Shown one piece after another: positions 1 through 58,220 of a DNA stretch of 58,220 nt (position 1 is its first letter; each line of letters starts with the position of its first letter). The stretch is from Candidatus Gastranaerophilales bacterium (lineage in GTDB: Bacteria; Cyanobacteriota; Vampirovibrionia; Gastranaerophilales; Gastranaerophilaceae): assembly GCA_944324255.1 (NCBI GenBank), contig CALUVM010000012.1, positions 1 to 58,220 of the forward strand, read 5' to 3'. A model generated the notes under the pieces. That model was not told where the DNA came from. It made no database searches and worked only from the letters and a program-made list of their open reading frames with translations. A program made the translations under genes and the position numbers.

Positions 1-117
1 CCTATTTATGCTATTTTCGATAAAATCGACCAAAGACCTCTTTCTAAAATCGCTAAAGATTTTGTTAAAGAATTAGCCGATGATTCTATCAGATTTGTTT
101 CTACTTTACTTAAATAA
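1..117 (+). CDS. C-terminal end of an unidentified protein (partial)
   Basis: An open frame runs from the left edge to a TAA at 115-117 and gives 38 residues, mixed charged and hydrophobic, ending in STLLK. Codon use (AAA, TTA, GAT) matches the neighbours, and the stop lies directly against the stop of the convergent YraN gene, so a real gene end is likely. Nothing in this fragment identifies a family. The start and most of the protein lie outside the window. Confidence 0.6.
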   Translation, partial: PIYAIFDKIDQRPLSKIAKDFVKELADDSIRFVSTLLK

Positions 118-462
118 TTAAATATTCTTCAAATGTTTAATAGTAACAGCAGGTTTTAAAACTATTCCTACCGCATCAATTCTAAAATTTTTATAATCGG
201 GATTTTCTTTAAGATAAAGATAAATCCCTTTTTTAATATTAGCGTATTTTGTTCGGGTAACAGCTTCCAGCGGGGTTCCGCAGTTGTCTGTCCTGCGGGT
301 TTTTACTTCACAAAAAACAAGGGTGTTTTTGTCAAGTGCAATAATATCTATTTCACAGAGGTTTGAAAAGCGTTTGTTTGTTTCAATAATTTTGTACCCC
401 TGTTTTTCAAGATATTTTTTTGCGATTTCTTCGCCGGATTTTCCTATAGCCTTATTAATCAT
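118..462 (-). CDS. YraN/UPF0102-family endonuclease-like protein
   Basis: This 114-residue protein has the full UPF0102 (YraN) layout, a small PD-(D/E)XK nuclease-like fold of unclear cellular role. The signature residues are visible: an early Glu (E12), the CEIDIIA strand (E37, D39), and the CEVKTR motif (E52, K54) that supplies the catalytic-type E-x-K. Length is typical of the family. The start is ATG at 460-462. There is no Shine-Dalgarno; instead an extended -10 box ends six bases upstream, suggesting a leaderless mRNA. The 3' end abuts the convergent gene at 1-117. The family call is firm. Nuclease activity is a fold-based inference. Confidence 0.9.
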   Translation of the reverse strand: MINKAIGKSGEEIAKKYLEKQGYKIIETNKRFSNLCEIDIIALDKNTLVFCEVKTRRTDNCGTPLEAVTRTKYANIKKGIYLYLKENPDYKNFRIDAVGIVLKPAVTIKHLKNI

Positions 463-477
463 AAAAAGATTTTAGCA
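463..477 (-). promoter_or_regulatory. Extended -10 promoter for leaderless yraN-like gene
   Basis: On the minus strand TGCTAAAAT is followed by exactly six bases and then the ATG. No ribosome-binding site fits between them, so transcription is inferred to start at or next to the A of the start codon. Confidence 0.6.
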
Positions 478-479
478 TA

Positions 480-1904
480 TTATCTCTGGATTAAAAACAG
501 ATAGGAATTTTTGTCCTGATATTTATAAAGAATTTTTTGCCCTTCAACCCAGCTTAAAAAGTACGGATAAACCGGAGTTTTTCTGTAGTCTTTTACCATA
601 TAGAACCAGAATTTTTGATTGCGGGACAGGTTATTTAAGTATTTTAGAGTATGTTCTTCATCAATTTTATCTATATCCATAAGGTAAGTGTTAGGAGTGG
701 TAAAGTTTTGAGCGGAAGAATATAAAAGAAAGCTTGAAGCGGAGGCGTTATTGCAGATTATGGCTTCATCGGATTTATATTTTTCCTTAAGAATAGACAT
801 AAGTTTTCCAGGCGAATAGGTTATACTGTTTTCCGGATTGGAGATTTGTTTAAAGTATGAGAAATTATAGCTGAAAAAACTTAAAGCAAAACAGCAGAAT
901 GCAGCAATTAAGCTTTTTCTTTCCAAATCAAGCGGTTTAATAACAATCAGCATAAATAAAGGTGCGCTATAAAGAGCAACTCTTCCCATAAGCGGATATT
1001 GACCGAGGACAGATGCCAGAATCATAAGTGCCAGTGATATAAGGATAAATTGACCGTAAGAGGACTTTTCTTTAATAAATAAGTATATTCCCCATAGAAA
1101 TAAGGCGAATGTAAAAAGAGTATAAGAATTCGGGTAAAACAGATATTTAAGGTGAAAACAAAGCACCCCGATAAGATTTTTAGCAGAAAGCCCTATAAAA
1201 CCTTTATCCCAGTAATTAGGGAAATACATATCCAGCGAGGATTTTGAAGGAAGTAAGTTAAAAAAGTAGTATAAAACAAATACAGTTAAAAATGGTAAAG
1301 CATATAAAAACGGCTTAAAATTTTTGTTTTTAATGAGATTAAGAATAAAAAATGCACCGACGAAGAATGTTGAAGGCAGGGATACAAAAGGGAGAATTAT
1401 CAAACTTACAGTAAGAATTATTATTTGTTTTATTGTTAGTTTTTCAAAATTGATTTCCGGCAGAAAATACATACAGAGAATAGCGGTTAGAATATCTGTT
1501 GAATACTGTTTAAAGACGACTGAAAACTCTATAATATTTCGTCCGAAAAAGAAGAGAAAACAGGATGCAAGAACTGCTATTTTGTGCTTGAACGTTTTCA
1601 ACGCCAGCTTGAAAAACATAAATACGGCTCCCAGAGATGCCAGAAACGGGATAAGCTTTAAGATTTGTTCTTTAAACCCGAAAAGATTAAGAAGAATTTT
1701 TGCGGGAATTAAAAATAGCGGCGGGGCAGACTGTGCATCTCCCAGAGGCCCGAAAAGCGACCATAGATTTTTATCAAGTATGGTTAAAAGTAGCCTGCAT
1801 TCATCGTCTTCAAAAACATTGGAATGAATAAAAAAGTTGAGTCTGAGAATAATTCCCAGAACAAACATAACGCCGATAACCCATCCAAACCAGTGTTTTT
1901 GCAT
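480..1904 (-). CDS. Multi-pass membrane glycosyltransferase (GT39/PMT-like)
   Basis: This 474-residue protein has about ten to twelve hydrophobic segments and a short C-terminal soluble tail. After the first membrane segment the acidic DDE motif (residues about 33-35) sits where the catalytic Asp/Glu of GT-C enzymes (ArnT/PMT, PF13231-like) lies on the first outer loop. Such enzymes move a sugar from a polyprenyl-phosphate donor to lipid or protein on the outer face of the inner membrane. The start is ATG at 1902-1904, preceded by a good AAGGAAGAG ribosome site. It is divergent from the soluble glycosyltransferase at 2024. The exact substrate cannot be read; the GT-C class is likely. Confidence 0.75.
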   Translation of the reverse strand: MQKHWFGWVIGVMFVLGIILRLNFFIHSNVFEDDECRLLLTILDKNLWSLFGPLGDAQSAPPLFLIPAKILLNLFGFKEQILKLIPFLASLGAVFMFFKLALKTFKHKIAVLASCFLFFFGRNIIEFSVVFKQYSTDILTAILCMYFLPEINFEKLTIKQIIILTVSLIILPFVSLPSTFFVGAFFILNLIKNKNFKPFLYALPFLTVFVLYYFFNLLPSKSSLDMYFPNYWDKGFIGLSAKNLIGVLCFHLKYLFYPNSYTLFTFALFLWGIYLFIKEKSSYGQFILISLALMILASVLGQYPLMGRVALYSAPLFMLIVIKPLDLERKSLIAAFCCFALSFFSYNFSYFKQISNPENSITYSPGKLMSILKEKYKSDEAIICNNASASSFLLYSSAQNFTTPNTYLMDIDKIDEEHTLKYLNNLSRNQKFWFYMVKDYRKTPVYPYFLSWVEGQKILYKYQDKNSYLFLIQR

Positions 1905-2023
1905 ATCTCTTCCTTTAGTTTTGAGTTCATTATCTCATATTAATATTTTTTTTACAAATAAAAACGTGTTAAGTATTGATAGGTTGTAAACTCCGCTCTA
2001 AAATGTTAAAATATTATGAAACT

Positions 2024-2959
2024 ATGAAAAAGAAGAGAGTTTTAGCAATATTACCGATAAGTATTGGCGGCAGGCTTACGACCAGCAGTATTATTGACGG
2101 CTACAGGCAAAATAATTGTGATGTAACAGTTTATGACGAACTCTTTGATAGCAATTTGGAAGAAGTTTTAAAAGGGAAATATTCTCAAATAGTCGGATAC
2201 GATTTTTCCGGTTTAAAAATTAAGATTGATAACAATTTAAAAATCCCTTCAGTTAACTATTTTTCGGATGACATAAGAAGCAAAACTTCAGGTCCTGAGT
2301 GGGAAAAGTATATTAAGTATCTGGAAGATGATGACAATTATACTTTTTATTGGGATAAAGCTCTGACAAGTTATGAAACGTTTAAAAATATTTACTACAT
2401 GCCTCACTTTGTTAACTTTGAGGTATATAAAGATTATGGAAATCAGCCCGAGTTTGATTTAATGTTTGCCGGCAGGCTTGATACAGATTACAGGCTGAGC
2501 TTTTTTGAAGAGCTTGTGATGAAGCTTCCGCATCTGAGAGTCGCATGGTATGCTATAGAAAAACATTTTGATGACGCCAAAAAACGGGCAAATTATCCGG
2601 AAATCATTGACATTTGCTATCGGGGTTTTATTGATAATGAAGAAGATATGGCTAAAGCTATTAATAACTCAAGAATTCTTTTTAATATGAATTCTCAGGG
2701 GATTTCTTCTTTGAATTACAGGACATTTCAGGCTGTTGCATGCAAGCGTTTAATGATTAGTGATTATAGAGAAGAACTTGCCCTGTTTGAAGGACATATG
2801 CCTTTTTATGAAGATTTTTCTGACCTTCTTTTTAAGATAGAAAGTTATCTTGCAGATTCGCAAGCCTATGATAAGGTTGTCAATTCCTGCTATAATATCG
2901 CAAAACAGAGCCATAATTCGAAAGATTGCGTAAGGTATATGCTAAAAGTTGTTAAATAA
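2024..2959 (+). CDS. CgeB-like glycosyltransferase (GT-B, group 1 type)
   Basis: This protein of 311 residues begins MKKKRVLAILP, a Rossmann-type N-terminus. The C-terminal half holds FAGRLD (about residues 145-150) and the block RTFQAVACKRLMISDY, which matches the 'glycosyl transferases group 1' family PF13524 found in CgeB-like proteins. It probably transfers a sugar from a nucleotide donor in the cytoplasm. An in-frame ATG at 1976 would add 16 residues, but those codons overlap a TGTTAAAAT -10-like box. The start at 2024 is therefore preferred, leaving almost no leader. It is divergent from the membrane glycosyltransferase and upstream of bioD. Substrate unknown. Confidence 0.65.
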   Translation: MKKKRVLAILPISIGGRLTTSSIIDGYRQNNCDVTVYDELFDSNLEEVLKGKYSQIVGYDFSGLKIKIDNNLKIPSVNYFSDDIRSKTSGPEWEKYIKYLEDDDNYTFYWDKALTSYETFKNIYYMPHFVNFEVYKDYGNQPEFDLMFAGRLDTDYRLSFFEELVMKLPHLRVAWYAIEKHFDDAKKRANYPEIIDICYRGFIDNEEDMAKAINNSRILFNMNSQGISSLNYRTFQAVACKRLMISDYREELALFEGHMPFYEDFSDLLFKIESYLADSQAYDKVVNSCYNIAKQSHNSKDCVRYMLKVVK

Positions 2960-2998
2960 AATTTTAGTGATACTCTTTTGGGTATAAGAGGTATTACT

Positions 2999-3667
2999 AT
3001 GTCAAAAAATATTTTTATAACAGCAACCGGTACAGATATCGGAAAAACCTATGTTTCAGCACTCATTGTAAAAAAAATGCGGGAATCGGGCTTTAATTGC
3101 GGATATTACAAGCCGGTATTAAGCGGAGTGGAAGAAAAAGACGGAAAACTTACAAAAAGTGACTGCAACTATGTAGTAGAAACGTCTAAAATTCCGATTG
3201 CAGCTGATGATTGTGTAACTTACCGGTGGAAAGAAGCTGTTTCTCCGCATTTGGCTGCAAAAAGAGCCGGTGATGTTATCGACACAAAAAGGATTCTTGC
3301 TGATTATAAATCTATATCAAAAAAATATGATTATCTGCTAATAGAAGGTGCCGGAGGCATAACCTGCCCCTTGAGGCTTGATGGTGAAAAGTACCTTCTT
3401 AAAGATTTGATAAAAGATTTTGGAGTTAGTGTTCTCCTTGTGGCAGACGGGGGCTTAGGTACGATTAATTCAGTTCTCTTAACTGCTGAATATGCAAAAG
3501 CTAACGGTATTAAGATATCGGGAATTATTTTAAATAATTATGAGCCGGAAAATTTTATGCATCGTGATAATCTTAAACAGGTCGAATACTTGAGCGGTAT
3601 TAAAGTAGTCGGAACAGTATCAAAAAATCAGGATGATATTATACTTTTGGAAGAGTTTTTTGTTTAA
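2999..3667 (+). CDS. bioD: Dethiobiotin synthetase
   Basis: BioD makes dethiobiotin from 7,8-diaminononanoate, CO2 and ATP, the penultimate step of biotin synthesis, in the cytosol. The 222-residue product has the P-loop GTDIGKT (11-17), the substrate-region YYKPV strand and the LIEGAGG motif typical of the family, and a normal length. The ATG at 2999 gives the usual N-terminus; an upstream in-frame TTG at 2978 would add seven residues without support. No other biotin gene is in the window. It converges on murG, leaving only about 30 bp between the two stops. Confidence 0.93.
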   Translation: MSKNIFITATGTDIGKTYVSALIVKKMRESGFNCGYYKPVLSGVEEKDGKLTKSDCNYVVETSKIPIAADDCVTYRWKEAVSPHLAAKRAGDVIDTKRILADYKSISKKYDYLLIEGAGGITCPLRLDGEKYLLKDLIKDFGVSVLLVADGGLGTINSVLLTAEYAKANGIKISGIILNNYEPENFMHRDNLKQVEYLSGIKVVGTVSKNQDDIILLEEFFV

Positions 3668-3699
3668 AATATAACCGCCTAAATGTATTATCTTCAAAC

Positions 3700-4809
3700 T
3701 TAAATTGAATGCAGGCATTCTATAATTTTCTTTGTTGCATCAAATTTAGCCAGGTGAGAAGAATTTTGTTTAAGGTAGTTTATTTTAACAGGATTTTCTA
3801 AAAGCTCCATAATAACTTCTCTGAGCTTGTTCGGCTCAAGTTCTTTATCCTCAAGATAAATGCAGGCTCCCATTTCAAGAAAATATTTTGCATTAATTCT
3901 CTGATGGTTTGCTGCTGCGTACGGATACGGTATAAGAACCGGTGCAGCTGCGCTTGCGCTTATTTCTGATAAACTTAAAGATCCGGCTCTTGAAATTACT
4001 ATATCACTTGCTTTAAGAACCGTTACCATATCCATAAAATACGGCTTAATTAAAAGGTTTTTATCCTGTTCCCATCCGGGATATATAAGTTTAAGTTTTT
4101 CAATAACCTCATTATAATTTTTCTTTCCGGTTTGAAAAATTATTTGAAGCCCGTTTTCTTGCGAAAGTTCTTTAAGGAGTTCTACAACAGTTGCGTTAAT
4201 AGTTTTAGCTCCCTGCGAGCCGCCCATAATACAGAGAGTAAGTTTATTCTCAAGTCCCAAAGATGAGCGGGCATCTTCTTTTGTAAGGGTAGAAAAAGTT
4301 TCTCTTATCGGATTTCCTGTTACAATTGAATGTTTATTAGGAATATATTTTTTGGCTTTTTCAAAAGCCAGAGAAACAAATTTTGCTCTCTTGCACAGCC
4401 TTCTTGTAACAAGTCCCGGCATAGCATCACAATCGTGCATCATATAAGGAGTTTTAGTTATAATGCAGGCAAAAATCATAGGAGCCGAAACATAACCGCC
4501 TGTTGCAAAAACAGCATTAGGTTTGTATTTTTTGATATATCTTATTGAACGAATAATTGCTTTAACAAGCTTAACTCCCCAGATGAAAAATTTGGGATTA
4601 AGCTTTCTTGGCATACCGGAAACACTTACATGAAGGAATTTGTAACCTTTCTTTGATGCAAGTTCAAACTCCATATTTCTTTTATTTCCGACATAATAAA
4701 CCTTATTGCCCTCTTCGCTAAGTGCATCAGCAACAGCCATTGCCGGGTAAATGTGACCGCCTGTTCCGCCGCCTGTGACGAAATAGACTCTATTGTATAT
4801 TTCTGACAT
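3700..4809 (-). CDS. murG: UDP-GlcNAc:lipid I GlcNAc transferase
   Basis: MurG adds GlcNAc to lipid I on the inner face of the cytoplasmic membrane, giving lipid II for peptidoglycan synthesis. The 369-residue protein shows the glycine-rich GGGTGGH loop (13-19), TGGYVSAP, a donor-binding GGSQGA loop and the C-terminal SRAGSLSLSE motif of the UDP-GlcNAc site. Its ATG lies inside the end of ftsW (about 20 bp overlap), so translation is probably coupled in the order murD-ftsW-murG. Complete and of typical length. Confidence 0.97.
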   Translation of the reverse strand: MSEIYNRVYFVTGGGTGGHIYPAMAVADALSEEGNKVYYVGNKRNMEFELASKKGYKFLHVSVSGMPRKLNPKFFIWGVKLVKAIIRSIRYIKKYKPNAVFATGGYVSAPMIFACIITKTPYMMHDCDAMPGLVTRRLCKRAKFVSLAFEKAKKYIPNKHSIVTGNPIRETFSTLTKEDARSSLGLENKLTLCIMGGSQGAKTINATVVELLKELSQENGLQIIFQTGKKNYNEVIEKLKLIYPGWEQDKNLLIKPYFMDMVTVLKASDIVISRAGSLSLSEISASAAAPVLIPYPYAAANHQRINAKYFLEMGACIYLEDKELEPNKLREVIMELLENPVKINYLKQNSSHLAKFDATKKIIECLHSI

Positions 4810-5947
4810 TAGTATAATTCCTTATCCTTTTCACATTATCTTTTGATATATTTAATAAAATTCCAACCATCCACAATGATACCATAATAGAAGAACCTCC
4901 GTAACTAATAAATGGCATCGGTACACCTGTTGCAGGAACAAAAGAACTTGCAACCCACATATTTAAAAATCCCTGAAAACATATAGAAAATGTAAGCCCC
5001 AGAGCTAAAAGCTTTCCGTACATATCCTGACATTTTGTTGCAATTAAAAATCCTCTCTGTAAGATTGTCCAGAAAAGACAAATTATTAAAAGGCAGCCTA
5101 TAAAACCGTGTTCTTCACCGATTACTGCAAAAATAAAGTCCGTATGAGCTTCCGGAAGCCAGGCAAGTTTTTGTTTGGAGCTTCCGTATCCTACACCGTA
5201 AAGCCCGCCTGATGCAAAAGCTACAAGTGACTGAATAATGTTATATCCTGCTCCGAGCGGGTCAGCTTCAGGATGCAGCCAGGTCGTAATACGTGCAGAT
5301 TGATATCCTCTCAGACCTTTTAATAAAAGCAGCGGTATAAAACAGGCACCGCCAAAGAGAATTAACTGCATTGACCCGCCGGCACATAAGAAAATTGCAA
5401 CTGATGTGAATAACAGTAAAAGCAGCATACTTAAATTAGGCTGCATATAAATAAATGCCATCATGATAAGTATTGGAATAAATGCCGTAGCAATTTTATT
5501 TCCGTCAAATATCTCCGCATTCCTATAAAAAACTCCTGCCAGAAGCATTACAACTGCAGGTTTTGCAAATTCTGACGGCTGCAAACTCAAAGGTCCTATG
5601 TTTATCCATCTTTGCGCACCATTAACCGTGACACCTGCAACTTTTACCATAATAAGCATTATTATTACAAAGAACGCAAACGGAAGAGTATATGCCATTA
5701 ATTTCTTATAATGGAAGTTTGATAAAAATCTAAGTCCTATAAATCCGATGACAGCTCCCAGAATTTGTTGTATAAGAAATCTGGCGGGATTTAATCCCAT
5801 TTCAATACATTTTGGAGCACTTGCGGAAAAAATTGCCATCAGCCCGATTACAACAAGGAAAATTACAGCAATCAAAAGAGGTCTGTCTGATTGCATATTT
5901 TGAGTACTCATATTTTCATTTTGAAATCCGCTATTTTGATAAGACAT
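4790..5947 (-). CDS. ftsW: Septal peptidoglycan glycosyltransferase (SEDS family)
   Basis: FtsW is the SEDS-family polymerase that builds septal glycan from lipid II with its partner class B PBP. The protein has about ten membrane segments, the GAQRWI and LQPSEFAK hallmarks of FtsW/RodA, an HTDFIF motif and a PFISYGGSS motif near the C-terminus. The frame is open further upstream to 6004, but the ATG at 5945-5947 (MSYQN) gives 385 residues, a usual length, and overlaps the end of murD by 17 bp. The N-terminal 30 residues are Asn/Gln/Ser-rich and cytoplasmic. FtsW rather than RodA is inferred from its position between murD and murG. Confidence 0.95.
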   Translation of the reverse strand: MSYQNSGFQNENMSTQNMQSDRPLLIAVIFLVVIGLMAIFSASAPKCIEMGLNPARFLIQQILGAVIGFIGLRFLSNFHYKKLMAYTLPFAFFVIIMLIMVKVAGVTVNGAQRWINIGPLSLQPSEFAKPAVVMLLAGVFYRNAEIFDGNKIATAFIPILIMMAFIYMQPNLSMLLLLLFTSVAIFLCAGGSMQLILFGGACFIPLLLLKGLRGYQSARITTWLHPEADPLGAGYNIIQSLVAFASGGLYGVGYGSSKQKLAWLPEAHTDFIFAVIGEEHGFIGCLLIICLFWTILQRGFLIATKCQDMYGKLLALGLTFSICFQGFLNMWVASSFVPATGVPMPFISYGGSSIMVSLWMVGILLNISKDNVKRIRNYTNVRNIQ

Positions 5948-7259
5948 ACTCTTTAAAAACTTCTCCTCTGTGTTCATAACTCTTGAACATATCAAAACTT
6001 GCACAAGCCGGTGAAAGCAGTACTACATCAGGTTTTAGACTTATAGCTCTATCTGTTGCACTTTCAAGAGTATTTTCTTTTATTATATTGTTAAACCCAT
6101 TTTTTCTTAAATTTTCCTCAAACCTCTGGCTTGCTTCTCCTATCAGAATAACGGTTTTGATATGTTTGTTAATAGATTCGCACATTTGAGTTAAATCCGT
6201 ATTCTTATCTCTGCCGCCCAGAATAAGTGCAACGTCAACCCCGTTAAAGGAGTCAATAGCCACGATTGAAGCTTCAGGATTTGTTGCTTTAGAATCATTA
6301 TAGAAAGTTATTCCGTTCATTACACGAACTTTTTCAAGCCTGTGTTCCGGAGCTTTAAAAGTCATAATACCTTTTTTTATATCTTCATTTTTCATTCCGG
6401 CAATTTCGGCGCAGATAATTCCGCACATAATATTCTGATAATTGTGATGTCCTACAAGCGGGCATTCGTTTAGTGAAATTATCCTTTCTTCCCAGCCTCC
6501 GGTTTTGTACCAGATTGCTTCATCTTTGATATAGCAGGCATTCGGATATTCTTCGGTATCAAATAAATATACTTTTGAATTTGTACACTTTTTAGAAAAC
6601 TCTAAAAGCTTTTCATCTTTAGCATTTAAAATAGCATATTGAGGAGCTTGCTTGTCTAAGAATAGTTTAGCTTTTGCATTAAAATAATTTTCTAAGCCAC
6701 CGTGCCAGTCTATATGGTCGGGAGTAAAATTTGTCCAGCAGGAAATCAGCGGTTTGAAATCTACAGTCATAGCTGCTTGATAGGAGCTGATTTCGCATAC
6801 GAGAAAATCATTATTTTCGTCGATTAAAGATGTTGGCGGGACTCCTATATTTCCGCAGAAAGGTGCCTTAAATTTCTGGTTTAAAATATGTGAAACCAGA
6901 GCGGTTGTGGTCGTTTTGCCGTTAGTTCCGGTTATCGCAATAAATGGAGTTTTTGTATTTCTATAGGCAAGCTCCACTTCGGAAATAACGGGGATATTTT
7001 TTTCAAGTAGTCTTTGCATAATACCGGATTTGGGCGGAATCCCCGGACTGGTTACGGCAAAAGATGCTCCGGAAATGAATTTATCACTATGTTCGCCATA
7101 TTCAACATTTATTCCAAGAGATTCAAGTTCTTCAACTTTTTCGTTTTCAACTTCGGCTTTTGATTCGGTCAGATAAACATCAAACCCGTGTTTTTTTAGA
7201 AATTTTGCTGCTGATATCCCGCTTTTTGAAAGCCCTAAAACCAATACTTTTTCTGACAT
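5931..7259 (-). CDS. murD: UDP-MurNAc-L-alanine:D-glutamate ligase
   Basis: MurD adds D-glutamate to UDP-MurNAc-Ala in the cytoplasm. The 442-residue form shows an N-terminal Rossmann segment (LVLGLSKSG), the ATP loop GTNGKTT (about 111-117), the NFTPDHIDWH block, and the C-terminal domain with GGRDKN and LSPACASFD, all diagnostic. Two starts are possible: ATG 7257-7259 (chosen, preceded by GGAGAG) and ATG 7281-7283, which adds eight residues and also has a GGAG. The upstream ATG overlaps a TAAAAT box that could be the -10 element, favouring the shorter form. First gene of a murD-ftsW-murG operon. Confidence 0.96.
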   Translation of the reverse strand: MSEKVLVLGLSKSGISAAKFLKKHGFDVYLTESKAEVENEKVEELESLGINVEYGEHSDKFISGASFAVTSPGIPPKSGIMQRLLEKNIPVISEVELAYRNTKTPFIAITGTNGKTTTTALVSHILNQKFKAPFCGNIGVPPTSLIDENNDFLVCEISSYQAAMTVDFKPLISCWTNFTPDHIDWHGGLENYFNAKAKLFLDKQAPQYAILNAKDEKLLEFSKKCTNSKVYLFDTEEYPNACYIKDEAIWYKTGGWEERIISLNECPLVGHHNYQNIMCGIICAEIAGMKNEDIKKGIMTFKAPEHRLEKVRVMNGITFYNDSKATNPEASIVAIDSFNGVDVALILGGRDKNTDLTQMCESINKHIKTVILIGEASQRFEENLRKNGFNNIIKENTLESATDRAISLKPDVVLLSPACASFDMFKSYEHRGEVFKEYVLSK

Positions 7260-7317
7260 AATATGCACTCTCCGATAAGACATATTTTACTCCAAAAAAC
7301 AGAGAAAGAAAATATAT

Positions 7318-8148
7318 TTATCTGGAAATTTTTTGTCTGTAAATGGAATTAGACCCCTGACAGCTTATAAAAAGCATATTCCCGTCAACATGAAGTCCGT
7401 ATGGTTTATCAAGTTTTGAAACAAGAACCGATACAACTCCCTGCGGGGTAACTTTTAAAACATTATTGGCATTATAATTGGAGACATAAATATTTCCGAC
7501 ATCATCACTTGCAAGGCTAATAGGTCCATTTATCTGTGAACTTTTTAAGAAAACGATTCTCTTATTATCAGGGGTAATCTTAATTATAGAATTGTCTGAA
7601 AAAGTAGAAACATAGATGTTTCCCTGCCTATCCGTAGTAATTCCTGTCGGGCTTAAAATATTTTCATAAATTCCTGTCTGCTGTGCAATCTTTGACTGAG
7701 GATTAGATTGAACAGGCGGAGTTACGGTCTGTACTTTTATAGATTCTGCAAGTTCTTGACCGTTTCTGTAATAATCACTGGTTTGCGGAATAAGGCTTAT
7801 ATATTCCGCAGCTTTGGTATAATCTTCCAGCTTAGCTGATAAGGATGCAAGTTTATACAGGACTTCATAATCATTAGGATCTCTTAAATAAATCTGTTTA
7901 AATACGGTAAGAGCTTCCGAATACTGTTTGAGATATTCCAGAACGGTTCCGAGGTTATAGTATGCATCAATATAATCCGGATAAGTTCTGATAGCACTTC
8001 TAAAAGATTCTATTGCTCTTTCATACATACCAAGCTTATAAAAATCAATTCCCTGATTGTAATCAAGTTTTGCATCAACAGGAACTTCGGCTGCGTAAGC
8101 CGAAAGTGACAGTGATAATAGAAATGCAGTAAGAATTTTCTTAAACAT
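7318..8148 (-). CDS. Exported TPR plus NHL/beta-propeller protein
   Basis: This 276-residue protein has a clear signal peptide (MFKK, hydrophobic stretch, cut near AYA-AE at about 19-20). Two to three TPR units follow (about 27-130; NQGIDFYKLGMYERAIESF is typical). From about 155 on comes a short series of NHL/SMP-30-like blades with repeated 'GNIYVS' strands (GNIYVSTFSDN, GNIYVSNYNAN). It probably acts as a periplasmic or surface scaffold for protein-protein contacts; no catalytic residues are recognised. It has its own leaderless-type promoter, divergent from that of miaA. Function unknown. Confidence 0.75.
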   Translation of the reverse strand: MFKKILTAFLLSLSLSAYAAEVPVDAKLDYNQGIDFYKLGMYERAIESFRSAIRTYPDYIDAYYNLGTVLEYLKQYSEALTVFKQIYLRDPNDYEVLYKLASLSAKLEDYTKAAEYISLIPQTSDYYRNGQELAESIKVQTVTPPVQSNPQSKIAQQTGIYENILSPTGITTDRQGNIYVSTFSDNSIIKITPDNKRIVFLKSSQINGPISLASDDVGNIYVSNYNANNVLKVTPQGVVSVLVSKLDKPYGLHVDGNMLFISCQGSNSIYRQKISR

Positions 8149-8163
8149 AAGCTGATTATAGCA
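8149..8163 (-). promoter_or_regulatory. Extended -10 promoter for leaderless TPR/NHL gene
   Basis: On the minus strand TGCTATAAT is followed by six bases and the ATG at 8146-8148. It faces the miaA promoter, with about 30 bp between the two -10 boxes. Confidence 0.65.
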
Positions 8164-8189
8164 TAAATTTTAAAAGAGACAAACTTTTA

Positions 8190-8204
8190 TTGTAAAATAA
8201 GAAT
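8190..8204 (+). promoter_or_regulatory. -10 promoter for leaderless miaA
   Basis: TAAAAT at 8193-8198, preceded directly by TTG, ends six bases before the miaA ATG. No Shine-Dalgarno is present. Confidence 0.55.
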
Positions 8205-9053
8205 ATGAAGCCAAAAGTAATAGCTGTTGCAGGCCCGACTGCAAGCGGAAAAACAAAATTAGCCATAGAACTTGCCGAAAAAAACAACGGCGAAATAATT
8301 TCTGCTGATTCAAGACTTGTCTACAAAGGTTTTAATATAGCATGCGCTAAACCCCCAATGGAAGAAAGAAGAGGGATTCCTCATTACCTGATAGATATAG
8401 TTGAGCCGGAAATTGATTATTCTGTTGCGGATTTTTATGATGATGCAAAAAAGGTATTATATGAAATAATAGAGCGGGGTAAAACCCCTATTGTTGCCGG
8501 TGGTACAGGTTTATATTTCAGAGTCCTTCTTGAAACATATTCTCTTCCCAGAGTGGAAGCTAATCCGGACTTAAGAAAAGAACTCGATAAACGTGAAAAA
8601 GATGATTTACTGGAAGAGTTAAAAAAACTCGACCCCGTTTCTTATGAAAAACTCAAAGGACAGAACAAAAGGCGGATAGTTCGTGCACTTGAAGTAACCA
8701 GAGTCCTCGGACAGCCTTTTTCGGAAGTCAGTGTCCAAAAAGAACCGGAATTTGATGTCGAATGGGTTTGTCCTGTAATGAACTCAAGAGAAGAACTCTA
8801 TGACAGGATTAACAGGCGGGTTGATTTAATGTTTGAACGAGGTCTTATAGACGAAACAAAAACTCTTTTAAAAAAACATGGAAGAATAAAAAACTTTGTC
8901 TGTACAATTGGATATAAAGAAGTCCTTTCATATCTTGACGGAGAAATTTCTCTTGATGAAGCGTTAGAACAGTTAAAACAAAATACCCGAAGGTATGCAA
9001 AGCGCCAGCTTACATGGTTCAGACGGAATCCTGAGCTTAAAATTACGATATAA
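8205..9053 (+). CDS. miaA: tRNA dimethylallyltransferase
   Basis: MiaA transfers a dimethylallyl group to N6 of A37 in tRNAs that read UNN codons. The 282-residue protein has the P-loop GPTASGKT (10-17), the SADSRLVYKGF substrate strand (canonically SADS-Q-YR), the AGGTGLYF motif, and the C-terminal RRYAKRQLTWFR segment that binds tRNA. It is slightly shorter than the usual 300 or so residues but complete. The last 11 bp overlap the convergent asparaginase gene. The start is fixed by homology and by the adjacent leaderless-type -10 box. Confidence 0.96.
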   Translation: MKPKVIAVAGPTASGKTKLAIELAEKNNGEIISADSRLVYKGFNIACAKPPMEERRGIPHYLIDIVEPEIDYSVADFYDDAKKVLYEIIERGKTPIVAGGTGLYFRVLLETYSLPRVEANPDLRKELDKREKDDLLEELKKLDPVSYEKLKGQNKRRIVRALEVTRVLGQPFSEVSVQKEPEFDVEWVCPVMNSREELYDRINRRVDLMFERGLIDETKTLLKKHGRIKNFVCTIGYKEVLSYLDGEISLDEALEQLKQNTRRYAKRQLTWFRRNPELKITI

Positions 9054-10056
9054 CCTGAATTTCTCCGACAATTTTTCCGGAAATAGTTTTGATTTTGTTA
9101 TCATAATCAATTTTTCCCCATCCAAGCCGGTTAATCATTTCTAAAACAGCAATTCTTCTTGAATCCATACCTGCATCGTGGATTTTTATAATAAATCCGT
9201 CGTTAATTTTTGTATTAATAACTATACAAAGCCCGCCTGCACCGACTTTTGCAATAATACCTACGGTGTTTTGGATAATTTCGGTATCAAGCCGGTTTTC
9301 TCCGCCTATAATATATGGATAATTAAGGAATGCTTCTTTGATTTTTTCATATTTAGGATTCTTAAAAAGATTAATATAGCCAATAAGCATATTCCTTAAG
9401 GGCATGGAAAGAATAGGCACCCCGCAGCCGTCAGTCGTAGAGGGGTAAATAGAGCTGGAAGAATTATTTACCCCCCCGCAGCCGTCAGTTGTAGAGGGGT
9501 AAATAGAGCTGGAAGAATTATTTACCCCCCCGCAGCCGTCAGTTGTTATTGGATAAATATCAGAATTTACATTACACAAGCTGAGAATCTTCTCTTTTAT
9601 CGCAATTTGTAAAGGATGAGCTGGCTCATAATAGGTTTCTAAATCCCAGTGTTTAAGGGTACAGGCTATAAGGAATCCGATGTGTTTACCTGAACAATTG
9701 TTATGAATAGCCCTTGCCTTTTCTCCTTTAATAAGCATCTTGTCTTGCATTGTACGGGATAGAGGGGTATGGATACCGCATTTTAAGTGATTTTCATCCA
9801 GTCCGAATTTATCAAGCAGCTTTTTAGCGATTTCAATATGGCAATCTTCTCCGGCATGTGAACCGCAAATTAAAGCTAATTCTTCTGCTGTAAGGTTAGC
9901 TCCGTAATCAATCAAAAGACTTGCTTGAAGCGGTTTAGCGCATGAGCGCAGATAGTAAGGGGTTGTATCTTCATTTCCAGTTAGTTTGGAGTATTGAATA
10001 AACTCTCCTTGATGAACTTCTTCAAGGAGTCCGTCCCGCATATATTCAACCCGCAT
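9043..10056 (-). CDS. L-asparaginase II family protein with internal 18-residue tandem insert
   Basis: The 337-residue protein matches the L-asparaginase II family (PF06089): YYLRSCAKPLQA near the N-terminus, CGSHAGE, HNNCSGKH, a TTDGCG motif and GGENRLDTE. The expected product hydrolyses asparagine to aspartate and ammonia in the cytosol. The motif TTDGCG, normally followed at once by VPxxxxPL, occurs three times because two copies of an 18-residue unit (GVNNSSSSIYPSTTDGCG) are inserted in frame at about residues 178-213. The insertion may disturb the active-site loop. The ATG overlaps the TAA of the upstream gene (TAATG), so the two are probably co-translated. Family firm; activity uncertain because of the insert. 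Confidence 0.85.
   Translation of the reverse strand: MRVEYMRDGLLEEVHQGEFIQYSKLTGNEDTTPYYLRSCAKPLQASLLIDYGANLTAEELALICGSHAGEDCHIEIAKKLLDKFGLDENHLKCGIHTPLSRTMQDKMLIKGEKARAIHNNCSGKHIGFLIACTLKHWDLETYYEPAHPLQIAIKEKILSLCNVNSDIYPITTDGCGGVNNSSSSIYPSTTDGCGGVNNSSSSIYPSTTDGCGVPILSMPLRNMLIGYINLFKNPKYEKIKEAFLNYPYIIGGENRLDTEIIQNTVGIIAKVGAGGLCIVINTKINDGFIIKIHDAGMDSRRIAVLEMINRLGWGKIDYDNKIKTISGKIVGEIQVIS
9423..9546. repeat. 54-bp tandem repeat with hairpin core inside asparaginase gene
   Basis: Two 54-bp units (9423-9476 and 9477-9530) and a 16-bp third partial unit lie in frame in the asparaginase gene. They differ at one base in the shared part. Each unit is a 16-bp host segment that encodes the TTDGCG motif, plus about 38 bp holding a 10-bp perfect inverted repeat (GGGGTAAATA/TATTTACCCC; 9442-9451 with 9465-9474 in unit 1). 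The layout is that of a small palindromic element with a 16-bp flanking duplication, then amplified. Confidence 0.9.
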
Positions 10057-10844
10057 TAATCAGAAACCTCGGCAGATAATTCGGCAGATTTTGTTTCCGG
10101 CTCTTTGTGGTCTTTAATGAAGGTAAGAAGAGCATCCATTTTTTGCCTTAAGATTTCATTTTCTTCTTTGAGTCTTGTATTTTCGACTCTTATATCGTAT
10201 TTTTCCTGTTCCAGAGTGAGCGAAGGAACATCATCAGGATTGAGCGAGAATCGTTTACCGGCTTCTTCTTTCATAAAGATAATACTTTTTACATCAAGCT
10301 CTCTAACAAATCCCATTTGAACCATCAATTCCGCAATAAAAACGTGTTTCCCTGCTTCATTCATTTCCTGCTGTTTGTTGAGGACTTCGTCCAATTGTTC
10401 AATGGTCATTTTACCTGCACGTATAAAATACTCACCTGTACGGTATTTGCCGGCAATAAATCCTGCTACTGCGCTGACAAGGTTAGGGACAGAGCTGGAG
10501 AAAAATCCGGAAGTTTTGCAGAAGGTAAAAGCTTTAGATACCTCTTCCATTGTAAAATTGTTTTCAATAGCTATTTCAATAAGCGACATTCCTTTTGCGC
10601 AGCAGTTCAGAAAAGAATATATGCTTTCATCAAAGTTGGATTCTTTGGTTAAAAGCTCGTTTTGTCCTAATTCTGAAAGTGCGGGTTTATAAATATGAAA
10701 GAGTTCGCCTTCTTGTACGTCTAAAAATTCATTACTTAAATAATTTACAAGGTCTTTAGATAAATTAAGGAAGATAATTTGTTTAATCCATAAAGGAAAA
10801 GTTAACACTCTCTCCATAAAACCATAGAATAAGCTTTTGCTCAT
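10056..10844 (-). CDS. MshEN-like domain and coiled-coil protein, function unknown
   Basis: This 262-residue cytoplasmic-type protein has no signal peptide. Residues about 135-190 (GEYFIRAGKMTIEQLDEVL...LMVQMGF) resemble the repeated motif of the GspE/MshE N-terminal domain, which binds c-di-GMP in some relatives. Residues about 215-245 form a heptad-like coiled coil (ENTRLKEENEILRQKMDAL). It is cotranscribed with the asparaginase (overlapping TAATG) and divergent from flaG-fliS; the two -10 boxes overlap at 10882-10888. A ribosome site AAGGG precedes the ATG. A link to motility or second-messenger sensing is only suggested by the neighbours and the domain resemblance. Confidence 0.6.
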   Translation of the reverse strand: MSKSLFYGFMERVLTFPLWIKQIIFLNLSKDLVNYLSNEFLDVQEGELFHIYKPALSELGQNELLTKESNFDESIYSFLNCCAKGMSLIEIAIENNFTMEEVSKAFTFCKTSGFFSSSVPNLVSAVAGFIAGKYRTGEYFIRAGKMTIEQLDEVLNKQQEMNEAGKHVFIAELMVQMGFVRELDVKSIIFMKEEAGKRFSLNPDDVPSLTLEQEKYDIRVENTRLKEENEILRQKMDALLTFIKDHKEPETKSAELSAEVSD

Positions 10845-10881
10845 ATGAAATAACCCTTCTTTTATATGATGACTCCATAAG

Positions 10882-10891
10882 TATTATACCA
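10882..10891. promoter_or_regulatory. Overlapping divergent -10 boxes (flaG operon / MshEN-like gene)
   Basis: The minus strand reads TGGTATAAT (10883-10891), a good extended -10 box for the leftward gene, with a leader of about 40 nt. The plus strand of the same bases reads TATTAT (10882-10887), a possible -10 for flaG. RNA polymerase could serve only one side at a time if both are real. Confidence 0.4.
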
Positions 10892-10934
10892 TAACATGTA
10901 ATAAGTTAACATTTGTAAAGGAAGCTTCACATAT

Positions 10935-11405
10935 ATGGGCATGGACGGTTTATCTATGGCGAATACAGGGGCGTTGAAGGAAGCAACGTCTGCTGATTAT
11001 GCAAGCAGGGCGGAGCAGATAGTTCAGGCTGATCCGACAAATGATACACGACAGGTTCAGACAACTGCTACTAACAGAGCCGTCCGTGAAAAAAACGACG
11101 ATGAAAGAAGCGGGGGACGTAATCAGAGCGGACTTCCGCAGGAGGAAGGGGAAACTTTTGAGGATGGTCTTGTAGAGGAAAATAGCGCTGAAGAGCCGCC
11201 TCTGGCTGAAGAAGAAATTACTCCTGAAGATATTGAGAACCCTAATAAAGATTTTTATGTTAAATTAAATGCAAAAGATGATATAATAGAATTATATGAC
11301 AGTTCTACTGACCGGTTAATTGAAACAATATCCGGAAACGAACTAAGGCAGCTGGTGTGTAAGCTGAATATGGCATCAGGTATTTTTGTAAATAAGAAGG
11401 TGTAA
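10935..11405 (+). CDS. flaG: Flagellar protein FlaG
   Basis: The 156-residue product ends in the FlaG domain (about 98-156): KDFYVKLNAKDDIIELYDSSTDRLIETI then LNMASGIFVNKKV, matching the PF03646 pattern with the characteristic C-terminal 'G-x-x-V-x-K-x-V'. The first 95 residues are low-complexity, acidic and probably disordered. FlaG influences filament length and usually sits next to fliD and fliS. Here it lies directly before fliS (TAA then ATG with no gap). The start ATG 10935 follows AGGAAG at a spacing of about 10. FliD is not in the window. Confidence 0.8.
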   Translation: MGMDGLSMANTGALKEATSADYASRAEQIVQADPTNDTRQVQTTATNRAVREKNDDERSGGRNQSGLPQEEGETFEDGLVEENSAEEPPLAEEEITPEDIENPNKDFYVKLNAKDDIIELYDSSTDRLIETISGNELRQLVCKLNMASGIFVNKKV

Positions 11406-11879
11406 ATGCCGATAAATCCTTACAACAAATATATAAAGCAATATCAAACGAGCAATATTACAACAGCAACTCCAGAAAAGCTGATGATAATGCTATTTGA
11501 CGGGGCAATACAATTTTTACAAAAAGCAAAAACAGCCATAGCAGAAAAAGATTTACAGGAACGTTCTGCTAATCTTGAAGCTGCAAGAAAAATCATACGT
11601 GAGCTTATGCGCACGATTGATTTAGAAAACGGTAATGATGTTTCAAAAAGTTTATTCAGATTATATAACAAGATGGCGATGAAGCTCATAAAAGCAAATG
11701 TCCAGAGAAGTGCGCCGCTGGTTGATGAAGTTCTGGAAGATTTAATGAATATTCGCTGGGGATTCCAAAAAGCCATAGAGATTCAGAGCGGAATAACTTC
11801 TCTTGATGAAGCAATGCAGGAATATAATTTGAACATGAATAAAGATAATACAAATGAAGGCGGTCAAGATGCAGGATGA
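11406..11879 (+). CDS. fliS: Flagellar export chaperone FliS
   Basis: FliS binds the C-terminus of newly made flagellin and keeps it from polymerising before export. The 157-residue protein begins in family style (NKYIKQYQ, then TATPEKLMIMLFDGAIQFLQKA) and has the four-helix pattern with the RNVQRS-like NVQRSAPLVDEV segment. It is somewhat longer than usual at the C-terminus. It starts directly after the flaG stop and overlaps the next gene by about 11 bp, forming a flaG-fliS-fliT-like operon. Confidence 0.93.
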   Translation: MPINPYNKYIKQYQTSNITTATPEKLMIMLFDGAIQFLQKAKTAIAEKDLQERSANLEAARKIIRELMRTIDLENGNDVSKSLFRLYNKMAMKLIKANVQRSAPLVDEVLEDLMNIRWGFQKAIEIQSGITSLDEAMQEYNLNMNKDNTNEGGQDAG

Positions 11880-12243
11880 AAAACAGTTTGAGCAATTAAT
11901 GCTTCAGTATCAGCAGCTTAAAAACGGTTCGGAAGATATACGAAAAATGATTGAAGCTGAAGATTACGATGCTGCGATAACCATGATTAAGACCCGGGAA
12001 CCCGTTTTTTTAAACTGTAAGTGTATGCGCAGATACCTTGAGCTTACTCCTGTTCAACAGAAAGAACTTGATGCAGTTCTCGATGAACTTAGAGAATTAG
12101 AACTTGCTAATATAAAATATCTGGAAGAAGGCATGGAAAGAGTTCAGAAAGAATTAAAAACGACACAAAAAACACAAAAAATACAACAGGCATATGATTT
12201 TGATGAGGACTACAAAGGCAGTATTTTAAACCTGAAAGAATAA
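11869..12243 (+). CDS. FliT-like flagellar chaperone (probable)
   Basis: This 124-residue, highly helical, charged protein has no membrane segment. The ATG at 11869, overlapping fliS by 11 bp, is preferred over one at 11854. Its size, its all-helical character and its place right after fliS fit the FliT/FlgN class of small export chaperones, though sequence similarity is too weak to prove this by eye. An NCKCMRRYLELTP segment sits near the middle. Function inferred from operon position. Confidence 0.6.
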   Translation: MQDEKQFEQLMLQYQQLKNGSEDIRKMIEAEDYDAAITMIKTREPVFLNCKCMRRYLELTPVQQKELDAVLDELRELELANIKYLEEGMERVQKELKTTQKTQKIQQAYDFDEDYKGSILNLKE

Positions 12244-12359
12244 CCCAAACCCCGATATAACCTGCTTGCAGCACAGCTTTTGCGGCATGTGCAATCTTCT
12301 GTTGTCCGGATAAGATGGCTACAATCCAGAACATATAACCATTTTCAGAAAAAAAGTAC

Positions 12360-12387
12360 TTGCATTATTGATTTTTATTTGTATAAT
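12360..12387 (+). promoter_or_regulatory. HU gene promoter
   Basis: TTGCAT at 12360-12365 and TATAAT at 12382-12387 are separated by 16 bp. The start of transcription is expected near 12394, leaving a 26-nt leader with an AAAGGAG ribosome site. Confidence 0.7.
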
Positions 12388-12419
12388 AGAGTTTGTTAAT
12401 AGAAGAAAGGAGTTTTATC

Positions 12420-12698
12420 ATGAACAAAGAAGAATTAGTACAAGAAATTTCTAAGAAATCAAAAGTTACTCAAAAAGAAGCTAACGAAGTTTTATCAGCT
12501 TTAATTGAAACAGTTCAAAAAACAGTTTCAAAAGGTAAAAAAGTAACTTTAGTTGGATTTGGAACTTTCGAACCACGCAAGAGAGCTGCTAGAAACGGCA
12601 GAAACCCTCAAACTGGTAAGGAAATCAAAATCCCTGCTAAAACAGTTCCTGTATTTTCAGCTGGTAAAAAATTCAAAGAAGTTGTTAACGGCAAATAG
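12420..12698 (+). CDS. hup: HU-family DNA-binding protein
   Basis: This 92-residue histone-like protein has the standard HU order: N-terminal helices (MNKEELVQEISKKS), the GFGTFEPRKRAARNGRNP beta arm with the Asn-Pro tip, and the VPVFSAGKKFKEVV end. It bends and compacts chromosomal DNA as a dimer. Codon use is strongly biased to highly expressed codons (GCT, GTT, AAA, GGT). It has a consensus promoter, an excellent AAAGGAG site seven bases before the ATG, and its own strong terminator, so it is a monocistronic, highly expressed gene. Confidence 0.97.
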   Translation: MNKEELVQEISKKSKVTQKEANEVLSALIETVQKTVSKGKKVTLVGFGTFEPRKRAARNGRNPQTGKEIKIPAKTVPVFSAGKKFKEVVNGK

Positions 12699-12719
12699 TT
12701 AGCGATTTTTCAAGGATTT

Positions 12720-12758
12720 AAGGCGGGCAAAACATTTAATGTTTTGCCCGCCTTTTTT
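12720..12758 (+). terminator. Rho-independent terminator after HU gene
   Basis: A perfect 15-bp stem (12721-12735 with 12739-12753) with a 3-nt loop, GC-rich at its base, is followed by a run of six T. Confidence 0.93.
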
Positions 12759-12841
12759 AAATTTTGTTTACAATCTTGAACCATGCCGGAAGAATAAGGT
12801 ATTATAAAAAATAACAACCAGTAACCCAAAGGGAAGGATGT

Positions 12842-13918
12842 ATGTCACAAAAAGAACCGCCGAGACAGATTACTGTTCCGGAGATGGCTCCGCATGTTCA
12901 TGCTTTCGGAGCCGGAGAAAACAAAGTTATAAAAATATCTGCATGGCTTATAAACTGGATTACCGCAGCTCTGGAAGAAGGGAAAATCAAGCCTTATGAT
13001 ATGCTGCCTTCAAAGTCGGACTTGGCTTTTCATATAGGAGTGAGCAGGGGGACTGTGCAAAGTGCTTTCAGATATGTTGAAGATTGCGGATATATTGAGT
13101 CCAAGCAAAAAATAGGTACATATATAAAAGACACAATCAGCGGGTATAAGCTTAAAAAACTTACTTCTAAAAGAGAGCTGGCGGTAGAAGCTATCAAAAA
13201 GCATATGGTTGAGCATGGTTATAAAGAGGGTGACCTTCTGATTTCCACACGGAAACTGGCGAGTCTTACCGGTATTTCAAATACCACAATCAGGACGGCT
13301 CTGGGCAGCTTAATATCTCTGGGGATAATCGGCAAAAAGTATAACTCATTTATAGTTTTAACTTCTTCTTTTAAAGCTGACGGTGTTGAAACCAAAACTC
13401 TTGCGGAGAAAGTTGCTGAAAGTATAAAGATATATGCCTCAGCGAACTTAAATCCTGGGGACAGACTGCCTTCCAATTCAGAGCTTGCCGGCATGTTTGA
13501 TGTAAGTATTAAAACTATTCATGACGCATCGAAATTACTTGTCAGAGAAGGAATTTTGTATTCCAGAAGGGGCAGATACGGAACAATTTATCTGGGTGAA
13601 AATCAGCCGGCGCATGCTGAAATGTATAGCTATGAAAAAGTTGAACAAAAAATCAGGCATTATATTTCACAAAACTGTGCAATTGGTGATAAACTTCCTG
13701 CGATAAAAGTACTTGCAGATGAGTTTGAGTTGAGTTCAAAAACTATAAAGAAAGCGTTGGATAATTTAGCCGAAGAGGGGTTTTTGACATTTTCACGGGG
13801 GCGCAATGGCGGAACTTTTGTTACGGATATTCCTCAGGAGGGAGCGGAAGCTTATCAGTGGCTGGCATTGACTAATGATTATATTCCGGGTAATAAGAAT
13901 AGTGAGCTTAATAACTAG
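12842..13918 (+). CDS. Regulator made of four tandem GntR-type winged helices
   Basis: The 358-residue protein is built of four successive GntR-like winged helix-turn-helix domains (about 30-97, 108-180, 184-258, 262-330). Each shows the family pattern of a first helix, a 'G-D-x-L-P-S' type turn (PYDMLPSKSDLA, EGDLLISTRKLA, PGDRLPSNSELA, IGDKLPAIKVLA), a recognition helix (VSRGTVQSAF, ISNTTIRTAL, VSIKTIHDAS, LSSKTIKKAL) and a wing. There is no effector-binding FCD, UTRA or aminotransferase domain. The ribosome site is AAGGGAAGG and a TTGAAC/TATTAT promoter precedes it. It lies between hup and infC. Targets unknown. Confidence 0.85.
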   Translation: MSQKEPPRQITVPEMAPHVHAFGAGENKVIKISAWLINWITAALEEGKIKPYDMLPSKSDLAFHIGVSRGTVQSAFRYVEDCGYIESKQKIGTYIKDTISGYKLKKLTSKRELAVEAIKKHMVEHGYKEGDLLISTRKLASLTGISNTTIRTALGSLISLGIIGKKYNSFIVLTSSFKADGVETKTLAEKVAESIKIYASANLNPGDRLPSNSELAGMFDVSIKTIHDASKLLVREGILYSRRGRYGTIYLGENQPAHAEMYSYEKVEQKIRHYISQNCAIGDKLPAIKVLADEFELSSKTIKKALDNLAEEGFLTFSRGRNGGTFVTDIPQEGAEAYQWLALTNDYIPGNKNSELNN

Positions 13919-13968
13919 AAGATTTCTGTTCCACGGGGTTTAAAAGTCATTCAAATACATATCACTAC

Positions 13969-13996
13969 TTGAAATATGCCATGACCATGGTATTAT
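13969..13996 (+). promoter_or_regulatory. Probable infC promoter
   Basis: TTGAAA at 13969-13974 and TATTAT at 13991-13996 are 16 bp apart, upstream of the AAGGAG at 14018-14023. Confidence 0.5.
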
Positions 13997-14031
13997 TAAT
14001 CATGTGAAAATAACAAAAAGGAGACAAAATC

Positions 14032-14577
14032 ATAGCTAACGAAGATAGAAGCCCGAACAAGGGCACGGGTAAAGATAAACCTCTAATAAATGAAAGGATT
14101 AGAGTAAGAGAAGTAAGATTAATTGATGAAAACGGAAACAACCACGGTGTAGTGCCGACATCTCAAGCAATGAAAATGGCAGAAGAAGCGGATTTGGATT
14201 TAGTTGTAATCAGCCCGAATCAGGCACCTCCGGTAGCTAAGATTTTGAATTACGGAAAATATAAATACGAGCTGGAGAAAAAGGCTAAAGAAGCCAAAAA
14301 GAAACAGCATGTTGTAGATATTAAAGAAATCAAAGTCAGATACAAAATTGATACCCATGACTATGAAGTAAGATTAAAGAATATCAGAAAGTTTATTTCG
14401 CAGGGAAATAAAGTTAAAGTTGTAGTAATGCTAAGGGGAAGAGAAATGCAGCATTCTAATCTGGCAATAGAACTTGCAGAAAAATTTATTGCTGACCTGT
14501 CCTCTGACCCGATAGCAGTTGAGAAAAAACCGGTAGTAGAAGGCAGAAATGTTACTGTCTGGTTTGCACCTGTTTAA
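14032..14577 (+). CDS. infC: Translation initiation factor IF-3 with non-AUG start
   Basis: IF-3 binds the 30S subunit, blocks premature 50S joining and proofreads the start codon. From 14032 the product is 181 residues: INERIRVREVRLID (N-domain), GVVPTSQAMKMAEEADLDLV, a Lys-rich linker and the C-domain with IKVRYKI, KVVVMLRGRE and VEGRNVTVWFAP. The frame has no ATG before 14152, which is inside the N-domain. An AAGGAG at 14018-14023 points to ATA at 14032 (8 nt spacing) or the ATC at 14029 (5 nt). A rare start is typical of infC and lets IF-3 repress its own translation. Confidence 0.95.
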   Translation: MANEDRSPNKGTGKDKPLINERIRVREVRLIDENGNNHGVVPTSQAMKMAEEADLDLVVISPNQAPPVAKILNYGKYKYELEKKAKEAKKKQHVVDIKEIKVRYKIDTHDYEVRLKNIRKFISQGNKVKVVVMLRGREMQHSNLAIELAEKFIADLSSDPIAVEKKPVVEGRNVTVWFAPV

Positions 14578-14581
14578 GGAC

Positions 14582-14609
14582 TTGATAAAAAAAAATCAGC
14601 AGATAGAAT
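14582..14609 (+). promoter_or_regulatory. Probable tRNA-Phe promoter
   Basis: TTGATA (14582-14587) and TAGAAT (14604-14609) are 16 bp apart, about 18 bp before the mature tRNA. Confidence 0.5.
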
Positions 14610-14627
14610 AATATAAGTAAAAGATAT

Positions 14628-14700
14628 GCCGCAATAGCTCAGTTGGTAGAGCAAGGGACTGAAAATCCCTGTGTCCTTGGTTCAATTCCGAGTTGCGGCA
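14628..14700 (+). tRNA. tRNA-Phe (GAA)
   Basis: A complete 73-nt cloverleaf: acceptor GCCGCAA pairs with TTGCGGC; D stem GCTC/GAGC; anticodon stem AGGGA/TCCCT around the loop CTGAAAA (anticodon GAA); T stem CTTGG/CCGAG with TTCAATT; discriminator A. CCA is not encoded. A T-rich run (14701-14710) follows at once and may end the transcript. Confidence 0.97.
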
Positions 14701-14710
14701 TATTTTTTTT

Positions 14711-15009
14711 GTTCTAGTGAATAGTGACTAGTGAATAGGTGACTAACTAAAGTGTCATCCTGAACTTTTTTACGCCAAGCGGACTATCTTGTTGGTTAAG
14801 CCTACTAATTTATATTTACCCCTTTCAGAATGACAGAAGTACTATTCGGGATAGTAGCGGGGCAAGTCCGAATGACAAATAAATGTAAAGTGAAAAACAT
14901 TCTTTCTGACGCATAAAACCTTATACTGTACAAACCTGTTCTACTATGCTATTATGACGAAGTCAAACATTAGTGCGCTGCAAGAGTAATTAAAATTAGT
15001 GTTGGAATT
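14711..15009. repeat. Repeat-rich gap with REP-like palindromes next to tRNA-Phe
   Basis: No gene is seen. The stretch starts with a GTGACTAGTGAATAG block (14724-14738). TGTCATCCTGAA (14753-14764) follows, paired with a near-complement TTCAGAATGACA (14824-14835). Then come a small hairpin TACTAT/ATAGTA (14840-14856) and another TCCGAATGACA (14867-14877). The same block order recurs at 21508-21597. A TGCTATTAT box near 14947-14955 could be the -10 for the gene at 15010. Confidence 0.75.
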
Positions 15010-16875
15010 ATGATAGAAAATAAAATGAATATATGCTTGGCTTGCGATAATAATTATGCAAAGTATGCAGGAGTTGTACTGGCATCAATACTAAAGAATG
15101 CATCTAATCAAGATAATTTTGTATTCTATATTCTGGATGGCGGAATTTCTGATGAAAACAAACAGAATATAGAATCCTTAAAATCTATAAAATCCTGCAG
15201 TATGGAATTTGTTTCTATAAACAATGATTTATTTTCCGATTATATGAGAGTCAAATCGCACAAGTATCTTTCTATTGCCTCTTATTACCGGCTGAAGCTG
15301 GCAAGCCTGCTTCCTGAGGTAAATAAAATTCTTTATTTTGATTGTGATGTTGTTGTAAACGAAAGCCTTGCTGATTTATATAATACGGAAATGGGCGACT
15401 ATGTTGTTGCAGGAGTCCATGATATTAAAAAAAGAAAAGTCAGAAGCAATCCCCAGTATGTTAATTCCGGCGTGCTTTTGATGGATTTGGATAAAATCAG
15501 AAAAGAAAATCTGGAGAGAGATTTTCTTGACTATACTTTAAATAATATTGATAAAATCAAATGCGGTGATCAGGAAATAATAAATGAGGTTTTAAAAGGC
15601 AGAATCAAAGTCCTGCCTGATGAGTGGAATGTTCAGTCAAGCAATTTTATAAACCGTTCCAGTTTTACAAAACACCCTAAGATTATACATTTTGTTGCAA
15701 AGAGAAAACCTTGGCATTATGCATCTTTCAGCCCGCATAGAGATTACTATTTTAAATATTTGCAATACACTCCGTGGAAACTTAGCGATGAAGATTACAA
15801 ACACTGGACAAAAGATAATCAGAGAGATTCAATAATTGCTTACTTAAAATACCGCCCGCTGTTTTTCATACGCCCGTTATTTTATAAAGCTTTGTATTAC
15901 AGCTATATCAAAGATTTTTTGAAAAACATATTTTCTATAGAAGAGTATAATGAAACACATTACATTTTGCACATTATATTTGTCAAAATAAAGTTTGCAA
16001 AACCACAATATCATCAAAAGAAAAAACAGGCGGATTTTTATTACTATAAAAAGAATAATATAGATATAACGACAATTCCGCCGGCAAGCGGACAAATTCG
16101 GGATATTCAGCTTGCCAATTTAGCCCTGTTTCAGGAACTTGATTATGTATGCAGACAGAATAATCTCAGATACTGGCTGGATGCGGGAACTCTAATCGGT
16201 GCTATCAGACATAAAGGTTTTATTCCGTGGGATGATGATATAGATATCGGAATGCCGAGAGAGGATTATGAAAAGGTTTTTGATGCTTTTCAAAAGAGTT
16301 CCAGAAACCCAGATATTTTTCTGGATTATTCAAGAAGTAAAAAGAACCCTTCTCTATGTATCTTAAAAGTTCAGCATAGAACCTGTCCGATGCTGTTTGT
16401 TGATATTTTTCCGTTTGATGTATACGGAAAATCAATGAATACAGAAGCTCAGCTTGAAAGAACAAAAGAGATAAAAGAAATCCGCAAAACCCGGGTGGAG
16501 GATGCTGCCCGTAATCTGAGCAGACAGGAGCTTTTGCAGCTGTTTGATAAAACAATGAAAAATGAGATATTACAAACCGGAACCATTACTGACATTGAAG
16601 ATACTGACTACGTCTGGGGAATTGATTTTAATCACCGGTGGGATAATTGGTTTACCAATTACCATGTAATTTTCCCTCTAAAAACAATTGAATTTGAAGG
16701 AGGGCAGTATTATTGTTTGAATAATCCGGAAGCTTTTTTGAAAAGAGTTTACGGGGATTATATGGCATATCCAAAGAAGATTACATTCGGTCACAGCATG
16801 TACAAAAAACTATCTGAAAAAGATAATAATACTATTCAAAATTTAATAAAGGATTTAAAGAGAAATGACGGATAA
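15010..16875 (+). CDS. Fused GT8 glycosyltransferase and LicD phosphotransferase
   Basis: This 621-residue protein has two catalytic parts. Residues about 7-240 are a GT8 glycosyltransferase: NICLACDNNYAKYAGV start, metal-binding DCD at 111-113, NSGVLLMDL, and a CGDQEIIN block. Residues about 360-600 are a LicD/FKTN nucleotidyl-phosphotransferase domain, with WLDAGTLIGAIRHKGFIPWD and DDDIDIG at about 407-413. LicD enzymes move phosphocholine or a polyol phosphate from CDP-activated donors to glycans. The fusion would add a sugar and then decorate it. The start ATG has a TTGGAA upstream. The 3' end overlaps the cytidylyltransferase gene by 11 bp, which fits a CDP-linked donor. Confidence 0.88.
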   Translation: MIENKMNICLACDNNYAKYAGVVLASILKNASNQDNFVFYILDGGISDENKQNIESLKSIKSCSMEFVSINNDLFSDYMRVKSHKYLSIASYYRLKLASLLPEVNKILYFDCDVVVNESLADLYNTEMGDYVVAGVHDIKKRKVRSNPQYVNSGVLLMDLDKIRKENLERDFLDYTLNNIDKIKCGDQEIINEVLKGRIKVLPDEWNVQSSNFINRSSFTKHPKIIHFVAKRKPWHYASFSPHRDYYFKYLQYTPWKLSDEDYKHWTKDNQRDSIIAYLKYRPLFFIRPLFYKALYYSYIKDFLKNIFSIEEYNETHYILHIIFVKIKFAKPQYHQKKKQADFYYYKKNNIDITTIPPASGQIRDIQLANLALFQELDYVCRQNNLRYWLDAGTLIGAIRHKGFIPWDDDIDIGMPREDYEKVFDAFQKSSRNPDIFLDYSRSKKNPSLCILKVQHRTCPMLFVDIFPFDVYGKSMNTEAQLERTKEIKEIRKTRVEDAARNLSRQELLQLFDKTMKNEILQTGTITDIEDTDYVWGIDFNHRWDNWFTNYHVIFPLKTIEFEGGQYYCLNNPEAFLKRVYGDYMAYPKKITFGHSMYKKLSEKDNNTIQNLIKDLKRNDG

Positions 16876-17620
16876 ATCTAACATTGCCGTAATTTTTGCC
16901 GGCGGTGTCGGACAGAGATTAAACGGAGCAAATAATACTCCTAAACAGTTTTTGAGAATAAATGACAAGCCTATTATTATTCACACTCTTGAACTTTTCC
17001 AGAAAAATCCGAATATTGATAAGATTTATATAGCAATACATCCTGACTATTTAGAATATATGCAGGAGCTTGTAAGACATTATTATATAACCAAAACCGC
17101 AGGTATAGTTAAAGGCGGAGCGACGGGGCAGGATTCTATATATAATGCACTTAAACTAGCCTGTCAGGAGAATCCTGCCGACTCAATTGTTCTTATCCAT
17201 GACGGTGTAAGACCTAATATTACTCAAGAAGTAATTGATGAAAATATAAAAACGGCAGACGAATACGGTAACGCTATAACCTGTACTCCGTGTTTTGAAA
17301 CAATTCTAATCAGCGAGGACGGGAAATCGCCGACAGAAGTTCCTTATAGAAGAGAAACTTTTGCGGCACAGGCTCCGCAGACTTTCAGACTTAGAGATAT
17401 CTTTGAAGCACACGAAACCGAGAGAAAAGTTAACCCTGAATATATTGATATTATTGATTCTTGCACACTTTTTAAAAAACAGGGTAAAATAACACATATG
17501 ATAAAGGGAAACTTTGGGAATATAAAAATAACTACAATAGAAGATCTTTATATTTTAAGAGCATTATTCAGATATAAAGAAGATATGGAAGCTTTCGGAT
17601 TTGTTAAACAGGAGTCATGA
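16865..17620 (+). CDS. IspD/TarI-family cytidylyltransferase
   Basis: A 251-residue nucleotidyltransferase with an N-terminal IFAGGVGQRL loop, TPKQFLRI, LIHDGVRPNI and AAQAPQTFR motifs, all diagnostic of the IspD/TarI group. IspD makes CDP-methylerythritol for isoprenoids; TarI makes CDP-ribitol. Position directly after a LicD domain, with 11-bp and 4-bp overlaps to both neighbours, favours making a CDP-polyol donor for the polysaccharide rather than isoprenoid synthesis. No TarJ-type reductase is adjacent, so the exact alcohol is open. Confidence 0.85.
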   Translation: MTDKSNIAVIFAGGVGQRLNGANNTPKQFLRINDKPIIIHTLELFQKNPNIDKIYIAIHPDYLEYMQELVRHYYITKTAGIVKGGATGQDSIYNALKLACQENPADSIVLIHDGVRPNITQEVIDENIKTADEYGNAITCTPCFETILISEDGKSPTEVPYRRETFAAQAPQTFRLRDIFEAHETERKVNPEYIDIIDSCTLFKKQGKITHMIKGNFGNIKITTIEDLYILRALFRYKEDMEAFGFVKQES

Positions 17621-19842
17621 TGGAATTTAGAACAAAAGCAGAAGAACTTGATATAAAAGAGGTAGTAAATTCAGAATTTATTAACTGGGATTTTTTTAAA
17701 AACTCTGTAATTCTGATAACCGGAGGAACGGGGCTTATTGGTTCACATATAATTAAATCAATTCTTTATGCTAATGAAACTTATGAAACAAATATAAAAA
17801 TCATTGCTCTTGTAAGAAACAAAAAGAAAGCAGAATCTATATTCAACTGTCCTAAAGAACTTAAACTTATAGTTCAGAATATAGAAGAACCTGTTAAATA
17901 CAGAGGTAAGGTCGACTATATTATCCATGCTGCGAGCAATACTTCTTCCGAAAGTTTTGTAAAATATCCGGTAGAAACTCTTGATACAATTCTACACGGC
18001 ACTAAAAACATTCTTGAATTTGCCCGAAAAAAGAAAATTAAAAGCCTTGTATATATATCATCTATGGAAGTATACGGGGTTTGTGACTTTGAAAGCGAAG
18101 AGCCTCTGCAAGAATCCGATTACGGTTATATAGATATTCTGAATCCGAGAAGTTCTTATCCTGAAGGCAAAAGAACGGCAGAAACCATGTGTGCTGCTTA
18201 TGCAAAAGAATATAATCTTCCGGTAAAAACAGCCCGTCTTGTCCAGACAATAGGGGGGAATACAGATTCTAACGATAAACGTGTATTTGCCCAGTTTGCA
18301 AGGAGTGTTGCAGAAAAGAAAGATATTGTTTTGCATACGGAAGGAAAAACAATCCGGAGTTATTGCTATATAACGGATGCCATAGCCGGTATTTTTACGA
18401 TTCTTGAGCGTGGGACAAACGGAGAGGCTTATAATATATCCAACAAAAATACAACCTGCTCTATAAGAGAGATGGCAGAAATTCTGGCAGAAAAATATCA
18501 TGTTTCTGTAAAATATGAGAAAACTGATAATAATTGCTACCTTCCGCCGACAAAAACTGTTTTAAATACAGAAAAGATTGAAAAATTAAACTGGCATGCA
18601 AAAGTTGATTTTGAAGAAATGTACGAAAGACTGTTAAGTTGGAATAATAAAATGCCCAGAATTGTTTTGTTTGGATTAATTGACGATAAAAATTTAGGTG
18701 ACCCGATAATTGTAGAAACTTGCGGGCATTTACTTTCAAAAATTTGTCAAAAGCATAACATTAATTTACCGATTGAACAATATTCATTATTCCCTTCTAC
18801 AAAAAGAAATTATTATTTAATAGAACGATTATTAAGAAAAATGTGTAATAAACCTCGTGGATGGTTTATATCTTCTTATGTATATTGGGTATTTAAGTTA
18901 TACCTGCTCTTTCCTAATAAATTAACTAATTATTATAAAAAAATATTAAAAAATTGTTCGGCTGTAATTTTTGCAGGAGGAGGGCTTGTAAAATATAATG
19001 TACAGGAATTATGGGCAGCGGTATACTGTATAACAAAATATTGTGAAAAACTTAATATTCCTGTTTATTTTAATGCTGTTGGTGTAGAAGGTTATAACTC
19101 ACACCATCCGTATGTAAAGTTACTGAAACAAGCATTAAATAGGAATTGTGTTAAAGGTATCACAACCCGAGATGACATAGATTCGCTTAAGAAGTATATT
19201 AAAGTTTTTGATGATGATTCACTCATTGTTGGTGACCCTGCTTTATATACAAAAGACTTTTATCCGTCAGCACCAAGAACGGATGTTATAGGGGTTGGAA
19301 CAATTCGTGCCAAAATTTTTAAAACTTATAGAGCTGATGTAACAGAAGCAGAGCTTATTAATTTTTATACAGAAATGATTAACAGACTTGAAAAACATGG
19401 CTTTAAATGGCAGTTATTTACTAACGGAACTCTTGCGGATTATAACTTTGCAAAAACTATACTAAAGCACATGAATAGACCAGAAACTCCGCAAAACTTA
19501 GCACCTAAACCTGAAACAACACAAGAACTTGTAAATTTAATCACATCGTATAAAGGTATAATCGCAAGTAGAATGCATGCCCATATTATAGCATTATCTT
19601 ATGGAATTCCGAGTATTGGTTTAATATGGAATGATAAATTAAAATACTTTGCCGAATATATGAATTTAAAAGAGAGATTCTTTATGCCGTCAGAAGTGCA
19701 AAATTATGATAAGATTTTTGATACTTTATTGACAAGTTTAGATATTCCGCAAAAGAATAATATGGATTTTCTTAAGCAAAGAACAAGTGATAAGTTAGAA
19801 GAGTTTGTAGTTAATCAAATTCTAAATGGGAGCAAACATTAA
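17617..19842 (+). CDS. Fused NAD-dependent epimerase/dehydratase and polysaccharide pyruvyl transferase
   Basis: A 741-residue two-part protein. Residues 1-345 form an extended SDR: NAD loop GGTGLIGS (36-43), SSMEVYG, and the catalytic YPEGK. They most resemble sugar-nucleotide epimerases or dehydratases. Residues 346-741 form a polysaccharide pyruvyl transferase domain (PF04230): VLFGLIDDKNLGD start, FAGGGLV, and SRMHAHIIALSYGIPSIGL near the C-terminus. The junction falls on an ATG (18652-18654) that would be the natural start of a separate protein. From there on leucine is mostly TTA, unlike the first part. The ATG overlaps the previous stop (ATGA). Activities are by family only. Confidence 0.85.
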   Translation: MMEFRTKAEELDIKEVVNSEFINWDFFKNSVILITGGTGLIGSHIIKSILYANETYETNIKIIALVRNKKKAESIFNCPKELKLIVQNIEEPVKYRGKVDYIIHAASNTSSESFVKYPVETLDTILHGTKNILEFARKKKIKSLVYISSMEVYGVCDFESEEPLQESDYGYIDILNPRSSYPEGKRTAETMCAAYAKEYNLPVKTARLVQTIGGNTDSNDKRVFAQFARSVAEKKDIVLHTEGKTIRSYCYITDAIAGIFTILERGTNGEAYNISNKNTTCSIREMAEILAEKYHVSVKYEKTDNNCYLPPTKTVLNTEKIEKLNWHAKVDFEEMYERLLSWNNKMPRIVLFGLIDDKNLGDPIIVETCGHLLSKICQKHNINLPIEQYSLFPSTKRNYYLIERLLRKMCNKPRGWFISSYVYWVFKLYLLFPNKLTNYYKKILKNCSAVIFAGGGLVKYNVQELWAAVYCITKYCEKLNIPVYFNAVGVEGYNSHHPYVKLLKQALNRNCVKGITTRDDIDSLKKYIKVFDDDSLIVGDPALYTKDFYPSAPRTDVIGVGTIRAKIFKTYRADVTEAELINFYTEMINRLEKHGFKWQLFTNGTLADYNFAKTILKHMNRPETPQNLAPKPETTQELVNLITSYKGIIASRMHAHIIALSYGIPSIGLIWNDKLKYFAEYMNLKERFFMPSEVQNYDKIFDTLLTSLDIPQKNNMDFLKQRTSDKLEEFVVNQILNGSKH

Positions 19843-20864
19843 TGACAATAGAAAAATACGGGCTTTTAAAATATTCTTCAACAAATATTGGAGATGAAAT
19901 TCAAAGTTTAGCTGCCATGAGATTTCTTCCACGGGTTGATTATTTTATACATAGAGAACAAACAAATAGATTTAAATCTGAAAACAAAACCAAGCTAATA
20001 ATGAATGGCTGGTGGATGTGGAAACCTAAGCACTTACCGCCTTCTGCTGATATTGAACCTCTTTTAATATCAATGCATATTACAAGAAGAGTTCGGGACA
20101 AATTTCTTTCTAAAAGAACTAAGAAATATCTTATAGAACATGGTCCCGTTGGATGTAGAGATTATGATACGGCAGAGTGGCTTAACAATAATGATGTACC
20201 GGCATATTTTTCCGGCTGTTTAACACTAACGTTACAGAAGAATCCTAAAATAAAAAAGAAAGATTATATAATTGCAGTAGATGTATCGGAAGAAATTGAA
20301 AATGAACTAAGAAAAAGAACCCGAAGACCTGTTTATAATATATCAAGAATGATATCTGTTGCATTCACTCAAGAAGAAAGATATCAAATTGCAAAGATTC
20401 TATTATATCTTTATCAGAGTGCACATTGTGTAATTACATCCAGATTACATGTTGCAATGCCTTCAATTGCTTTAGAAACACCGGTATTGTTATTAGATTT
20501 AAATGACAATATTCTCAACAAAGATGGCAGGTATACCGGATTAAAAGATTTATGTAATGTAGTAAAAGAGAACGATTTTCTTAAAAATGAAAAATCTTAT
20601 TCAATCGACAATCCGCCTAAAAACCCTGATAAATATTTAGAAATTAGAAGTAAACTTGTAGAAGCCTGTTCCAGATTTACTGGGTATAATAATGAAGAGT
20701 CTATCATTGATGATACGATGATTCCGGAATTAGAATTAATAAAGCTTATGAAATTTAACTATTCTAAAATATTAAAAACTGTTTGGTGGATAAAATCGAA
20801 AGATCTTTTTAAAGCAGCTTTTCAAAAGGCAATTTTAGGGAAAACAAGGAATGATGTGTTGTAG
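19842..20864 (+). CDS. Polysaccharide pyruvyl transferase family protein
   Basis: A 340-residue protein of the PF04230 family: KYSSTNIGDEIQSLAA at the N-terminus, GPVGCRDYDT, and SRLHVAMPSIALETPVLLLD in the C-terminal half, where family members bind the pyruvyl or nucleotide donor. Members add ketal-linked pyruvate to surface sugars or act as related glycan-modifying transferases. Its start overlaps the stop of the previous gene (TAATG). It shares that gene's TTA-rich codon use, suggesting the two pyruvyltransferase segments arrived together. It is the second such domain in a row. Confidence 0.8.
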   Translation: MTIEKYGLLKYSSTNIGDEIQSLAAMRFLPRVDYFIHREQTNRFKSENKTKLIMNGWWMWKPKHLPPSADIEPLLISMHITRRVRDKFLSKRTKKYLIEHGPVGCRDYDTAEWLNNNDVPAYFSGCLTLTLQKNPKIKKKDYIIAVDVSEEIENELRKRTRRPVYNISRMISVAFTQEERYQIAKILLYLYQSAHCVITSRLHVAMPSIALETPVLLLDLNDNILNKDGRYTGLKDLCNVVKENDFLKNEKSYSIDNPPKNPDKYLEIRSKLVEACSRFTGYNNEESIIDDTMIPELELIKLMKFNYSKILKTVWWIKSKDLFKAAFQKAILGKTRNDVL

Positions 20865-21507
20865 TATGTTTAAAGGTAATAAAATATATCTGGTAGATAA
20901 AAACGGAAAAAGAAAACGGGTATTCTGGGTAAAAGGTTTAAAAATCAGATTTCGTGGTATGAATGCTATTGTAGAGTTGCATACTCCTTTGCCTAAATTT
21001 AAACGATGCGGAATCTCCTGCGGAAATGATGCAAGAATATCTATCGGCAGTTCTGATAAAGTAATAAAGAGATTAAACCTGCAAGCAACCGGTGAAAATG
21101 CTATATGCAAGATTGGCTCTAATTTTTCGACAACTAATGTTTGTACAATATTAATACACCACGAAAAAGGAATAAAAGTAGAAATTGGCGACAATTGTAT
21201 GTTTGGAGCTCAAATTACATTGAGAACCACAGATGCGCATGTTATTGTGGACGAAAAAACCGGCGAAGTTATTAACTACGCAAAAGATGTTATTATCGGT
21301 GACCGGTGCTGGCTCGGGAAAAATGTAGTAATCTTGAAGGGTGTGCATCTTGCTGAAGGTGTTGTAGTCGGAACTCACAGTCTTGTGACAAAAGATTGTC
21401 CGGAACCTAATTCCATATATGCCGGCTCTCCTGCAAGGCTGATAAGAACAGGGGTTATCTGGCATAGAACCCCGCACGAGAAATGGAATTCGGAAACAGA
21501 AGATTAA
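20851..21507 (+). CDS. Left-handed beta-helix (hexapeptide) acyltransferase
   Basis: A protein of up to 218 residues whose C-terminal half has hexapeptide repeats and the typical acetyltransferase end: VIIGDRCWLGKNVVILKGV, GVVVGTHSLVTKD, SIYAGSPARLI. The H-D pair in TTDAHVIVD is in the usual place of the catalytic His. It most likely O- or N-acetylates a sugar in the polysaccharide. The start is uncertain: ATG 20851 overlaps the upstream gene and sits too close to AAGGA, while ATG 20866 (MFKGNK) gives a more usual N-terminus. Last gene before the repeat-rich gap. Confidence 0.85.
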   Translation: MMCCSMFKGNKIYLVDKNGKRKRVFWVKGLKIRFRGMNAIVELHTPLPKFKRCGISCGNDARISIGSSDKVIKRLNLQATGENAICKIGSNFSTTNVCTILIHHEKGIKVEIGDNCMFGAQITLRTTDAHVIVDEKTGEVINYAKDVIIGDRCWLGKNVVILKGVHLAEGVVVGTHSLVTKDCPEPNSIYAGSPARLIRTGVIWHRTPHEKWNSETED

Positions 21508-21809
21508 GTGACTGGTGAATAGTATATTTGTCATTCTGAAAGTGCAGAAAAGTTTAATCATTAAACGGATAGACCCTGAATCAAGTTCAGGGTGACATTT
21601 AAGTTTATTTCCTCTTAGTCACTTAGTCACTTAATCACTACCCATTAACCGCCCCCCACCCTAACCCTCCCCAATCAGGGGAGGGGACAATTTCTTATTC
21701 ACCCAGTCACTTAGTCACCAGCCACCAGCCACCAACTCAACTTCTTCTTTCAATTCTTGCACCATAACAGTTTTTATTGTATCCTGTAACTATATCAGGA
21801 GTAATAAAA
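21508..21809. repeat. Composite palindromic repeat region between two polysaccharide blocks
   Basis: No gene is seen. It begins GTGACTGGTGAATAG (21508-21522) and contains the inverted version TTATTCACCCAGTCAC at 21695-21710. Between them are TGTCATTCTGAA (21529-21540) and its partner TTCAGGGTGACA (21586-21597), a perfect CCCTGAA/TTCAGGG hairpin (21574-21592), several AGTCACTTA direct repeats, and a GC-rich CCCTCCCC/GGGGAGGG hairpin (21665-21685). The gap then runs into the leader of the next gene. Confidence 0.85.
21649..21687 (+). repeat. Solo copy of the GC-rich repeat that flanks the DUF559 gene
   Basis: The C-rich arm followed by CCCTCCCC, loop AATCA, GGGGAGGGG aligns well with the two inverted copies at 52973-53009 and 53370-53406. 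It is the only other copy noticed in the window. Confidence 0.75.
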
Positions 21810-22862
21810 TTGGATAAAAAGAGGGTTTTAATAATTCGGCTGTCATCACTGGGAGATGTTATTTTCAACCTGCCGCTTGCCAATGTTTTAAAATCCAACG
21901 GTTATAAAGTTACCTGGCTTGTCGGAGAAAAAGGAATTGATGTTATTAAAAACAATCCGGCAGTCGATGAGGCTATACTTGTTCCGATTGCGAAATGGAA
22001 AAAGCAGCCTCTCTGGAAAAATTTACCGGAATATTTAAGTATAATAAGGCATTTGCGCCGGCAAAAATTTGATATAGCACTTGATACACACATGCTTCTC
22101 AAGAGTTTTATCTGGACAGCTTTTTGCGGAGCTAAAAGAAGAATTATATCTAAATCGGCAAGAGAGCTTTCTATTCTGGGCGGAAATGAATTTATTGACA
22201 AAATATCTCTTGATTTTCATAACCATGTTATAAAAAACTACCTTAAATATGCCAATTATCTTGGATTTAATACCGGTGAGATAAAAGCAGAACTTCCGCC
22301 GGCATCGGAAGAAGTAAAAACTAAAGCCGACAAACTTTTACAAAATATTGATAAAAGCAAACCTCTGGTCGGAATTGCCCCTGCAACAACCTGGGTTGCA
22401 AAACACTGGAGTAAAGACAACTGGAGGGAACTTATAAAAAGAATTGAAAATGATTATACTTTAGTATTTACAGGAACAAATAAGGATAAAGAGCTTATTG
22501 AATACATTTCAGGCGGAAAACATCTAAGTATAGCAGGGCAGACAAATATTCCGGAATTAGCGGAAATCTTTAGGCGATGCAACCTTGTAATATCACTTGA
22601 CAGCGGCAGTACTCACCTTGCCTGGGCAGCTAAAGAACCGAAAATCGTTTCTATATTCTGCTGTACACCACCGGGATTATATGCACCTATCGGCGCTTCA
22701 GATAAATATATTGCACTGAGCGGACATCTGCCTTGTCAGCCTTGCCATAAAAGGAGATGTCCTTTGAAGAAAAACCAGAATCAATGCACAATGTTTCCTT
22801 CTGTAGATGAAGTTTTTGATGCGGTTCACAAATTACTGCCTGTCGGAGTAGGAAATGCTTAG
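21810..22862 (+). CDS. GT9 heptosyltransferase-like glycosyltransferase (TTG start)
   Basis: A 350-residue GT-B enzyme of the ADP-heptose:LPS heptosyltransferase family: RVLIIRLSSLGDVIFNLPLANVL at the N-terminus, GIAPATTWVAKHW and the donor motif SLDSGSTHLAWA. It implies an LPS-type core or a related heptosylated surface glycan, and so an outer membrane. The frame is open from 21777, but the TTG at 21810 sits eight bases after an AGGAG and gives the standard N-terminus LDKKRVLII. A Cys-rich CQPCHKRRCPLKKNQ block near the end is usual in this family. Overlaps the next gene by 8 bp. Confidence 0.88.
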   Translation: MDKKRVLIIRLSSLGDVIFNLPLANVLKSNGYKVTWLVGEKGIDVIKNNPAVDEAILVPIAKWKKQPLWKNLPEYLSIIRHLRRQKFDIALDTHMLLKSFIWTAFCGAKRRIISKSARELSILGGNEFIDKISLDFHNHVIKNYLKYANYLGFNTGEIKAELPPASEEVKTKADKLLQNIDKSKPLVGIAPATTWVAKHWSKDNWRELIKRIENDYTLVFTGTNKDKELIEYISGGKHLSIAGQTNIPELAEIFRRCNLVISLDSGSTHLAWAAKEPKIVSIFCCTPPGLYAPIGASDKYIALSGHLPCQPCHKRRCPLKKNQNQCTMFPSVDEVFDAVHKLLPVGVGNA

Positions 22863-23769
22863 AGAACTTTTATTAAATATCTTCTCGCTAAGAGATATTG
22901 ATTCTCATTATATTTTGATAATTCTGGGGATTCAAATTAGAATAAAGCATTCACATACAGAACCTGAAATTATACTGGCTGAAACCGGAGTAACGGAAGT
23001 CAGGAGGGATATTCCGGTTATTGTTTCATTCACAAGCTTCCCGAAAAGAATAAAAACCTCTGCAATTGCAGCTAAAACTCTTCTTAACCAGACAATGAAA
23101 CCTGATAGAGTAATACTATGGCTTGCAGAAGAACAGTTTCCTAAAAAAGAAAGCGATTTGCCGGAAGATTTATTGAGCTTAAAACAGTACGGACTGGAAA
23201 TAGAATGGTGTGAAGATTTAAAATCCTATAAAAAACTTATTCCGGCTCTTAAAAAATATCCTGATTCTATAATAATTACCGTTGATGATGATATTTATTA
23301 CGCAAAAGATACGGTTGAAACATTATACAACTCTTATCTTAAAAATCCTGAATATATTCATGCTCACAGAGCTGCCAGAATTGAGTTGCAAAATAAAACC
23401 ATTGACGATATGCCAAGCAGAATTCTCTATTACAAAGACTTTTCTGCTCCGAGTTTTATGAACAGACTGACAGGCTGCGCCGGCGTACTTTATCCTCCGA
23501 AGTCTTTAAATTTAGAAGTCTTTAATAAAGATTTCTTTTTAAAAGAAATCCCGACTCATGATGATATCTGGTTCTGGGCTAATGCAGTTTTAAATAAAAC
23601 TAAAATCAAAGTTGTAAAAGGCTTAAAAGATTCTATATATACAATTAGAGAAGCTCAATCTGCTGCATTATGCAAAGTTAACAGAGAGTTTACAACAAAA
23701 AATGCTTACAAAATACTATTAAAACATTATCCTGAAATCTATGAAATTTTAAAAAAGGAGGATGCATGA
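22855..23769 (+). CDS. GT-A fold glycosyltransferase
   Basis: This 304-residue protein begins its core with VIVSFTSFPKRI, has LNQTMKPDRVILWLAE, and carries DDDIYY (about residues 143-148) as the metal-binding acidic cluster. This pattern occurs in a GT2/GT32-like family often found in capsule loci. It is probably cytoplasmic and nucleotide-sugar dependent. The ATG overlaps the GT9 gene by 8 bp and the next gene overlaps its stop by 4 bp, so all three are co-translated. Acceptor and sugar unknown. Confidence 0.75.
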   Translation: MLRELLLNIFSLRDIDSHYILIILGIQIRIKHSHTEPEIILAETGVTEVRRDIPVIVSFTSFPKRIKTSAIAAKTLLNQTMKPDRVILWLAEEQFPKKESDLPEDLLSLKQYGLEIEWCEDLKSYKKLIPALKKYPDSIIITVDDDIYYAKDTVETLYNSYLKNPEYIHAHRAARIELQNKTIDDMPSRILYYKDFSAPSFMNRLTGCAGVLYPPKSLNLEVFNKDFFLKEIPTHDDIWFWANAVLNKTKIKVVKGLKDSIYTIREAQSAALCKVNREFTTKNAYKILLKHYPEIYEILKKEDA

Positions 23770-24686
23770 ATTTTGATATAGATCTTGTGTACCTCTGGGT
23801 AGATGGAGAAGACCCTGTTTGGATAAAAAAACTTATAGATGCTAAAAATGAAAAACTGTCAGAAGAAGCCATTTCTAAATGCAGATTTCAAAATAGTAAC
23901 GAACTTATGTATTCAATCCGCTCCGTGAAAAAATTTGCACCCTGGATAAGAAATATATTCATAGTAACAGATAACCAAACCCCTGAATGGTTTAAAGCGG
24001 GAAAGGGAATTAAAATAATAAACCAGAAAGACATCCTTCCTTCTGATTGCAATATTTGTTTCAATTCTTGTGCAATTGAAACATGTTTACATAAGATTCC
24101 GGAATTATCGGAATATTTTCTCTATGCAAATGATGATATGTTTTTCTGGGATGAAGTTAAACCGGAATACTTTTTTACTCCGGAAGGCAAACCTATTTAC
24201 AGATTCGGCAAAAGAATACTCAACAAAAAGTATAAACATATGTACGGTCACACTATACACCGGGCTTACCAATTAATAAAAACCCGCTGCGGAAACTGTG
24301 TAAAATATTTCCCGCATCACGGAATTGACCCGTACAGAAAATCTTATATAGAAGAATGCATAGAAAATTTTAGAGAAGAATTTAATAAAACTTCCCATCA
24401 AACATTCAGAAGTTTTGATGATATTCAGAGGGTTATTTTTAGTTATTATGCTATAGAAATGAAAGGAGCAAAAGCTGTTTTGCCAAAAGATTTGTTTTCA
24501 TTTTTCGGCTATACTAAAGAAACAGGATATTGTGAATGTAATAAAAAGAATTTGCTTCGTATCGGGAAGTTTAATACTCCGTTAATGTGTATTAACGGAA
24601 ACAGAAAAACTGACGATGAAGATTTAAAACTAATGGTAGAAATCTTAGAGAATCGGTTTAGGGAAAAAACGGAATTTGAGAAGTAG
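23766..24686 (+). CDS. Stealth-family sugar-phosphate transferase
   Basis: A 306-residue protein with the conserved blocks of the Stealth family: CR1 IDLVYLWVDGEDP (about 4-16), CR2 with ANDDMFFWDEV (about 119-129), the HGIDPYRKS block, and the later FSYYAIEM block. Stealth enzymes move hexose-1-phosphate from nucleotide sugars to capsule chains, giving phosphodiester-linked polymers, and are related to the human GlcNAc-1-phosphotransferase. Together with the LicD domain this suggests a phosphate-rich surface polymer. Starts by ATGA overlap with the previous gene. Confidence 0.88.
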   Translation: MNFDIDLVYLWVDGEDPVWIKKLIDAKNEKLSEEAISKCRFQNSNELMYSIRSVKKFAPWIRNIFIVTDNQTPEWFKAGKGIKIINQKDILPSDCNICFNSCAIETCLHKIPELSEYFLYANDDMFFWDEVKPEYFFTPEGKPIYRFGKRILNKKYKHMYGHTIHRAYQLIKTRCGNCVKYFPHHGIDPYRKSYIEECIENFREEFNKTSHQTFRSFDDIQRVIFSYYAIEMKGAKAVLPKDLFSFFGYTKETGYCECNKKNLLRIGKFNTPLMCINGNRKTDDEDLKLMVEILENRFREKTEFEK

Positions 24687-24699
24687 CAGGAGTTTATAA

Positions 24700-25998
24700 A
24701 TGAAAATTTGCGTAATAGGTACAGGATATGTCGGATTAGTTGCAGGAACCTGTCTTGCGGATATGGGGAATGAAGTCATTTGTGTGGATAACAATGAGGA
24801 AAAAATTTCAAAACTCCGAAATGCTATTATACCTATTTATGAACCGGGGTTAGAAGATTTAATTAAATCAAATACTCTTGAAAACAGGCTGTATTTTTCA
24901 ACAGATTTAGACAGTGCGGTAAAGACTTCTGATGTATGCTTTATTGCTGTAGGAACCCCGATGAAAGATGATGGAACCTGTAATCTGGAATTCGTTTTTG
25001 AGGTCGCAAAATCTATAGCAAAGTCCATGAACGGATACAAAGTTATAGTTAATAAATCAACCGTTCCTGTAGGCACGGCAGAAAAAGTCAGAGAAGTTAT
25101 TAAAAATAATACCTCCTATGATTTTGATGTAGTATCGAATCCTGAATTTTTAAAACAAGGAGCCGCTGTTGATGACTTTTTATATCCTGACAGAGTAATT
25201 GTAGGTTCTGACAGCCAGAGAGCAACAGAGATAATGCAGGAGATATATTCTTCATTTATGAGAACTGCAAACAGAATAATTTTTATGGATGTAAAGTCTG
25301 CCGAAATGACAAAATATGCAGCCAATGCCTTTCTTGCAACAAAAATCTCTTTTATGAACGAGATTGCAAGTCTTTGCGAAAAAACCGGAGCTGATGTTGA
25401 AATGGTTAGAGTCGGAATTTCTACGGATACAAGAATCGGTAATAAATTTCTCTTCCCGGGAATCGGCTTTGGCGGCAGCTGTTTCCCGAAAGATGTAAAT
25501 GCGTTAATAAAAATAGCGGAAGACTACGGAACTGAATTTTCGATTCTAAAAGCCGTTAACAAAATAAATCAAGCTCAAAGAGAAAATTTTATTAACAGAG
25601 TTATTAAATATTTCGGCAATCTGCAGGATAAAACAATCGCAGTTTGGGGGCTGGCATTCAAACCTAAAACCAATGATATGAGAGAGGCTCCGGCTATAAC
25701 TATTATAGAAGCTCTTCTAGAATACGGTGCTAAAATTAAAGCATATGACCCTAAGGCAATGGATACGGCTAAAAATATTTTCGGAGATAAAATTGAATAT
25801 GCAAAATCTTCTTATGATGCACTAAAAGATGCCGACTGTATGCTTCTGCTGACAGAATGGAACGAGTTTAGACGTCCTGATTTTGAAAAAATCAAAGAAT
25901 TAATGAAAACCCCGATAATTTTTGACGGAAGAAATCAGTACGATAAATCAAGGCTTGAAACCAGAGGAATAAAATATTTTTCAGTGGGGAGAAAGTAA
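24700..25998 (+). CDS. ugd: UDP-glucose 6-dehydrogenase
   Basis: The enzyme oxidises UDP-glucose to UDP-glucuronate with two NAD+. The 432-residue protein has the N-terminal NAD loop GTGYVGLVAG, the VGTPMKDDG and NPEFLKQGAA motifs, the catalytic cysteine in FGGSCFPKD (about residues 262-270), and the C-terminal GLAFKPKTNDMREAP block. Length is normal. The ATG follows AGGAG. It supplies acidic sugar for the capsule. Other UDP-sugar dehydrogenases share the fold, but these motifs suit UDP-Glc best. Confidence 0.93.
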   Translation: MKICVIGTGYVGLVAGTCLADMGNEVICVDNNEEKISKLRNAIIPIYEPGLEDLIKSNTLENRLYFSTDLDSAVKTSDVCFIAVGTPMKDDGTCNLEFVFEVAKSIAKSMNGYKVIVNKSTVPVGTAEKVREVIKNNTSYDFDVVSNPEFLKQGAAVDDFLYPDRVIVGSDSQRATEIMQEIYSSFMRTANRIIFMDVKSAEMTKYAANAFLATKISFMNEIASLCEKTGADVEMVRVGISTDTRIGNKFLFPGIGFGGSCFPKDVNALIKIAEDYGTEFSILKAVNKINQAQRENFINRVIKYFGNLQDKTIAVWGLAFKPKTNDMREAPAITIIEALLEYGAKIKAYDPKAMDTAKNIFGDKIEYAKSSYDALKDADCMLLLTEWNEFRRPDFEKIKELMKTPIIFDGRNQYDKSRLETRGIKYFSVGRK

Positions 25999-26556
25999 AT
26001 GCCTTTTGAATTTGTAAAACAAAATATAGAAGATGTAATTCTGGTTAAACCAAAAGTTTTTGGCGATAATCGGGGATTTTTTATGGAGAGTTATAAAAAG
26101 TCAGATTTTATATCTAACGGAATAGGTGTTGATTTCGTTCAGGATAATCATTCAAAATCTTCAAAACACGTATTGAGAGGACTGCATTATCAGGCAAAAC
26201 CTTATTCACAGCCGAAGTTAGTAAGGTGTATTAAAGGCAGAATTTATGATGTCGCTGTAGATTTAAGAAAAAGCTCAAAAACATTCGGGAAATATGTAAA
26301 AGTCGAACTTTCAGAAGATAATAAACATATGCTTTTTATTCCCGAAGGCTTTGCTCACGGTTTTGTTGTACTTTCTGACGAAGCGGAAATAATTTATAAA
26401 GCGGGCGGAGAATATAATCCTGCCGCAGACAGAGGCGTTTTTTGGGCTGATAAAGATATCAATGTTGATTGGGGGATTGATTTTGAACCTATTTTATCCG
26501 ATAAAGATAAACAACAATTAAAACTATCTGAAATCAATTTGGAGGAAATAGAATGA
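25999..26556 (+). CDS. rfbC: dTDP-4-dehydrorhamnose 3,5-epimerase
   Basis: A 185-residue cupin enzyme, third step of dTDP-L-rhamnose synthesis. The family blocks are present: FMESYKKSDF, FVQDNHSKSSKHVLRGLHYQ with the catalytic His, YDVAVDLRKSS, and FIPEGFAHGFVVLSD. It starts directly after the ugd stop and overlaps rfbB by 4 bp. Confidence 0.96.
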   Translation: MPFEFVKQNIEDVILVKPKVFGDNRGFFMESYKKSDFISNGIGVDFVQDNHSKSSKHVLRGLHYQAKPYSQPKLVRCIKGRIYDVAVDLRKSSKTFGKYVKVELSEDNKHMLFIPEGFAHGFVVLSDEAEIIYKAGGEYNPAADRGVFWADKDINVDWGIDFEPILSDKDKQQLKLSEINLEEIE

Positions 26557-27530
26557 GATTACTTGTAACAGGCGGAGCCGGATTTATCGGAAGCTGTTTT
26601 GTAAGACATATTTTAAAAAAACATCCGGATTATAAAATAATAAATCTTGATGCTCTTACTTATGCAGGAAACTTAGACAACCTTAAAGATATTGAAGCAA
26701 ATCCGAATTATACTTTTGTTCACGGAAATATTTGTGATAAAAAACTCGTAAAAGATTTAATTAGAGAATCCGATATAGTCGTGAATTTTGCAGCAGAATC
26801 TCATGTTGACAGGTCAATTTCATCTCCGGAAATATTTATTGAAACCAACGTAAAAGGGACTCTTAATTTATTAGAAGCCTCAAAAGAGCTGGGAGTCGAA
26901 AGATATTTACAGGTCTCAACGGATGAAGTTTACGGAAGTTTAGGTGAGAGCGGATATTTTTATGAAACCACCCCGATTTCTCCAAACAGTCCTTATTCTG
27001 CAAGCAAAGCGAGTGCAGATATGCTTGTAAGAGCGTATGGAGAAACTTATAACCTTCCGGTTTTGGTAACAAGATGCTCAAATAACTACGGACCGTATCA
27101 GTATCCGGAAAAGCTTATACCGTTTTTTATTCTGAAACTTTTAAGAGGAGAAAAAGTTCCGGTATACGGCGACGGAATGAATATAAGAGATTGGCTCTAT
27201 GTTTACGACCACTGCGAAGCTATTGACAGAGTTCTGCATAAAGGAAGAGTTAAAGAAGTCTACAATATCGGAGGTCATAACGAAAAAACAAATCTTGAAA
27301 TAACAAGAATCATTCTGAAAGAATTGGGAAAAGATGAAAGTTCTATAGAATTTGTACAGGACAGACTCGGACACGACAGAAGATACGCTATATCTAATGA
27401 CAAAATAACAAAAGAATTGGGATGGAAACCTTCTCTAACTTTTGAAGAGGGTATAAAAATTACTATTCAATGGTATTTAAATAATCAAGACTGGATAAAA
27501 AATATTGAAAACAAAAAGGCGGTTGTATGA
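26553..27530 (+). CDS. rfbB: dTDP-glucose 4,6-dehydratase
   Basis: Second step of dTDP-L-rhamnose synthesis. The 325-residue extended SDR has GGAGFIGS at the N-terminus, NFAAESHVDRSI, the catalytic VSTDEVYGSLG segment and the YSASKAS motif, then the RCSNNYGPYQYPEKLIP block that identifies the dTDP-glucose enzyme. It overlaps both neighbours by 4 bp (ATGA), so the rfbCBDA set is tightly coupled. Confidence 0.97.
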   Translation: MRLLVTGGAGFIGSCFVRHILKKHPDYKIINLDALTYAGNLDNLKDIEANPNYTFVHGNICDKKLVKDLIRESDIVVNFAAESHVDRSISSPEIFIETNVKGTLNLLEASKELGVERYLQVSTDEVYGSLGESGYFYETTPISPNSPYSASKASADMLVRAYGETYNLPVLVTRCSNNYGPYQYPEKLIPFFILKLLRGEKVPVYGDGMNIRDWLYVYDHCEAIDRVLHKGRVKEVYNIGGHNEKTNLEITRIILKELGKDESSIEFVQDRLGHDRRYAISNDKITKELGWKPSLTFEEGIKITIQWYLNNQDWIKNIENKKAVV

Positions 27531-28372
27531 AAGTTCTTGTAACAGGAGCAAAAGGCATGCTCGGGCAGGATTTATGTCCGACCCTTGAAGATGAAGGATA
27601 TGAAGTTATTGAAACCTGCCGTCAGGATTTTGATATAACCGATAAAAAGCAGACTTCAAAATACCTTGCAAATGTCATGCCGGATTTAGTAATTCATTGT
27701 GCTGCATATACCGCCGTAGATAAGGCTGAAGAAGAGCCTGAAAAAGCATATCTGGTCAATGCTGACGGAACTGAAAATATTGCGGAATTTTGCGGAGAAA
27801 AAGATATACCGCTTGTTTATATCTCAACAGATTATGTATTTGACGGAACAAAAAATTCTCCGTATAAACCCGATGATAAACCCAATCCCATTAATATTTA
27901 CGGCAAAAGTAAACTAAAAGGAGAAGAAGCCGTACAAAAACACTGCAAGAGGTTTTATATTGCCCGTACAAGCTGGTTATACGGACATTACGGTAAGAAT
28001 TTCGTCGAAACAATGCTCACACTCGCTAAAAAAGTACCGGACGGAGAACAGCCTGAACTAAAAGTCGTTAATGACCAGTTTGGATGTCCTACCTGGACAA
28101 TGGATTTAGCAGGTGGAATTGCGGAATTGTTAGAGAAACCCTACGGGGTTTATCACTTGTGCGGAAGCGGAGAAACAAGCTGGTACGGTTTTGCAAAGGA
28201 AATTTTTAAACTTGCGAATATTGAAACCGACCTTAAGCCTTGTGAAACAAAAGACTTTCCCCGCCCTGCCAAAAGACCGTTGTATAGCGTAATGGATAAT
28301 GGTAAAATATTAAGAAATTGGAAATCCGCACTTAAAGATTATCTTGAACTTCGAACAGGAGAATTGTTATGA
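27527..28372 (+). CDS. rfbD: dTDP-4-dehydrorhamnose reductase
   Basis: Last step of dTDP-L-rhamnose synthesis, NAD(P)H dependent. The 281-residue protein has [29 protein letters not shown] and the catalytic YGKSKLKGE, with ARTSWLYG further on. All are diagnostic. It overlaps rfbB and rfbA by 4 bp each. Confidence 0.97.
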
Positions 28373-29238
28373 AAGGAATAGTTCTGGCAGGCGGCACCGG
28401 AAGCCGTCTCTATCCTAGTACAATAGGGGTATCTAAACAACTCTTGCCCATCTATGATAAACCGATGATTTATCATCCGATTTCCGTACTTATGCTAGCC
28501 GGAATACAAGATATTCTTATTATAACAACTCCGGAGGATACGGAAGCTTTCCAAAAACTCCTTGGCAGCGGAGAAAATTTCGGAGTAAAGTTTACATATA
28601 AAATTCAGCCAAAACCTGAAGGAATTGCGCAGGCATTTATCATAGGAGAAGATTTTATAGGTGATGATACCGTTGCACTTATTCTCGGTGATAATATTTT
28701 TTATGGTTCGGGATTTTCCCACTTACTAAAAAAAGCTGCACACAGAGCCGAGTCAAATGAGGGCGGAACTATTTTCGGATATTATGTAAAAGATCCGGAA
28801 AGATTTGGCGTGGTTGAATTTGCTCCGGATGGACAGGTTATATCTATTGAAGAAAAACCGAAAAATCCTAAGTCTAATTATGCAGTAACAGGACTTTATT
28901 TCTATGATAATAACGTCGTAGAATATGCTAAATCTATCAAACCTTCTGACAGAGGTGAATTAGAAATAACCGATATAAATAAAATTTACCTGAAAAATAA
29001 TAAACTCCATACGGAACTCTTAGGCAGAGGGTTCGCCTGGCTTGATACGGGAACCCATGAATCACTCCTGCAGGCAGGACAGTATGTTAGAACCATTGAA
29101 GAAAACCAGGGGATAAAAATAGCCTGCTTGGAAGAAGTTGCATACAGAATGGGATTTTTGGACAAAGAAACTATTATAAAAAACATTCAAAAATATAATC
29201 AAAATGAATACTACAATTATATTACAAATTTACGCTGA
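28369..29238 (+). CDS. rfbA: Glucose-1-phosphate thymidylyltransferase
   Basis: First step of dTDP-L-rhamnose synthesis. The 289-residue protein has the GGTGSRLYP nucleotide loop, [15 protein letters not shown], the LGDNIFYG block and [13 protein letters not shown], matching RfbA closely. The ribosome site is AGGAG inside rfbD. It closes the rfbCBDA run; the following gene has its own promoter-like TATAAT. Confidence 0.97.
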
Positions 29239-29283
29239 AATGTGATATAATAAGTTAAGAGAGAATTATCAAGGAGACTGTAT

Positions 29284-30627
29284 ATGGCGGTTTTATCCAG
29301 ATCTGTTTATGTACTTGCAATTGTTGATGCACTTATTATAGGATTCATAACCTTTCTTAACTTCTATAGTGTGACATACTCATCAATAGGAGCAATGACA
29401 GTTACAACAATATTTGTACTTGTAAATATGCTCATATTGATGCTAAAAGGATTTTATACAGTAAGACAATACACTTTCAAAGATATATATTTGCTCTTTG
29501 AAGGTATTTTTATCGCAACATTTCTTTCGGGCTTATTCCTGATAAGAGGCTGGAATACTTTTGTTCTCAGTATACTTTTAACCAACCTTTTATTCACCTT
29601 TGCCGGCATTTTGATTGCCAGAATAATTTTTGTTATTTATAAAAACTTTTTAAAACCTGTTAAAAATATTCTGATTGTCGGTGCAGGACAGGACGGAAAA
29701 CTCATTGCGGAAGAAATACAATCCAGACCCGAACTCGGAATGAAAGTTGTCGGATTTTTGGATGATAATATGAACACCATTGAAGAAGAAGATTCATCCA
29801 TACCGATTTTAGGATTAACATATGACTCAGAAGCCGTAATAAAAGACAATAATGTTGATATGGTAATAATAGCAGTCAAATCAAGAATGGATTCTAATAT
29901 CCTTACAGACCTTGCAAAAGGGATTCCTCTCGGAGTAAAAGTTTGGAGAATGCCGACATTCTACGCCCATATAACACACAAACTTTTTACTTCAAAAATG
30001 GCTGTAAACTGGCTTTTTTATGATTATGTCAGACCAAAATACTTTATGTATTCATATATTAAAAGAGTACTGGATATAATTGCCGCTCTTGTTATTCTTA
30101 TAATAACTCTTCCTGTCACAATTATAGCAATGGTAGGAATCAAACTTTCAGACTTTGGACCGATATTCTTTACTCAAACAAGAATCGGTAAGTTCGGCAG
30201 ACCGTTTAAAATGATAAAATTCAGAACCATGTATCAGGATAAAGTTGATGAAGGTTTTGACGATGATTTAGAAGAAGTCGAAACGGACGATAAACGTATA
30301 ATGCCATTCTGTAAATGGATTCGCAAATTTCACGTAGATGATATACCTCAAATGTTTAATATTCTGAGAGGAGAAATGAGTATAATCGGACCTCGCCCTG
30401 TAAGAGAAGAGGTCTACGAAGAAAACAGAGAAAATATTCCGTTCTGGGAGTGCAGAAACTGGGTTCGTCCGGGCTGGACAGGATGGCAGCAGGTTAATTC
30501 AATTGATTGTATTCCGGAAGAACGTTTAGGATATGACCTTTATTATGTAAAACACAGGAACTTGTTCTGGGAAATTGCTATATTTATCCAGTATACTGCA
30601 AAGGTATTAAGCGGAAGATGTAAATAA
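29284..30627 (+). CDS. Polyprenyl-phosphate sugar-1-phosphate transferase (initiating enzyme)
   Basis: This 447-residue WbaP/WcaJ-type protein has four to five N-terminal membrane segments (about 5-125), a central Rossmann-like domain (GAGQDGKLIAEEI, about 138-150), a further membrane-entering helix (KRVLDIIAALVILIITLPV, about 261-279) and the catalytic sugar transferase domain with KFRTMY and GEMSIIGPRPVREE. It starts repeat-unit synthesis by loading a sugar phosphate on undecaprenyl phosphate at the inner membrane. A TATAAT about 30 bp before the ATG and an AAGGAG suggest separate expression. The sugar is not readable. Confidence 0.92.
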   Translation: MAVLSRSVYVLAIVDALIIGFITFLNFYSVTYSSIGAMTVTTIFVLVNMLILMLKGFYTVRQYTFKDIYLLFEGIFIATFLSGLFLIRGWNTFVLSILLTNLLFTFAGILIARIIFVIYKNFLKPVKNILIVGAGQDGKLIAEEIQSRPELGMKVVGFLDDNMNTIEEEDSSIPILGLTYDSEAVIKDNNVDMVIIAVKSRMDSNILTDLAKGIPLGVKVWRMPTFYAHITHKLFTSKMAVNWLFYDYVRPKYFMYSYIKRVLDIIAALVILIITLPVTIIAMVGIKLSDFGPIFFTQTRIGKFGRPFKMIKFRTMYQDKVDEGFDDDLEEVETDDKRIMPFCKWIRKFHVDDIPQMFNILRGEMSIIGPRPVREEVYEENRENIPFWECRNWVRPGWTGWQQVNSIDCIPEERLGYDLYYVKHRNLFWEIAIFIQYTAKVLSGRCK

Positions 30628-30641
30628 TAAGGAATTATATA

Positions 30642-30680
30642 AATAACGGGGCGCTGTAAATTTTGCAGCGCCCCGTTATT
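30642..30680. terminator. Strong bidirectional terminator between capsule locus and speE
   Basis: A 15-bp perfect inverted repeat (AATAACGGGGCGCTG with its complement, 30642-30656 and 30666-30680) with a 9-nt loop lies between convergent genes. The A/T ends on both sides suit termination from either direction. Confidence 0.85.
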
Positions 30681-30691
30681 CTAAAAATATT

Positions 30692-31543
30692 TTATACTAA
30701 CAATTCTTTTAAATAATTCGGAAGGGCAAATCTTGCATTATGATATTCTTTATTGTAAATTTTGCAAGTTTTTATTATTTCAGAAGCTCTTCTTTCGTCA
30801 AAATAAGAAAGCGGCTCAACAGTTTCGGAACAGAATGCCCACGCCCAGTATCCGCCCGGATAAGTCGGGATATTAGATGTATAGGTCGAACAAATAGGGA
30901 AAACTTTCTTTAAAAGTTTATACATTTTTCTAATCTCTTCTTTGTTAACAAAAGGAGATTCCGACTGCGCAGCCATTATACCGCCCGGTCTGAGCGAACG
31001 TTTGACATTGGTATAGAATTCTTCCGTAAACAAACCTTCTCCCGGCCCCATAGGATCAGTTGAGTCGATAAGTACAATATCAAACATATTTTCTTTATCT
31101 TTAATATACTCAATCGCATCCTGAACAAGAATTTCGCATTTCGGATTATCTAATTCGCAGGATATTGTCGGAAGATATTTTTTGCAAGCTTCAATAACCA
31201 TTCCGTCAATTTCGCAAAGCACAACTTTTTCAACAGTATCATGCTTAAGCACTTCTCTTACAGTTCCGCCGTCGCCGCCGCCGATTACAAGAACTGTTTT
31301 AGGGTTTTTGTGATGCATCATAGGAATATGAGCAATCATTTCATGGTAATGAAATTCATCCCCCTCTGTTGTCATCATTAAATCATCAAGAGTTAATATT
31401 TTACCTAAAGTACTGTCAGTATCAATAATTTCTACTTTCTGAAAATCTGATTGTTTGGAAAACAATACTTCTTTCTGTTTAATTGCAATACCAAAACCCG
31501 ATGGTGTAATTTCTTTATAAAATTTTTCCTGAGTCAATGTCAT
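30692..31543 (-). CDS. speE: Spermidine synthase
   Basis: SpeE moves an aminopropyl group from decarboxylated SAM to putrescine. The 283-residue protein has QKVEIIDTDSTLGKILTLDD, the VIGGGDGGTVREVL SAM-type loop, and LIDSTDPMGPGEGLF with the catalytic Asp, plus PTYPGGYW. Length is standard. The start overlaps the HIT gene by 4 bp. The Orn/Lys/Arg decarboxylase at 46 kb could feed the same polyamine route. No SAM decarboxylase is in the window. Confidence 0.95.
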   Translation of the reverse strand: MTLTQEKFYKEITPSGFGIAIKQKEVLFSKQSDFQKVEIIDTDSTLGKILTLDDLMMTTEGDEFHYHEMIAHIPMMHHKNPKTVLVIGGGDGGTVREVLKHDTVEKVVLCEIDGMVIEACKKYLPTISCELDNPKCEILVQDAIEYIKDKENMFDIVLIDSTDPMGPGEGLFTEEFYTNVKRSLRPGGIMAAQSESPFVNKEEIRKMYKLLKKVFPICSTYTSNIPTYPGGYWAWAFCSETVEPLSYFDERRASEIIKTCKIYNKEYHNARFALPNYLKELLV

Positions 31544-31860
31544 AGTTTAATTCTCCCTGATAGTATGTGAATATGCAGATGGAAAACTTCCTGACCTGCT
31601 TCCTTTCCTGTATTTATAACTGTTCTGTACGATTTTAAACCTGCTTTTTTTGCAGCTTCTTTAACCGTCATCATTAATCTGCCCAGCAGAGCTTCATCAT
31701 TCAATTCGTTTAATGATTCAACATGGATTCTCGGAACAACAAGAAGGTGAGTATCCGCTTTAGGGTTAATATCCTTAAATACAACAGCATCTTCGTTTTC
31801 ATAAACGAATTCTGTTCCGAAATCCCCGTTAATAATTTTACAAAAAATACAATCTTCCAT
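31540..31860 (-). CDS. HIT-family (HinT-like) nucleotide hydrolase
   Basis: A 106-residue protein with the N-terminal DCIFCKIINGD block and the catalytic HLHIHIL triad (H-x-H-x-H) near the C-terminus, standard for HinT. The family hydrolyses phosphoramidates such as AMP-lysine; the cellular role is unclear. An AAGGAGAG precedes the ATG. Cotranscribed with speE. Confidence 0.95.
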   Translation of the reverse strand: MEDCIFCKIINGDFGTEFVYENEDAVVFKDINPKADTHLLVVPRIHVESLNELNDEALLGRLMMTVKEAAKKAGLKSYRTVINTGKEAGQEVFHLHIHILSGRIKL

Positions 31861-31912
31861 AAGACTCTCCTTGTTAGAAAAGGATAATCCAAAATCAGGG
31901 TAAAGTAAAGGC

Positions 31913-33118
31913 TTAATTTGAATAATCTCTTAATTCCGGTCTTGAAGCTGCAGAATCACCGTATAAGTTATTCTTTCTTCCCTTTTTAAGATCAATATCT
32001 ATTACAAAATCCTCCTGTTGAGAAGCATATGTTTTTGCAGGCTCGACCTTAGGTGTTTTCTTGAATACAGCATTCTTAACTCCGGAATCTTCTGCAGGAG
32101 AGTTTGACTTAAAAATTGTTCTGATTTTATTTAATCCCGTATCAGAATTAATATCAGAAGGCTCCGGAGGCTGAGAATTTCCGTATACAGAAGACGGATA
32201 AACCGGTTTTGCTTCGACTTCAAGCTTAGATTGCATTTCAAGCTGTTTTCTTTCTTTTTCGGCTGCTTTTTGTTCACGGCGTTCTTCTCTGCGTGCTTTT
32301 GCAGCTTCTTTCCTTTCGTTCATATCTGTTTTTACTACATTATAAACCTTATCGGTTTCTTTTCCCAAACGTCTGTATTTTTTAGTAAAGACGTTATCAA
32401 TATTACCAATATCATAATATATTTGATTGGACTCTTTAGCAAAAACATCAGGCGGAAGCACTTTTGCCTGAACATTCTGAGCTATTTCAGGACATAATAT
32501 TCTTGAATAATCCTTTATTTTCTGAAGCTGCTCTGTTTGCGGAGAAGGCCCTCGTGTAATAATACGATTTTCGCAAACACTTATTGTCTTATAAAAAGTA
32601 TCCGACCAAAGAGTATTGTTGTTATTTGTATCAATAAGTATTGCATACGTAGAAATTTTGTAAGCCGGATCTATAACAGTTGCTCCTGCAATATTTAAAA
32701 AATCCCATAATGTTCTTCTTAAGATATAATTCTCGGAATCTATATATGAAGTCATTAAAAGCGCATATCTGGCATTCAGCTTTTGGGCAAGTTTTCTTGT
32801 AAGAGCATAGTCAACGTTATAAGAAGCCCTGAATCTTGATGTAAGATTTTTTGCCGCAATCATTGAGTTTGGATCATTCTTAAGAATCCGCCTGACTTCG
32901 CTTATTCTCGGAGCCGTTATATAATCAGTCTGGTTCAGTACATTAACAACTTCATCCGCTAAAAACTCTGCAGCCGCATCGTATATGTACGAGTCTAAAG
33001 AAGCGTTCTCTGTTACTATATTATCCGGAATTACAACAACTTTATATTCCTCCGCAAATACAAGAGGAGAAAAGAAAATAGCTATCCCGATTAATAATAC
33101 TTTAAAAAAATCTCTCAC
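31913..33118 (-). CDS. Exported protein with basic/acidic coiled segment, function unknown
   Basis: A protein of 401 residues starting at GTG 33116-33118. It has a clean signal peptide (VRDFFKVLLIGIAIFF, cut after VFA). The mature N-terminal 220 residues look like a mixed alpha/beta domain (YKVVVIPDNIV, YALLMTSYIDSENY) comparable to lipoprotein-type stress proteins. Residues about 255-305 form a Lys/Arg/Glu-rich helix (KARREERREQKAAEKERKQ), and the tail is disordered. The upstream ATG at 33145 would put charged codons and a -10 box inside the gene. The GTG lies exactly six bases after a TGCTATAAT box, so a leaderless mRNA is inferred. Family not recognised. Confidence 0.7.
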   Translation of the reverse strand: MRDFFKVLLIGIAIFFSPLVFAEEYKVVVIPDNIVTENASLDSYIYDAAAEFLADEVVNVLNQTDYITAPRISEVRRILKNDPNSMIAAKNLTSRFRASYNVDYALTRKLAQKLNARYALLMTSYIDSENYILRRTLWDFLNIAGATVIDPAYKISTYAILIDTNNNNTLWSDTFYKTISVCENRIITRGPSPQTEQLQKIKDYSRILCPEIAQNVQAKVLPPDVFAKESNQIYYDIGNIDNVFTKKYRRLGKETDKVYNVVKTDMNERKEAAKARREERREQKAAEKERKQLEMQSKLEVEAKPVYPSSVYGNSQPPEPSDINSDTGLNKIRTIFKSNSPAEDSGVKNAVFKKTPKVEPAKTYASQQEDFVIDIDLKKGRKNNLYGDSAASRPELRDYSN

Positions 33119-33133
33119 ACCGGAATTATAGCA
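33119..33133 (-). promoter_or_regulatory. Extended -10 promoter for leaderless GTG-start gene
   Basis: Minus-strand TGCTATAAT, six bases, then GTG. The box decides the start codon: the longer reading frame would run through it. Confidence 0.65.
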
Positions 33134-33212
33134 TACATATATCAATATGCCAAAAATTTACATCATGTTACTTACTATATTTATTTTTATATATATAATA
33201 TAATTAATTAAA

Positions 33213-36200
33213 ATGCTTAAAAAGTTAAATAAATACATAATTATAATAATATTATTTTATATATTCTGGATTGGGGTTTTGCCTCTTATTATGAGCAGAG
33301 GGGCTAAAGAATTATGCAAAAGTATTACTGCAAACACTGATTATGTTATAACCTTAAACAACCCCAAATTCAGATTATCCGTCCTGCCGACACTGGGATT
33401 TGAAGCCTCCGGCATAAGCGCCGAACAAAAGAGCGGAAGCGACAGCGCAGAAATTAAGAACTTTAAAATTGTAATCAGACTCCTTCCTCTTATCTCCGGA
33501 AGATTACATATAAATTATATAGGTGCATCATCAATTTCTGTTTCCTCTACTCTCAAAGAAAAAGTTGAGCTTGATAAAGATTTCTTTAGCAAGCTGGAAA
33601 CATCTAAAATCAAACTGGATTCCGCAAAAATTGACAGTTTTGAATTTCTAATGTACCAGAAAGATGTAAAACAGCCGATTTCTTATAGCGGAATGGATTT
33701 TTTCTTTCTCCGAAAGAACAGGTTCCTTAGATTTGAAACCCATAATCAGCTTAAAATACAGGACAAAACCTCAAATACTGATATAAACCTGTATCTGCCA
33801 AAGAATAATGATATTAAAAAGACCGTATTTGATGTTCACGTATCAAACCTTGATCTGGCTCCGCTAAGAATTTATTTTATAAATTATCTCCCGAAAGAGC
33901 TTGTATCACTAAATGGAACAATAAATGTTGAAGCTAACAAAGGAGAATTAATAACCCATCTTAAGAACTGTTCGGCTATTATGAAAACTCCGTCAAAATC
34001 GATTATTCTGCCGGATTTAATGAGTATACGCTCAAAATTTGATATAAAAAAAGATGTAATTAATTTTGAATATATAGATATTTCTTCAAAAAATATTCAT
34101 TCTTCAATAAACGGGAAAGTTAAAAATTATCTCGGCAAAACCAAAATGTCGTTAGACCTCGCAGTAATTTTAAATAAATCCAGTATAGAAGATATTGTAA
34201 ATTTGCTTCCGGCTTTTAATATTGAAGAAATTAATACGGAACGGCTTAAAAATTACAAATTTTATGGAGATGTTATCGGCAATTTTACAATCAAAGGGAG
34301 AATGCCGGAACCGGATATTAGCGGAGATATTTATGTTGATAACGGAATTCTTATAAAACCTATACCTAACACAGCTAAGGGAGCGACTATAAAACTCCGC
34401 TTTAATGGCAAAGATGTGAATTTCGATGTAGCAGTTCCGGCAGGAGGCTCAGAAAAAGTCTGGGTTAACGGAAATGTTGAACTTTATAATATCAAATATG
34501 CAGACATGACCATAAAAAGCACTCCGTCGGTAGATTTGCATATTGCAGAAACCGTAGTTAATCCGCTTCATGAAATTCTTAATTTTATAATAGGACCGGT
34601 GCCTATTATGGATATTAAAGGAAAAGGTAATATTGATATAATAGTTAAAGGGAACCGCAAGAATCCGCATGTCTGGGGAATTTTCAGGACTCAAGGGGCT
34701 GATGTAAACTTTAATGAAATACCTGATTTAAAGTTAACAAATGCTAATTCCACCCTGACTTTTGATGATGAAAATGCAGTATTTATATCTAAAAACGGAA
34801 AGGTAGACGGTAAAGATTTTGATATAAAAGGAACCTGTACACTTAACGGCAAATTCGATTTTGATGTTAATACCCGGGAGCAAAATACGAGCTACTTATA
34901 CAATGCAGTACAAACTTCCACTATGATACCTGAAATCAAACAGCTGATTCCAAAATTGGATAAAGTTTCAGGGCTTTGTGACCTCAAAATGAAAGTTTAC
35001 GGTGAAATAAAAGATATATCCGAGTTAAAATTCAACAAAAATGCCTTTTCTAAAGGGGAAATAACCCTTAAAAACAATAGCTTTACGATGGAAGGAATGA
35101 CTGTTGATAAAACAAACGGTAAAGTTATTTTTGACGGAACAAATATTGATGCCGCTCTTAAAGCACTGATGGGCAATTCCGGAATGGATATAAATGCTAA
35201 AATTAAGAATAATAATGCAGATTTAATCTTGAATATTCCGACTTTTAATCCTAATATTTTGATACAGAATCAAGAAATAAGAGAAAAGGAAATTTTGCCG
35301 TTTATTTCTGTAAAAGCAAAATACAAAGGTAAAATCGACAGCATTGAATATAACAAAATCGATTTATATTCGAAAATTCTATCCCCTAACCCTAAAAGCA
35401 AATTAAAGCCGCAATCCGGAGAAATCACGGTATCCGGCGGCAAAATAAATATTAAAAATCTCAAAGGATATTTAAGTACTCCGGAAAATACTTTTGATAC
35501 TAATTTAACAATTGATAACGCTTTTTCTAAAAATCCTAATTCAAACGGTAATATAATACTCAAAGCTAAAGATTTAAGTCTGGTTAATGATATATTTACA
35601 AGCGGGCTTTTACCTAAAAAACTAAATTACCTTAAGGATGTCAAATTCCAGAAGGGCGGAATTGATTTTAATCTAAAAATTATAAACAGTAAATTGCTTA
35701 CAAATACTGATGTCAGCAGTATTTCATTAATTTATACACCGCTAAACCTTCCGATAAACATAATTAACGGAAATCTTTCCCTGAAAAATAACACAATGAA
35801 ACTTAATAAAATAAATATTCTTGCTGATAAAATGCCGATTCTGGTTGACGGAGATATAAAAGACATTTTTGATAAGCAGATTTTTAATATTTATATCAGC
35901 TCCAAACCGCAGCAGGAATTTATTGATAAATATATAAACAAAAATCAAATCTATCCGATTAAAATAAAGGGCGATATTGTATACTGGGCAAGGTTTAAAG
36001 GGGTAGAGGATAACTTTGATTTAAAATCTACTATTAATATGAGTAAGGATTCCAGCTTCTACCATCTTGGCGCAACGATGGGAGATGTTGAAAATGCCAT
36101 TGTTCTTGATTTAGATACAAAAGTTCTTAACGGGTATTCACTTAAAATAAAAGATTTTTCTTATGATAAACTTATTGATTCACAAAGCGGACGCCAGACA

Positions 36201-37553
36201 AGACTCAATATGCTCAAAGTAAAAGGCGGAGTTGATATCTATAAGGATGATTTAAGCTTTAATGATTTATATATAAAAACCCAGCACCCTACAGATGCAA
36301 GAATCTTCAATATAATATTCAGAAAACCTAATATTAAACAGGGGCAGTTTACTTCTGACTTAAAAATAAACGGCAGACTTTCAAATCCGCAAATCCTTGG
36401 AGATTTTCATATCTTTGAAACCAATATTCCGTTTCTTGATACAACAATGAAAAATATTGAGCTTGTATTCAAAGAAAAAAATGTTGAGATAAATACCAAA
36501 GGTGAAATACTCGGAAACGATATCAGGCTTAAAGGTACTGCAAAAAACAAATTAACCCAGCCATATCAACTTGAAAAAATGGAACTTTATACAAGCGATT
36601 TAAACCTTAACTATATTGTTGAAAGGCTTAAAACCTCTCAAGTTGATACCGTTTCTTCTTTCGATTCACTTGAAGGCTTTGATATGGAGTCTATGCTGTT
36701 TGACAACTTTATATTTAAAGCAGACAGGGTTCAGCTAAGAAATATTGATGCGACAGATTTAGAAGCATCAGCAAGCTTAGACTCAAAAGGAGAACTAAAT
36801 ATTGATAAGTTTAAATTCAATATTGCTAAAGGAACTCTTAACGGGAAATATAAATTAAATCTCAAAAATAATAATATGAGATTAGATCTTCTTGCAAACA
36901 GCATAAACGCAAATGATCTCTCTATCGCTCTGTTTGATCTGGGAGATCAAATATACGGTGATATGACCGGTTCTGTCGATATCTCCTGTAACGGAACAAA
37001 TTTTGACAATTGTATGAAAACCCTTAACGGAGAAATGGAATTTAATGTAAAAGACGGCAGAATGCCAAAACTCGGCTCTCTGGAATATCTTCTTAAAGCA
37101 GGAAATCTGGTTAAAGGCGGATTTACCGGACTATCAATAAATAGTATTGTTGATATTATTACACCGCTTAAGACCGGAGAATTTTCAAGTATAAGAGGGA
37201 AAATGGATATCCGGAACGGAAAAACCGACAACCTTGAAATCTTAACGAAAGGGGAAGATTTAAGTATTTTTGTCGGCGGACATCTCGACTTTTCAACCTC
37301 TATTGCGGATATGGAAGTTCTGGGATTATTATCCAAAAAGATATCCACAATGTTCGGTCCTATCGGAAATATGTCTATAAATACGCTGTTTAATATGATA
37401 CCGGGAATTGATCTGGATAATAAACTTGTTGAAAAAATTAACAAAATTCCTGGAATTGAATTTTCAAATAAACAATACAGAAAATTCCTTGCAATTATCA
37501 AAGGAAATATTAACGGAGATGATTATGTAACCAGTTTCCGATGGATTAACTAG
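33213..37553 (+). CDS. AsmA/YhdP-like giant envelope protein
   Basis: A 1446-residue protein with one N-terminal membrane anchor (about 9-28) followed by an extended, repetitive beta-rich region. There are many short strands of the 'GxxDIKG / NGxIxIKNxxL' type and recurring 'I-x-G-x-G-x-I' blocks. The C-terminal 250 residues have the AsmA-like stretch (MTGSVDISCNGTNFDNCMKTLNGEMEF is close to the AsmA_2 pattern). Such proteins bridge inner and outer membrane and help move phospholipids. No SD is seen; the TATAATTAATTAAAATG context leaves eight bases between the -10-like box and ATG. It supports a two-membrane envelope. Confidence 0.8.
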   Translation: MLKKLNKYIIIIILFYIFWIGVLPLIMSRGAKELCKSITANTDYVITLNNPKFRLSVLPTLGFEASGISAEQKSGSDSAEIKNFKIVIRLLPLISGRLHINYIGASSISVSSTLKEKVELDKDFFSKLETSKIKLDSAKIDSFEFLMYQKDVKQPISYSGMDFFFLRKNRFLRFETHNQLKIQDKTSNTDINLYLPKNNDIKKTVFDVHVSNLDLAPLRIYFINYLPKELVSLNGTINVEANKGELITHLKNCSAIMKTPSKSIILPDLMSIRSKFDIKKDVINFEYIDISSKNIHSSINGKVKNYLGKTKMSLDLAVILNKSSIEDIVNLLPAFNIEEINTERLKNYKFYGDVIGNFTIKGRMPEPDISGDIYVDNGILIKPIPNTAKGATIKLRFNGKDVNFDVAVPAGGSEKVWVNGNVELYNIKYADMTIKSTPSVDLHIAETVVNPLHEILNFIIGPVPIMDIKGKGNIDIIVKGNRKNPHVWGIFRTQGADVNFNEIPDLKLTNANSTLTFDDENAVFISKNGKVDGKDFDIKGTCTLNGKFDFDVNTREQNTSYLYNAVQTSTMIPEIKQLIPKLDKVSGLCDLKMKVYGEIKDISELKFNKNAFSKGEITLKNNSFTMEGMTVDKTNGKVIFDGTNIDAALKALMGNSGMDINAKIKNNNADLILNIPTFNPNILIQNQEIREKEILPFISVKAKYKGKIDSIEYNKIDLYSKILSPNPKSKLKPQSGEITVSGGKINIKNLKGYLSTPENTFDTNLTIDNAFSKNPNSNGNIILKAKDLSLVNDIFTSGLLPKKLNYLKDVKFQKGGIDFNLKIINSKLLTNTDVSSISLIYTPLNLPINIINGNLSLKNNTMKLNKINILADKMPILVDGDIKDIFDKQIFNIYISSKPQQEFIDKYINKNQIYPIKIKGDIVYWARFKGVEDNFDLKSTINMSKDSSFYHLGATMGDVENAIVLDLDTKVLNGYSLKIKDFSYDKLIDSQSGRQTRLNMLKVKGGVDIYKDDLSFNDLYIKTQHPTDARIFNIIFRKPNIKQGQFTSDLKINGRLSNPQILGDFHIFETNIPFLDTTMKNIELVFKEKNVEINTKGEILGNDIRLKGTAKNKLTQPYQLEKMELYTSDLNLNYIVERLKTSQVDTVSSFDSLEGFDMESMLFDNFIFKADRVQLRNIDATDLEASASLDSKGELNIDKFKFNIAKGTLNGKYKLNLKNNNMRLDLLANSINANDLSIALFDLGDQIYGDMTGSVDISCNGTNFDNCMKTLNGEMEFNVKDGRMPKLGSLEYLLKAGNLVKGGFTGLSINSIVDIITPLKTGEFSSIRGKMDIRNGKTDNLEILTKGEDLSIFVGGHLDFSTSIADMEVLGLLSKKISTMFGPIGNMSINTLFNMIPGIDLDNKLVEKINKIPGIEFSNKQYRKFLAIIKGNINGDDYVTSFRWIN

Positions 37554-37560
37554 GAAAACA

Positions 37561-38646
37561 TTATTTTAAACCTTCATATCCGTTGTTCAAAGCTTCAGCA
37601 AATTTTGCGTATTTATCAATCTCTTCCTGGGTAGGATTTTCCAGACCTAAAATCCCCATACTTTCTTGAGCTGTTACCCATTCAGAATACGTTATATCAG
37701 CACCGGTAGATTTGTCGTTTCCATCGTTGATTTTTGACATCGCCCACAAATATGCTGCGATTTCTGATTCATCTATCTTATTATTCTCATTAATATCTAA
37801 TATAGCTATTCTATTAAGAGCTAAGGTGTTAACGAGTTCTTTTTCTTCAGTAGTAAGAGCCCGTCCCAGTTCTTTTTCTTCCATTTTGATTAATTCGTTG
37901 ACATCTATGGCACCGTCACCTTCAGCACTGTCATATAGTTCAACATATTCTCTTGCCGACTGATGGAAGGCTTTTTTGAAAGCATCCATATCCCCATCTG
38001 CAATTGCTTGTTCAACATCTTTATTTACAAATTTTAAATCGCTTGATTCTGCATTATTCTGATATTGCTCAGCAAATTGTGACTCCAGTTTATGTGCGGC
38101 AACACCTTTTGCATAGTTTAAAATTCTGTCGTTTACTGTTAAGCCTCTAACATCCTTTTCTAAATTATTATCAGTATAATATTTAGAAATAGCATCATAT
38201 TTAGCAGCAACGTCATCTATATCGGCTTCCGACAGTTCTATACCTGCTTCTTGAAGCATTTTTACGACAACATCTTTTGTATCCGGTTTTTCTTCTGCGG
38301 GAGGAGTATCTACGGCTTCACCAACTGTTTCTGAAACATTTCCGCCGCCGGTTATACCCATTTTCTTTTTAGCAATTTCAAGAATTTGATTCCAGGCGTT
38401 TTTAGTAATTTCGTAGACGCCCTGTTGAACAATATAGTTATTGTTCTTTGTTATATCATTATCACTGCCTGAATATTGTTTTTCCGATGTCGCCTTATCT
38501 GCTTTAACAATATCAAAAACACAATTCCACTCTTTTAAGCCTAATTTGACATCAACGCCCAGCTCACTATCAAGCTGTCTGTCAATAGCTTGTGAAATTC
38601 CGTCGCCGGTATTTATACTCAATTTTACATTCACATCTGTCGTCAT
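37561..38646 (-). CDS. EF-hand calcium-binding protein, function unknown
   Basis: A 361-residue acidic protein. A good EF-hand loop DINENNKIDESE lies near residues 283-295, and a second, slightly irregular one (EGDGAIDVNEL) at about 240. The rest is helical and charged, with no signal peptide. The start ATG 38644-38646 (MTTDVNV) is preferred to 38682 because the extra N-terminal codons overlap AT-rich promoter-like DNA (TGGTAAAAT). It ends 7 bp from the AsmA-like stop (convergent). Calcium binding is inferred from the loop residues only. Confidence 0.7.
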   Translation of the reverse strand: MTTDVNVKLSINTGDGISQAIDRQLDSELGVDVKLGLKEWNCVFDIVKADKATSEKQYSGSDNDITKNNNYIVQQGVYEITKNAWNQILEIAKKKMGITGGGNVSETVGEAVDTPPAEEKPDTKDVVVKMLQEAGIELSEADIDDVAAKYDAISKYYTDNNLEKDVRGLTVNDRILNYAKGVAAHKLESQFAEQYQNNAESSDLKFVNKDVEQAIADGDMDAFKKAFHQSAREYVELYDSAEGDGAIDVNELIKMEEKELGRALTTEEKELVNTLALNRIAILDINENNKIDESEIAAYLWAMSKINDGNDKSTGADITYSEWVTAQESMGILGLENPTQEEIDKYAKFAEALNNGYEGLK

Positions 38647-38729
38647 AGTTATATAAAGTTTATATATTTTACCAAATTTCAACTTAAGCTAAAGGTTTTT
38701 ACAAAAGTTAACAAAAATATTCCTGTAAT

Positions 38730-38758
38730 TTGCTAATTAAAAATTTTGTGAGTATAAT
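38730..38758 (+). promoter_or_regulatory. glyQ promoter
   Basis: TTGCTA (38730-38735) and TATAAT (38753-38758) have a 17-bp spacer. The leader is about 28 nt, with a weak GGGAAG before the ATG. Confidence 0.6.
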
Positions 38759-38793
38759 TTAATAAGTGTAAAATTTACAATATTGGGAAGCCG

Positions 38794-39669
38794 ATGTCAC
38801 TTAATTTTCAGGATTTAATACTTAATTTATCAAGATTTTGGTCAGATTACGGATGTATAATTATGCAGCCTTATGATATTGAAAAAGGTGCATCAACTAT
38901 GAATCCGGCAACTTTTTTAAGAGCATTGGGTCCGGAACCGTTTTCAACTGCTATGGTTGAACCTTGCAGACGGCCGACTGATGCCAGATACGGGGAAAAC
39001 CCTAACAGACTCGGACATTATTTCCAGTATCAAGTTATCCTAAAGCCATCTCCGGATAACGCTCAAGAACTTTATTTAAAAAGCCTTGAAGCTATGGGGA
39101 TTGATCTTACCAAACATGATGTAAGATTTGTTGAGGACAACTGGGAATCTCCGACTCTCGGAGCTGCAGGTGTAGGCTGGGAAGTCTGGCTTGACGGTAT
39201 GGAAATTACCCAGTTTACATATTTTCAACAGGTTGGCGGAATTGAAGTTAAGCCTGTTGCATTAGAAATTACATACGGTCTTGAAAGAATCGCAATGTAT
39301 ATTCAGAATAAAGAATCCGTATTTGATATTATGTGGAATAACAAATTAAAATACGGTGACATTTACCTTCAAAACGAAATCGAACAATCAAAATATAATT
39401 TTGAATATTCAAATGCCGAGAGATTATTCTCCTTATTTGATTCATATCAAAAAGAGGTTGATAACTGCTTAAATGCAGAACTCGTACTTCCGGCATATGA
39501 TTATGTTCTCAAGTGTTCACATACTTTTAACCTGCTTGATGCAAGAGGAGTTATCAGTAAAGATGAACGCATCAACTTTATTAACAGAGTGCGAACAATG
39601 GCATCCGCAGTTGCGGAATTATATGTCAAACAACGAGAAAAGTTGGGCTTCCCTCTGCTAAACAAATAG
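38794..39669 (+). CDS. glyQ: Glycyl-tRNA synthetase alpha subunit
   Basis: GlyQ is the catalytic subunit of the bacterial alpha2beta2 glycyl-tRNA synthetase. The 291-residue protein has the family blocks [25 protein letters not shown], the [15 protein letters not shown] active-site strand and [10 protein letters not shown]. Complete and of normal length. The beta subunit gene glyS, often adjacent, is not here; two permease genes follow instead. Confidence 0.97.
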
Positions 39670-39753
39670 TTTTTTGAGGAAAATAGCAGTACAGACGCCG
39701 AAATATATAGATTTCCTCTAATTATGCCGGCAAAAAAAGAAAGGCGGAAAATG

Positions 39754-41364
39754 GCAAACGTAGAAATTTTATCTTCTTTTTCAAACATGGTTAAAAAGAT
39801 GTTCACCAGAAAAAATCCTGATGATGCGATTAAAGGCGCAAAAGAAGGCGGTCTTGAAAAGACTCTGGGAGTAATTGATTTAATAATCCTCGGAGTCGGA
39901 GCAATTATCGGATCGGGAATCTTTGCGATTGTAGGAACGGCAGCCGCAGGTGAGAGCGGCGCAGGTCCTGCGTTAATGATTTCCATGGTAATTGCGGCTA
40001 TTGCATGTATATTTTCTGCTCTTTGTTACAGTGAAATTGCAACAATGATTCCGGTAGCAGGCGGGGCATATGCATATACGTTTGCTTCTCTAGGCGAATT
40101 TATGGCATGGCTGGTCGGGTGGATTCTCATGCTTGAATATCTTGTAGGATTTATTGCAGTATCCTGCGCCTGGACTAACCATTTTATGCAATTTTTAAAA
40201 GGTTTTTCAAATATTCTTCCTGCCTGGCTTATAAATCCTCCTGCCTGGCTTATAAATGATTTTAGATCAGCAGTGCATTATTATACTAACAACGGCGTAG
40301 ACTGGCATAGTGCTATTCCGACATTATGCGGAATTCCTGTCTGTGTAAATCTGCCTGCTATTATTATGATTATACTGGCAACAGCTCTTCTTGTTAAAGG
40401 AACAAAAGATTCCGCTAAAATGACAGGTATAATGGTTGCAATAAAGCTCGGAGTAATTGCTTTGTTCGTTATAGCAGGAGCTTTCTACGTCAAACCGGAA
40501 AACTGGACACCTTTTGCTCCAAACGGTTTTGAAGGGGTCTTTATGGGAGCGTTTATTATATTCTTTGCTTATATCGGATTCGATGCTATTGCAACAGCCG
40601 CAGAAGAATGTAAAAACCCTCAAAAAGATTTGCCGGTAAGTATTATCGGTTCGCTTTTGATTACAACTATAGTATATGTACTTGTAGCACTTGTATTAAC
40701 CGGTATGCAGCCTACAAACGGTGCAGTTCCTGAAGGAATTTTAAAAGCCCCGATGGCCTATGTTATGGCAAATGTAGGACAAAATCTTGTAGCCGGACTT
40801 ATTTCGGCAGGTTCTCTAGCGGGATTAACCTCCGTTTTAATCGTTATGCATATGGCTGCAACAAGAGTTCTTTTTGCTATGAGCAGAGATAACTTTTTAC
40901 CGCATATATTCCAGAAAATACATCCTAAATTTAATACACCGGCTGTTTTGACCGTAACGGTTGGTATCGTCGGAATTATAGGAACATTTATTCTTGATTT
41001 GAATGTTGCAGCTTCGTTGAGCAACTTCGGAACGTTTACATCATTTATTATTGTTTGTGTAGCAGTACTTATTCTAAGGAAAATTGACCCGAACAGAGAA
41101 AGACCTTTTAAAGTTCCGTTCTGTCCGTTATTCCCGTTATTAGGAATACTTTGCTGCGGCGGCTTAATGGTATTTTCTATGGTCGTTGCCAAAGGAGAAA
41201 CAGCGGTACTGTCAACGGAAATGTTTATCTTATGGGTCGTTATGGGATGCATGATTTATTTCTCATACGGATATCAGAAAAACAGAAAAGCAGAAGCACT
41301 GGCACTAAATGAAAACAGAAATGAAATAGCTGAAGATGAAACAATTACAACAGGTAGTAAATAA
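39754..41364 (+). CDS. APC-family amino acid permease (first of a tandem pair)
   Basis: A 536-residue protein with about 12 membrane segments. The APC signature GVGAIIGSGIFAIVG comes in the first helix, then ALCYSEIATMIPVAGGAYAYTFASLGE, an AYIGFDAIATAAEE block and RVLFAMSRDNFLP. This fits the cationic amino acid transporter subgroup (YfnA/CtrA-like). An in-frame ATG at 39724 exists, but AAGGCGG precedes the ATG at 39754. The next gene is a close paralogue and overlaps its 3' end by about 29 bp. The transported amino acid is not readable. Confidence 0.93.
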   Translation, partial: ANVEILSSFSNMVKKMFTRKNPDDAIKGAKEGGLEKTLGVIDLIILGVGAIIGSGIFAIVGTAAAGESGAGPALMISMVIAAIACIFSALCYSEIATMIPVAGGAYAYTFASLGEFMAWLVGWILMLEYLVGFIAVSCAWTNHFMQFLKGFSNILPAWLINPPAWLINDFRSAVHYYTNNGVDWHSAIPTLCGIPVCVNLPAIIMIILATALLVKGTKDSAKMTGIMVAIKLGVIALFVIAGAFYVKPENWTPFAPNGFEGVFMGAFIIFFAYIGFDAIATAAEECKNPQKDLPVSIIGSLLITTIVYVLVALVLTGMQPTNGAVPEGILKAPMAYVMANVGQNLVAGLISAGSLAGLTSVLIVMHMAATRVLFAMSRDNFLPHIFQKIHPKFNTPAVLTVTVGIVGIIGTFILDLNVAASLSNFGTFTSFIIVCVAVLILRKIDPNRERPFKVPFCPLFPLLGILCCGGLMVFSMVVAKGETAVLSTEMFILWVVMGCMIYFSYGYQKNRKAEALALNENRNEIAEDETITTGSK

Positions 41365-42868
41365 TTTATTAAAATGCAGATCTCCCCAGGATTTGATTGA
41401 AGAAGGAAGCAGTTCTGAATTAAAAAAGACGCTGAATGTTTTTGATTTAATCGTTCTGGGCATAGGAGCAGTTGTTGGCACCGGTATATTTACTATTATC
41501 GGGAGTGCAATTGTAGGAAGTTCTGACGGAGCCGGAGCTGGCTCTGCGGTTGTTATATCAATGATACTTGCTGCTATAGCAAGCTTATTTTCTGCACTTT
41601 CATACTCTGAAATCGCTTCAATGATACCTGTTGCCGGAAGTGCTTATACATACACTTATGCTACAATGGGTGAATTTATGGCATGGATGGTCGGATGGAT
41701 ATTAATGCTTGAATATGCTATCGGTAATATTACGGTGGCAAGCGCATGGACAGGGTATTTTGTTCAGTTTATGAAAGGTTTTAAGCATATCCTTCCTTCA
41801 TTTATAGTTAACTGGCCTTTATGGCTTAGAAATGATTACAGGACAATGTACGAAATTTGTAATCGTTTCGGATGGGATGTGCATGATAAAATGCCATTTC
41901 TCCATCTTCCTTTCGGCTGGGAAATTCCAATTGCAATCAATGTTCCGGCTATAGCAATTGTTCTAGTTCTGACTATTTTATTAATCAAAGGAATAAAAGA
42001 ATCTACAAAAGTTGCGACAATTATGGTTGGAGTAAATATGTTTATTATTCTGTCATTCATTGTTGTCGGAGCTTTTTATATCAAGCCTGAAAACTGGGTT
42101 CCTTTTGCACCGAACGGCTGGGAAGGAATTTTCACGGGAGCGTTTATTATATTTTTCGCTTATATAGGATTTGATGCGGTATCAACTGCCGCTGAAGAAA
42201 CCAAGAACCCGCAAAGAGATCTTCCTATAGCTATTATGGGGACTTTGCTTATTTGTACAATTCTATATGTGTCCGCAGCTCTTGTTTTAACCGGTATTGT
42301 TCCGCACAACTGGATTGACACTCAGGCACCGTTAGCACACGCTATGCGGCTTATCGGAATTAACTGGTATGCCGGTTTAATTTCAGTGGGAGCATTGTGT
42401 GCTTTGACTTCTGTATTGTTAATTTATCAGCTTGGAACAACAAGAATCCTTTTTGCTATGAGCAGAGATCACTTTTTACCAAAAGCTCTAAATACAATAC
42501 ATAAGAAATATAAAACTCCGCATGTTTTGACTCTTGTAACAGGTATTGCGGTTGCAATTTGTGCATTATTTATGGATTTGACCATATCTGCAGAACTCTG
42601 TAATTTCGGGACATTTGCTTCATTTATAATAATTTGCATAGCTGTATTAATCCTCAGAAAGACCGAGCCGGACAGACCACGGCCGTTTAAAGTTCCTCTC
42701 TGTCCATGGTTTCCAATTTTAGGAATTTTAACCTGTCTTGCTCTGATGTATTGTAAATTTAGCGCAAAAGCGACATCGGCTTTGTATTTTATTATCTGGC
42801 TTGTAATCGGATTTTTAATATATGCCCTTTACGGTTACAGAGAAAAACGAAAAGAAGAAGAAAAATAA
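41336..42868 (+). CDS. APC-family amino acid permease (second of a tandem pair)
   Basis: A 510-residue permease with the same layout as its upstream neighbour: GIGAVVGTGIFTIIG, YSEIASMIPVAGSAYTYTYATMGE, GFDAVSTAAEE, TRILFAMSRDHFLPK and matching loops. It clearly arose by tandem duplication. The start ATG 41336 lies inside the previous gene; no better start is in frame. Two similar but diverged transporters probably have different substrates. With the decarboxylase at 46 kb one could act in basic amino-acid uptake. Confidence 0.92.
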   Translation: MKQLQQVVNNLLKCRSPQDLIEEGSSSELKKTLNVFDLIVLGIGAVVGTGIFTIIGSAIVGSSDGAGAGSAVVISMILAAIASLFSALSYSEIASMIPVAGSAYTYTYATMGEFMAWMVGWILMLEYAIGNITVASAWTGYFVQFMKGFKHILPSFIVNWPLWLRNDYRTMYEICNRFGWDVHDKMPFLHLPFGWEIPIAINVPAIAIVLVLTILLIKGIKESTKVATIMVGVNMFIILSFIVVGAFYIKPENWVPFAPNGWEGIFTGAFIIFFAYIGFDAVSTAAEETKNPQRDLPIAIMGTLLICTILYVSAALVLTGIVPHNWIDTQAPLAHAMRLIGINWYAGLISVGALCALTSVLLIYQLGTTRILFAMSRDHFLPKALNTIHKKYKTPHVLTLVTGIAVAICALFMDLTISAELCNFGTFASFIIICIAVLILRKTEPDRPRPFKVPLCPWFPILGILTCLALMYCKFSAKATSALYFIIWLVIGFLIYALYGYREKRKEEEK

Positions 42869-42899
42869 AACAAATACACTATGTTTTTTTCTCGCAAAG

Positions 42900-42914
42900 T
42901 GTTATAATTTGTAT
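42900..42914 (+). promoter_or_regulatory. Extended -10 promoter for leaderless HD-GYP gene
   Basis: TGTTATAAT (42900-42908), six bases, then ATG. The site lies after the stop of the permease and fixes the HD-GYP start. Confidence 0.65.
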
Positions 42915-43904
42915 ATGCGATTAGTCACTAATAAAGAGCTGAGCGGTTATAAAATACTTCCGTTTGATATATTTACGGAAAATAACAGTAAGATTCTTGG
43001 TGCAGGCGAAGTCTTGACTCCCGGAAAACTTATTATGCTGAAAAATTATCCTAAAATATACACGGAAGAAGTATTTTTTGACGATGATAGCGGCAAAAAA
43101 ACTTCATCAAAAAGCAGCTCAAAAAAATTAGCTAATTTTTCATATGAATCGCTTGACCCGAACGAATTTGAAACCGTTATAAACAAAGATTCAACCATGA
43201 AAATGGATGTTCAGGTAAGAATAAAGTATTTTTACCGTAAGACACTGGACCTTTTTATGCAGGGGTATTATGAGGAAGGTCTTTTAAAGCTGAATTCTCT
43301 GGTAAATATAATTAAATCAGATCTTTTTAAACAAATTAACCGCTCAAATAAAGGTTCGCAAATAAGATTTTTAGGGGAATATGAAATCTGCCACCCGCTC
43401 AATGTTGCATTAATTTCAGGATTAATTGCCAAAAAACTTGATTTTCCTAATATGGCAATTGATTATGTAATACTTGCCGGACTTTTGCATGATATAGGAA
43501 AATTAAAAATTAATCTGCAAGGCAGATCCTCAATGCTTACGGTTAATGAAGATGAGGTTTCCAACCATACAGTACTCGGTTATGAACTGATAAGAAGAGA
43601 GCTTAAACTGCCGGAAGAAATTGCTAAAGTAGCACTTGAGCACCACGAAAATAATGACGGTTCCGGTTATCCTCAAGGGCTTTCAAGCGATTATATTTCT
43701 GAACTCAGCCAGATAGTTAATGTTGCAAACTACTATGACAATCTTGCCTTCAACAGAACTCCTAATCATGTTAATAGTAATCGGGAAGCATTAAGACTTA
43801 TGCTGGAAGTCGGAACCAAAAGATTTTCCGCCAAAATGCTTTATACTTTTGTTCATATGTTTAATTATGATGATCCAAAAGACTTTAATGATATGGTAAT
43901 CTAA
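42915..43904 (+). CDS. HD-GYP domain phosphodiesterase
   Basis: From ATG 42915 the product is 329 residues. The N-terminal 125 or so residues resemble the DUF3391-like lead seen in some HD-GYP proteins. The catalytic domain spans about 150-320, with LAGLLHDIGKLK (HD metal site), VSNHTVLGYELI and the HHENNDGSGYPQGL block that holds the GYP motif as in c-di-GMP phosphodiesterases. Activity toward c-di-GMP is the family expectation. The MshEN-like protein at 10 kb could belong to the same signalling system, but that is speculation. A longer frame from 42822 would overlap the permease and is rejected. Confidence 0.9.
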   Translation: MRLVTNKELSGYKILPFDIFTENNSKILGAGEVLTPGKLIMLKNYPKIYTEEVFFDDDSGKKTSSKSSSKKLANFSYESLDPNEFETVINKDSTMKMDVQVRIKYFYRKTLDLFMQGYYEEGLLKLNSLVNIIKSDLFKQINRSNKGSQIRFLGEYEICHPLNVALISGLIAKKLDFPNMAIDYVILAGLLHDIGKLKINLQGRSSMLTVNEDEVSNHTVLGYELIRRELKLPEEIAKVALEHHENNDGSGYPQGLSSDYISELSQIVNVANYYDNLAFNRTPNHVNSNREALRLMLEVGTKRFSAKMLYTFVHMFNYDDPKDFNDMVI

Positions 43905-43964
43905 CCATTTAACGGATTGTTATATGCAGTTATTTTTTAAATCCTGTCTATAGGAGGTCAGATT

Positions 43965-44231
43965 ATGGACAGAATTAAAGCATTTAAACATATTATGGAA
44001 AAAAGTGAAACAAATCTGGTATCAATTCTTACAAACCATTATCAAATCACAGGTACAGTTTTTGATTGCGAAGAATGTAATAAAGATGGATTTATTAACC
44101 TTACTGATGCATCATTATGTACTGTTAGTGAAATTTATGAAACAAGATGCGAAGACTTTGCGGAAAATCGTTATGATTGGATACATATAAACATGGATAA
44201 AGTCGTTGCATTCAGTTTTTTTAAAAAGTAA
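43965..44231 (+). CDS. Small protein with Sm-like pattern, function unknown
   Basis: An 88-residue protein with an excellent GGAGGT ribosome site. Residues about 17-80 alternate short strands and polar turns (LVSILTNHYQITGTVFD, GFINLTDASL, WIHINMDKVVAFSF). The order recalls the Sm1 (strand, N/G turn, G-x-V, aspartate, N-L strand) and Sm2 (strand, K-V-V strand) parts of Sm/Hfq-fold proteins. There is also a C-x-x-C pair (CEEC). No family is recognised with certainty. It sits between the HD-GYP gene and serS. Confidence 0.6.
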   Translation: MDRIKAFKHIMEKSETNLVSILTNHYQITGTVFDCEECNKDGFINLTDASLCTVSEIYETRCEDFAENRYDWIHINMDKVVAFSFFKK

Positions 44232-44316
44232 ATAAAATTTACCTTTCTAACTGTACAAATATATACATTTCATCTCTTTTGTGATAATAATAAAATCAGA
44301 AAAAGAGGTGTTAAGA

Positions 44317-45579
44317 ATGTTAGATATTAGACTTATTAGAGAAAATCCTGAAAAAATTAATGAACTTTTAAAGAGAAGAAATCCTGAGCTTTCAATAAAT
44401 GAAGTTATTGAGATTGATGCCGAAAGAAGAAAGATTCAGACTAAGGCGGATGAACTTCGTGCCAAAAGAAAATCAGAATCCCAAAAAATCGGTATGATGA
44501 AAAAGAACGGTGAAAATACTGACTCTATTCAGGAAGAAGTTCGTTTTTTAGGAGAAGAAATAAAAGTTCTTGAAGATAAGCAGGCAGAACTTGATACAAA
44601 ACAGAGAGATATCTTATTAAGAATACCTAACATTCCTGATGAAACTACTCCTGTTGGAGCCTCAGAAGATGATAATCAGGTGGTTTCAACCTGGGGAAAA
44701 CCAACAGAATTTTCATTTACCCCCAAAGCTCACTGGGATATTTGTGAAGAAAAAGGTATTGTAGATTTTGAACGAGGAGTTAAACTTTCTCAATCAAGAT
44801 TTACTTTATATAGAGGTAAAGGCGCAAAATTAGAACGTGCTATTATCCAGTTCTTCCTTGATTTGCATACTGAAGAACACGGTTACGAAGAAATTTTACC
44901 TCCGTTTATGGCAAATGCTGCAACTATGACAGGAACAGGTCAATTACCTAAGTTTGCAGAAGATATGTACAAATGCGTGGACGAAGATTTATATCTGATT
45001 CCGACAGCAGAAGTTCCTGTTACAAATATATATTCAGGAGAAATCCTTTCAGAAGAGGATTTGCCTAAATATATGACTGCTTATACTCCATGCTTTAGGC
45101 GTGAAGCCGGTTCTGCCGGAAAAGATACAAGAGGATTAATAAGAGTTCACCAGTTTAATAAAGTTGAAATGGTTAAACTTACTACTCCTGAATCAAGTCC
45201 GGAAGAACACGCAAAACTTACACGTGATGCAGAAGTTTGTCTTGAAAGATTAGGGCTTCCATATAGAAGAGTCGCTCTCTGCACGGCTGATATAGGCTTC
45301 TCTGCTAACAAATGCTGGGATTTAGAGGTTTGGATGCCTTCTTATAACAACTATAAAGAAATTTCCAGCTGTTCAAACTATGGCGACTATCAGGCAAGAA
45401 GAGCCAATATGAGATACAGAACAAAAGACGGACAGGTTAGATTTGTTCATACAATTAACGGCTCAGGACTTGCGGTAGGAAGAACGTTTGCTGCTATTAT
45501 AGAAAACTTCCAGCAAGAAGACGGAACTATTATTATTCCGGAAGTTTTAAGAAAATATACCGGATTTGATAGAATATAA
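44317..45579 (+). CDS. serS: Seryl-tRNA synthetase
   Basis: The 420-residue protein has an N-terminal coiled-coil arm (about 25-100), the class II motif 2 region ([21 protein letters not shown]), and motif 3 ([16 protein letters not shown]). It charges tRNA-Ser. The ATG at 44317, after AGAGGTG, gives the standard N-terminus [12 protein letters not shown]; the longer frame from 44281 is rejected. Complete. Confidence 0.97.
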
Positions 45580-45596
45580 AGATAAGGGAAATTATT

Positions 45597-45929
45597 ATGC
45601 CAAAAATACCACCAATCAGCGGTGCAGATTCTTTTATTGCGCAAAAGTTGGCTCAACTCAAAATGGATACTGCCTATGCGGCTGTCATGGGTGATTACAA
45701 AGCTTTTAAGACTGCGCAAAAACAGTATGCTAAAATTGCTGTTGATAATTTTGAGCTGGCATCTTCTTTAAAATCGCCTCAGGTTAAAAATGTGCCGTTG
45801 TTTTCAAGGGTTGGTCTTAATATGTTAAAATGTTTTTTATTAAACAAGCTAAGAATTAAGACCCCGGAAGAAAAGCGGTTAAAACAACTTGGCAGAGAAG
45901 CCCGTGCAAAATCTTATATTAAAGTCTAA
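45597..45929 (+). CDS. Hypothetical helical protein
   Basis: A 110-residue basic protein predicted mostly helical, with no signal peptide or clear membrane segment. AAGGG precedes the ATG. It follows serS by 17 bp and shares its strand, so it may be cotranscribed. Its stop overlaps the convergent gene by 4 bp. No family is recognised. Confidence 0.6.
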   Translation: MPKIPPISGADSFIAQKLAQLKMDTAYAAVMGDYKAFKTAQKQYAKIAVDNFELASSLKSPQVKNVPLFSRVGLNMLKCFLLNKLRIKTPEEKRLKQLGREARAKSYIKV

Positions 45930-46354
45930 TAAGCTTTTATCAGAAAGATTTTTATACCTTTATCAAGCCTTTCGACTCTTTTAACATATCTGTAGTCGGC
46001 AAGGCTTGTAAGTATTAATGCAACAGCCGGTTTTTTGCCGGTCATTTTAGAGTAGTAAAGCGATTGACCAATTGACTCTGCCCATTTTTTTGCGAAATCA
46101 AATTCTATTGCATAATCTTTTGCAAGACAGTCAACTCTGGTTAAATCCCATAAAATTGCTTCTTTACGTCCAAAATCCGATGTACACCACTGGTTAACAT
46201 AGTAGGATTCGACCTGATTAGGCATCATAGTCTGGGTTTCGTACCATTTTTGAGGAACGTAATTCAGCCCGAGATAATAAATTCCGCTTGCCATAAGAAA
46301 GAAAATTATCAGAAAACGAATTATGGTATTGTTAGATTTTTTCCGGCGAGCCAT
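45926..46354 (-). CDS. Membrane-anchored PD-(D/E)XK-like protein
   Basis: A 142-residue protein with a basic start (MARRKKS), one membrane helix (about 12-30), and an outward domain. The block WDLTRVDCLAKDYAIEFDFAKKW followed by ESIGQSLYYSKMTGKKPAVALIL has the D...E-x-D...K-W...Q-x-x-x-Y arrangement of a known group of small nuclease-fold hypothetical proteins. Its ATG overlaps the end of the decarboxylase gene by 23 bp, so it is translated with it. No catalytic role shown; nuclease fold is inference. Confidence 0.65.
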   Translation of the reverse strand: MARRKKSNNTIIRFLIIFFLMASGIYYLGLNYVPQKWYETQTMMPNQVESYYVNQWCTSDFGRKEAILWDLTRVDCLAKDYAIEFDFAKKWAESIGQSLYYSKMTGKKPAVALILTSLADYRYVKRVERLDKGIKIFLIKAY

Positions 46355-47816
46355 TTTCTTTTACCACCTCCAAAACTTCATAGTCATTCAGATATGGTAA
46401 ATGTTCTTCTGTAATAAGTTCACCCGGAAGCAGAATAGAAATTCCCGGAGGGCATTCCGCAATTACTTCGGCAGAAATTCTGCCAACAGCTTCTTCTTTT
46501 CTTATTGTTTCTTTTTCTGCATAAAATGCATCCCTCAAACTCATTTTTATTTGAGGTTCAAGCATCGGCATATGTTTACGTTTTTCTAAATAGTAAATAT
46601 CTTTGTATCCGCCTGAGGCAATTTTTTCTAAGGAATCTGCAAGATATTTGAAATCGGAGTGTGAATTTCCGAGGTTACAGAGTATTAAAACTCCTATATC
46701 AGAAGCGGATTCTACTTCTATATTAAAATCAATTTCAAGAATCGACTCGAGTCTTTTACCTGAAAGACCGTCAACTTTTATAAATACTTTTGTAACATCT
46801 GTCATATAACCAAAATCAGACTTGAGCTGATGGAGGTTCGGAATATTATCCAATCTTGTTCTTAAGTATTTAGCATTTTTTACAGCTCTTTCTAAAGCTG
46901 CCTGACCGGATTTTGATTCTAAGTTTGCTCTTGCAGCGTCAAGGCTTGCCAGAAGTAATAATGAAGGGCTTGTTGTATGCAGAAGTTTAAGTGCTTTTTC
47001 TACAGCTTTGTCATCTAAAATAGAATCCTTTGCTATATGAAGCATTGAACTCTGGCTCATACTTCCGCCGGTTTTGTGAAGTGAATGAACAACAGCGTCT
47101 GCGCCCAGTTTAAGAGCTGTTTCCGGAAGATATTTGCTGAAGTTCCACAAACAACCGTGAGCTTCGTCAACTACGAGAGGAACTCCATATTTTTTACAAA
47201 CTGTACTGATTGATTTAATATCAGATACAACACCTTCGTAAGTCGGATTTGTAATCCAAACCAGCCCCGTATCCGGATTTTCTTGAAGAAGCTTTTCTAT
47301 TTTTGAAGCATCAAGATTTCCCCAGATTGACCAGTCCTCAATCTGATTCGGGCATACCCAGATAGGTTCTGCACCTGAAATCATTAGTCCGGTTAAAGCT
47401 GATCTATGGCAGTTTCTGTTAATAATAACTTTTTGTCCTTTTTTAGTCAAAGCCATTGCAATTGCAAGGTTTCCGGCAGTAGAACCGTTAAGTAAAAAGA
47501 AGGTTCTTTTTGCGCCGAAAGCTTGTGCTGCAAGTTCCTGTGCTTCTTTAATCGGACCTGTTGCAGGATGAAGAGTCCCCAGATTGTCAAATTCATCTGT
47601 TGTGTCAATATTTAAAACTTTATCTCCGACAAGTTTTCTAAAATCTTTAAAAATCGCTTTACCCTTTGTATGTCCCGGTATATGGAACTGGTATGTAGGG
47701 TTTTCATAAGCATTTTTTAAAGCCTCCACAATAGGAGCTTTGACTTTTATATTGTCGTTTTCTGTATATTTTCCGGTTTGTTTAACCTGTTGTTTTGCCA
47801 CTAATCTTTCCTTCAT
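46332..47816 (-). CDS. PLP-dependent Orn/Lys/Arg decarboxylase
   Basis: The 494-residue protein belongs to the fold-type I decarboxylases of the YaaO/SpeA-like group: QFHIPGHTKGKA at the N-terminus, LLNGSTAGNLAIA, VDEAHG, and the PLP lysine in SLHKTGG (about residues 227-233). The C-terminal domain ends the protein with LLPGELITEEHLPYLND. It decarboxylates arginine, lysine or ornithine to a di- or polyamine; which one is not readable. The only genes on its side are itself and the small membrane protein. An inverted repeat lies upstream. Confidence 0.9.
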   Translation of the reverse strand: MKERLVAKQQVKQTGKYTENDNIKVKAPIVEALKNAYENPTYQFHIPGHTKGKAIFKDFRKLVGDKVLNIDTTDEFDNLGTLHPATGPIKEAQELAAQAFGAKRTFFLLNGSTAGNLAIAMALTKKGQKVIINRNCHRSALTGLMISGAEPIWVCPNQIEDWSIWGNLDASKIEKLLQENPDTGLVWITNPTYEGVVSDIKSISTVCKKYGVPLVVDEAHGCLWNFSKYLPETALKLGADAVVHSLHKTGGSMSQSSMLHIAKDSILDDKAVEKALKLLHTTSPSLLLLASLDAARANLESKSGQAALERAVKNAKYLRTRLDNIPNLHQLKSDFGYMTDVTKVFIKVDGLSGKRLESILEIDFNIEVESASDIGVLILCNLGNSHSDFKYLADSLEKIASGGYKDIYYLEKRKHMPMLEPQIKMSLRDAFYAEKETIRKEEAVGRISAEVIAECPPGISILLPGELITEEHLPYLNDYEVLEVVKENGSPEKI

Positions 47817-47843
47817 TATTCACTAAGGAATATAATACTCTAA

Positions 47844-47879
47844 AAAAATAATTTTTGCTATATGGCAAAAATTATTTTT
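47844..47879. promoter_or_regulatory. 15-bp inverted repeat between divergent genes
   Basis: A perfect inverted repeat AAAAATAATTTTTGC / GCAAAAATTATTTTT (47844-47858 and 47865-47879) with a 6-nt centre lies in the 104-bp gap between two divergently read genes. It cannot be a downstream terminator for either, so an operator or an mRNA leader hairpin is more likely. A TATTAT on the minus strand near 47832 could be the decarboxylase -10. Confidence 0.5.
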
Positions 47880-47920
47880 ACGGTTTTTTATAAATTCAGC
47901 ATTAATACAGGAGAAAACAG

Positions 47921-48526
47921 ATGAAAACCAGAATTATCGGACCGGTAGACAAATTTACAAATAATTTTACAAAATACGGAAGAGAAAGAAACAACTTGAT
48001 TTCCGAGCTTAAACAAATAGGAATTAATCATATAAGAGAACGTAAACTTCCAAATAATTCCAGAGTAATGGTTTGCTATAAAGATAAAGCATCATCAAGA
48101 GTTGAATATGCTTTTAAAGTTAATCCCGACCTATCCTTAGAACAAAAAGAATATCGCTCTTCGACAATATTTTCACCGGTTAGAACTGTAATAAAAAATA
48201 TTTCCCGCATCTTCGCTGATAATAAAGGAAAAGAGATTAAACAAGAAGAAAAAATCGTTAAATATATCAATGATGTTCCGGTCTATACTTCATATTCTGT
48301 TAATAAAGGAAATCACAGTAAGAAAATACAAGTAGCTGCCAATCAATATAACCTTACAGATACGAAAGGGCAGGCAGGGCAGTCTATCAGAAAAATTACC
48401 GAATTTAATGAAAAAAAAGGAAACAAAATTAACAGCTATTCTTGTAAAGAAATGACTGACGGAACAAGAAAATACGAAAAAAATATTGATGGCGTTGAAT
48501 ACAGTTTCACAACTAACCACTCTTGA
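47921..48526 (+). CDS. Hypothetical protein
   Basis: A 201-residue basic, Asn/Lys-rich protein with AGGAG nine bases before its ATG. The N-terminal part (IIGPVDKF...) is followed by alternating strands (RVMVCYKDK, VEYAFKVNPDLSL) and a later repeat of the same type (VEYSFTTNHS). No signal peptide and no known family. It is divergent from the decarboxylase, with an inverted repeat between them, and lies upstream of glgA, whose promoter overlaps its end. Confidence 0.55.
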   Translation: MKTRIIGPVDKFTNNFTKYGRERNNLISELKQIGINHIRERKLPNNSRVMVCYKDKASSRVEYAFKVNPDLSLEQKEYRSSTIFSPVRTVIKNISRIFADNKGKEIKQEEKIVKYINDVPVYTSYSVNKGNHSKKIQVAANQYNLTDTKGQAGQSIRKITEFNEKKGNKINSYSCKEMTDGTRKYEKNIDGVEYSFTTNHS

Positions 48527-48551
48527 TTTTTCTCTGTGAGGATTCTATAAT
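48523..48551 (+). promoter_or_regulatory. glgA promoter
   Basis: TTGATT (48523-48528) and TATAAT (48546-48551) with a 17-bp spacer. The -35 box overlaps the end of the previous gene. Confidence 0.65.
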
Positions 48552-48585
48552 CCCATGTAAAGAGAGAGTTTCAGGAGTATAGTTT

Positions 48586-50025
48586 ATGAAAATTTTGTTT
48601 GCTTCAGCGGAAGTTGCCCCTTTTTCCAAAGCCGGCGGTTTATCTGATGTTGTCGGAAGTTTACCTAAATTTTTGGAAAAGGATGCCGAAATTGCTATTT
48701 TTACCCCGCTTCACGGCTGTATTGATATGAATAAGTGGGGAATAAAAGAGCTTGAGAATTCGGAAATGTGGATAACTTTCGGCTATTCTCCTCAAAAGTT
48801 TAAGCTTTTTATGTGCAAACTCCCTTCAACAAATATCAATGTCTTTTTTGTCCAAAATGACTGGTATTTTACCTGCTTTAACGAAGTTTACCCGAAATGG
48901 CTTGACCCTCGTTATGAGCACGAAAGATATATAGCTTTTTCTCTTGCAACTTTAGAATACGCAAAGCAGCTTAATTTCAGAGCCGATATAATCCATTCTA
49001 ACGACTGGCACACTGCTATGATTCCTCTCTATATCAAAGCAAATTACAAGTTTGATGAATTCTGGTCAAAAACTAAAAATGTATTCGAAATCCACAATCT
49101 AGCTTATCAGGGTGTCTGGTTTGAAGATATTCTGGATTTTGCAAATATGAGAAAAGATATTGTCTATAATGAATGGGGCTGCGAACACTACGGGCGTGTA
49201 AACTGGATGAAAGGCGCAATCAACTATTCAGATAAAATAGTTGTTGTTTCTCCTAACTATGCTCACGAAATTTTAACGGGAGAATACGGAGAGGGTATGG
49301 ACTATACTCTAAGAGGGCACACCGATAAGATTGTCGGAATCCTTAACGGCATAGATTATGATGTCTTTAATCCGAAAACCGATAAAAATATTTTCAAAAA
49401 CTATGATATTAATTCACTTGAAAATAAAGAAGAAAATAAAAAACGGATTCTGGAAAACTTCGGGCTTAAATATAATCCGACCAGACCGCTTATCGGGTTT
49501 GTTTCCCGTCTTGTTGACCAGAAAGGTCTTGACTTAATCCGTCAGGTTGAAGGTGATTTACAGCATCTCGATGCGGATTTTATTTTCTTAGGTTCGGGAG
49601 ATAAAGACTATGAAAATCTCTTAATCTGGCTTTCCAATAATACTCCTAATATCAGGGCTTATGTGGGATATAAACCTGATGTTGCAAATCAAATTTATGC
49701 AGGCTCAGACTTTTTCTTAATGCCTTCCAAATTTGAACCTTGCGGACTTTCTCAGCTTATCGCAATGAGATACGGTTCTTTGCCGATAGTCAGAGCAACC
49801 GGAGGGTTGGAAAACACAGTTACGGGCTATCCGCTTGATAACTCAACAGGTTTCAAGTTCTGGGGTTATGATGGCTGGGCGATGAAGGATGCTATTCTCT
49901 GCGCAATGAATGTTTATAAAGATAAATACACCCTTAATGCTATGAGAACAAGTGCTATGAAAGCAGATTTCAGCTGGAAAGAAAGTGCTAAAAAATACCT
50001 CGAGATGTATAAATCTCTGGTATAA
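48586..50025 (+). CDS. glgA: Glycogen (starch) synthase
   Basis: GlgA extends glycogen from ADP-glucose. The 479-residue protein has the N-terminal KAGGLSDVVGSLP loop, HSNDWHTAMIPLY, GRVNWMKGAI, VSRLVDQKGLDL, and the C-terminal PSKFEPCGLSQLIAMRYG block that binds the donor. All are diagnostic of GT5. AGGAG precedes the ATG. Storage of glycogen fits the clade suggested. The end of the gene contains the purM -10 box. Confidence 0.97.
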   Translation: MKILFASAEVAPFSKAGGLSDVVGSLPKFLEKDAEIAIFTPLHGCIDMNKWGIKELENSEMWITFGYSPQKFKLFMCKLPSTNINVFFVQNDWYFTCFNEVYPKWLDPRYEHERYIAFSLATLEYAKQLNFRADIIHSNDWHTAMIPLYIKANYKFDEFWSKTKNVFEIHNLAYQGVWFEDILDFANMRKDIVYNEWGCEHYGRVNWMKGAINYSDKIVVVSPNYAHEILTGEYGEGMDYTLRGHTDKIVGILNGIDYDVFNPKTDKNIFKNYDINSLENKEENKKRILENFGLKYNPTRPLIGFVSRLVDQKGLDLIRQVEGDLQHLDADFIFLGSGDKDYENLLIWLSNNTPNIRAYVGYKPDVANQIYAGSDFFLMPSKFEPCGLSQLIAMRYGSLPIVRATGGLENTVTGYPLDNSTGFKFWGYDGWAMKDAILCAMNVYKDKYTLNAMRTSAMKADFSWKESAKKYLEMYKSLV

Positions 50026-50032
50026 TATTTTT
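50018..50032 (+). promoter_or_regulatory. Extended -10 promoter for leaderless purM, inside glgA
   Basis: TGGTATAAT (50018-50026) overlaps the last codons and stop of glgA. Six bases separate it from the purM ATG. Confidence 0.6.
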
Positions 50033-50917
50033 ATGAACAACTTGTATGAAAAATCAGGTGTAAATCTTAGTGAAGCTCGTGAGCTTGAAAGAAAAATATC
50101 TTCAATTGGCGATAATATAGGGAGATTTGCAGGAATAAACGGGAATATTGTTTCGACCTGCGACGGAATCGGAACAAAAATTATCCCGCTCTATAAAAGA
50201 GGGTTGTATAAAACTATTGCTCAAGATTTAGCAGCCGCAAACCTCAATGATTTAGCAGCATCGGGAGCTAAAGTCCTGGGTTTTTTGGACTATATAGCCG
50301 TTTATAAGCTTGAGAGCGAAAGAATATCTCAAATTATTCTGGAGCTTGCAAATATATTAAAAGAGCATTCCTGCCCTCTTCTTGGGGGTGAAACAGCTGA
50401 AACGCCGGATTTAATAACAGAAGGAAATATTGATATCTCCGGTTTTGTAATAGGAGAGGGTAATGGAGTAAATAGTATTAACCTTAAAGAAGGAGATTTG
50501 ATAATAGGGCTAAAATCCAGCGGAGTCCACGCAAACGGGTTTTCGCTTGTAAGAAAGTTTTATACTGACGGTATGTTATCGGAAAAAGAATTTGAAGAAA
50601 CGCTTAAACCTTCATATATTTATTATTCAAAAGTCTTAAAACTCTGGGAAAAAGGGCTTATTAAAGCAGCCGCCAATATTACCGGAGGCGGAATATATTC
50701 AAATCTCAAACGTGTTGTTCCGGAGTTTGAACTTGACCCTAACTCATTTGAAAAAATCCCCGTTTTAGAAAAGTTAAAAGAACTCACAGGGGAAGAAGAG
50801 TTTTATCAGGTATTTAATCCGGGAATAGGCTTCTGCCTGGCAGCGGAAAGTTTCAGCGAGGATATAAAACAGATTTGCGGCGAATTTTCACCGAGAATAA
50901 TCGGGAGGGTATTATGA
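50033..50917 (+). CDS. purM: Phosphoribosylaminoimidazole synthetase (AIR synthetase)
   Basis: PurM closes the imidazole ring of FGAM to AIR. The 294-residue protein has CDGIGTK, AAANLNDLAASGA, the LLGGETAETPD block, SSGVHANGFSL and NITGGGI. It is shorter than the usual 340 or so residues. The ATG at 50033 is chosen because the longer frame runs through the glgA stop. It overlaps purN by 4 bp (ATGA). Confidence 0.93.
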   Translation: MNNLYEKSGVNLSEARELERKISSIGDNIGRFAGINGNIVSTCDGIGTKIIPLYKRGLYKTIAQDLAAANLNDLAASGAKVLGFLDYIAVYKLESERISQIILELANILKEHSCPLLGGETAETPDLITEGNIDISGFVIGEGNGVNSINLKEGDLIIGLKSSGVHANGFSLVRKFYTDGMLSEKEFEETLKPSYIYYSKVLKLWEKGLIKAAANITGGGIYSNLKRVVPEFELDPNSFEKIPVLEKLKELTGEEEFYQVFNPGIGFCLAAESFSEDIKQICGEFSPRIIGRVL

Positions 50918-51537
50918 AAAAACTTGCTATTCTCGGCTCAGGCTTCGGTTCAAATTTTGAAGCTGTTGCAAGATATCTTAAAGATGCAGAGATTACCTGT
51001 ATTTCGGATAAACCGGATGCATATATTCTAAAAAGGGCAGAGTATTTGAATATTCCGGCTCTTGTTCTTACTTTAGATGAGATGGAAAAATATTTTAGCG
51101 AAAACAAATTTGACCTTGTTGCGCTGGCAGGATTTATGAGAATTATTCCGGAAAATATTCTATCCAAAATGGGTAGATGCATAAATCTTCATCCGTCGAT
51201 TCTTCCTGCATTCAAAGGTAAAGATGCCATAAAGCAGGCTTACCTATACGGCGTCAAAGTGACGGGGATAACTATCCACGAAGTCACTCCGGAACTTGAT
51301 TCAGGCAGAATTATTGCGCAATACCCTGTTATAATTAATGATTCAATGCACTATGACGAGCTGGAAGAAACAATCCATAGGGTTGAACATATAATTTATC
51401 CTCAGGTTATAGAGAAATTATTAAACAATGCTCCCGTTGAATATGGGGTAAGTTTCGGAAACTGCGGGGGTAGGGGTAAATGTGAGGATGTATGCGGGGG
51501 TAAATGTAAAGAGTGCGGCGGAGGGTGTGAAGGATGA
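50914..51537 (+). CDS. purN: Phosphoribosylglycinamide formyltransferase with Cys-rich tail
   Basis: PurN formylates GAR with formyl-tetrahydrofolate. The 207-residue product (ATG 50914) has GSGFGSNFEAV, the catalytic NLHPSILPAFKG (Asn and His) and the HEVTPELDSG Asp, and a complete core to about residue 180. The last 24 or so residues (from GNCGG) hold six Cys and many Gly, quite unlike PurN. The DNA there repeats GGGGTAAAT and G-rich words. An alternative longer start at 50875 (TTG) is not needed: GGGAGGG precedes 50914. Overlaps purM and purD by 4 bp. Confidence 0.95.
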   Translation: MKKLAILGSGFGSNFEAVARYLKDAEITCISDKPDAYILKRAEYLNIPALVLTLDEMEKYFSENKFDLVALAGFMRIIPENILSKMGRCINLHPSILPAFKGKDAIKQAYLYGVKVTGITIHEVTPELDSGRIIAQYPVIINDSMHYDELEETIHRVEHIIYPQVIEKLLNNAPVEYGVSFGNCGGRGKCEDVCGGKCKECGGGCEG

Positions 51538-52724
51538 ATGTGCTGGTAATAGGTTCCGGCGGGCGTGAACACGCTATCTGCAAAGCCCTCAAAAAGTCCA
51601 AACTTCTTGATAAGCTCTATATTGCTTCATCTCCGGTTTTCAAGGAAGCTGTTGATATCCGGTTTTCAAGCTATGAGGAGCTTGCACAAAAATGTAAAGC
51701 GCTCCAGATTGATATTGTTATTGTCGGACCGGAAGCCCCGATTTGCGACGGGATTGCAGATATTTTCAAAAAACATAAAATAAATATTATTGCTCCGACT
51801 AAAAAATGGTCTAATCTTGAATCCTCAAAACTTGTCGCAAAACAGCTTATGAGCCATTATTCAATAAATAACGCTCCTATAATAAAAGCGCCTTCAAGAT
51901 TTCCGCTTGTCCTGAAAGCAGACGGACTATGCGGAGGAAAGGGAGTAAAAATTATTTACTCTATGGATGAGCTTGTAACTCAGATGGAAAAATTAAAAGC
52001 TGATTTCCCCGAAGGTGCAAAAAGAATCTTTATGGAAGAATACCTTGAAGGAGTAGAACTTTCCCTGATTTCGCTCTGGGACGGGAAAAGTTTGCTTCAT
52101 TTTCCTCCGGCAAGAGATTTTAAGCGTCTTAGCCTGTCAAAAGATTCTCCAAATACAGGCGGAATGGGCTCGTATTGTCCTGTAGAGCTTACGGAAGTTC
52201 AGCAGGACAGATTAGATTTGTATAAAACAAAGCTTAATTTTATGCTATCTGATGAAAAAGCAGACTTTATCGGGTTTATTTATTCGGGCTTAATCTGGGC
52301 AAAAAATGCCTGGTATGTGCTTGAATATAATATGCGTCCGGGAGATCCTGAAACACAATCTATTCTCAATCAGCTTGATACAGATTTACTTTATATTCTA
52401 AATGCCGCAATTTATCAGAAACTGGATGAAATTAAGCTCCGGCTGAAAAACGGTGTTTCCGCTACCCTTGTTGTTGCTTCAGACGGCTATCCGCAGCAAC
52501 CTAAAGATGGGAATTTAATAGAGTTTCCGGAGGATAAAGAAATTGTTGTACATTATTCGGGAGTTGAATTAAAAAATGAAAAACTCTATTCAAAAGGCGG
52601 GCGGAATCTTTCGATTACGACTTCTGCCGGAGATTTGAATACGGCTTTCAACAGGCTTTACTCATATTCTGATAAAATCCGGATGGAGAATAAGTATGTA
52701 AGAGAAGGCTTGCCGAAGAATTAG
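51534..52724 (+). CDS. purD: Phosphoribosylamine-glycine ligase (GAR synthetase)
   Basis: PurD makes GAR from phosphoribosylamine, glycine and ATP. The 396-residue ATP-grasp protein has VIGSGGREHAI at the start, GPEAPICDGI, the LKADGLCGGKGV grasp loop, NTGGMGSYCP and NMRPGDPETQ. It is a little shorter than usual but complete. The ATG overlaps the purN stop, closing a purM-purN-purD operon. A GGAGGG eight bases upstream serves as ribosome site. Confidence 0.97.
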   Translation: MNVLVIGSGGREHAICKALKKSKLLDKLYIASSPVFKEAVDIRFSSYEELAQKCKALQIDIVIVGPEAPICDGIADIFKKHKINIIAPTKKWSNLESSKLVAKQLMSHYSINNAPIIKAPSRFPLVLKADGLCGGKGVKIIYSMDELVTQMEKLKADFPEGAKRIFMEEYLEGVELSLISLWDGKSLLHFPPARDFKRLSLSKDSPNTGGMGSYCPVELTEVQQDRLDLYKTKLNFMLSDEKADFIGFIYSGLIWAKNAWYVLEYNMRPGDPETQSILNQLDTDLLYILNAAIYQKLDEIKLRLKNGVSATLVVASDGYPQQPKDGNLIEFPEDKEIVVHYSGVELKNEKLYSKGGRNLSITTSAGDLNTAFNRLYSYSDKIRMENKYVREGLPKN

Positions 52725-52740
52725 TAATGAATAAAATTTT

Positions 52741-52961
52741 CTCCATCTTCTGCGAGAAGGCTGGAGATTAGTTGGGCGGTTTTGCTCTCCTCTTAGGAGA
52801 GGGAGAATATCAGGCATTTTTCGGTAGAAAAATGCAGCGTTGCGTGTTTTCTTTTTCTTTTCATACTTTTCTTTTTCTTTGCCTCGCAAATAAAGAAAAA
52901 GAAAAGTACAAGCAAAATTGAGAATAAAATGTACGCTTTATTGTTGGGCTGAAAGCCCAAC
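52741..52961. repeat. Array of five different hairpins downstream of purD
   Basis: No gene lies in 52725-53013. In order: CTCCA/TGGAG with inner CTTCT/AGAAG (52741-52766); CTCTCCT/AGGAGAG, 3-nt loop (52785-52801); GCATTTTTC/GAAAAATGC, 4-nt loop (52814-52835); a 17-bp perfect T/C-rich stem (52864-52880 with 52892-52908); and GTTGGGCT/AGCCCAAC, 3-nt loop (52943-52961). The left copy of the GC-rich repeat follows. Confidence 0.85.
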
Positions 52962-52972
52962 CTACTGACTTA

Positions 52973-53009
52973 CTCCCTCTCCTGCGGGGAGGGCTGGGGT
53001 GGGGGTTGA
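52973..53009 (-). repeat. Left inverted GC-rich repeat flanking DUF559 gene
   Basis: Read on the minus strand, this 37-bp segment matches 53370-53406 at 33 of 37 positions. It contains an inner stem CCCTC/GAGGG. A third, looser copy is at 21649-21687. Confidence 0.92.
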
Positions 53010-53013
53010 TTTA

Positions 53014-53028
53014 TGCTAAAATAAATAT
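53014..53028 (+). promoter_or_regulatory. Extended -10 promoter for leaderless DUF559 gene
   Basis: TGCTAAAAT (53014-53022), six bases, then ATG. It lies inside the inverted-repeat cassette, so the gene carries its own promoter. Confidence 0.65.
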
Positions 53029-53373
53029 ATGAACAACATAGATTTAGCACGAAGATTACGTAAAAATTTAACGTCGCAAGAACGAATATTGTGGCAGTTA
53101 TTTAGAAATCATAATTTTTACGGATATGAAATAAGACGCCAATCACCAATTGGGAAATATATTGTTGATTTTGTTTGCAGAGAAAAGAAAATAATAATTG
53201 AGATTGACGGCGGACAGCATAACACTCCTGATAATATATTAGCTGATGAACAAAGAACAAAGTACCTTGAAGCAAAAGGATATAAAGTTATAAGATTTTG
53301 GAATAACGAAATTATAAAAAATATCGACGGAGTTTATCAAAAATTGAAAAATGAGTTTGGAATAATAAATTAA
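53029..53373 (+). CDS. DUF559 (Vsr-like) endonuclease-domain protein
   Basis: A 114-residue protein of the DUF559 family (PF04480), related to very-short-patch repair endonucleases with a PD-(D/E)XK-type core: LTSQERILWQLFRN, IRRQSPIGKYIVDFVC with the catalytic Asp, IIIEIDGGQH (E, D, H) and YKVIRFWNNEI. Complete. It is enclosed by two inverted GC-rich repeats; the right one overlaps its stop codon. DNA cleavage is a family expectation. The arrangement suggests it is tied to the repeats. Confidence 0.92.
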   Translation: MNNIDLARRLRKNLTSQERILWQLFRNHNFYGYEIRRQSPIGKYIVDFVCREKKIIIEIDGGQHNTPDNILADEQRTKYLEAKGYKVIRFWNNEIIKNIDGVYQKLKNEFGIIN

Positions 53374-53406
53374 CCCCCTCCCCAACCCTCCCCGCAGGAG
53401 AGGGTG
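53370..53406 (+). repeat. Right inverted GC-rich repeat flanking DUF559 gene
   Basis: Partner of 52973-53009 (33 of 37 matches). Its first bases include the TAA of the DUF559 gene. Reads CCCTCCCC-GCA-GGAGAGGG at its core. Confidence 0.92.
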
Positions 53407-53414
53407 AAATATTA

Positions 53415-53957
53415 TCAGTTATAATACCCCATTCCGACTTTTTTACCTTCTTCGCTGTAGCGGGCATACTTTATATTATCTGCTTCTTCTGCTTTAAGCT
53501 CTGCAATATATGTGTTTGAGGCTTTAAAAAATCTTGAGATATTTGAGTCTGTTTTCCAGGAATCTCCAAGAGCACTTTTCAGGCTGTTTATAATATCTTC
53601 CGGCTCACCTTTAAAAATAAGCCCAAGACATTTATCCCCCATAACATCCATAATTTTATCCATATGTTTTGAAAACGAATCAAGAATATCTCTTGTATAA
53701 ATGGGATACGGTGTTTTTGACTGCACCTGACATAGCAAGACGTTCAGACTGGACATAATATTTTCTTCATTAATAGTCGCTAGTTCCCTCATTGTTTCAG
53801 CAACCGAATGGTTAGCTTTAACAGGAATAAGGGTTCCTCTGTCAAGCAAAATACCATCTTCCGCAAAGACATCTGCCTGCTGCTGATTTTTATAATCTTC
53901 AATCATTTTTGTCCAGTCAATATAATTAGTTCCCGGAACTGTTGAAACCGCAACCAT
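53415..53957 (-). CDS. Hypothetical protein
   Basis: A 180-residue helical, acidic protein without a signal peptide or membrane segment. GGCGGAG sits about 10 bases before the ATG. No family is recognised. The stop lies 9 bp from the right DUF559 repeat. Codon use matches the surroundings. Confidence 0.55.
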   Translation of the reverse strand: MVAVSTVPGTNYIDWTKMIEDYKNQQQADVFAEDGILLDRGTLIPVKANHSVAETMRELATINEENIMSSLNVLLCQVQSKTPYPIYTRDILDSFSKHMDKIMDVMGDKCLGLIFKGEPEDIINSLKSALGDSWKTDSNISRFFKASNTYIAELKAEEADNIKYARYSEEGKKVGMGYYN

Positions 53958-54049
53958 ATAAATTCTCCGCCATCGTCGATATTTGCATGATAAACATGAT
54001 TTATCTCTTTGACGTCCTCTGTTTGCAGGATTTTGGACAGTTAATAAAA

Positions 54050-54078
54050 CATACCCTCCCTATATAAGAGAAGGTACG
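54050..54078 (-). terminator. Probable terminator of the M49-like gene
   Basis: On the minus strand TACCTTCTC, a 7-nt loop and GGGAGGGTA (some G-U pairs) are followed by TGTTTTATT. Located about 25 bp after the stop of the gene at 54100. Confidence 0.55.
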
Positions 54079-54099
54079 TTTCTATACTAATAATTCAAG

Positions 54100-56001
54100 T
54101 TATTCAGCAAGCAGTTTATCCGCAAGCGGGGATTCAACTCTGCCGTTGAGGGTTTTGGAAACTTTTTTAATATTTTCTGCCATTGTTTCCATCTCCGGTG
54201 TCCAGACAAAATAATCGTTTACATATTTCTCGCCGCGGGCAAAATCGCCTGATAATTGAACTTCTATAATCTCTTCAAGCATTTTTCTTGCTGTCGGAAC
54301 CATTTTGTCTATATTTATATCCAGAACTCCTTCCGGAGAAATTGTAATAGCCCCTTCTTTTATAAAGAAATAATTCTGCATAACCGAACGGACTCTATGC
54401 GCCTGACTCATTGTCGGTTTTGAAGTCATCATATTATCTGCCGCATAAGTTACAATAATTTCTCTTCTCTGCTCCGGAGTGTACATTCCGGCTTCTGTTA
54501 AAACATCAAGCATAGCAAGAGAAATCATATCGGCTTTGTTTTCTTCAATAATAGATTTGTATTTGCCTAACCCTTCAGTTCCGGATTTCGGTCCGAGAGA
54601 GTGTCCGTTTTCGTGTCCTACGGTGAACCAGTGGTCAGCTTCATCATTATAGTATTTATGCAAATCTTTATTAAGTATTGCGTTCAGACGTTTCTGGAGC
54701 TTTTCTCTGGCATCATCTGATGTAATCAGCCTGATTTGTCTGTGATAAACATTTCTTCTTCCGCCGTCAAGAAGCTGAACAGAAAGTTTATCATCATTAG
54801 GAAGGTTCTCAGCAAGAGTAATCCCCGCTCTAAATTCCCCGACATCCCCTGTTACAGCTACCAAATCCGCATCAATCATTGTTTGTTTAGATTCTTTATC
54901 CGGTGAAATATTTTGTTCGTATTTATCCTTAAACGGCATATTATCAGCCATCAGAGGTAAGTAACTTTTTACCTTTAAGATAGCATCGGTACCTTTTTTA
55001 TTCACAATACCAACTCTTCCGCCGAGAAAATCTTTGGCAACCGGAACAATTCCTGCATTATCAAGCAGAGCTTTAAGTTCCGGATTCTCTACAACAGTTT
55101 CTGTTAACTCGTCAGAATAATTTTCTCTTGTAATGGTAAATTCAAGAGGGGTATCCTGCAATGTTGCCCATTTTTTATCCGCATAAGCATCCAGCATCGG
55201 ATCAGGAGTTCTGAGAGCCTTGGCTTGCAGCCTCAAAAACTCGTTAAAATCTTCATTTGTAGAAACTTCGGCAGCTTTTTCAAGCTCGGATGCCATATAG
55301 TTAAAATCTTCTTTAAACTTGTCTACATAATCGACAGCTTTGAGCTCGTCGCCGTCTCTTTCCACAACAGAGCGCTGATTAAGAATCTTTTTAACTTCTT
55401 CTGTCTTACCTTCTTTTAACATTTTAATCAGGATATTATGGAATTCTTCTTTTTCTAAATCCTGGGGGTAAATTCCCTTGCCCGGGCGCTCATGAACCCC
55501 TTTTGCAAGTTCAATCATATTTGATTCTCTGTCCAGAGAGCAGACTCCCTTTTGTGCATCAAAAAGTATTTTTGTAAGTTCTGCTTGCTTGTTTCCTTTT
55601 GTAATTTCGGATTCAAGATATTCCTTAAAAGGCAGGTTGTTAGGGTTATCCAGCTGCATATTTACTTTATCTAAAACAACTGCTGCTTTAACAAGATGTT
55701 TGAGAGCTTCTTTATCCCCTTCAGCAAGCTCGTTATATTCAGGCGAATCAACCGCAAGCATTTTTTTAGTGGTTAAATAATCTTTATGGGTTCTTTTTTC
55801 CAGTTCTTCCATAGAAAGGTTTAACTCATAGTTCTTAGAATTAGAAATGTGCGGGTTATTAATCATACTCATCTTATCAAGCTCCTTCATTAATTTTTCG
55901 GACTGTCTGCGTGTTTGATTGCCGGAAGAGGAGTTATTACCGTTTACTCCGCCGGATTGAAAATTCACGCTATTGAAATTGTTAATCGGGTTAATATTCA
56001 T
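54100..56001 (-). CDS. M49-like zinc metallopeptidase
   Basis: A 633-residue protein with no signal peptide and an Asn/Ser/Gly-rich N-terminus. Near residues 462-466 is HENGH (HExxH zinc site) in TVGHENGHSLGP, and near 486-491 EENKAD, which matches the E-E-x-x-A-D third-ligand motif of the dipeptidyl-peptidase III (M49) family. The rest is mostly helical. M49 enzymes cut dipeptides from oligopeptides in the cytosol. Here the HExxGH of M49 is reduced to HExxH, as in some bacterial relatives. A leaderless-type -10 box precedes the ATG. Confidence 0.75.
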   Translation of the reverse strand: MNINPINNFNSVNFQSGGVNGNNSSSGNQTRRQSEKLMKELDKMSMINNPHISNSKNYELNLSMEELEKRTHKDYLTTKKMLAVDSPEYNELAEGDKEALKHLVKAAVVLDKVNMQLDNPNNLPFKEYLESEITKGNKQAELTKILFDAQKGVCSLDRESNMIELAKGVHERPGKGIYPQDLEKEEFHNILIKMLKEGKTEEVKKILNQRSVVERDGDELKAVDYVDKFKEDFNYMASELEKAAEVSTNEDFNEFLRLQAKALRTPDPMLDAYADKKWATLQDTPLEFTITRENYSDELTETVVENPELKALLDNAGIVPVAKDFLGGRVGIVNKKGTDAILKVKSYLPLMADNMPFKDKYEQNISPDKESKQTMIDADLVAVTGDVGEFRAGITLAENLPNDDKLSVQLLDGGRRNVYHRQIRLITSDDAREKLQKRLNAILNKDLHKYYNDEADHWFTVGHENGHSLGPKSGTEGLGKYKSIIEENKADMISLAMLDVLTEAGMYTPEQRREIIVTYAADNMMTSKPTMSQAHRVRSVMQNYFFIKEGAITISPEGVLDINIDKMVPTARKMLEEIIEVQLSGDFARGEKYVNDYFVWTPEMETMAENIKKVSKTLNGRVESPLADKLLAE

Positions 56002-56016
56002 ACCCTGATTATATCA
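56002..56016 (-). promoter_or_regulatory. Extended -10 promoter for leaderless M49-like gene
   Basis: Minus-strand TGATATAAT, six bases, then ATG at 55999-56001. Confidence 0.65.
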
Positions 56017-56059
56017 TAATTTTTCTATATGTTAACAATTTGGGGACAAATACAAGGGT

Positions 56060-56512
56060 CTAAATACCTTCATCTTCTTCGCTATCTTCATCAGAAACAA
56101 CAGGCATTGCCACTTTTATTCCCATTTCTTCCAGCGCAGCACGTGCTTTTGGTGCAAGCGCAGTATCGGAAAAGTTTTCCAGAATAGTCTGGTAGCAGTC
56201 AATGGCTTCGGGCTTCATATCACGTAGCCTGTATACATTTCCGGCTTTATAATATAGCGGAGCAAGTTCGGTGTTAGCAGCAGAAAGCATCTGGTTATCA
56301 AGCTGAATCTTGATTCCGATAAGTGTTTCATTGTCTTTTGGCGACAAAAGCGCACGTGCATAAATCTTTTTAGTCAAATTATCAATATCATCCGACATTT
56401 GTGCTATAGCTTCTTTAGAAAGCTTTGACGATTTCTTTGCGGCCGATACATCAAGACTTATTGCTGAAAGCAAAAAGAAACCCGCTAATACCCATATTAA
56501 AAACTTCTTCAT
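56060..56512 (-). CDS. Exported TPR-like protein
   Basis: A 150-residue protein with a signal peptide (MKKFLIWVLAGFFLLSAI, cut near VSA-AK). The mature part has a short TPR-like helical pair (YYKAGNVYRLRDMKPEAIDCYQTIL, about 87-111) and an acidic disordered end (DEDSEEDE). Probably periplasmic. CGGAG lies before the ATG, with a TATAAT further upstream. Function unknown. Confidence 0.7.
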   Translation of the reverse strand: MKKFLIWVLAGFFLLSAISLDVSAAKKSSKLSKEAIAQMSDDIDNLTKKIYARALLSPKDNETLIGIKIQLDNQMLSAANTELAPLYYKAGNVYRLRDMKPEAIDCYQTILENFSDTALAPKARAALEEMGIKVAMPVVSDEDSEEDEGI

Positions 56513-56644
56513 AAAATACTCCGATACATAAGCTTATTATATCTCAATTCTATTATATAAAAAAGTTTAATTTTCTCATCAATTAAATGTATGATAATTC
56601 TATAAAGAATTTTATGTATAAAGATTTGAAGATAGTGGATTATA

Positions 56645-56676
56645 ATAAAAGAGCAGGATACTTTAAATCCTGCTCG
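56645..56676 (-). terminator. Rho-independent terminator of the zinc-ribbon gene
   Basis: GAGCAGGAT (56651-56659) pairs with ATCCTGCTC (56667-56675). On the minus strand it is followed by TTTTATT. Confidence 0.8.
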
Positions 56677-56685
56677 TTTAAAATT

Positions 56686-56982
56686 TTATACTGCCTGCTG
56701 TTCAGCGGCGGCTGCTTTTTCAGCTTCATAACAATCTCTGCATAGGACATCTCTGCCCTGGGTAGGGTTAAACGGAACCTGCGTCTGCACCCCGCACTTT
56801 GCGCAAACGGCATCATACATTTTTTTCTTACCTCTGCGTTGTTGTTTTTTAACTTTTCTGCATTCCGGACATCTTTTCGGCTTATTTGCTAAACCTTTTT
56901 CCGCATAAAATTCCTGTTCACCGGCTGTGAAAACAAATTCATTTCCGCAGTCTTCACAAATAAGCGTTTCATCTTGGTACAT
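56686..56982 (-). CDS. Double zinc-ribbon protein
   Basis: A 98-residue protein with four Cys pairs. The first ribbon (CEDCGNEFVFTAGEQEFY ... CPEC) matches the 'probable zinc-ribbon' family PF13451; the second (CAKCGVQTQVPFNP ... CRDC) matches the CxxC-x20-CxxC family. A Lys/Arg linker lies between them. It likely binds two Zn and may bind nucleic acid. AGGAGA precedes the ATG, and a good terminator follows. Similar proteins are common in cyanobacteria and Chloroflexi. Confidence 0.88.
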   Translation of the reverse strand: MYQDETLICEDCGNEFVFTAGEQEFYAEKGLANKPKRCPECRKVKKQQRRGKKKMYDAVCAKCGVQTQVPFNPTQGRDVLCRDCYEAEKAAAAEQQAV

Positions 56983-57113
56983 GACGAGTTCTCCTAAATA
57001 ATTAATTGACTGCAGCTTAATATAAACTGCTCAATCATTCTATACTTTTTTTCGGCGAACGTCAAGTTTTTATGAGAGTTTAAAGGGTTTAATGATACAA
57101 AACGAAACAAAAG

Positions 57114-57551
57114 TTAAACTTTTCCGGTAGAACCGAATCCGCCTTCGCCTCGTGCAGTTTCTGAAAGTTCTGTAACCACTTTGATTTCAGCTTGTTCAAC
57201 ACGTGCAATAACCATTTGTGCGATTCTTTCATCCGGCTGAATTGTGTAGGCTTCGTTTGAGAGATTAACTACAGGCACACAAACTTCTCCTCTGTAATCC
57301 TCATCAATTGTCCCTACACAGTTAATAAGGCTGATTCCGTGTTTAATAGATAAACCTGAACGAGGACGAATCTGAGCTTCATAACCATGTTCAAGTTCAA
57401 TTTTTAATCCTGTAGGGATAAGGCGTCTTTCAAGCGGCTGGAGAGTGATACCTTCTTCAATAGCCGCACATAAGTCCATGCCGGCAGCCCCTTCTGTTTT
57501 ATATTCAGGAACATATTTGTTGTGTTCCATTCTGTAAATTTTTAAAATCAT
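57114..57551 (-). CDS. dut: dUTP diphosphatase
   Basis: Dut hydrolyses dUTP to dUMP, keeping uracil out of DNA and giving the substrate for dTMP synthesis. The 145-residue protein shows all five motifs: [39 protein letters not shown] and the C-terminal [15 protein letters not shown] precedes the ATG. Normal length. Preceded by a small hypothetical gene on the same strand, 12 bp away. Confidence 0.97.
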
Positions 57552-57563
57552 GCAGACTCCTGA

Positions 57564-57803
57564 CTAAGCTTGTATAATAGTTCTACCGTCAACAACTTCT
57601 TTAGGGAAGATTGTGAAACTCTCGAGGTTTTCTATTCCCATTTTTTTATTTGTTTTAGCTGTTTTATTAATAAAATTAGCTTCATTAGCTTTGGCAATAG
57701 GGTTTGTACCTTCCGGAGAAGACATAAAACTATTGCTCATACGAATAAACAAATTTCTTCTGGCATTATTTTGACCAATACGTGATATAGCTGAAACTTC
57801 CAT
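57564..57803 (-). CDS. Small hypothetical protein
   Basis: A 79-residue basic, Asn-rich protein with AAAAGGTGA as ribosome site. No domain is recognised. It lies just upstream of dut and is probably cotranscribed. Confidence 0.5.
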   Translation of the reverse strand: MEVSAISRIGQNNARRNLFIRMSNSFMSSPEGTNPIAKANEANFINKTAKTNKKMGIENLESFTIFPKEVVDGRTIIQA

Positions 57804-57926
57804 AAACTGTCACCTTTTCTTAATACGGGGTAAACAATCATCGGGATAAATTTACCCTAAAAAACGACTTTTAACAGAATATATTTTCTTGCAGAATAAG
57901 CTTTGTGTCAATAGGAATATAAAAGT

Positions 57927-57955
57927 TTGTAACAAAAAAATGTTTGTGCTAGAAT
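57927..57955 (+). promoter_or_regulatory. Promoter of the right-end tandem repeat RNA
   Basis: TTGTAA (57927-57932), 17-bp spacer, and extended -10 TGCTAGAAT (57947-57955). The expected start is near 57961, reading into the repeat; no open frame follows. Confidence 0.65.
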
Positions 57956-57960
57956 ACTTT

Positions 57961-58150
57961 TTGTCAACAAAGTTTAATGTTGGTATTGAAAATTGAATAA
58001 TACAAATTGTGTCGATGTAGGACTCCGCTGAAAAAGCAATTAAATGTTGCTTTTGAAGATGGAGCAGGCGAGTTCGAGCATAAGCGAGATGAGCCGTATA
58101 CAAGATATCCGATTCCGCCACGTGGTAGGATAGGATGTAAAAATTAATCG
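57961..58150 (+). ncRNA. Candidate structured RNA, repeat copy 1 (57986-58150)
   Basis: After the promoter comes a leader and then a 165-bp unit (57986-58150) with no ORF on its strand and little coding character. It holds a stable hairpin AAAAGCAA/TTGCTTTT with loop TTAAATG, set between GACTCC and GGAGC segments that can also pair, then short palindromes (GTATAC, GATATC, CCACGTGG). The GC content is clearly higher than in its flanks. These features suit a small structured RNA. No known family is recognised. Confidence 0.45.
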
Positions 58151-58220
58151 TTGAAAATTGAATATAATATTTGTGTCGATGTGGCACTCTGCCGAGCAAA
58201 AGTTGACTAAATGTCAAGTT
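58151..58220 (+). repeat. Candidate structured RNA, copy 2 (partial, cut by window edge)
   Basis: It opens with the same 13 bases as copy 1 (TTGAAAATTGAAT), shares TTGTGTCGATGT and the CTC-GC stem side. The hairpin at this position has different stem bases around the same TAAATG-type loop. It carries a TATAAT of its own (58163-58168). Confidence 0.6.

What the first reader, a model, noticed from the sequence alone, without database searches (positions are those of the whole stretch)
57927..58220. Tandem, structured, non-coding element with its own promoter at the right edge
A good promoter (TTGTAA, 17 bp, TGCTAGAAT) reads into a 165-bp unit that is repeated at once. The two copies keep TTGAAAATTGAAT, TTGTGTCGATGT and a hairpin with a TAAATG-type loop, but the stem bases differ (AAAGCAA/TTGCTTT versus AAGTTGAC/GTCAAGTT with one mismatch). 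That suggests structure rather than sequence is selected. No open frame or known RNA family is recognised. Tandem homologous sRNAs are common regulatory designs.
Basis: partly seen in the sequence, partly recalled or inferred. Interest (0 to 1): 0.62.

Follow-up and report, generated by a model that had tools for sequence, protein, structure and literature searches.

The report
Hairpin repeats capping a tRNA gene
The tandem element is two copies of a small hairpin-bearing repeat that carries a copy of the start of a tRNA gene and sits between that tRNA-leucine gene and its promoter; the same kind of repeat flanks many tRNA genes across one family of gut bacteria (Gastranaerophilales), apparently as a miniature tRNA-targeting DNA element that nobody seems to have described.

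Summary
The window is a whole contig that breaks off inside an array upstream of a tRNA-Leu(GAG) gene. The "good promoter" is that tRNA's promoter, conserved at the orthologous locus in related genomes, where 0 to 4 units lie between promoter and tRNA. Each unit is: leader motif TTGAAAATTRAATA, a copy of the first ~11 nt of the tRNA, a covarying hairpin, usually a stretch complementary to the tRNA, then the next leader. The hairpin is found in almost every genome of this family (1-55 copies), not in Rfam or viral contigs. In the host genome all 16 copies lie beside a tRNA gene or at a contig end bearing a tRNA-end copy. Insertion is precise: mostly 11-12 (or 18-20) nt inside the tRNA 5' end, or 11-14 nt inside the 3' end on the other strand. 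The copied tRNA end stays ~97% identical while flanks decay. That is how tRNA-targeting integrative elements restore their target, but here at 80-250 bp and usually without genes. Stem changes are almost all Watson-Crick, which suggests a DNA hairpin. I read these as non-autonomous, tRNA-targeting palindromic elements, enzyme unproven. A cis-acting leader RNA is the main rival.

The parts
57927..57955 (+). promoter of the downstream tRNA-Leu(GAG) gene (TTGTAA / 17 / TAGAAT)
   Evidence: sequence; TTTGTAAC...TGYTARWAT conserved upstream of tRNA-Leu(GAG) in related genomes with and without units
57986..57999 (+). leader motif TTGAAAATTGAATA, first copy (pre-tRNA leader, perhaps a processing site)
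   Evidence: exact repeat; also present before tRNA-Leu(GAG) in several loci without units; motif within 45 nt upstream of 57/83 tRNAs with units and 8/35 without
58011..58018 (+). copy of the tRNA-Leu(GAG) 5' end (GTCGATGT), unit 1
   Evidence: orthologous tRNA begins GTCGATGTGGCGGAATCGGTATACG
58019..58062 (+). hairpin core of unit 1, long variant (AGGACTCCGCTGA...TGGAG)
   Evidence: model R1 match 58022-58062, E 6e-4; same variant in G004 (L292)
58063..58108 (+). second part of the long variant (...GCAGGCGAGTTCGAGCATAAGCGAGATGAGCCGTATACAAGATAT)
   Evidence: GAGCCGTATACAAGATA conserved in the 14 aligned units
58109..58121 (+). CCGATTCCGCCAC, complementary to the tRNA-Leu(GAG) stretch GTGGCGGAATCGG that spans the insertion point
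   Evidence: sequence comparison with the orthologous tRNA
58151..58164 (+). leader motif TTGAAAATTGAATA, second copy
58175..58185 (+). copy of the tRNA-Leu(GAG) 5' end (GTCGATGTGGC), unit 2
58186..58220 (+). hairpin core of unit 2, common variant (ACTCTGCCGA...TGACTAAATGTCA...), cut by the contig end
   Evidence: matches the family consensus; partial R1 match; window = whole contig C12

Best explanation
Each unit is a copy of a very small, non-autonomous, tRNA-gene-targeting DNA element, placed here in tandem between the promoter and the body of a tRNA-Leu(GAG) gene. Shown: the unit consists of tRNA leader plus the first ~11 nt of the tRNA, then a covarying hairpin core, usually followed by sequence complementary to the tRNA across the insertion point; the tRNA itself is complete downstream; copy number varies 0-4 between related genomes; the same cores occur at the ends of many tRNA genes, in either strand, at a fixed depth from the gene end, and in dispersed repeats. 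Inferred: insertion enters the first hairpin of the tRNA gene (D-arm side, or T-arm side in antisense), and the copy of the gene end that comes with it restores the tRNA, as for tRNA-targeting genomic islands; the palindrome is the site recognised as DNA; copies then expand and shrink by recombination between the repeated leader-plus-tRNA-end segments. The transcript of the units would be the discarded leader of the pre-tRNA. The enzyme is not identified; a small (~184 aa) tyrosine recombinase found throughout the genus is the leading candidate.
For: Host genome: all 16 core matches sit beside a tRNA gene or at a contig end bearing a tRNA-end copy. Among 90 sense and 18 antisense tRNA loci, insertion is 11-12 nt (63/90) or 18-20 nt (17/90) inside the 5' end, or mostly 11-14 nt inside the 3' end on the other strand; identity of the copied tRNA end is ~97%, falling to ~0.7 just outside the gene and ~0.27 by -35 in the sense set. 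Targets include tRNAs and 5S and, by the sequence alone, a tmRNA 3' end. One orthologous locus has 0, 1, 2, 3 or 4 units. Two close relatives (L313, L316) are ~98% identical up to GTCGATGTGG inside the tRNA, then differ completely, tRNA body included: a junction at the element's insertion point. About ten near-identical dispersed copies with unique flanks in G135. Arrays with cargo: three units with one tRNA-Glu 3' end, one carrying two ORFs that look like a toxin-antitoxin pair. Covariation 0/500; G.U is 0.9% of stem pairs against 5.0% in tRNA acceptor stems of the same genomes, P 9e-9. Small tyrosine recombinase next to units and tRNA-Met or tRNA-Val in four cases.
Against: No enzyme is tied to the units: most small-recombinase genes fetched have no tRNA or core nearby, and identical cores at different loci of one genome are only slightly in excess (6.3% vs 3.5%, P 0.048). 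The long variant keeps long apparently unpaired stretches, as a functional RNA would. Low G.U could also come from protein recognition of an RNA helix. Copy-number variation could be plain unequal recombination of an old duplication.
Confidence: 0.52

Rival explanations
1. Cis-acting structured leader RNA: the units are transcribed from the tRNA promoter and their hairpins and tRNA-complementary stretch regulate maturation or level of the tRNA.
For: Position between promoter and tRNA; conserved covarying hairpin; long variant with conserved GGCAGGCGAGT...GAGCCGTATACAAGATA; leader motif TTGAAAATTRAATA kept before each unit and before the tRNA; complementarity to the tRNA.
Against: Orthologous genes exist with no unit. 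The same cores lie in antisense beyond tRNA 3' ends and in dispersed repeats not linked to tRNAs. Some units lack the complementary stretch (L028, L073, L137). G.U pairs are rare.
Confidence: 0.25
2. Integron-like cassettes: a tyrosine recombinase inserts circular hairpin-bearing cassettes, some with genes, at tRNA ends used as the integration site.
For: Tandem arrays with gene-bearing cassettes sharing one tRNA end; structure-conserved palindromes; small tyrosine recombinase beside some arrays; junction at the tRNA end.
Against: Most units carry no gene. The recombinase is not consistently linked. Integron attC/attI motifs were not searched for systematically.
Confidence: 0.12
3. REP-type palindromes moved by a REP-associated tyrosine transposase (RAYT).
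For: Small conserved palindrome with variable stem; RAYT genes (NF047646) occur in several copy-rich genomes of the family, with cores ~140-150 bp upstream in three.
Against: The host genome has none. The RAYTs have their own GTAGGTTGGGC...GCCCAAC palindrome at their start. In L353 the RAYT element sits inside a core, so the core is its target. No GTAG foot on the core.
Confidence: 0.06
4. Tandem homologous small RNAs with their own promoter.
For: Promoter followed by two structured repeats.
Against: The promoter belongs to the tRNA and each unit contains a tRNA fragment.
Confidence: 0.03

Closest known systems
tRNA/tmRNA-targeting genomic islands with tyrosine integrases (Islander, PMC4383910)
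   Same: Sit in tRNA and tmRNA genes; a displaced fragment of the gene end lies on one side and the gene is whole on the other; identity runs to the gene terminus.
   Different: 80-250 bp, usually no gene and no integrase inside; tandem arrays; use both the 5' end (sense) and the 3' end (antisense); conserved hairpin at the junction.
REP / BIME palindromes and RAYT transposases (PMC3733652)
   Same: Short intergenic palindromes in many copies, structure kept while the stem varies.
   Different: No GTAG or CGTC foot; bound to tRNA genes; carry a tRNA-end copy; host genome lacks RAYT.
MITEs (miniature inverted-repeat elements)
   Same: Small, non-autonomous, dispersed, hairpin-forming; near-identical copies in G135.
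   Different: Not shown to have fixed terminal inverted repeats or a fixed target duplication; the duplicated segment ends near the gene boundary.
Integron gene-cassette arrays
   Same: Tandem cassettes with a palindromic site, some with cargo genes such as toxin-antitoxin-like pairs.
   Different: No integron integrase or attC/attI motif shown; the fixed end is a tRNA gene.

Membership tests
tRNA-targeting integrative element | gene whole on one side, displaced gene-end fragment on the other | tested here: met
tRNA-targeting integrative element | identity block ends at the gene terminus | tested here: met
   identity ~0.97 inside the tRNA, ~0.7 just outside, background by -35
tRNA-targeting integrative element | integrase gene inside the element | tested here: not met
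   typical units are 80-250 bp and non-coding; recombinase adjacent in only a few loci
REP/RAYT palindrome | GTAG or CGTC foot | tested here: not met
   core is ACTCTGCCGA...GAGAGG
REP/RAYT palindrome | RAYT gene in the genome, flanked by the same palindrome | tested here: not met
   no PF01797 match in G000; RAYTs elsewhere have another palindrome
IS110 bridge-RNA element | IS110 (DEDD) recombinase present | tested here: not met
   absent from G000; over cut-off in only 1 of 22 genomes
Reverse-transcriptase-driven element | RT gene in genomes that carry it | tested here: not met
   PF00078 in 8 of 38 genus genomes, absent from G000
Known Rfam RNA | match at or above gathering score | tested here: not met
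   also no convincing sub-threshold match
Integron cassette | integron integrase acting on attC/attI | not tested
   tyrosine recombinases are present but none was assigned to the integron class and no attC search was run
Cis-acting leader RNA | transcribed with and acting on the downstream tRNA | not testable with these tools
   position fits; needs RNA data

The most novel reading that the evidence does not exclude
A structure-recognising recombination system in Gastranaerophilales that uses the ends of tRNA, tmRNA and 5S genes as a set of integration sites, builds tandem arrays of hairpin cassettes (empty or carrying genes such as toxin-antitoxin pairs), and rebuilds the target gene each time: an integron-like system with tRNA genes in place of attI.
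Probability: 0.13. Interest if true: 0.85.

Novelty: new variant of a known kind. Interest (0 to 1): 0.6.

Why it matters
A large family of gut bacteria has tRNA genes capped by arrays of structured repeats that copy the tRNA's own end, and no description was found in the open-access literature searched. If they are mobile, they are the smallest tRNA-targeting elements seen here and show how an element can invade essential genes without harm. If they are leader RNAs, they are an unrecognised layer of tRNA control. They also break assemblies (several contig ends of this genome lie in them) and can hide tRNA genes.

Tried and rejected
Rfam at gathering and at relaxed thresholds: nothing. Tandem sRNAs: the promoter is the tRNA's. 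Group I intron fragment, considered from the GACUAAAUGUC and AAGAUA similarity recalled from memory: no Rfam support, units too short. IS110 bridge RNA, considered because sense and antisense target pieces flank a hairpin: no IS110 recombinase. Reverse transcriptase: 8 of 38 genomes. REP/RAYT: tested and set aside. Small tyrosine recombinase: ubiquitous in the genus but linked to units only in some loci. Within-genome excess of identical cores: weak. Viral contigs: 0 matches.

Full report
What the window is. The window is the whole of contig C12 of a 1.89-Mb draft genome in 43 contigs. Relatives that carry the element are mostly titled Candidatus Gastranaerophilales MAGs, many from animal guts. 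The finding lies at the right end, and the contig stops inside the second unit. This is an assembly break: at least five other contig ends of the same genome (C11, C16, C23, C25, C31) lie in the same kind of array, and contigs C20 and C32 begin inside the tRNA body that should follow.

Promoter, 165-bp spacing, shared blocks and two hairpins with different stems are all present.

The promoter is that of a tRNA. A 79-aa ORF divergent from the element (57564-57803, minus strand) was used to find the orthologous locus; 47 of 58 genus genomes have it. In the loci read, the same promoter leads to a tRNA-Leu(GAG) gene. Nine show no unit, eleven show one, four show two, one shows three and one shows four; the window shows at least two; the rest are cut by contig ends. 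Loci without a unit often have TTGAAAATTRAATA just before the tRNA, so that motif belongs to the pre-tRNA leader and is repeated with each unit.

Anatomy of a unit. Leader with motif; copy of the tRNA 5' end; hairpin core; in many cases a second hairpin and a stretch complementary to the tRNA across the insertion point; then the next leader. The common core is ACTCTGCCGA-stem-TAAAT loop-stem-GAGAGG (window unit 2). A longer variant is AAGGACTCC...GGCAGGCGAGT...GAGCCGTATACAAGATA...CCGATTCCGCCAC (window unit 1, same variant as in genome G004). Some units have no complementary stretch, and some tRNAs in this genome carry tRNA-end duplications with other inserts (Val-TAC, Gly-TCC, Ala-TGC).

Structure is conserved. 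On 54 distinct cores, 87% of cells pair, 10 of 16 pairs show changes on both sides, 122 cells have two-sided changes against 40 in shuffles, and no shuffle of 500 reaches the covariation score. Changes go almost directly from one Watson-Crick pair to another: G.U is 9 of 1036 stem pairs (0.9%), against 51 of 1018 (5.0%) in tRNA acceptor stems from the same loci (Fisher P 9e-9). This fits a hairpin that matters as DNA; it is suggestive, not proof.

Distribution. A covariance model of the core finds it in 98 of 117 genomes of the order: nearly all of the host's own family, a few of two other families, none of the rest, with up to 55 copies per genome. No viral contig has it. In the host genome there are 16 matches, all beside tRNA genes or at contig ends that carry a tRNA-end copy: Pro-CGG, Met, initiator Met, Leu-TAA, Leu-GAG, Ala-GGC, Lys-CTT, Glu-CTC, Glu-TTC.

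Precision. At 90 sense loci the insertion is 11-12 nt (63) or 18-20 nt (17) inside the tRNA; at 18 antisense loci it is mostly 11-14 nt from the 3' end. The copied end is about 97% identical to the tRNA; identity falls to ~0.7 just outside the gene and to background by -35. 5S genes are also used, and by sequence a tmRNA 3' end. This is the signature of elements that split a tRNA gene and restore it (principle stated in PMC4383910).

Signs of movement. About ten near-identical dispersed copies in genome G135 have unrelated flanks. Close relatives differ in unit number. Two relatives, L313 and L316, are ~98% identical until ten bases inside the tRNA, then differ entirely, tRNA body included, so the insertion point has also served as a recombination junction. 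Arrays can carry genes: L040 holds three units with the same tRNA-Glu end, one with two small ORFs that look like a toxin-antitoxin pair and one with a 305-aa ORF; L170 also has a gene-bearing unit.

What moves them is not known. RT genes, IS110 recombinases and RAYT transposases do not fit. A ~184-aa tyrosine recombinase with the R...HxxR...H...Y pattern, matching PHROG 216, is present across the genus; it lies beside units and a tRNA-Met in L002, L084 and L182 and beside tRNA-Val in L228, but most of its copies have no tRNA or core nearby. It is a candidate only.

Conclusion. Certain or nearly so: these are tRNA-end-bearing, hairpin-containing repeats of a family-wide class, and this one lies in the leader of tRNA-Leu(GAG). 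Likely: they are non-autonomous tRNA-targeting DNA elements. Open: the enzyme, and whether the transcript has a function. Searches of the open-access library found no description of them; subscription literature could not be searched.

Noticed in passing
L353 (G140:C7), RAYT ORF 1359-1890: REP-associated tyrosine transposases with GTAGGTTGGGC...GCCCAAC palindromes occur in this family; in L353 the RAYT element has landed inside a core hairpin, in L355 between two cores.
   Followed up: partly
L002 576-1127 (G000:C6), L084, L182, L228: A ~184-aa catalytic-domain-only tyrosine recombinase sits right beside tRNA-Met or tRNA-Val genes that carry units; nearly every genus genome searched has small integrases of this kind.
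   Followed up: partly
L040 1001-4312 (G006:C26): Array of three units with the same tRNA-Glu 3' end: one carries two small ORFs resembling a RelE/HigA-type toxin-antitoxin pair, one a 305-aa ORF, one is empty.
   Followed up: partly
L313 / L316: Two close relatives identical up to ten bases inside tRNA-Leu(GAG), then with different tRNA bodies and unrelated downstream DNA: the tRNA body itself was exchanged.
   Followed up: partly
L247, L252, L253 (G000), L126, L190: tRNA-Val(TAC), Ala(TGC), Gly(TCC), Phe and Leu(CAA) have 5'-end duplications with a different insert (e.g. CCCAGCGAGGCGA...AAAGATA) and antisense of the D-arm: other, unmodelled variants.
   Followed up: no
L331-L340 (G135): Dispersed ~165-bp repeat GCGRATTTGC[core]GGACGA...GCAAATYCAAGACAG in two flank types; in L168 a copy without the core is visible.
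   Followed up: partly
window 57564-57803 (-): 79-aa ORF of unknown function, divergent from tRNA-Leu(GAG) and conserved in 47 of 58 genus genomes.
   Followed up: no
L048 1120 (G019:C2): A run of N inside a core hairpin: assemblies tend to break or mask at these repeats.
   Followed up: no
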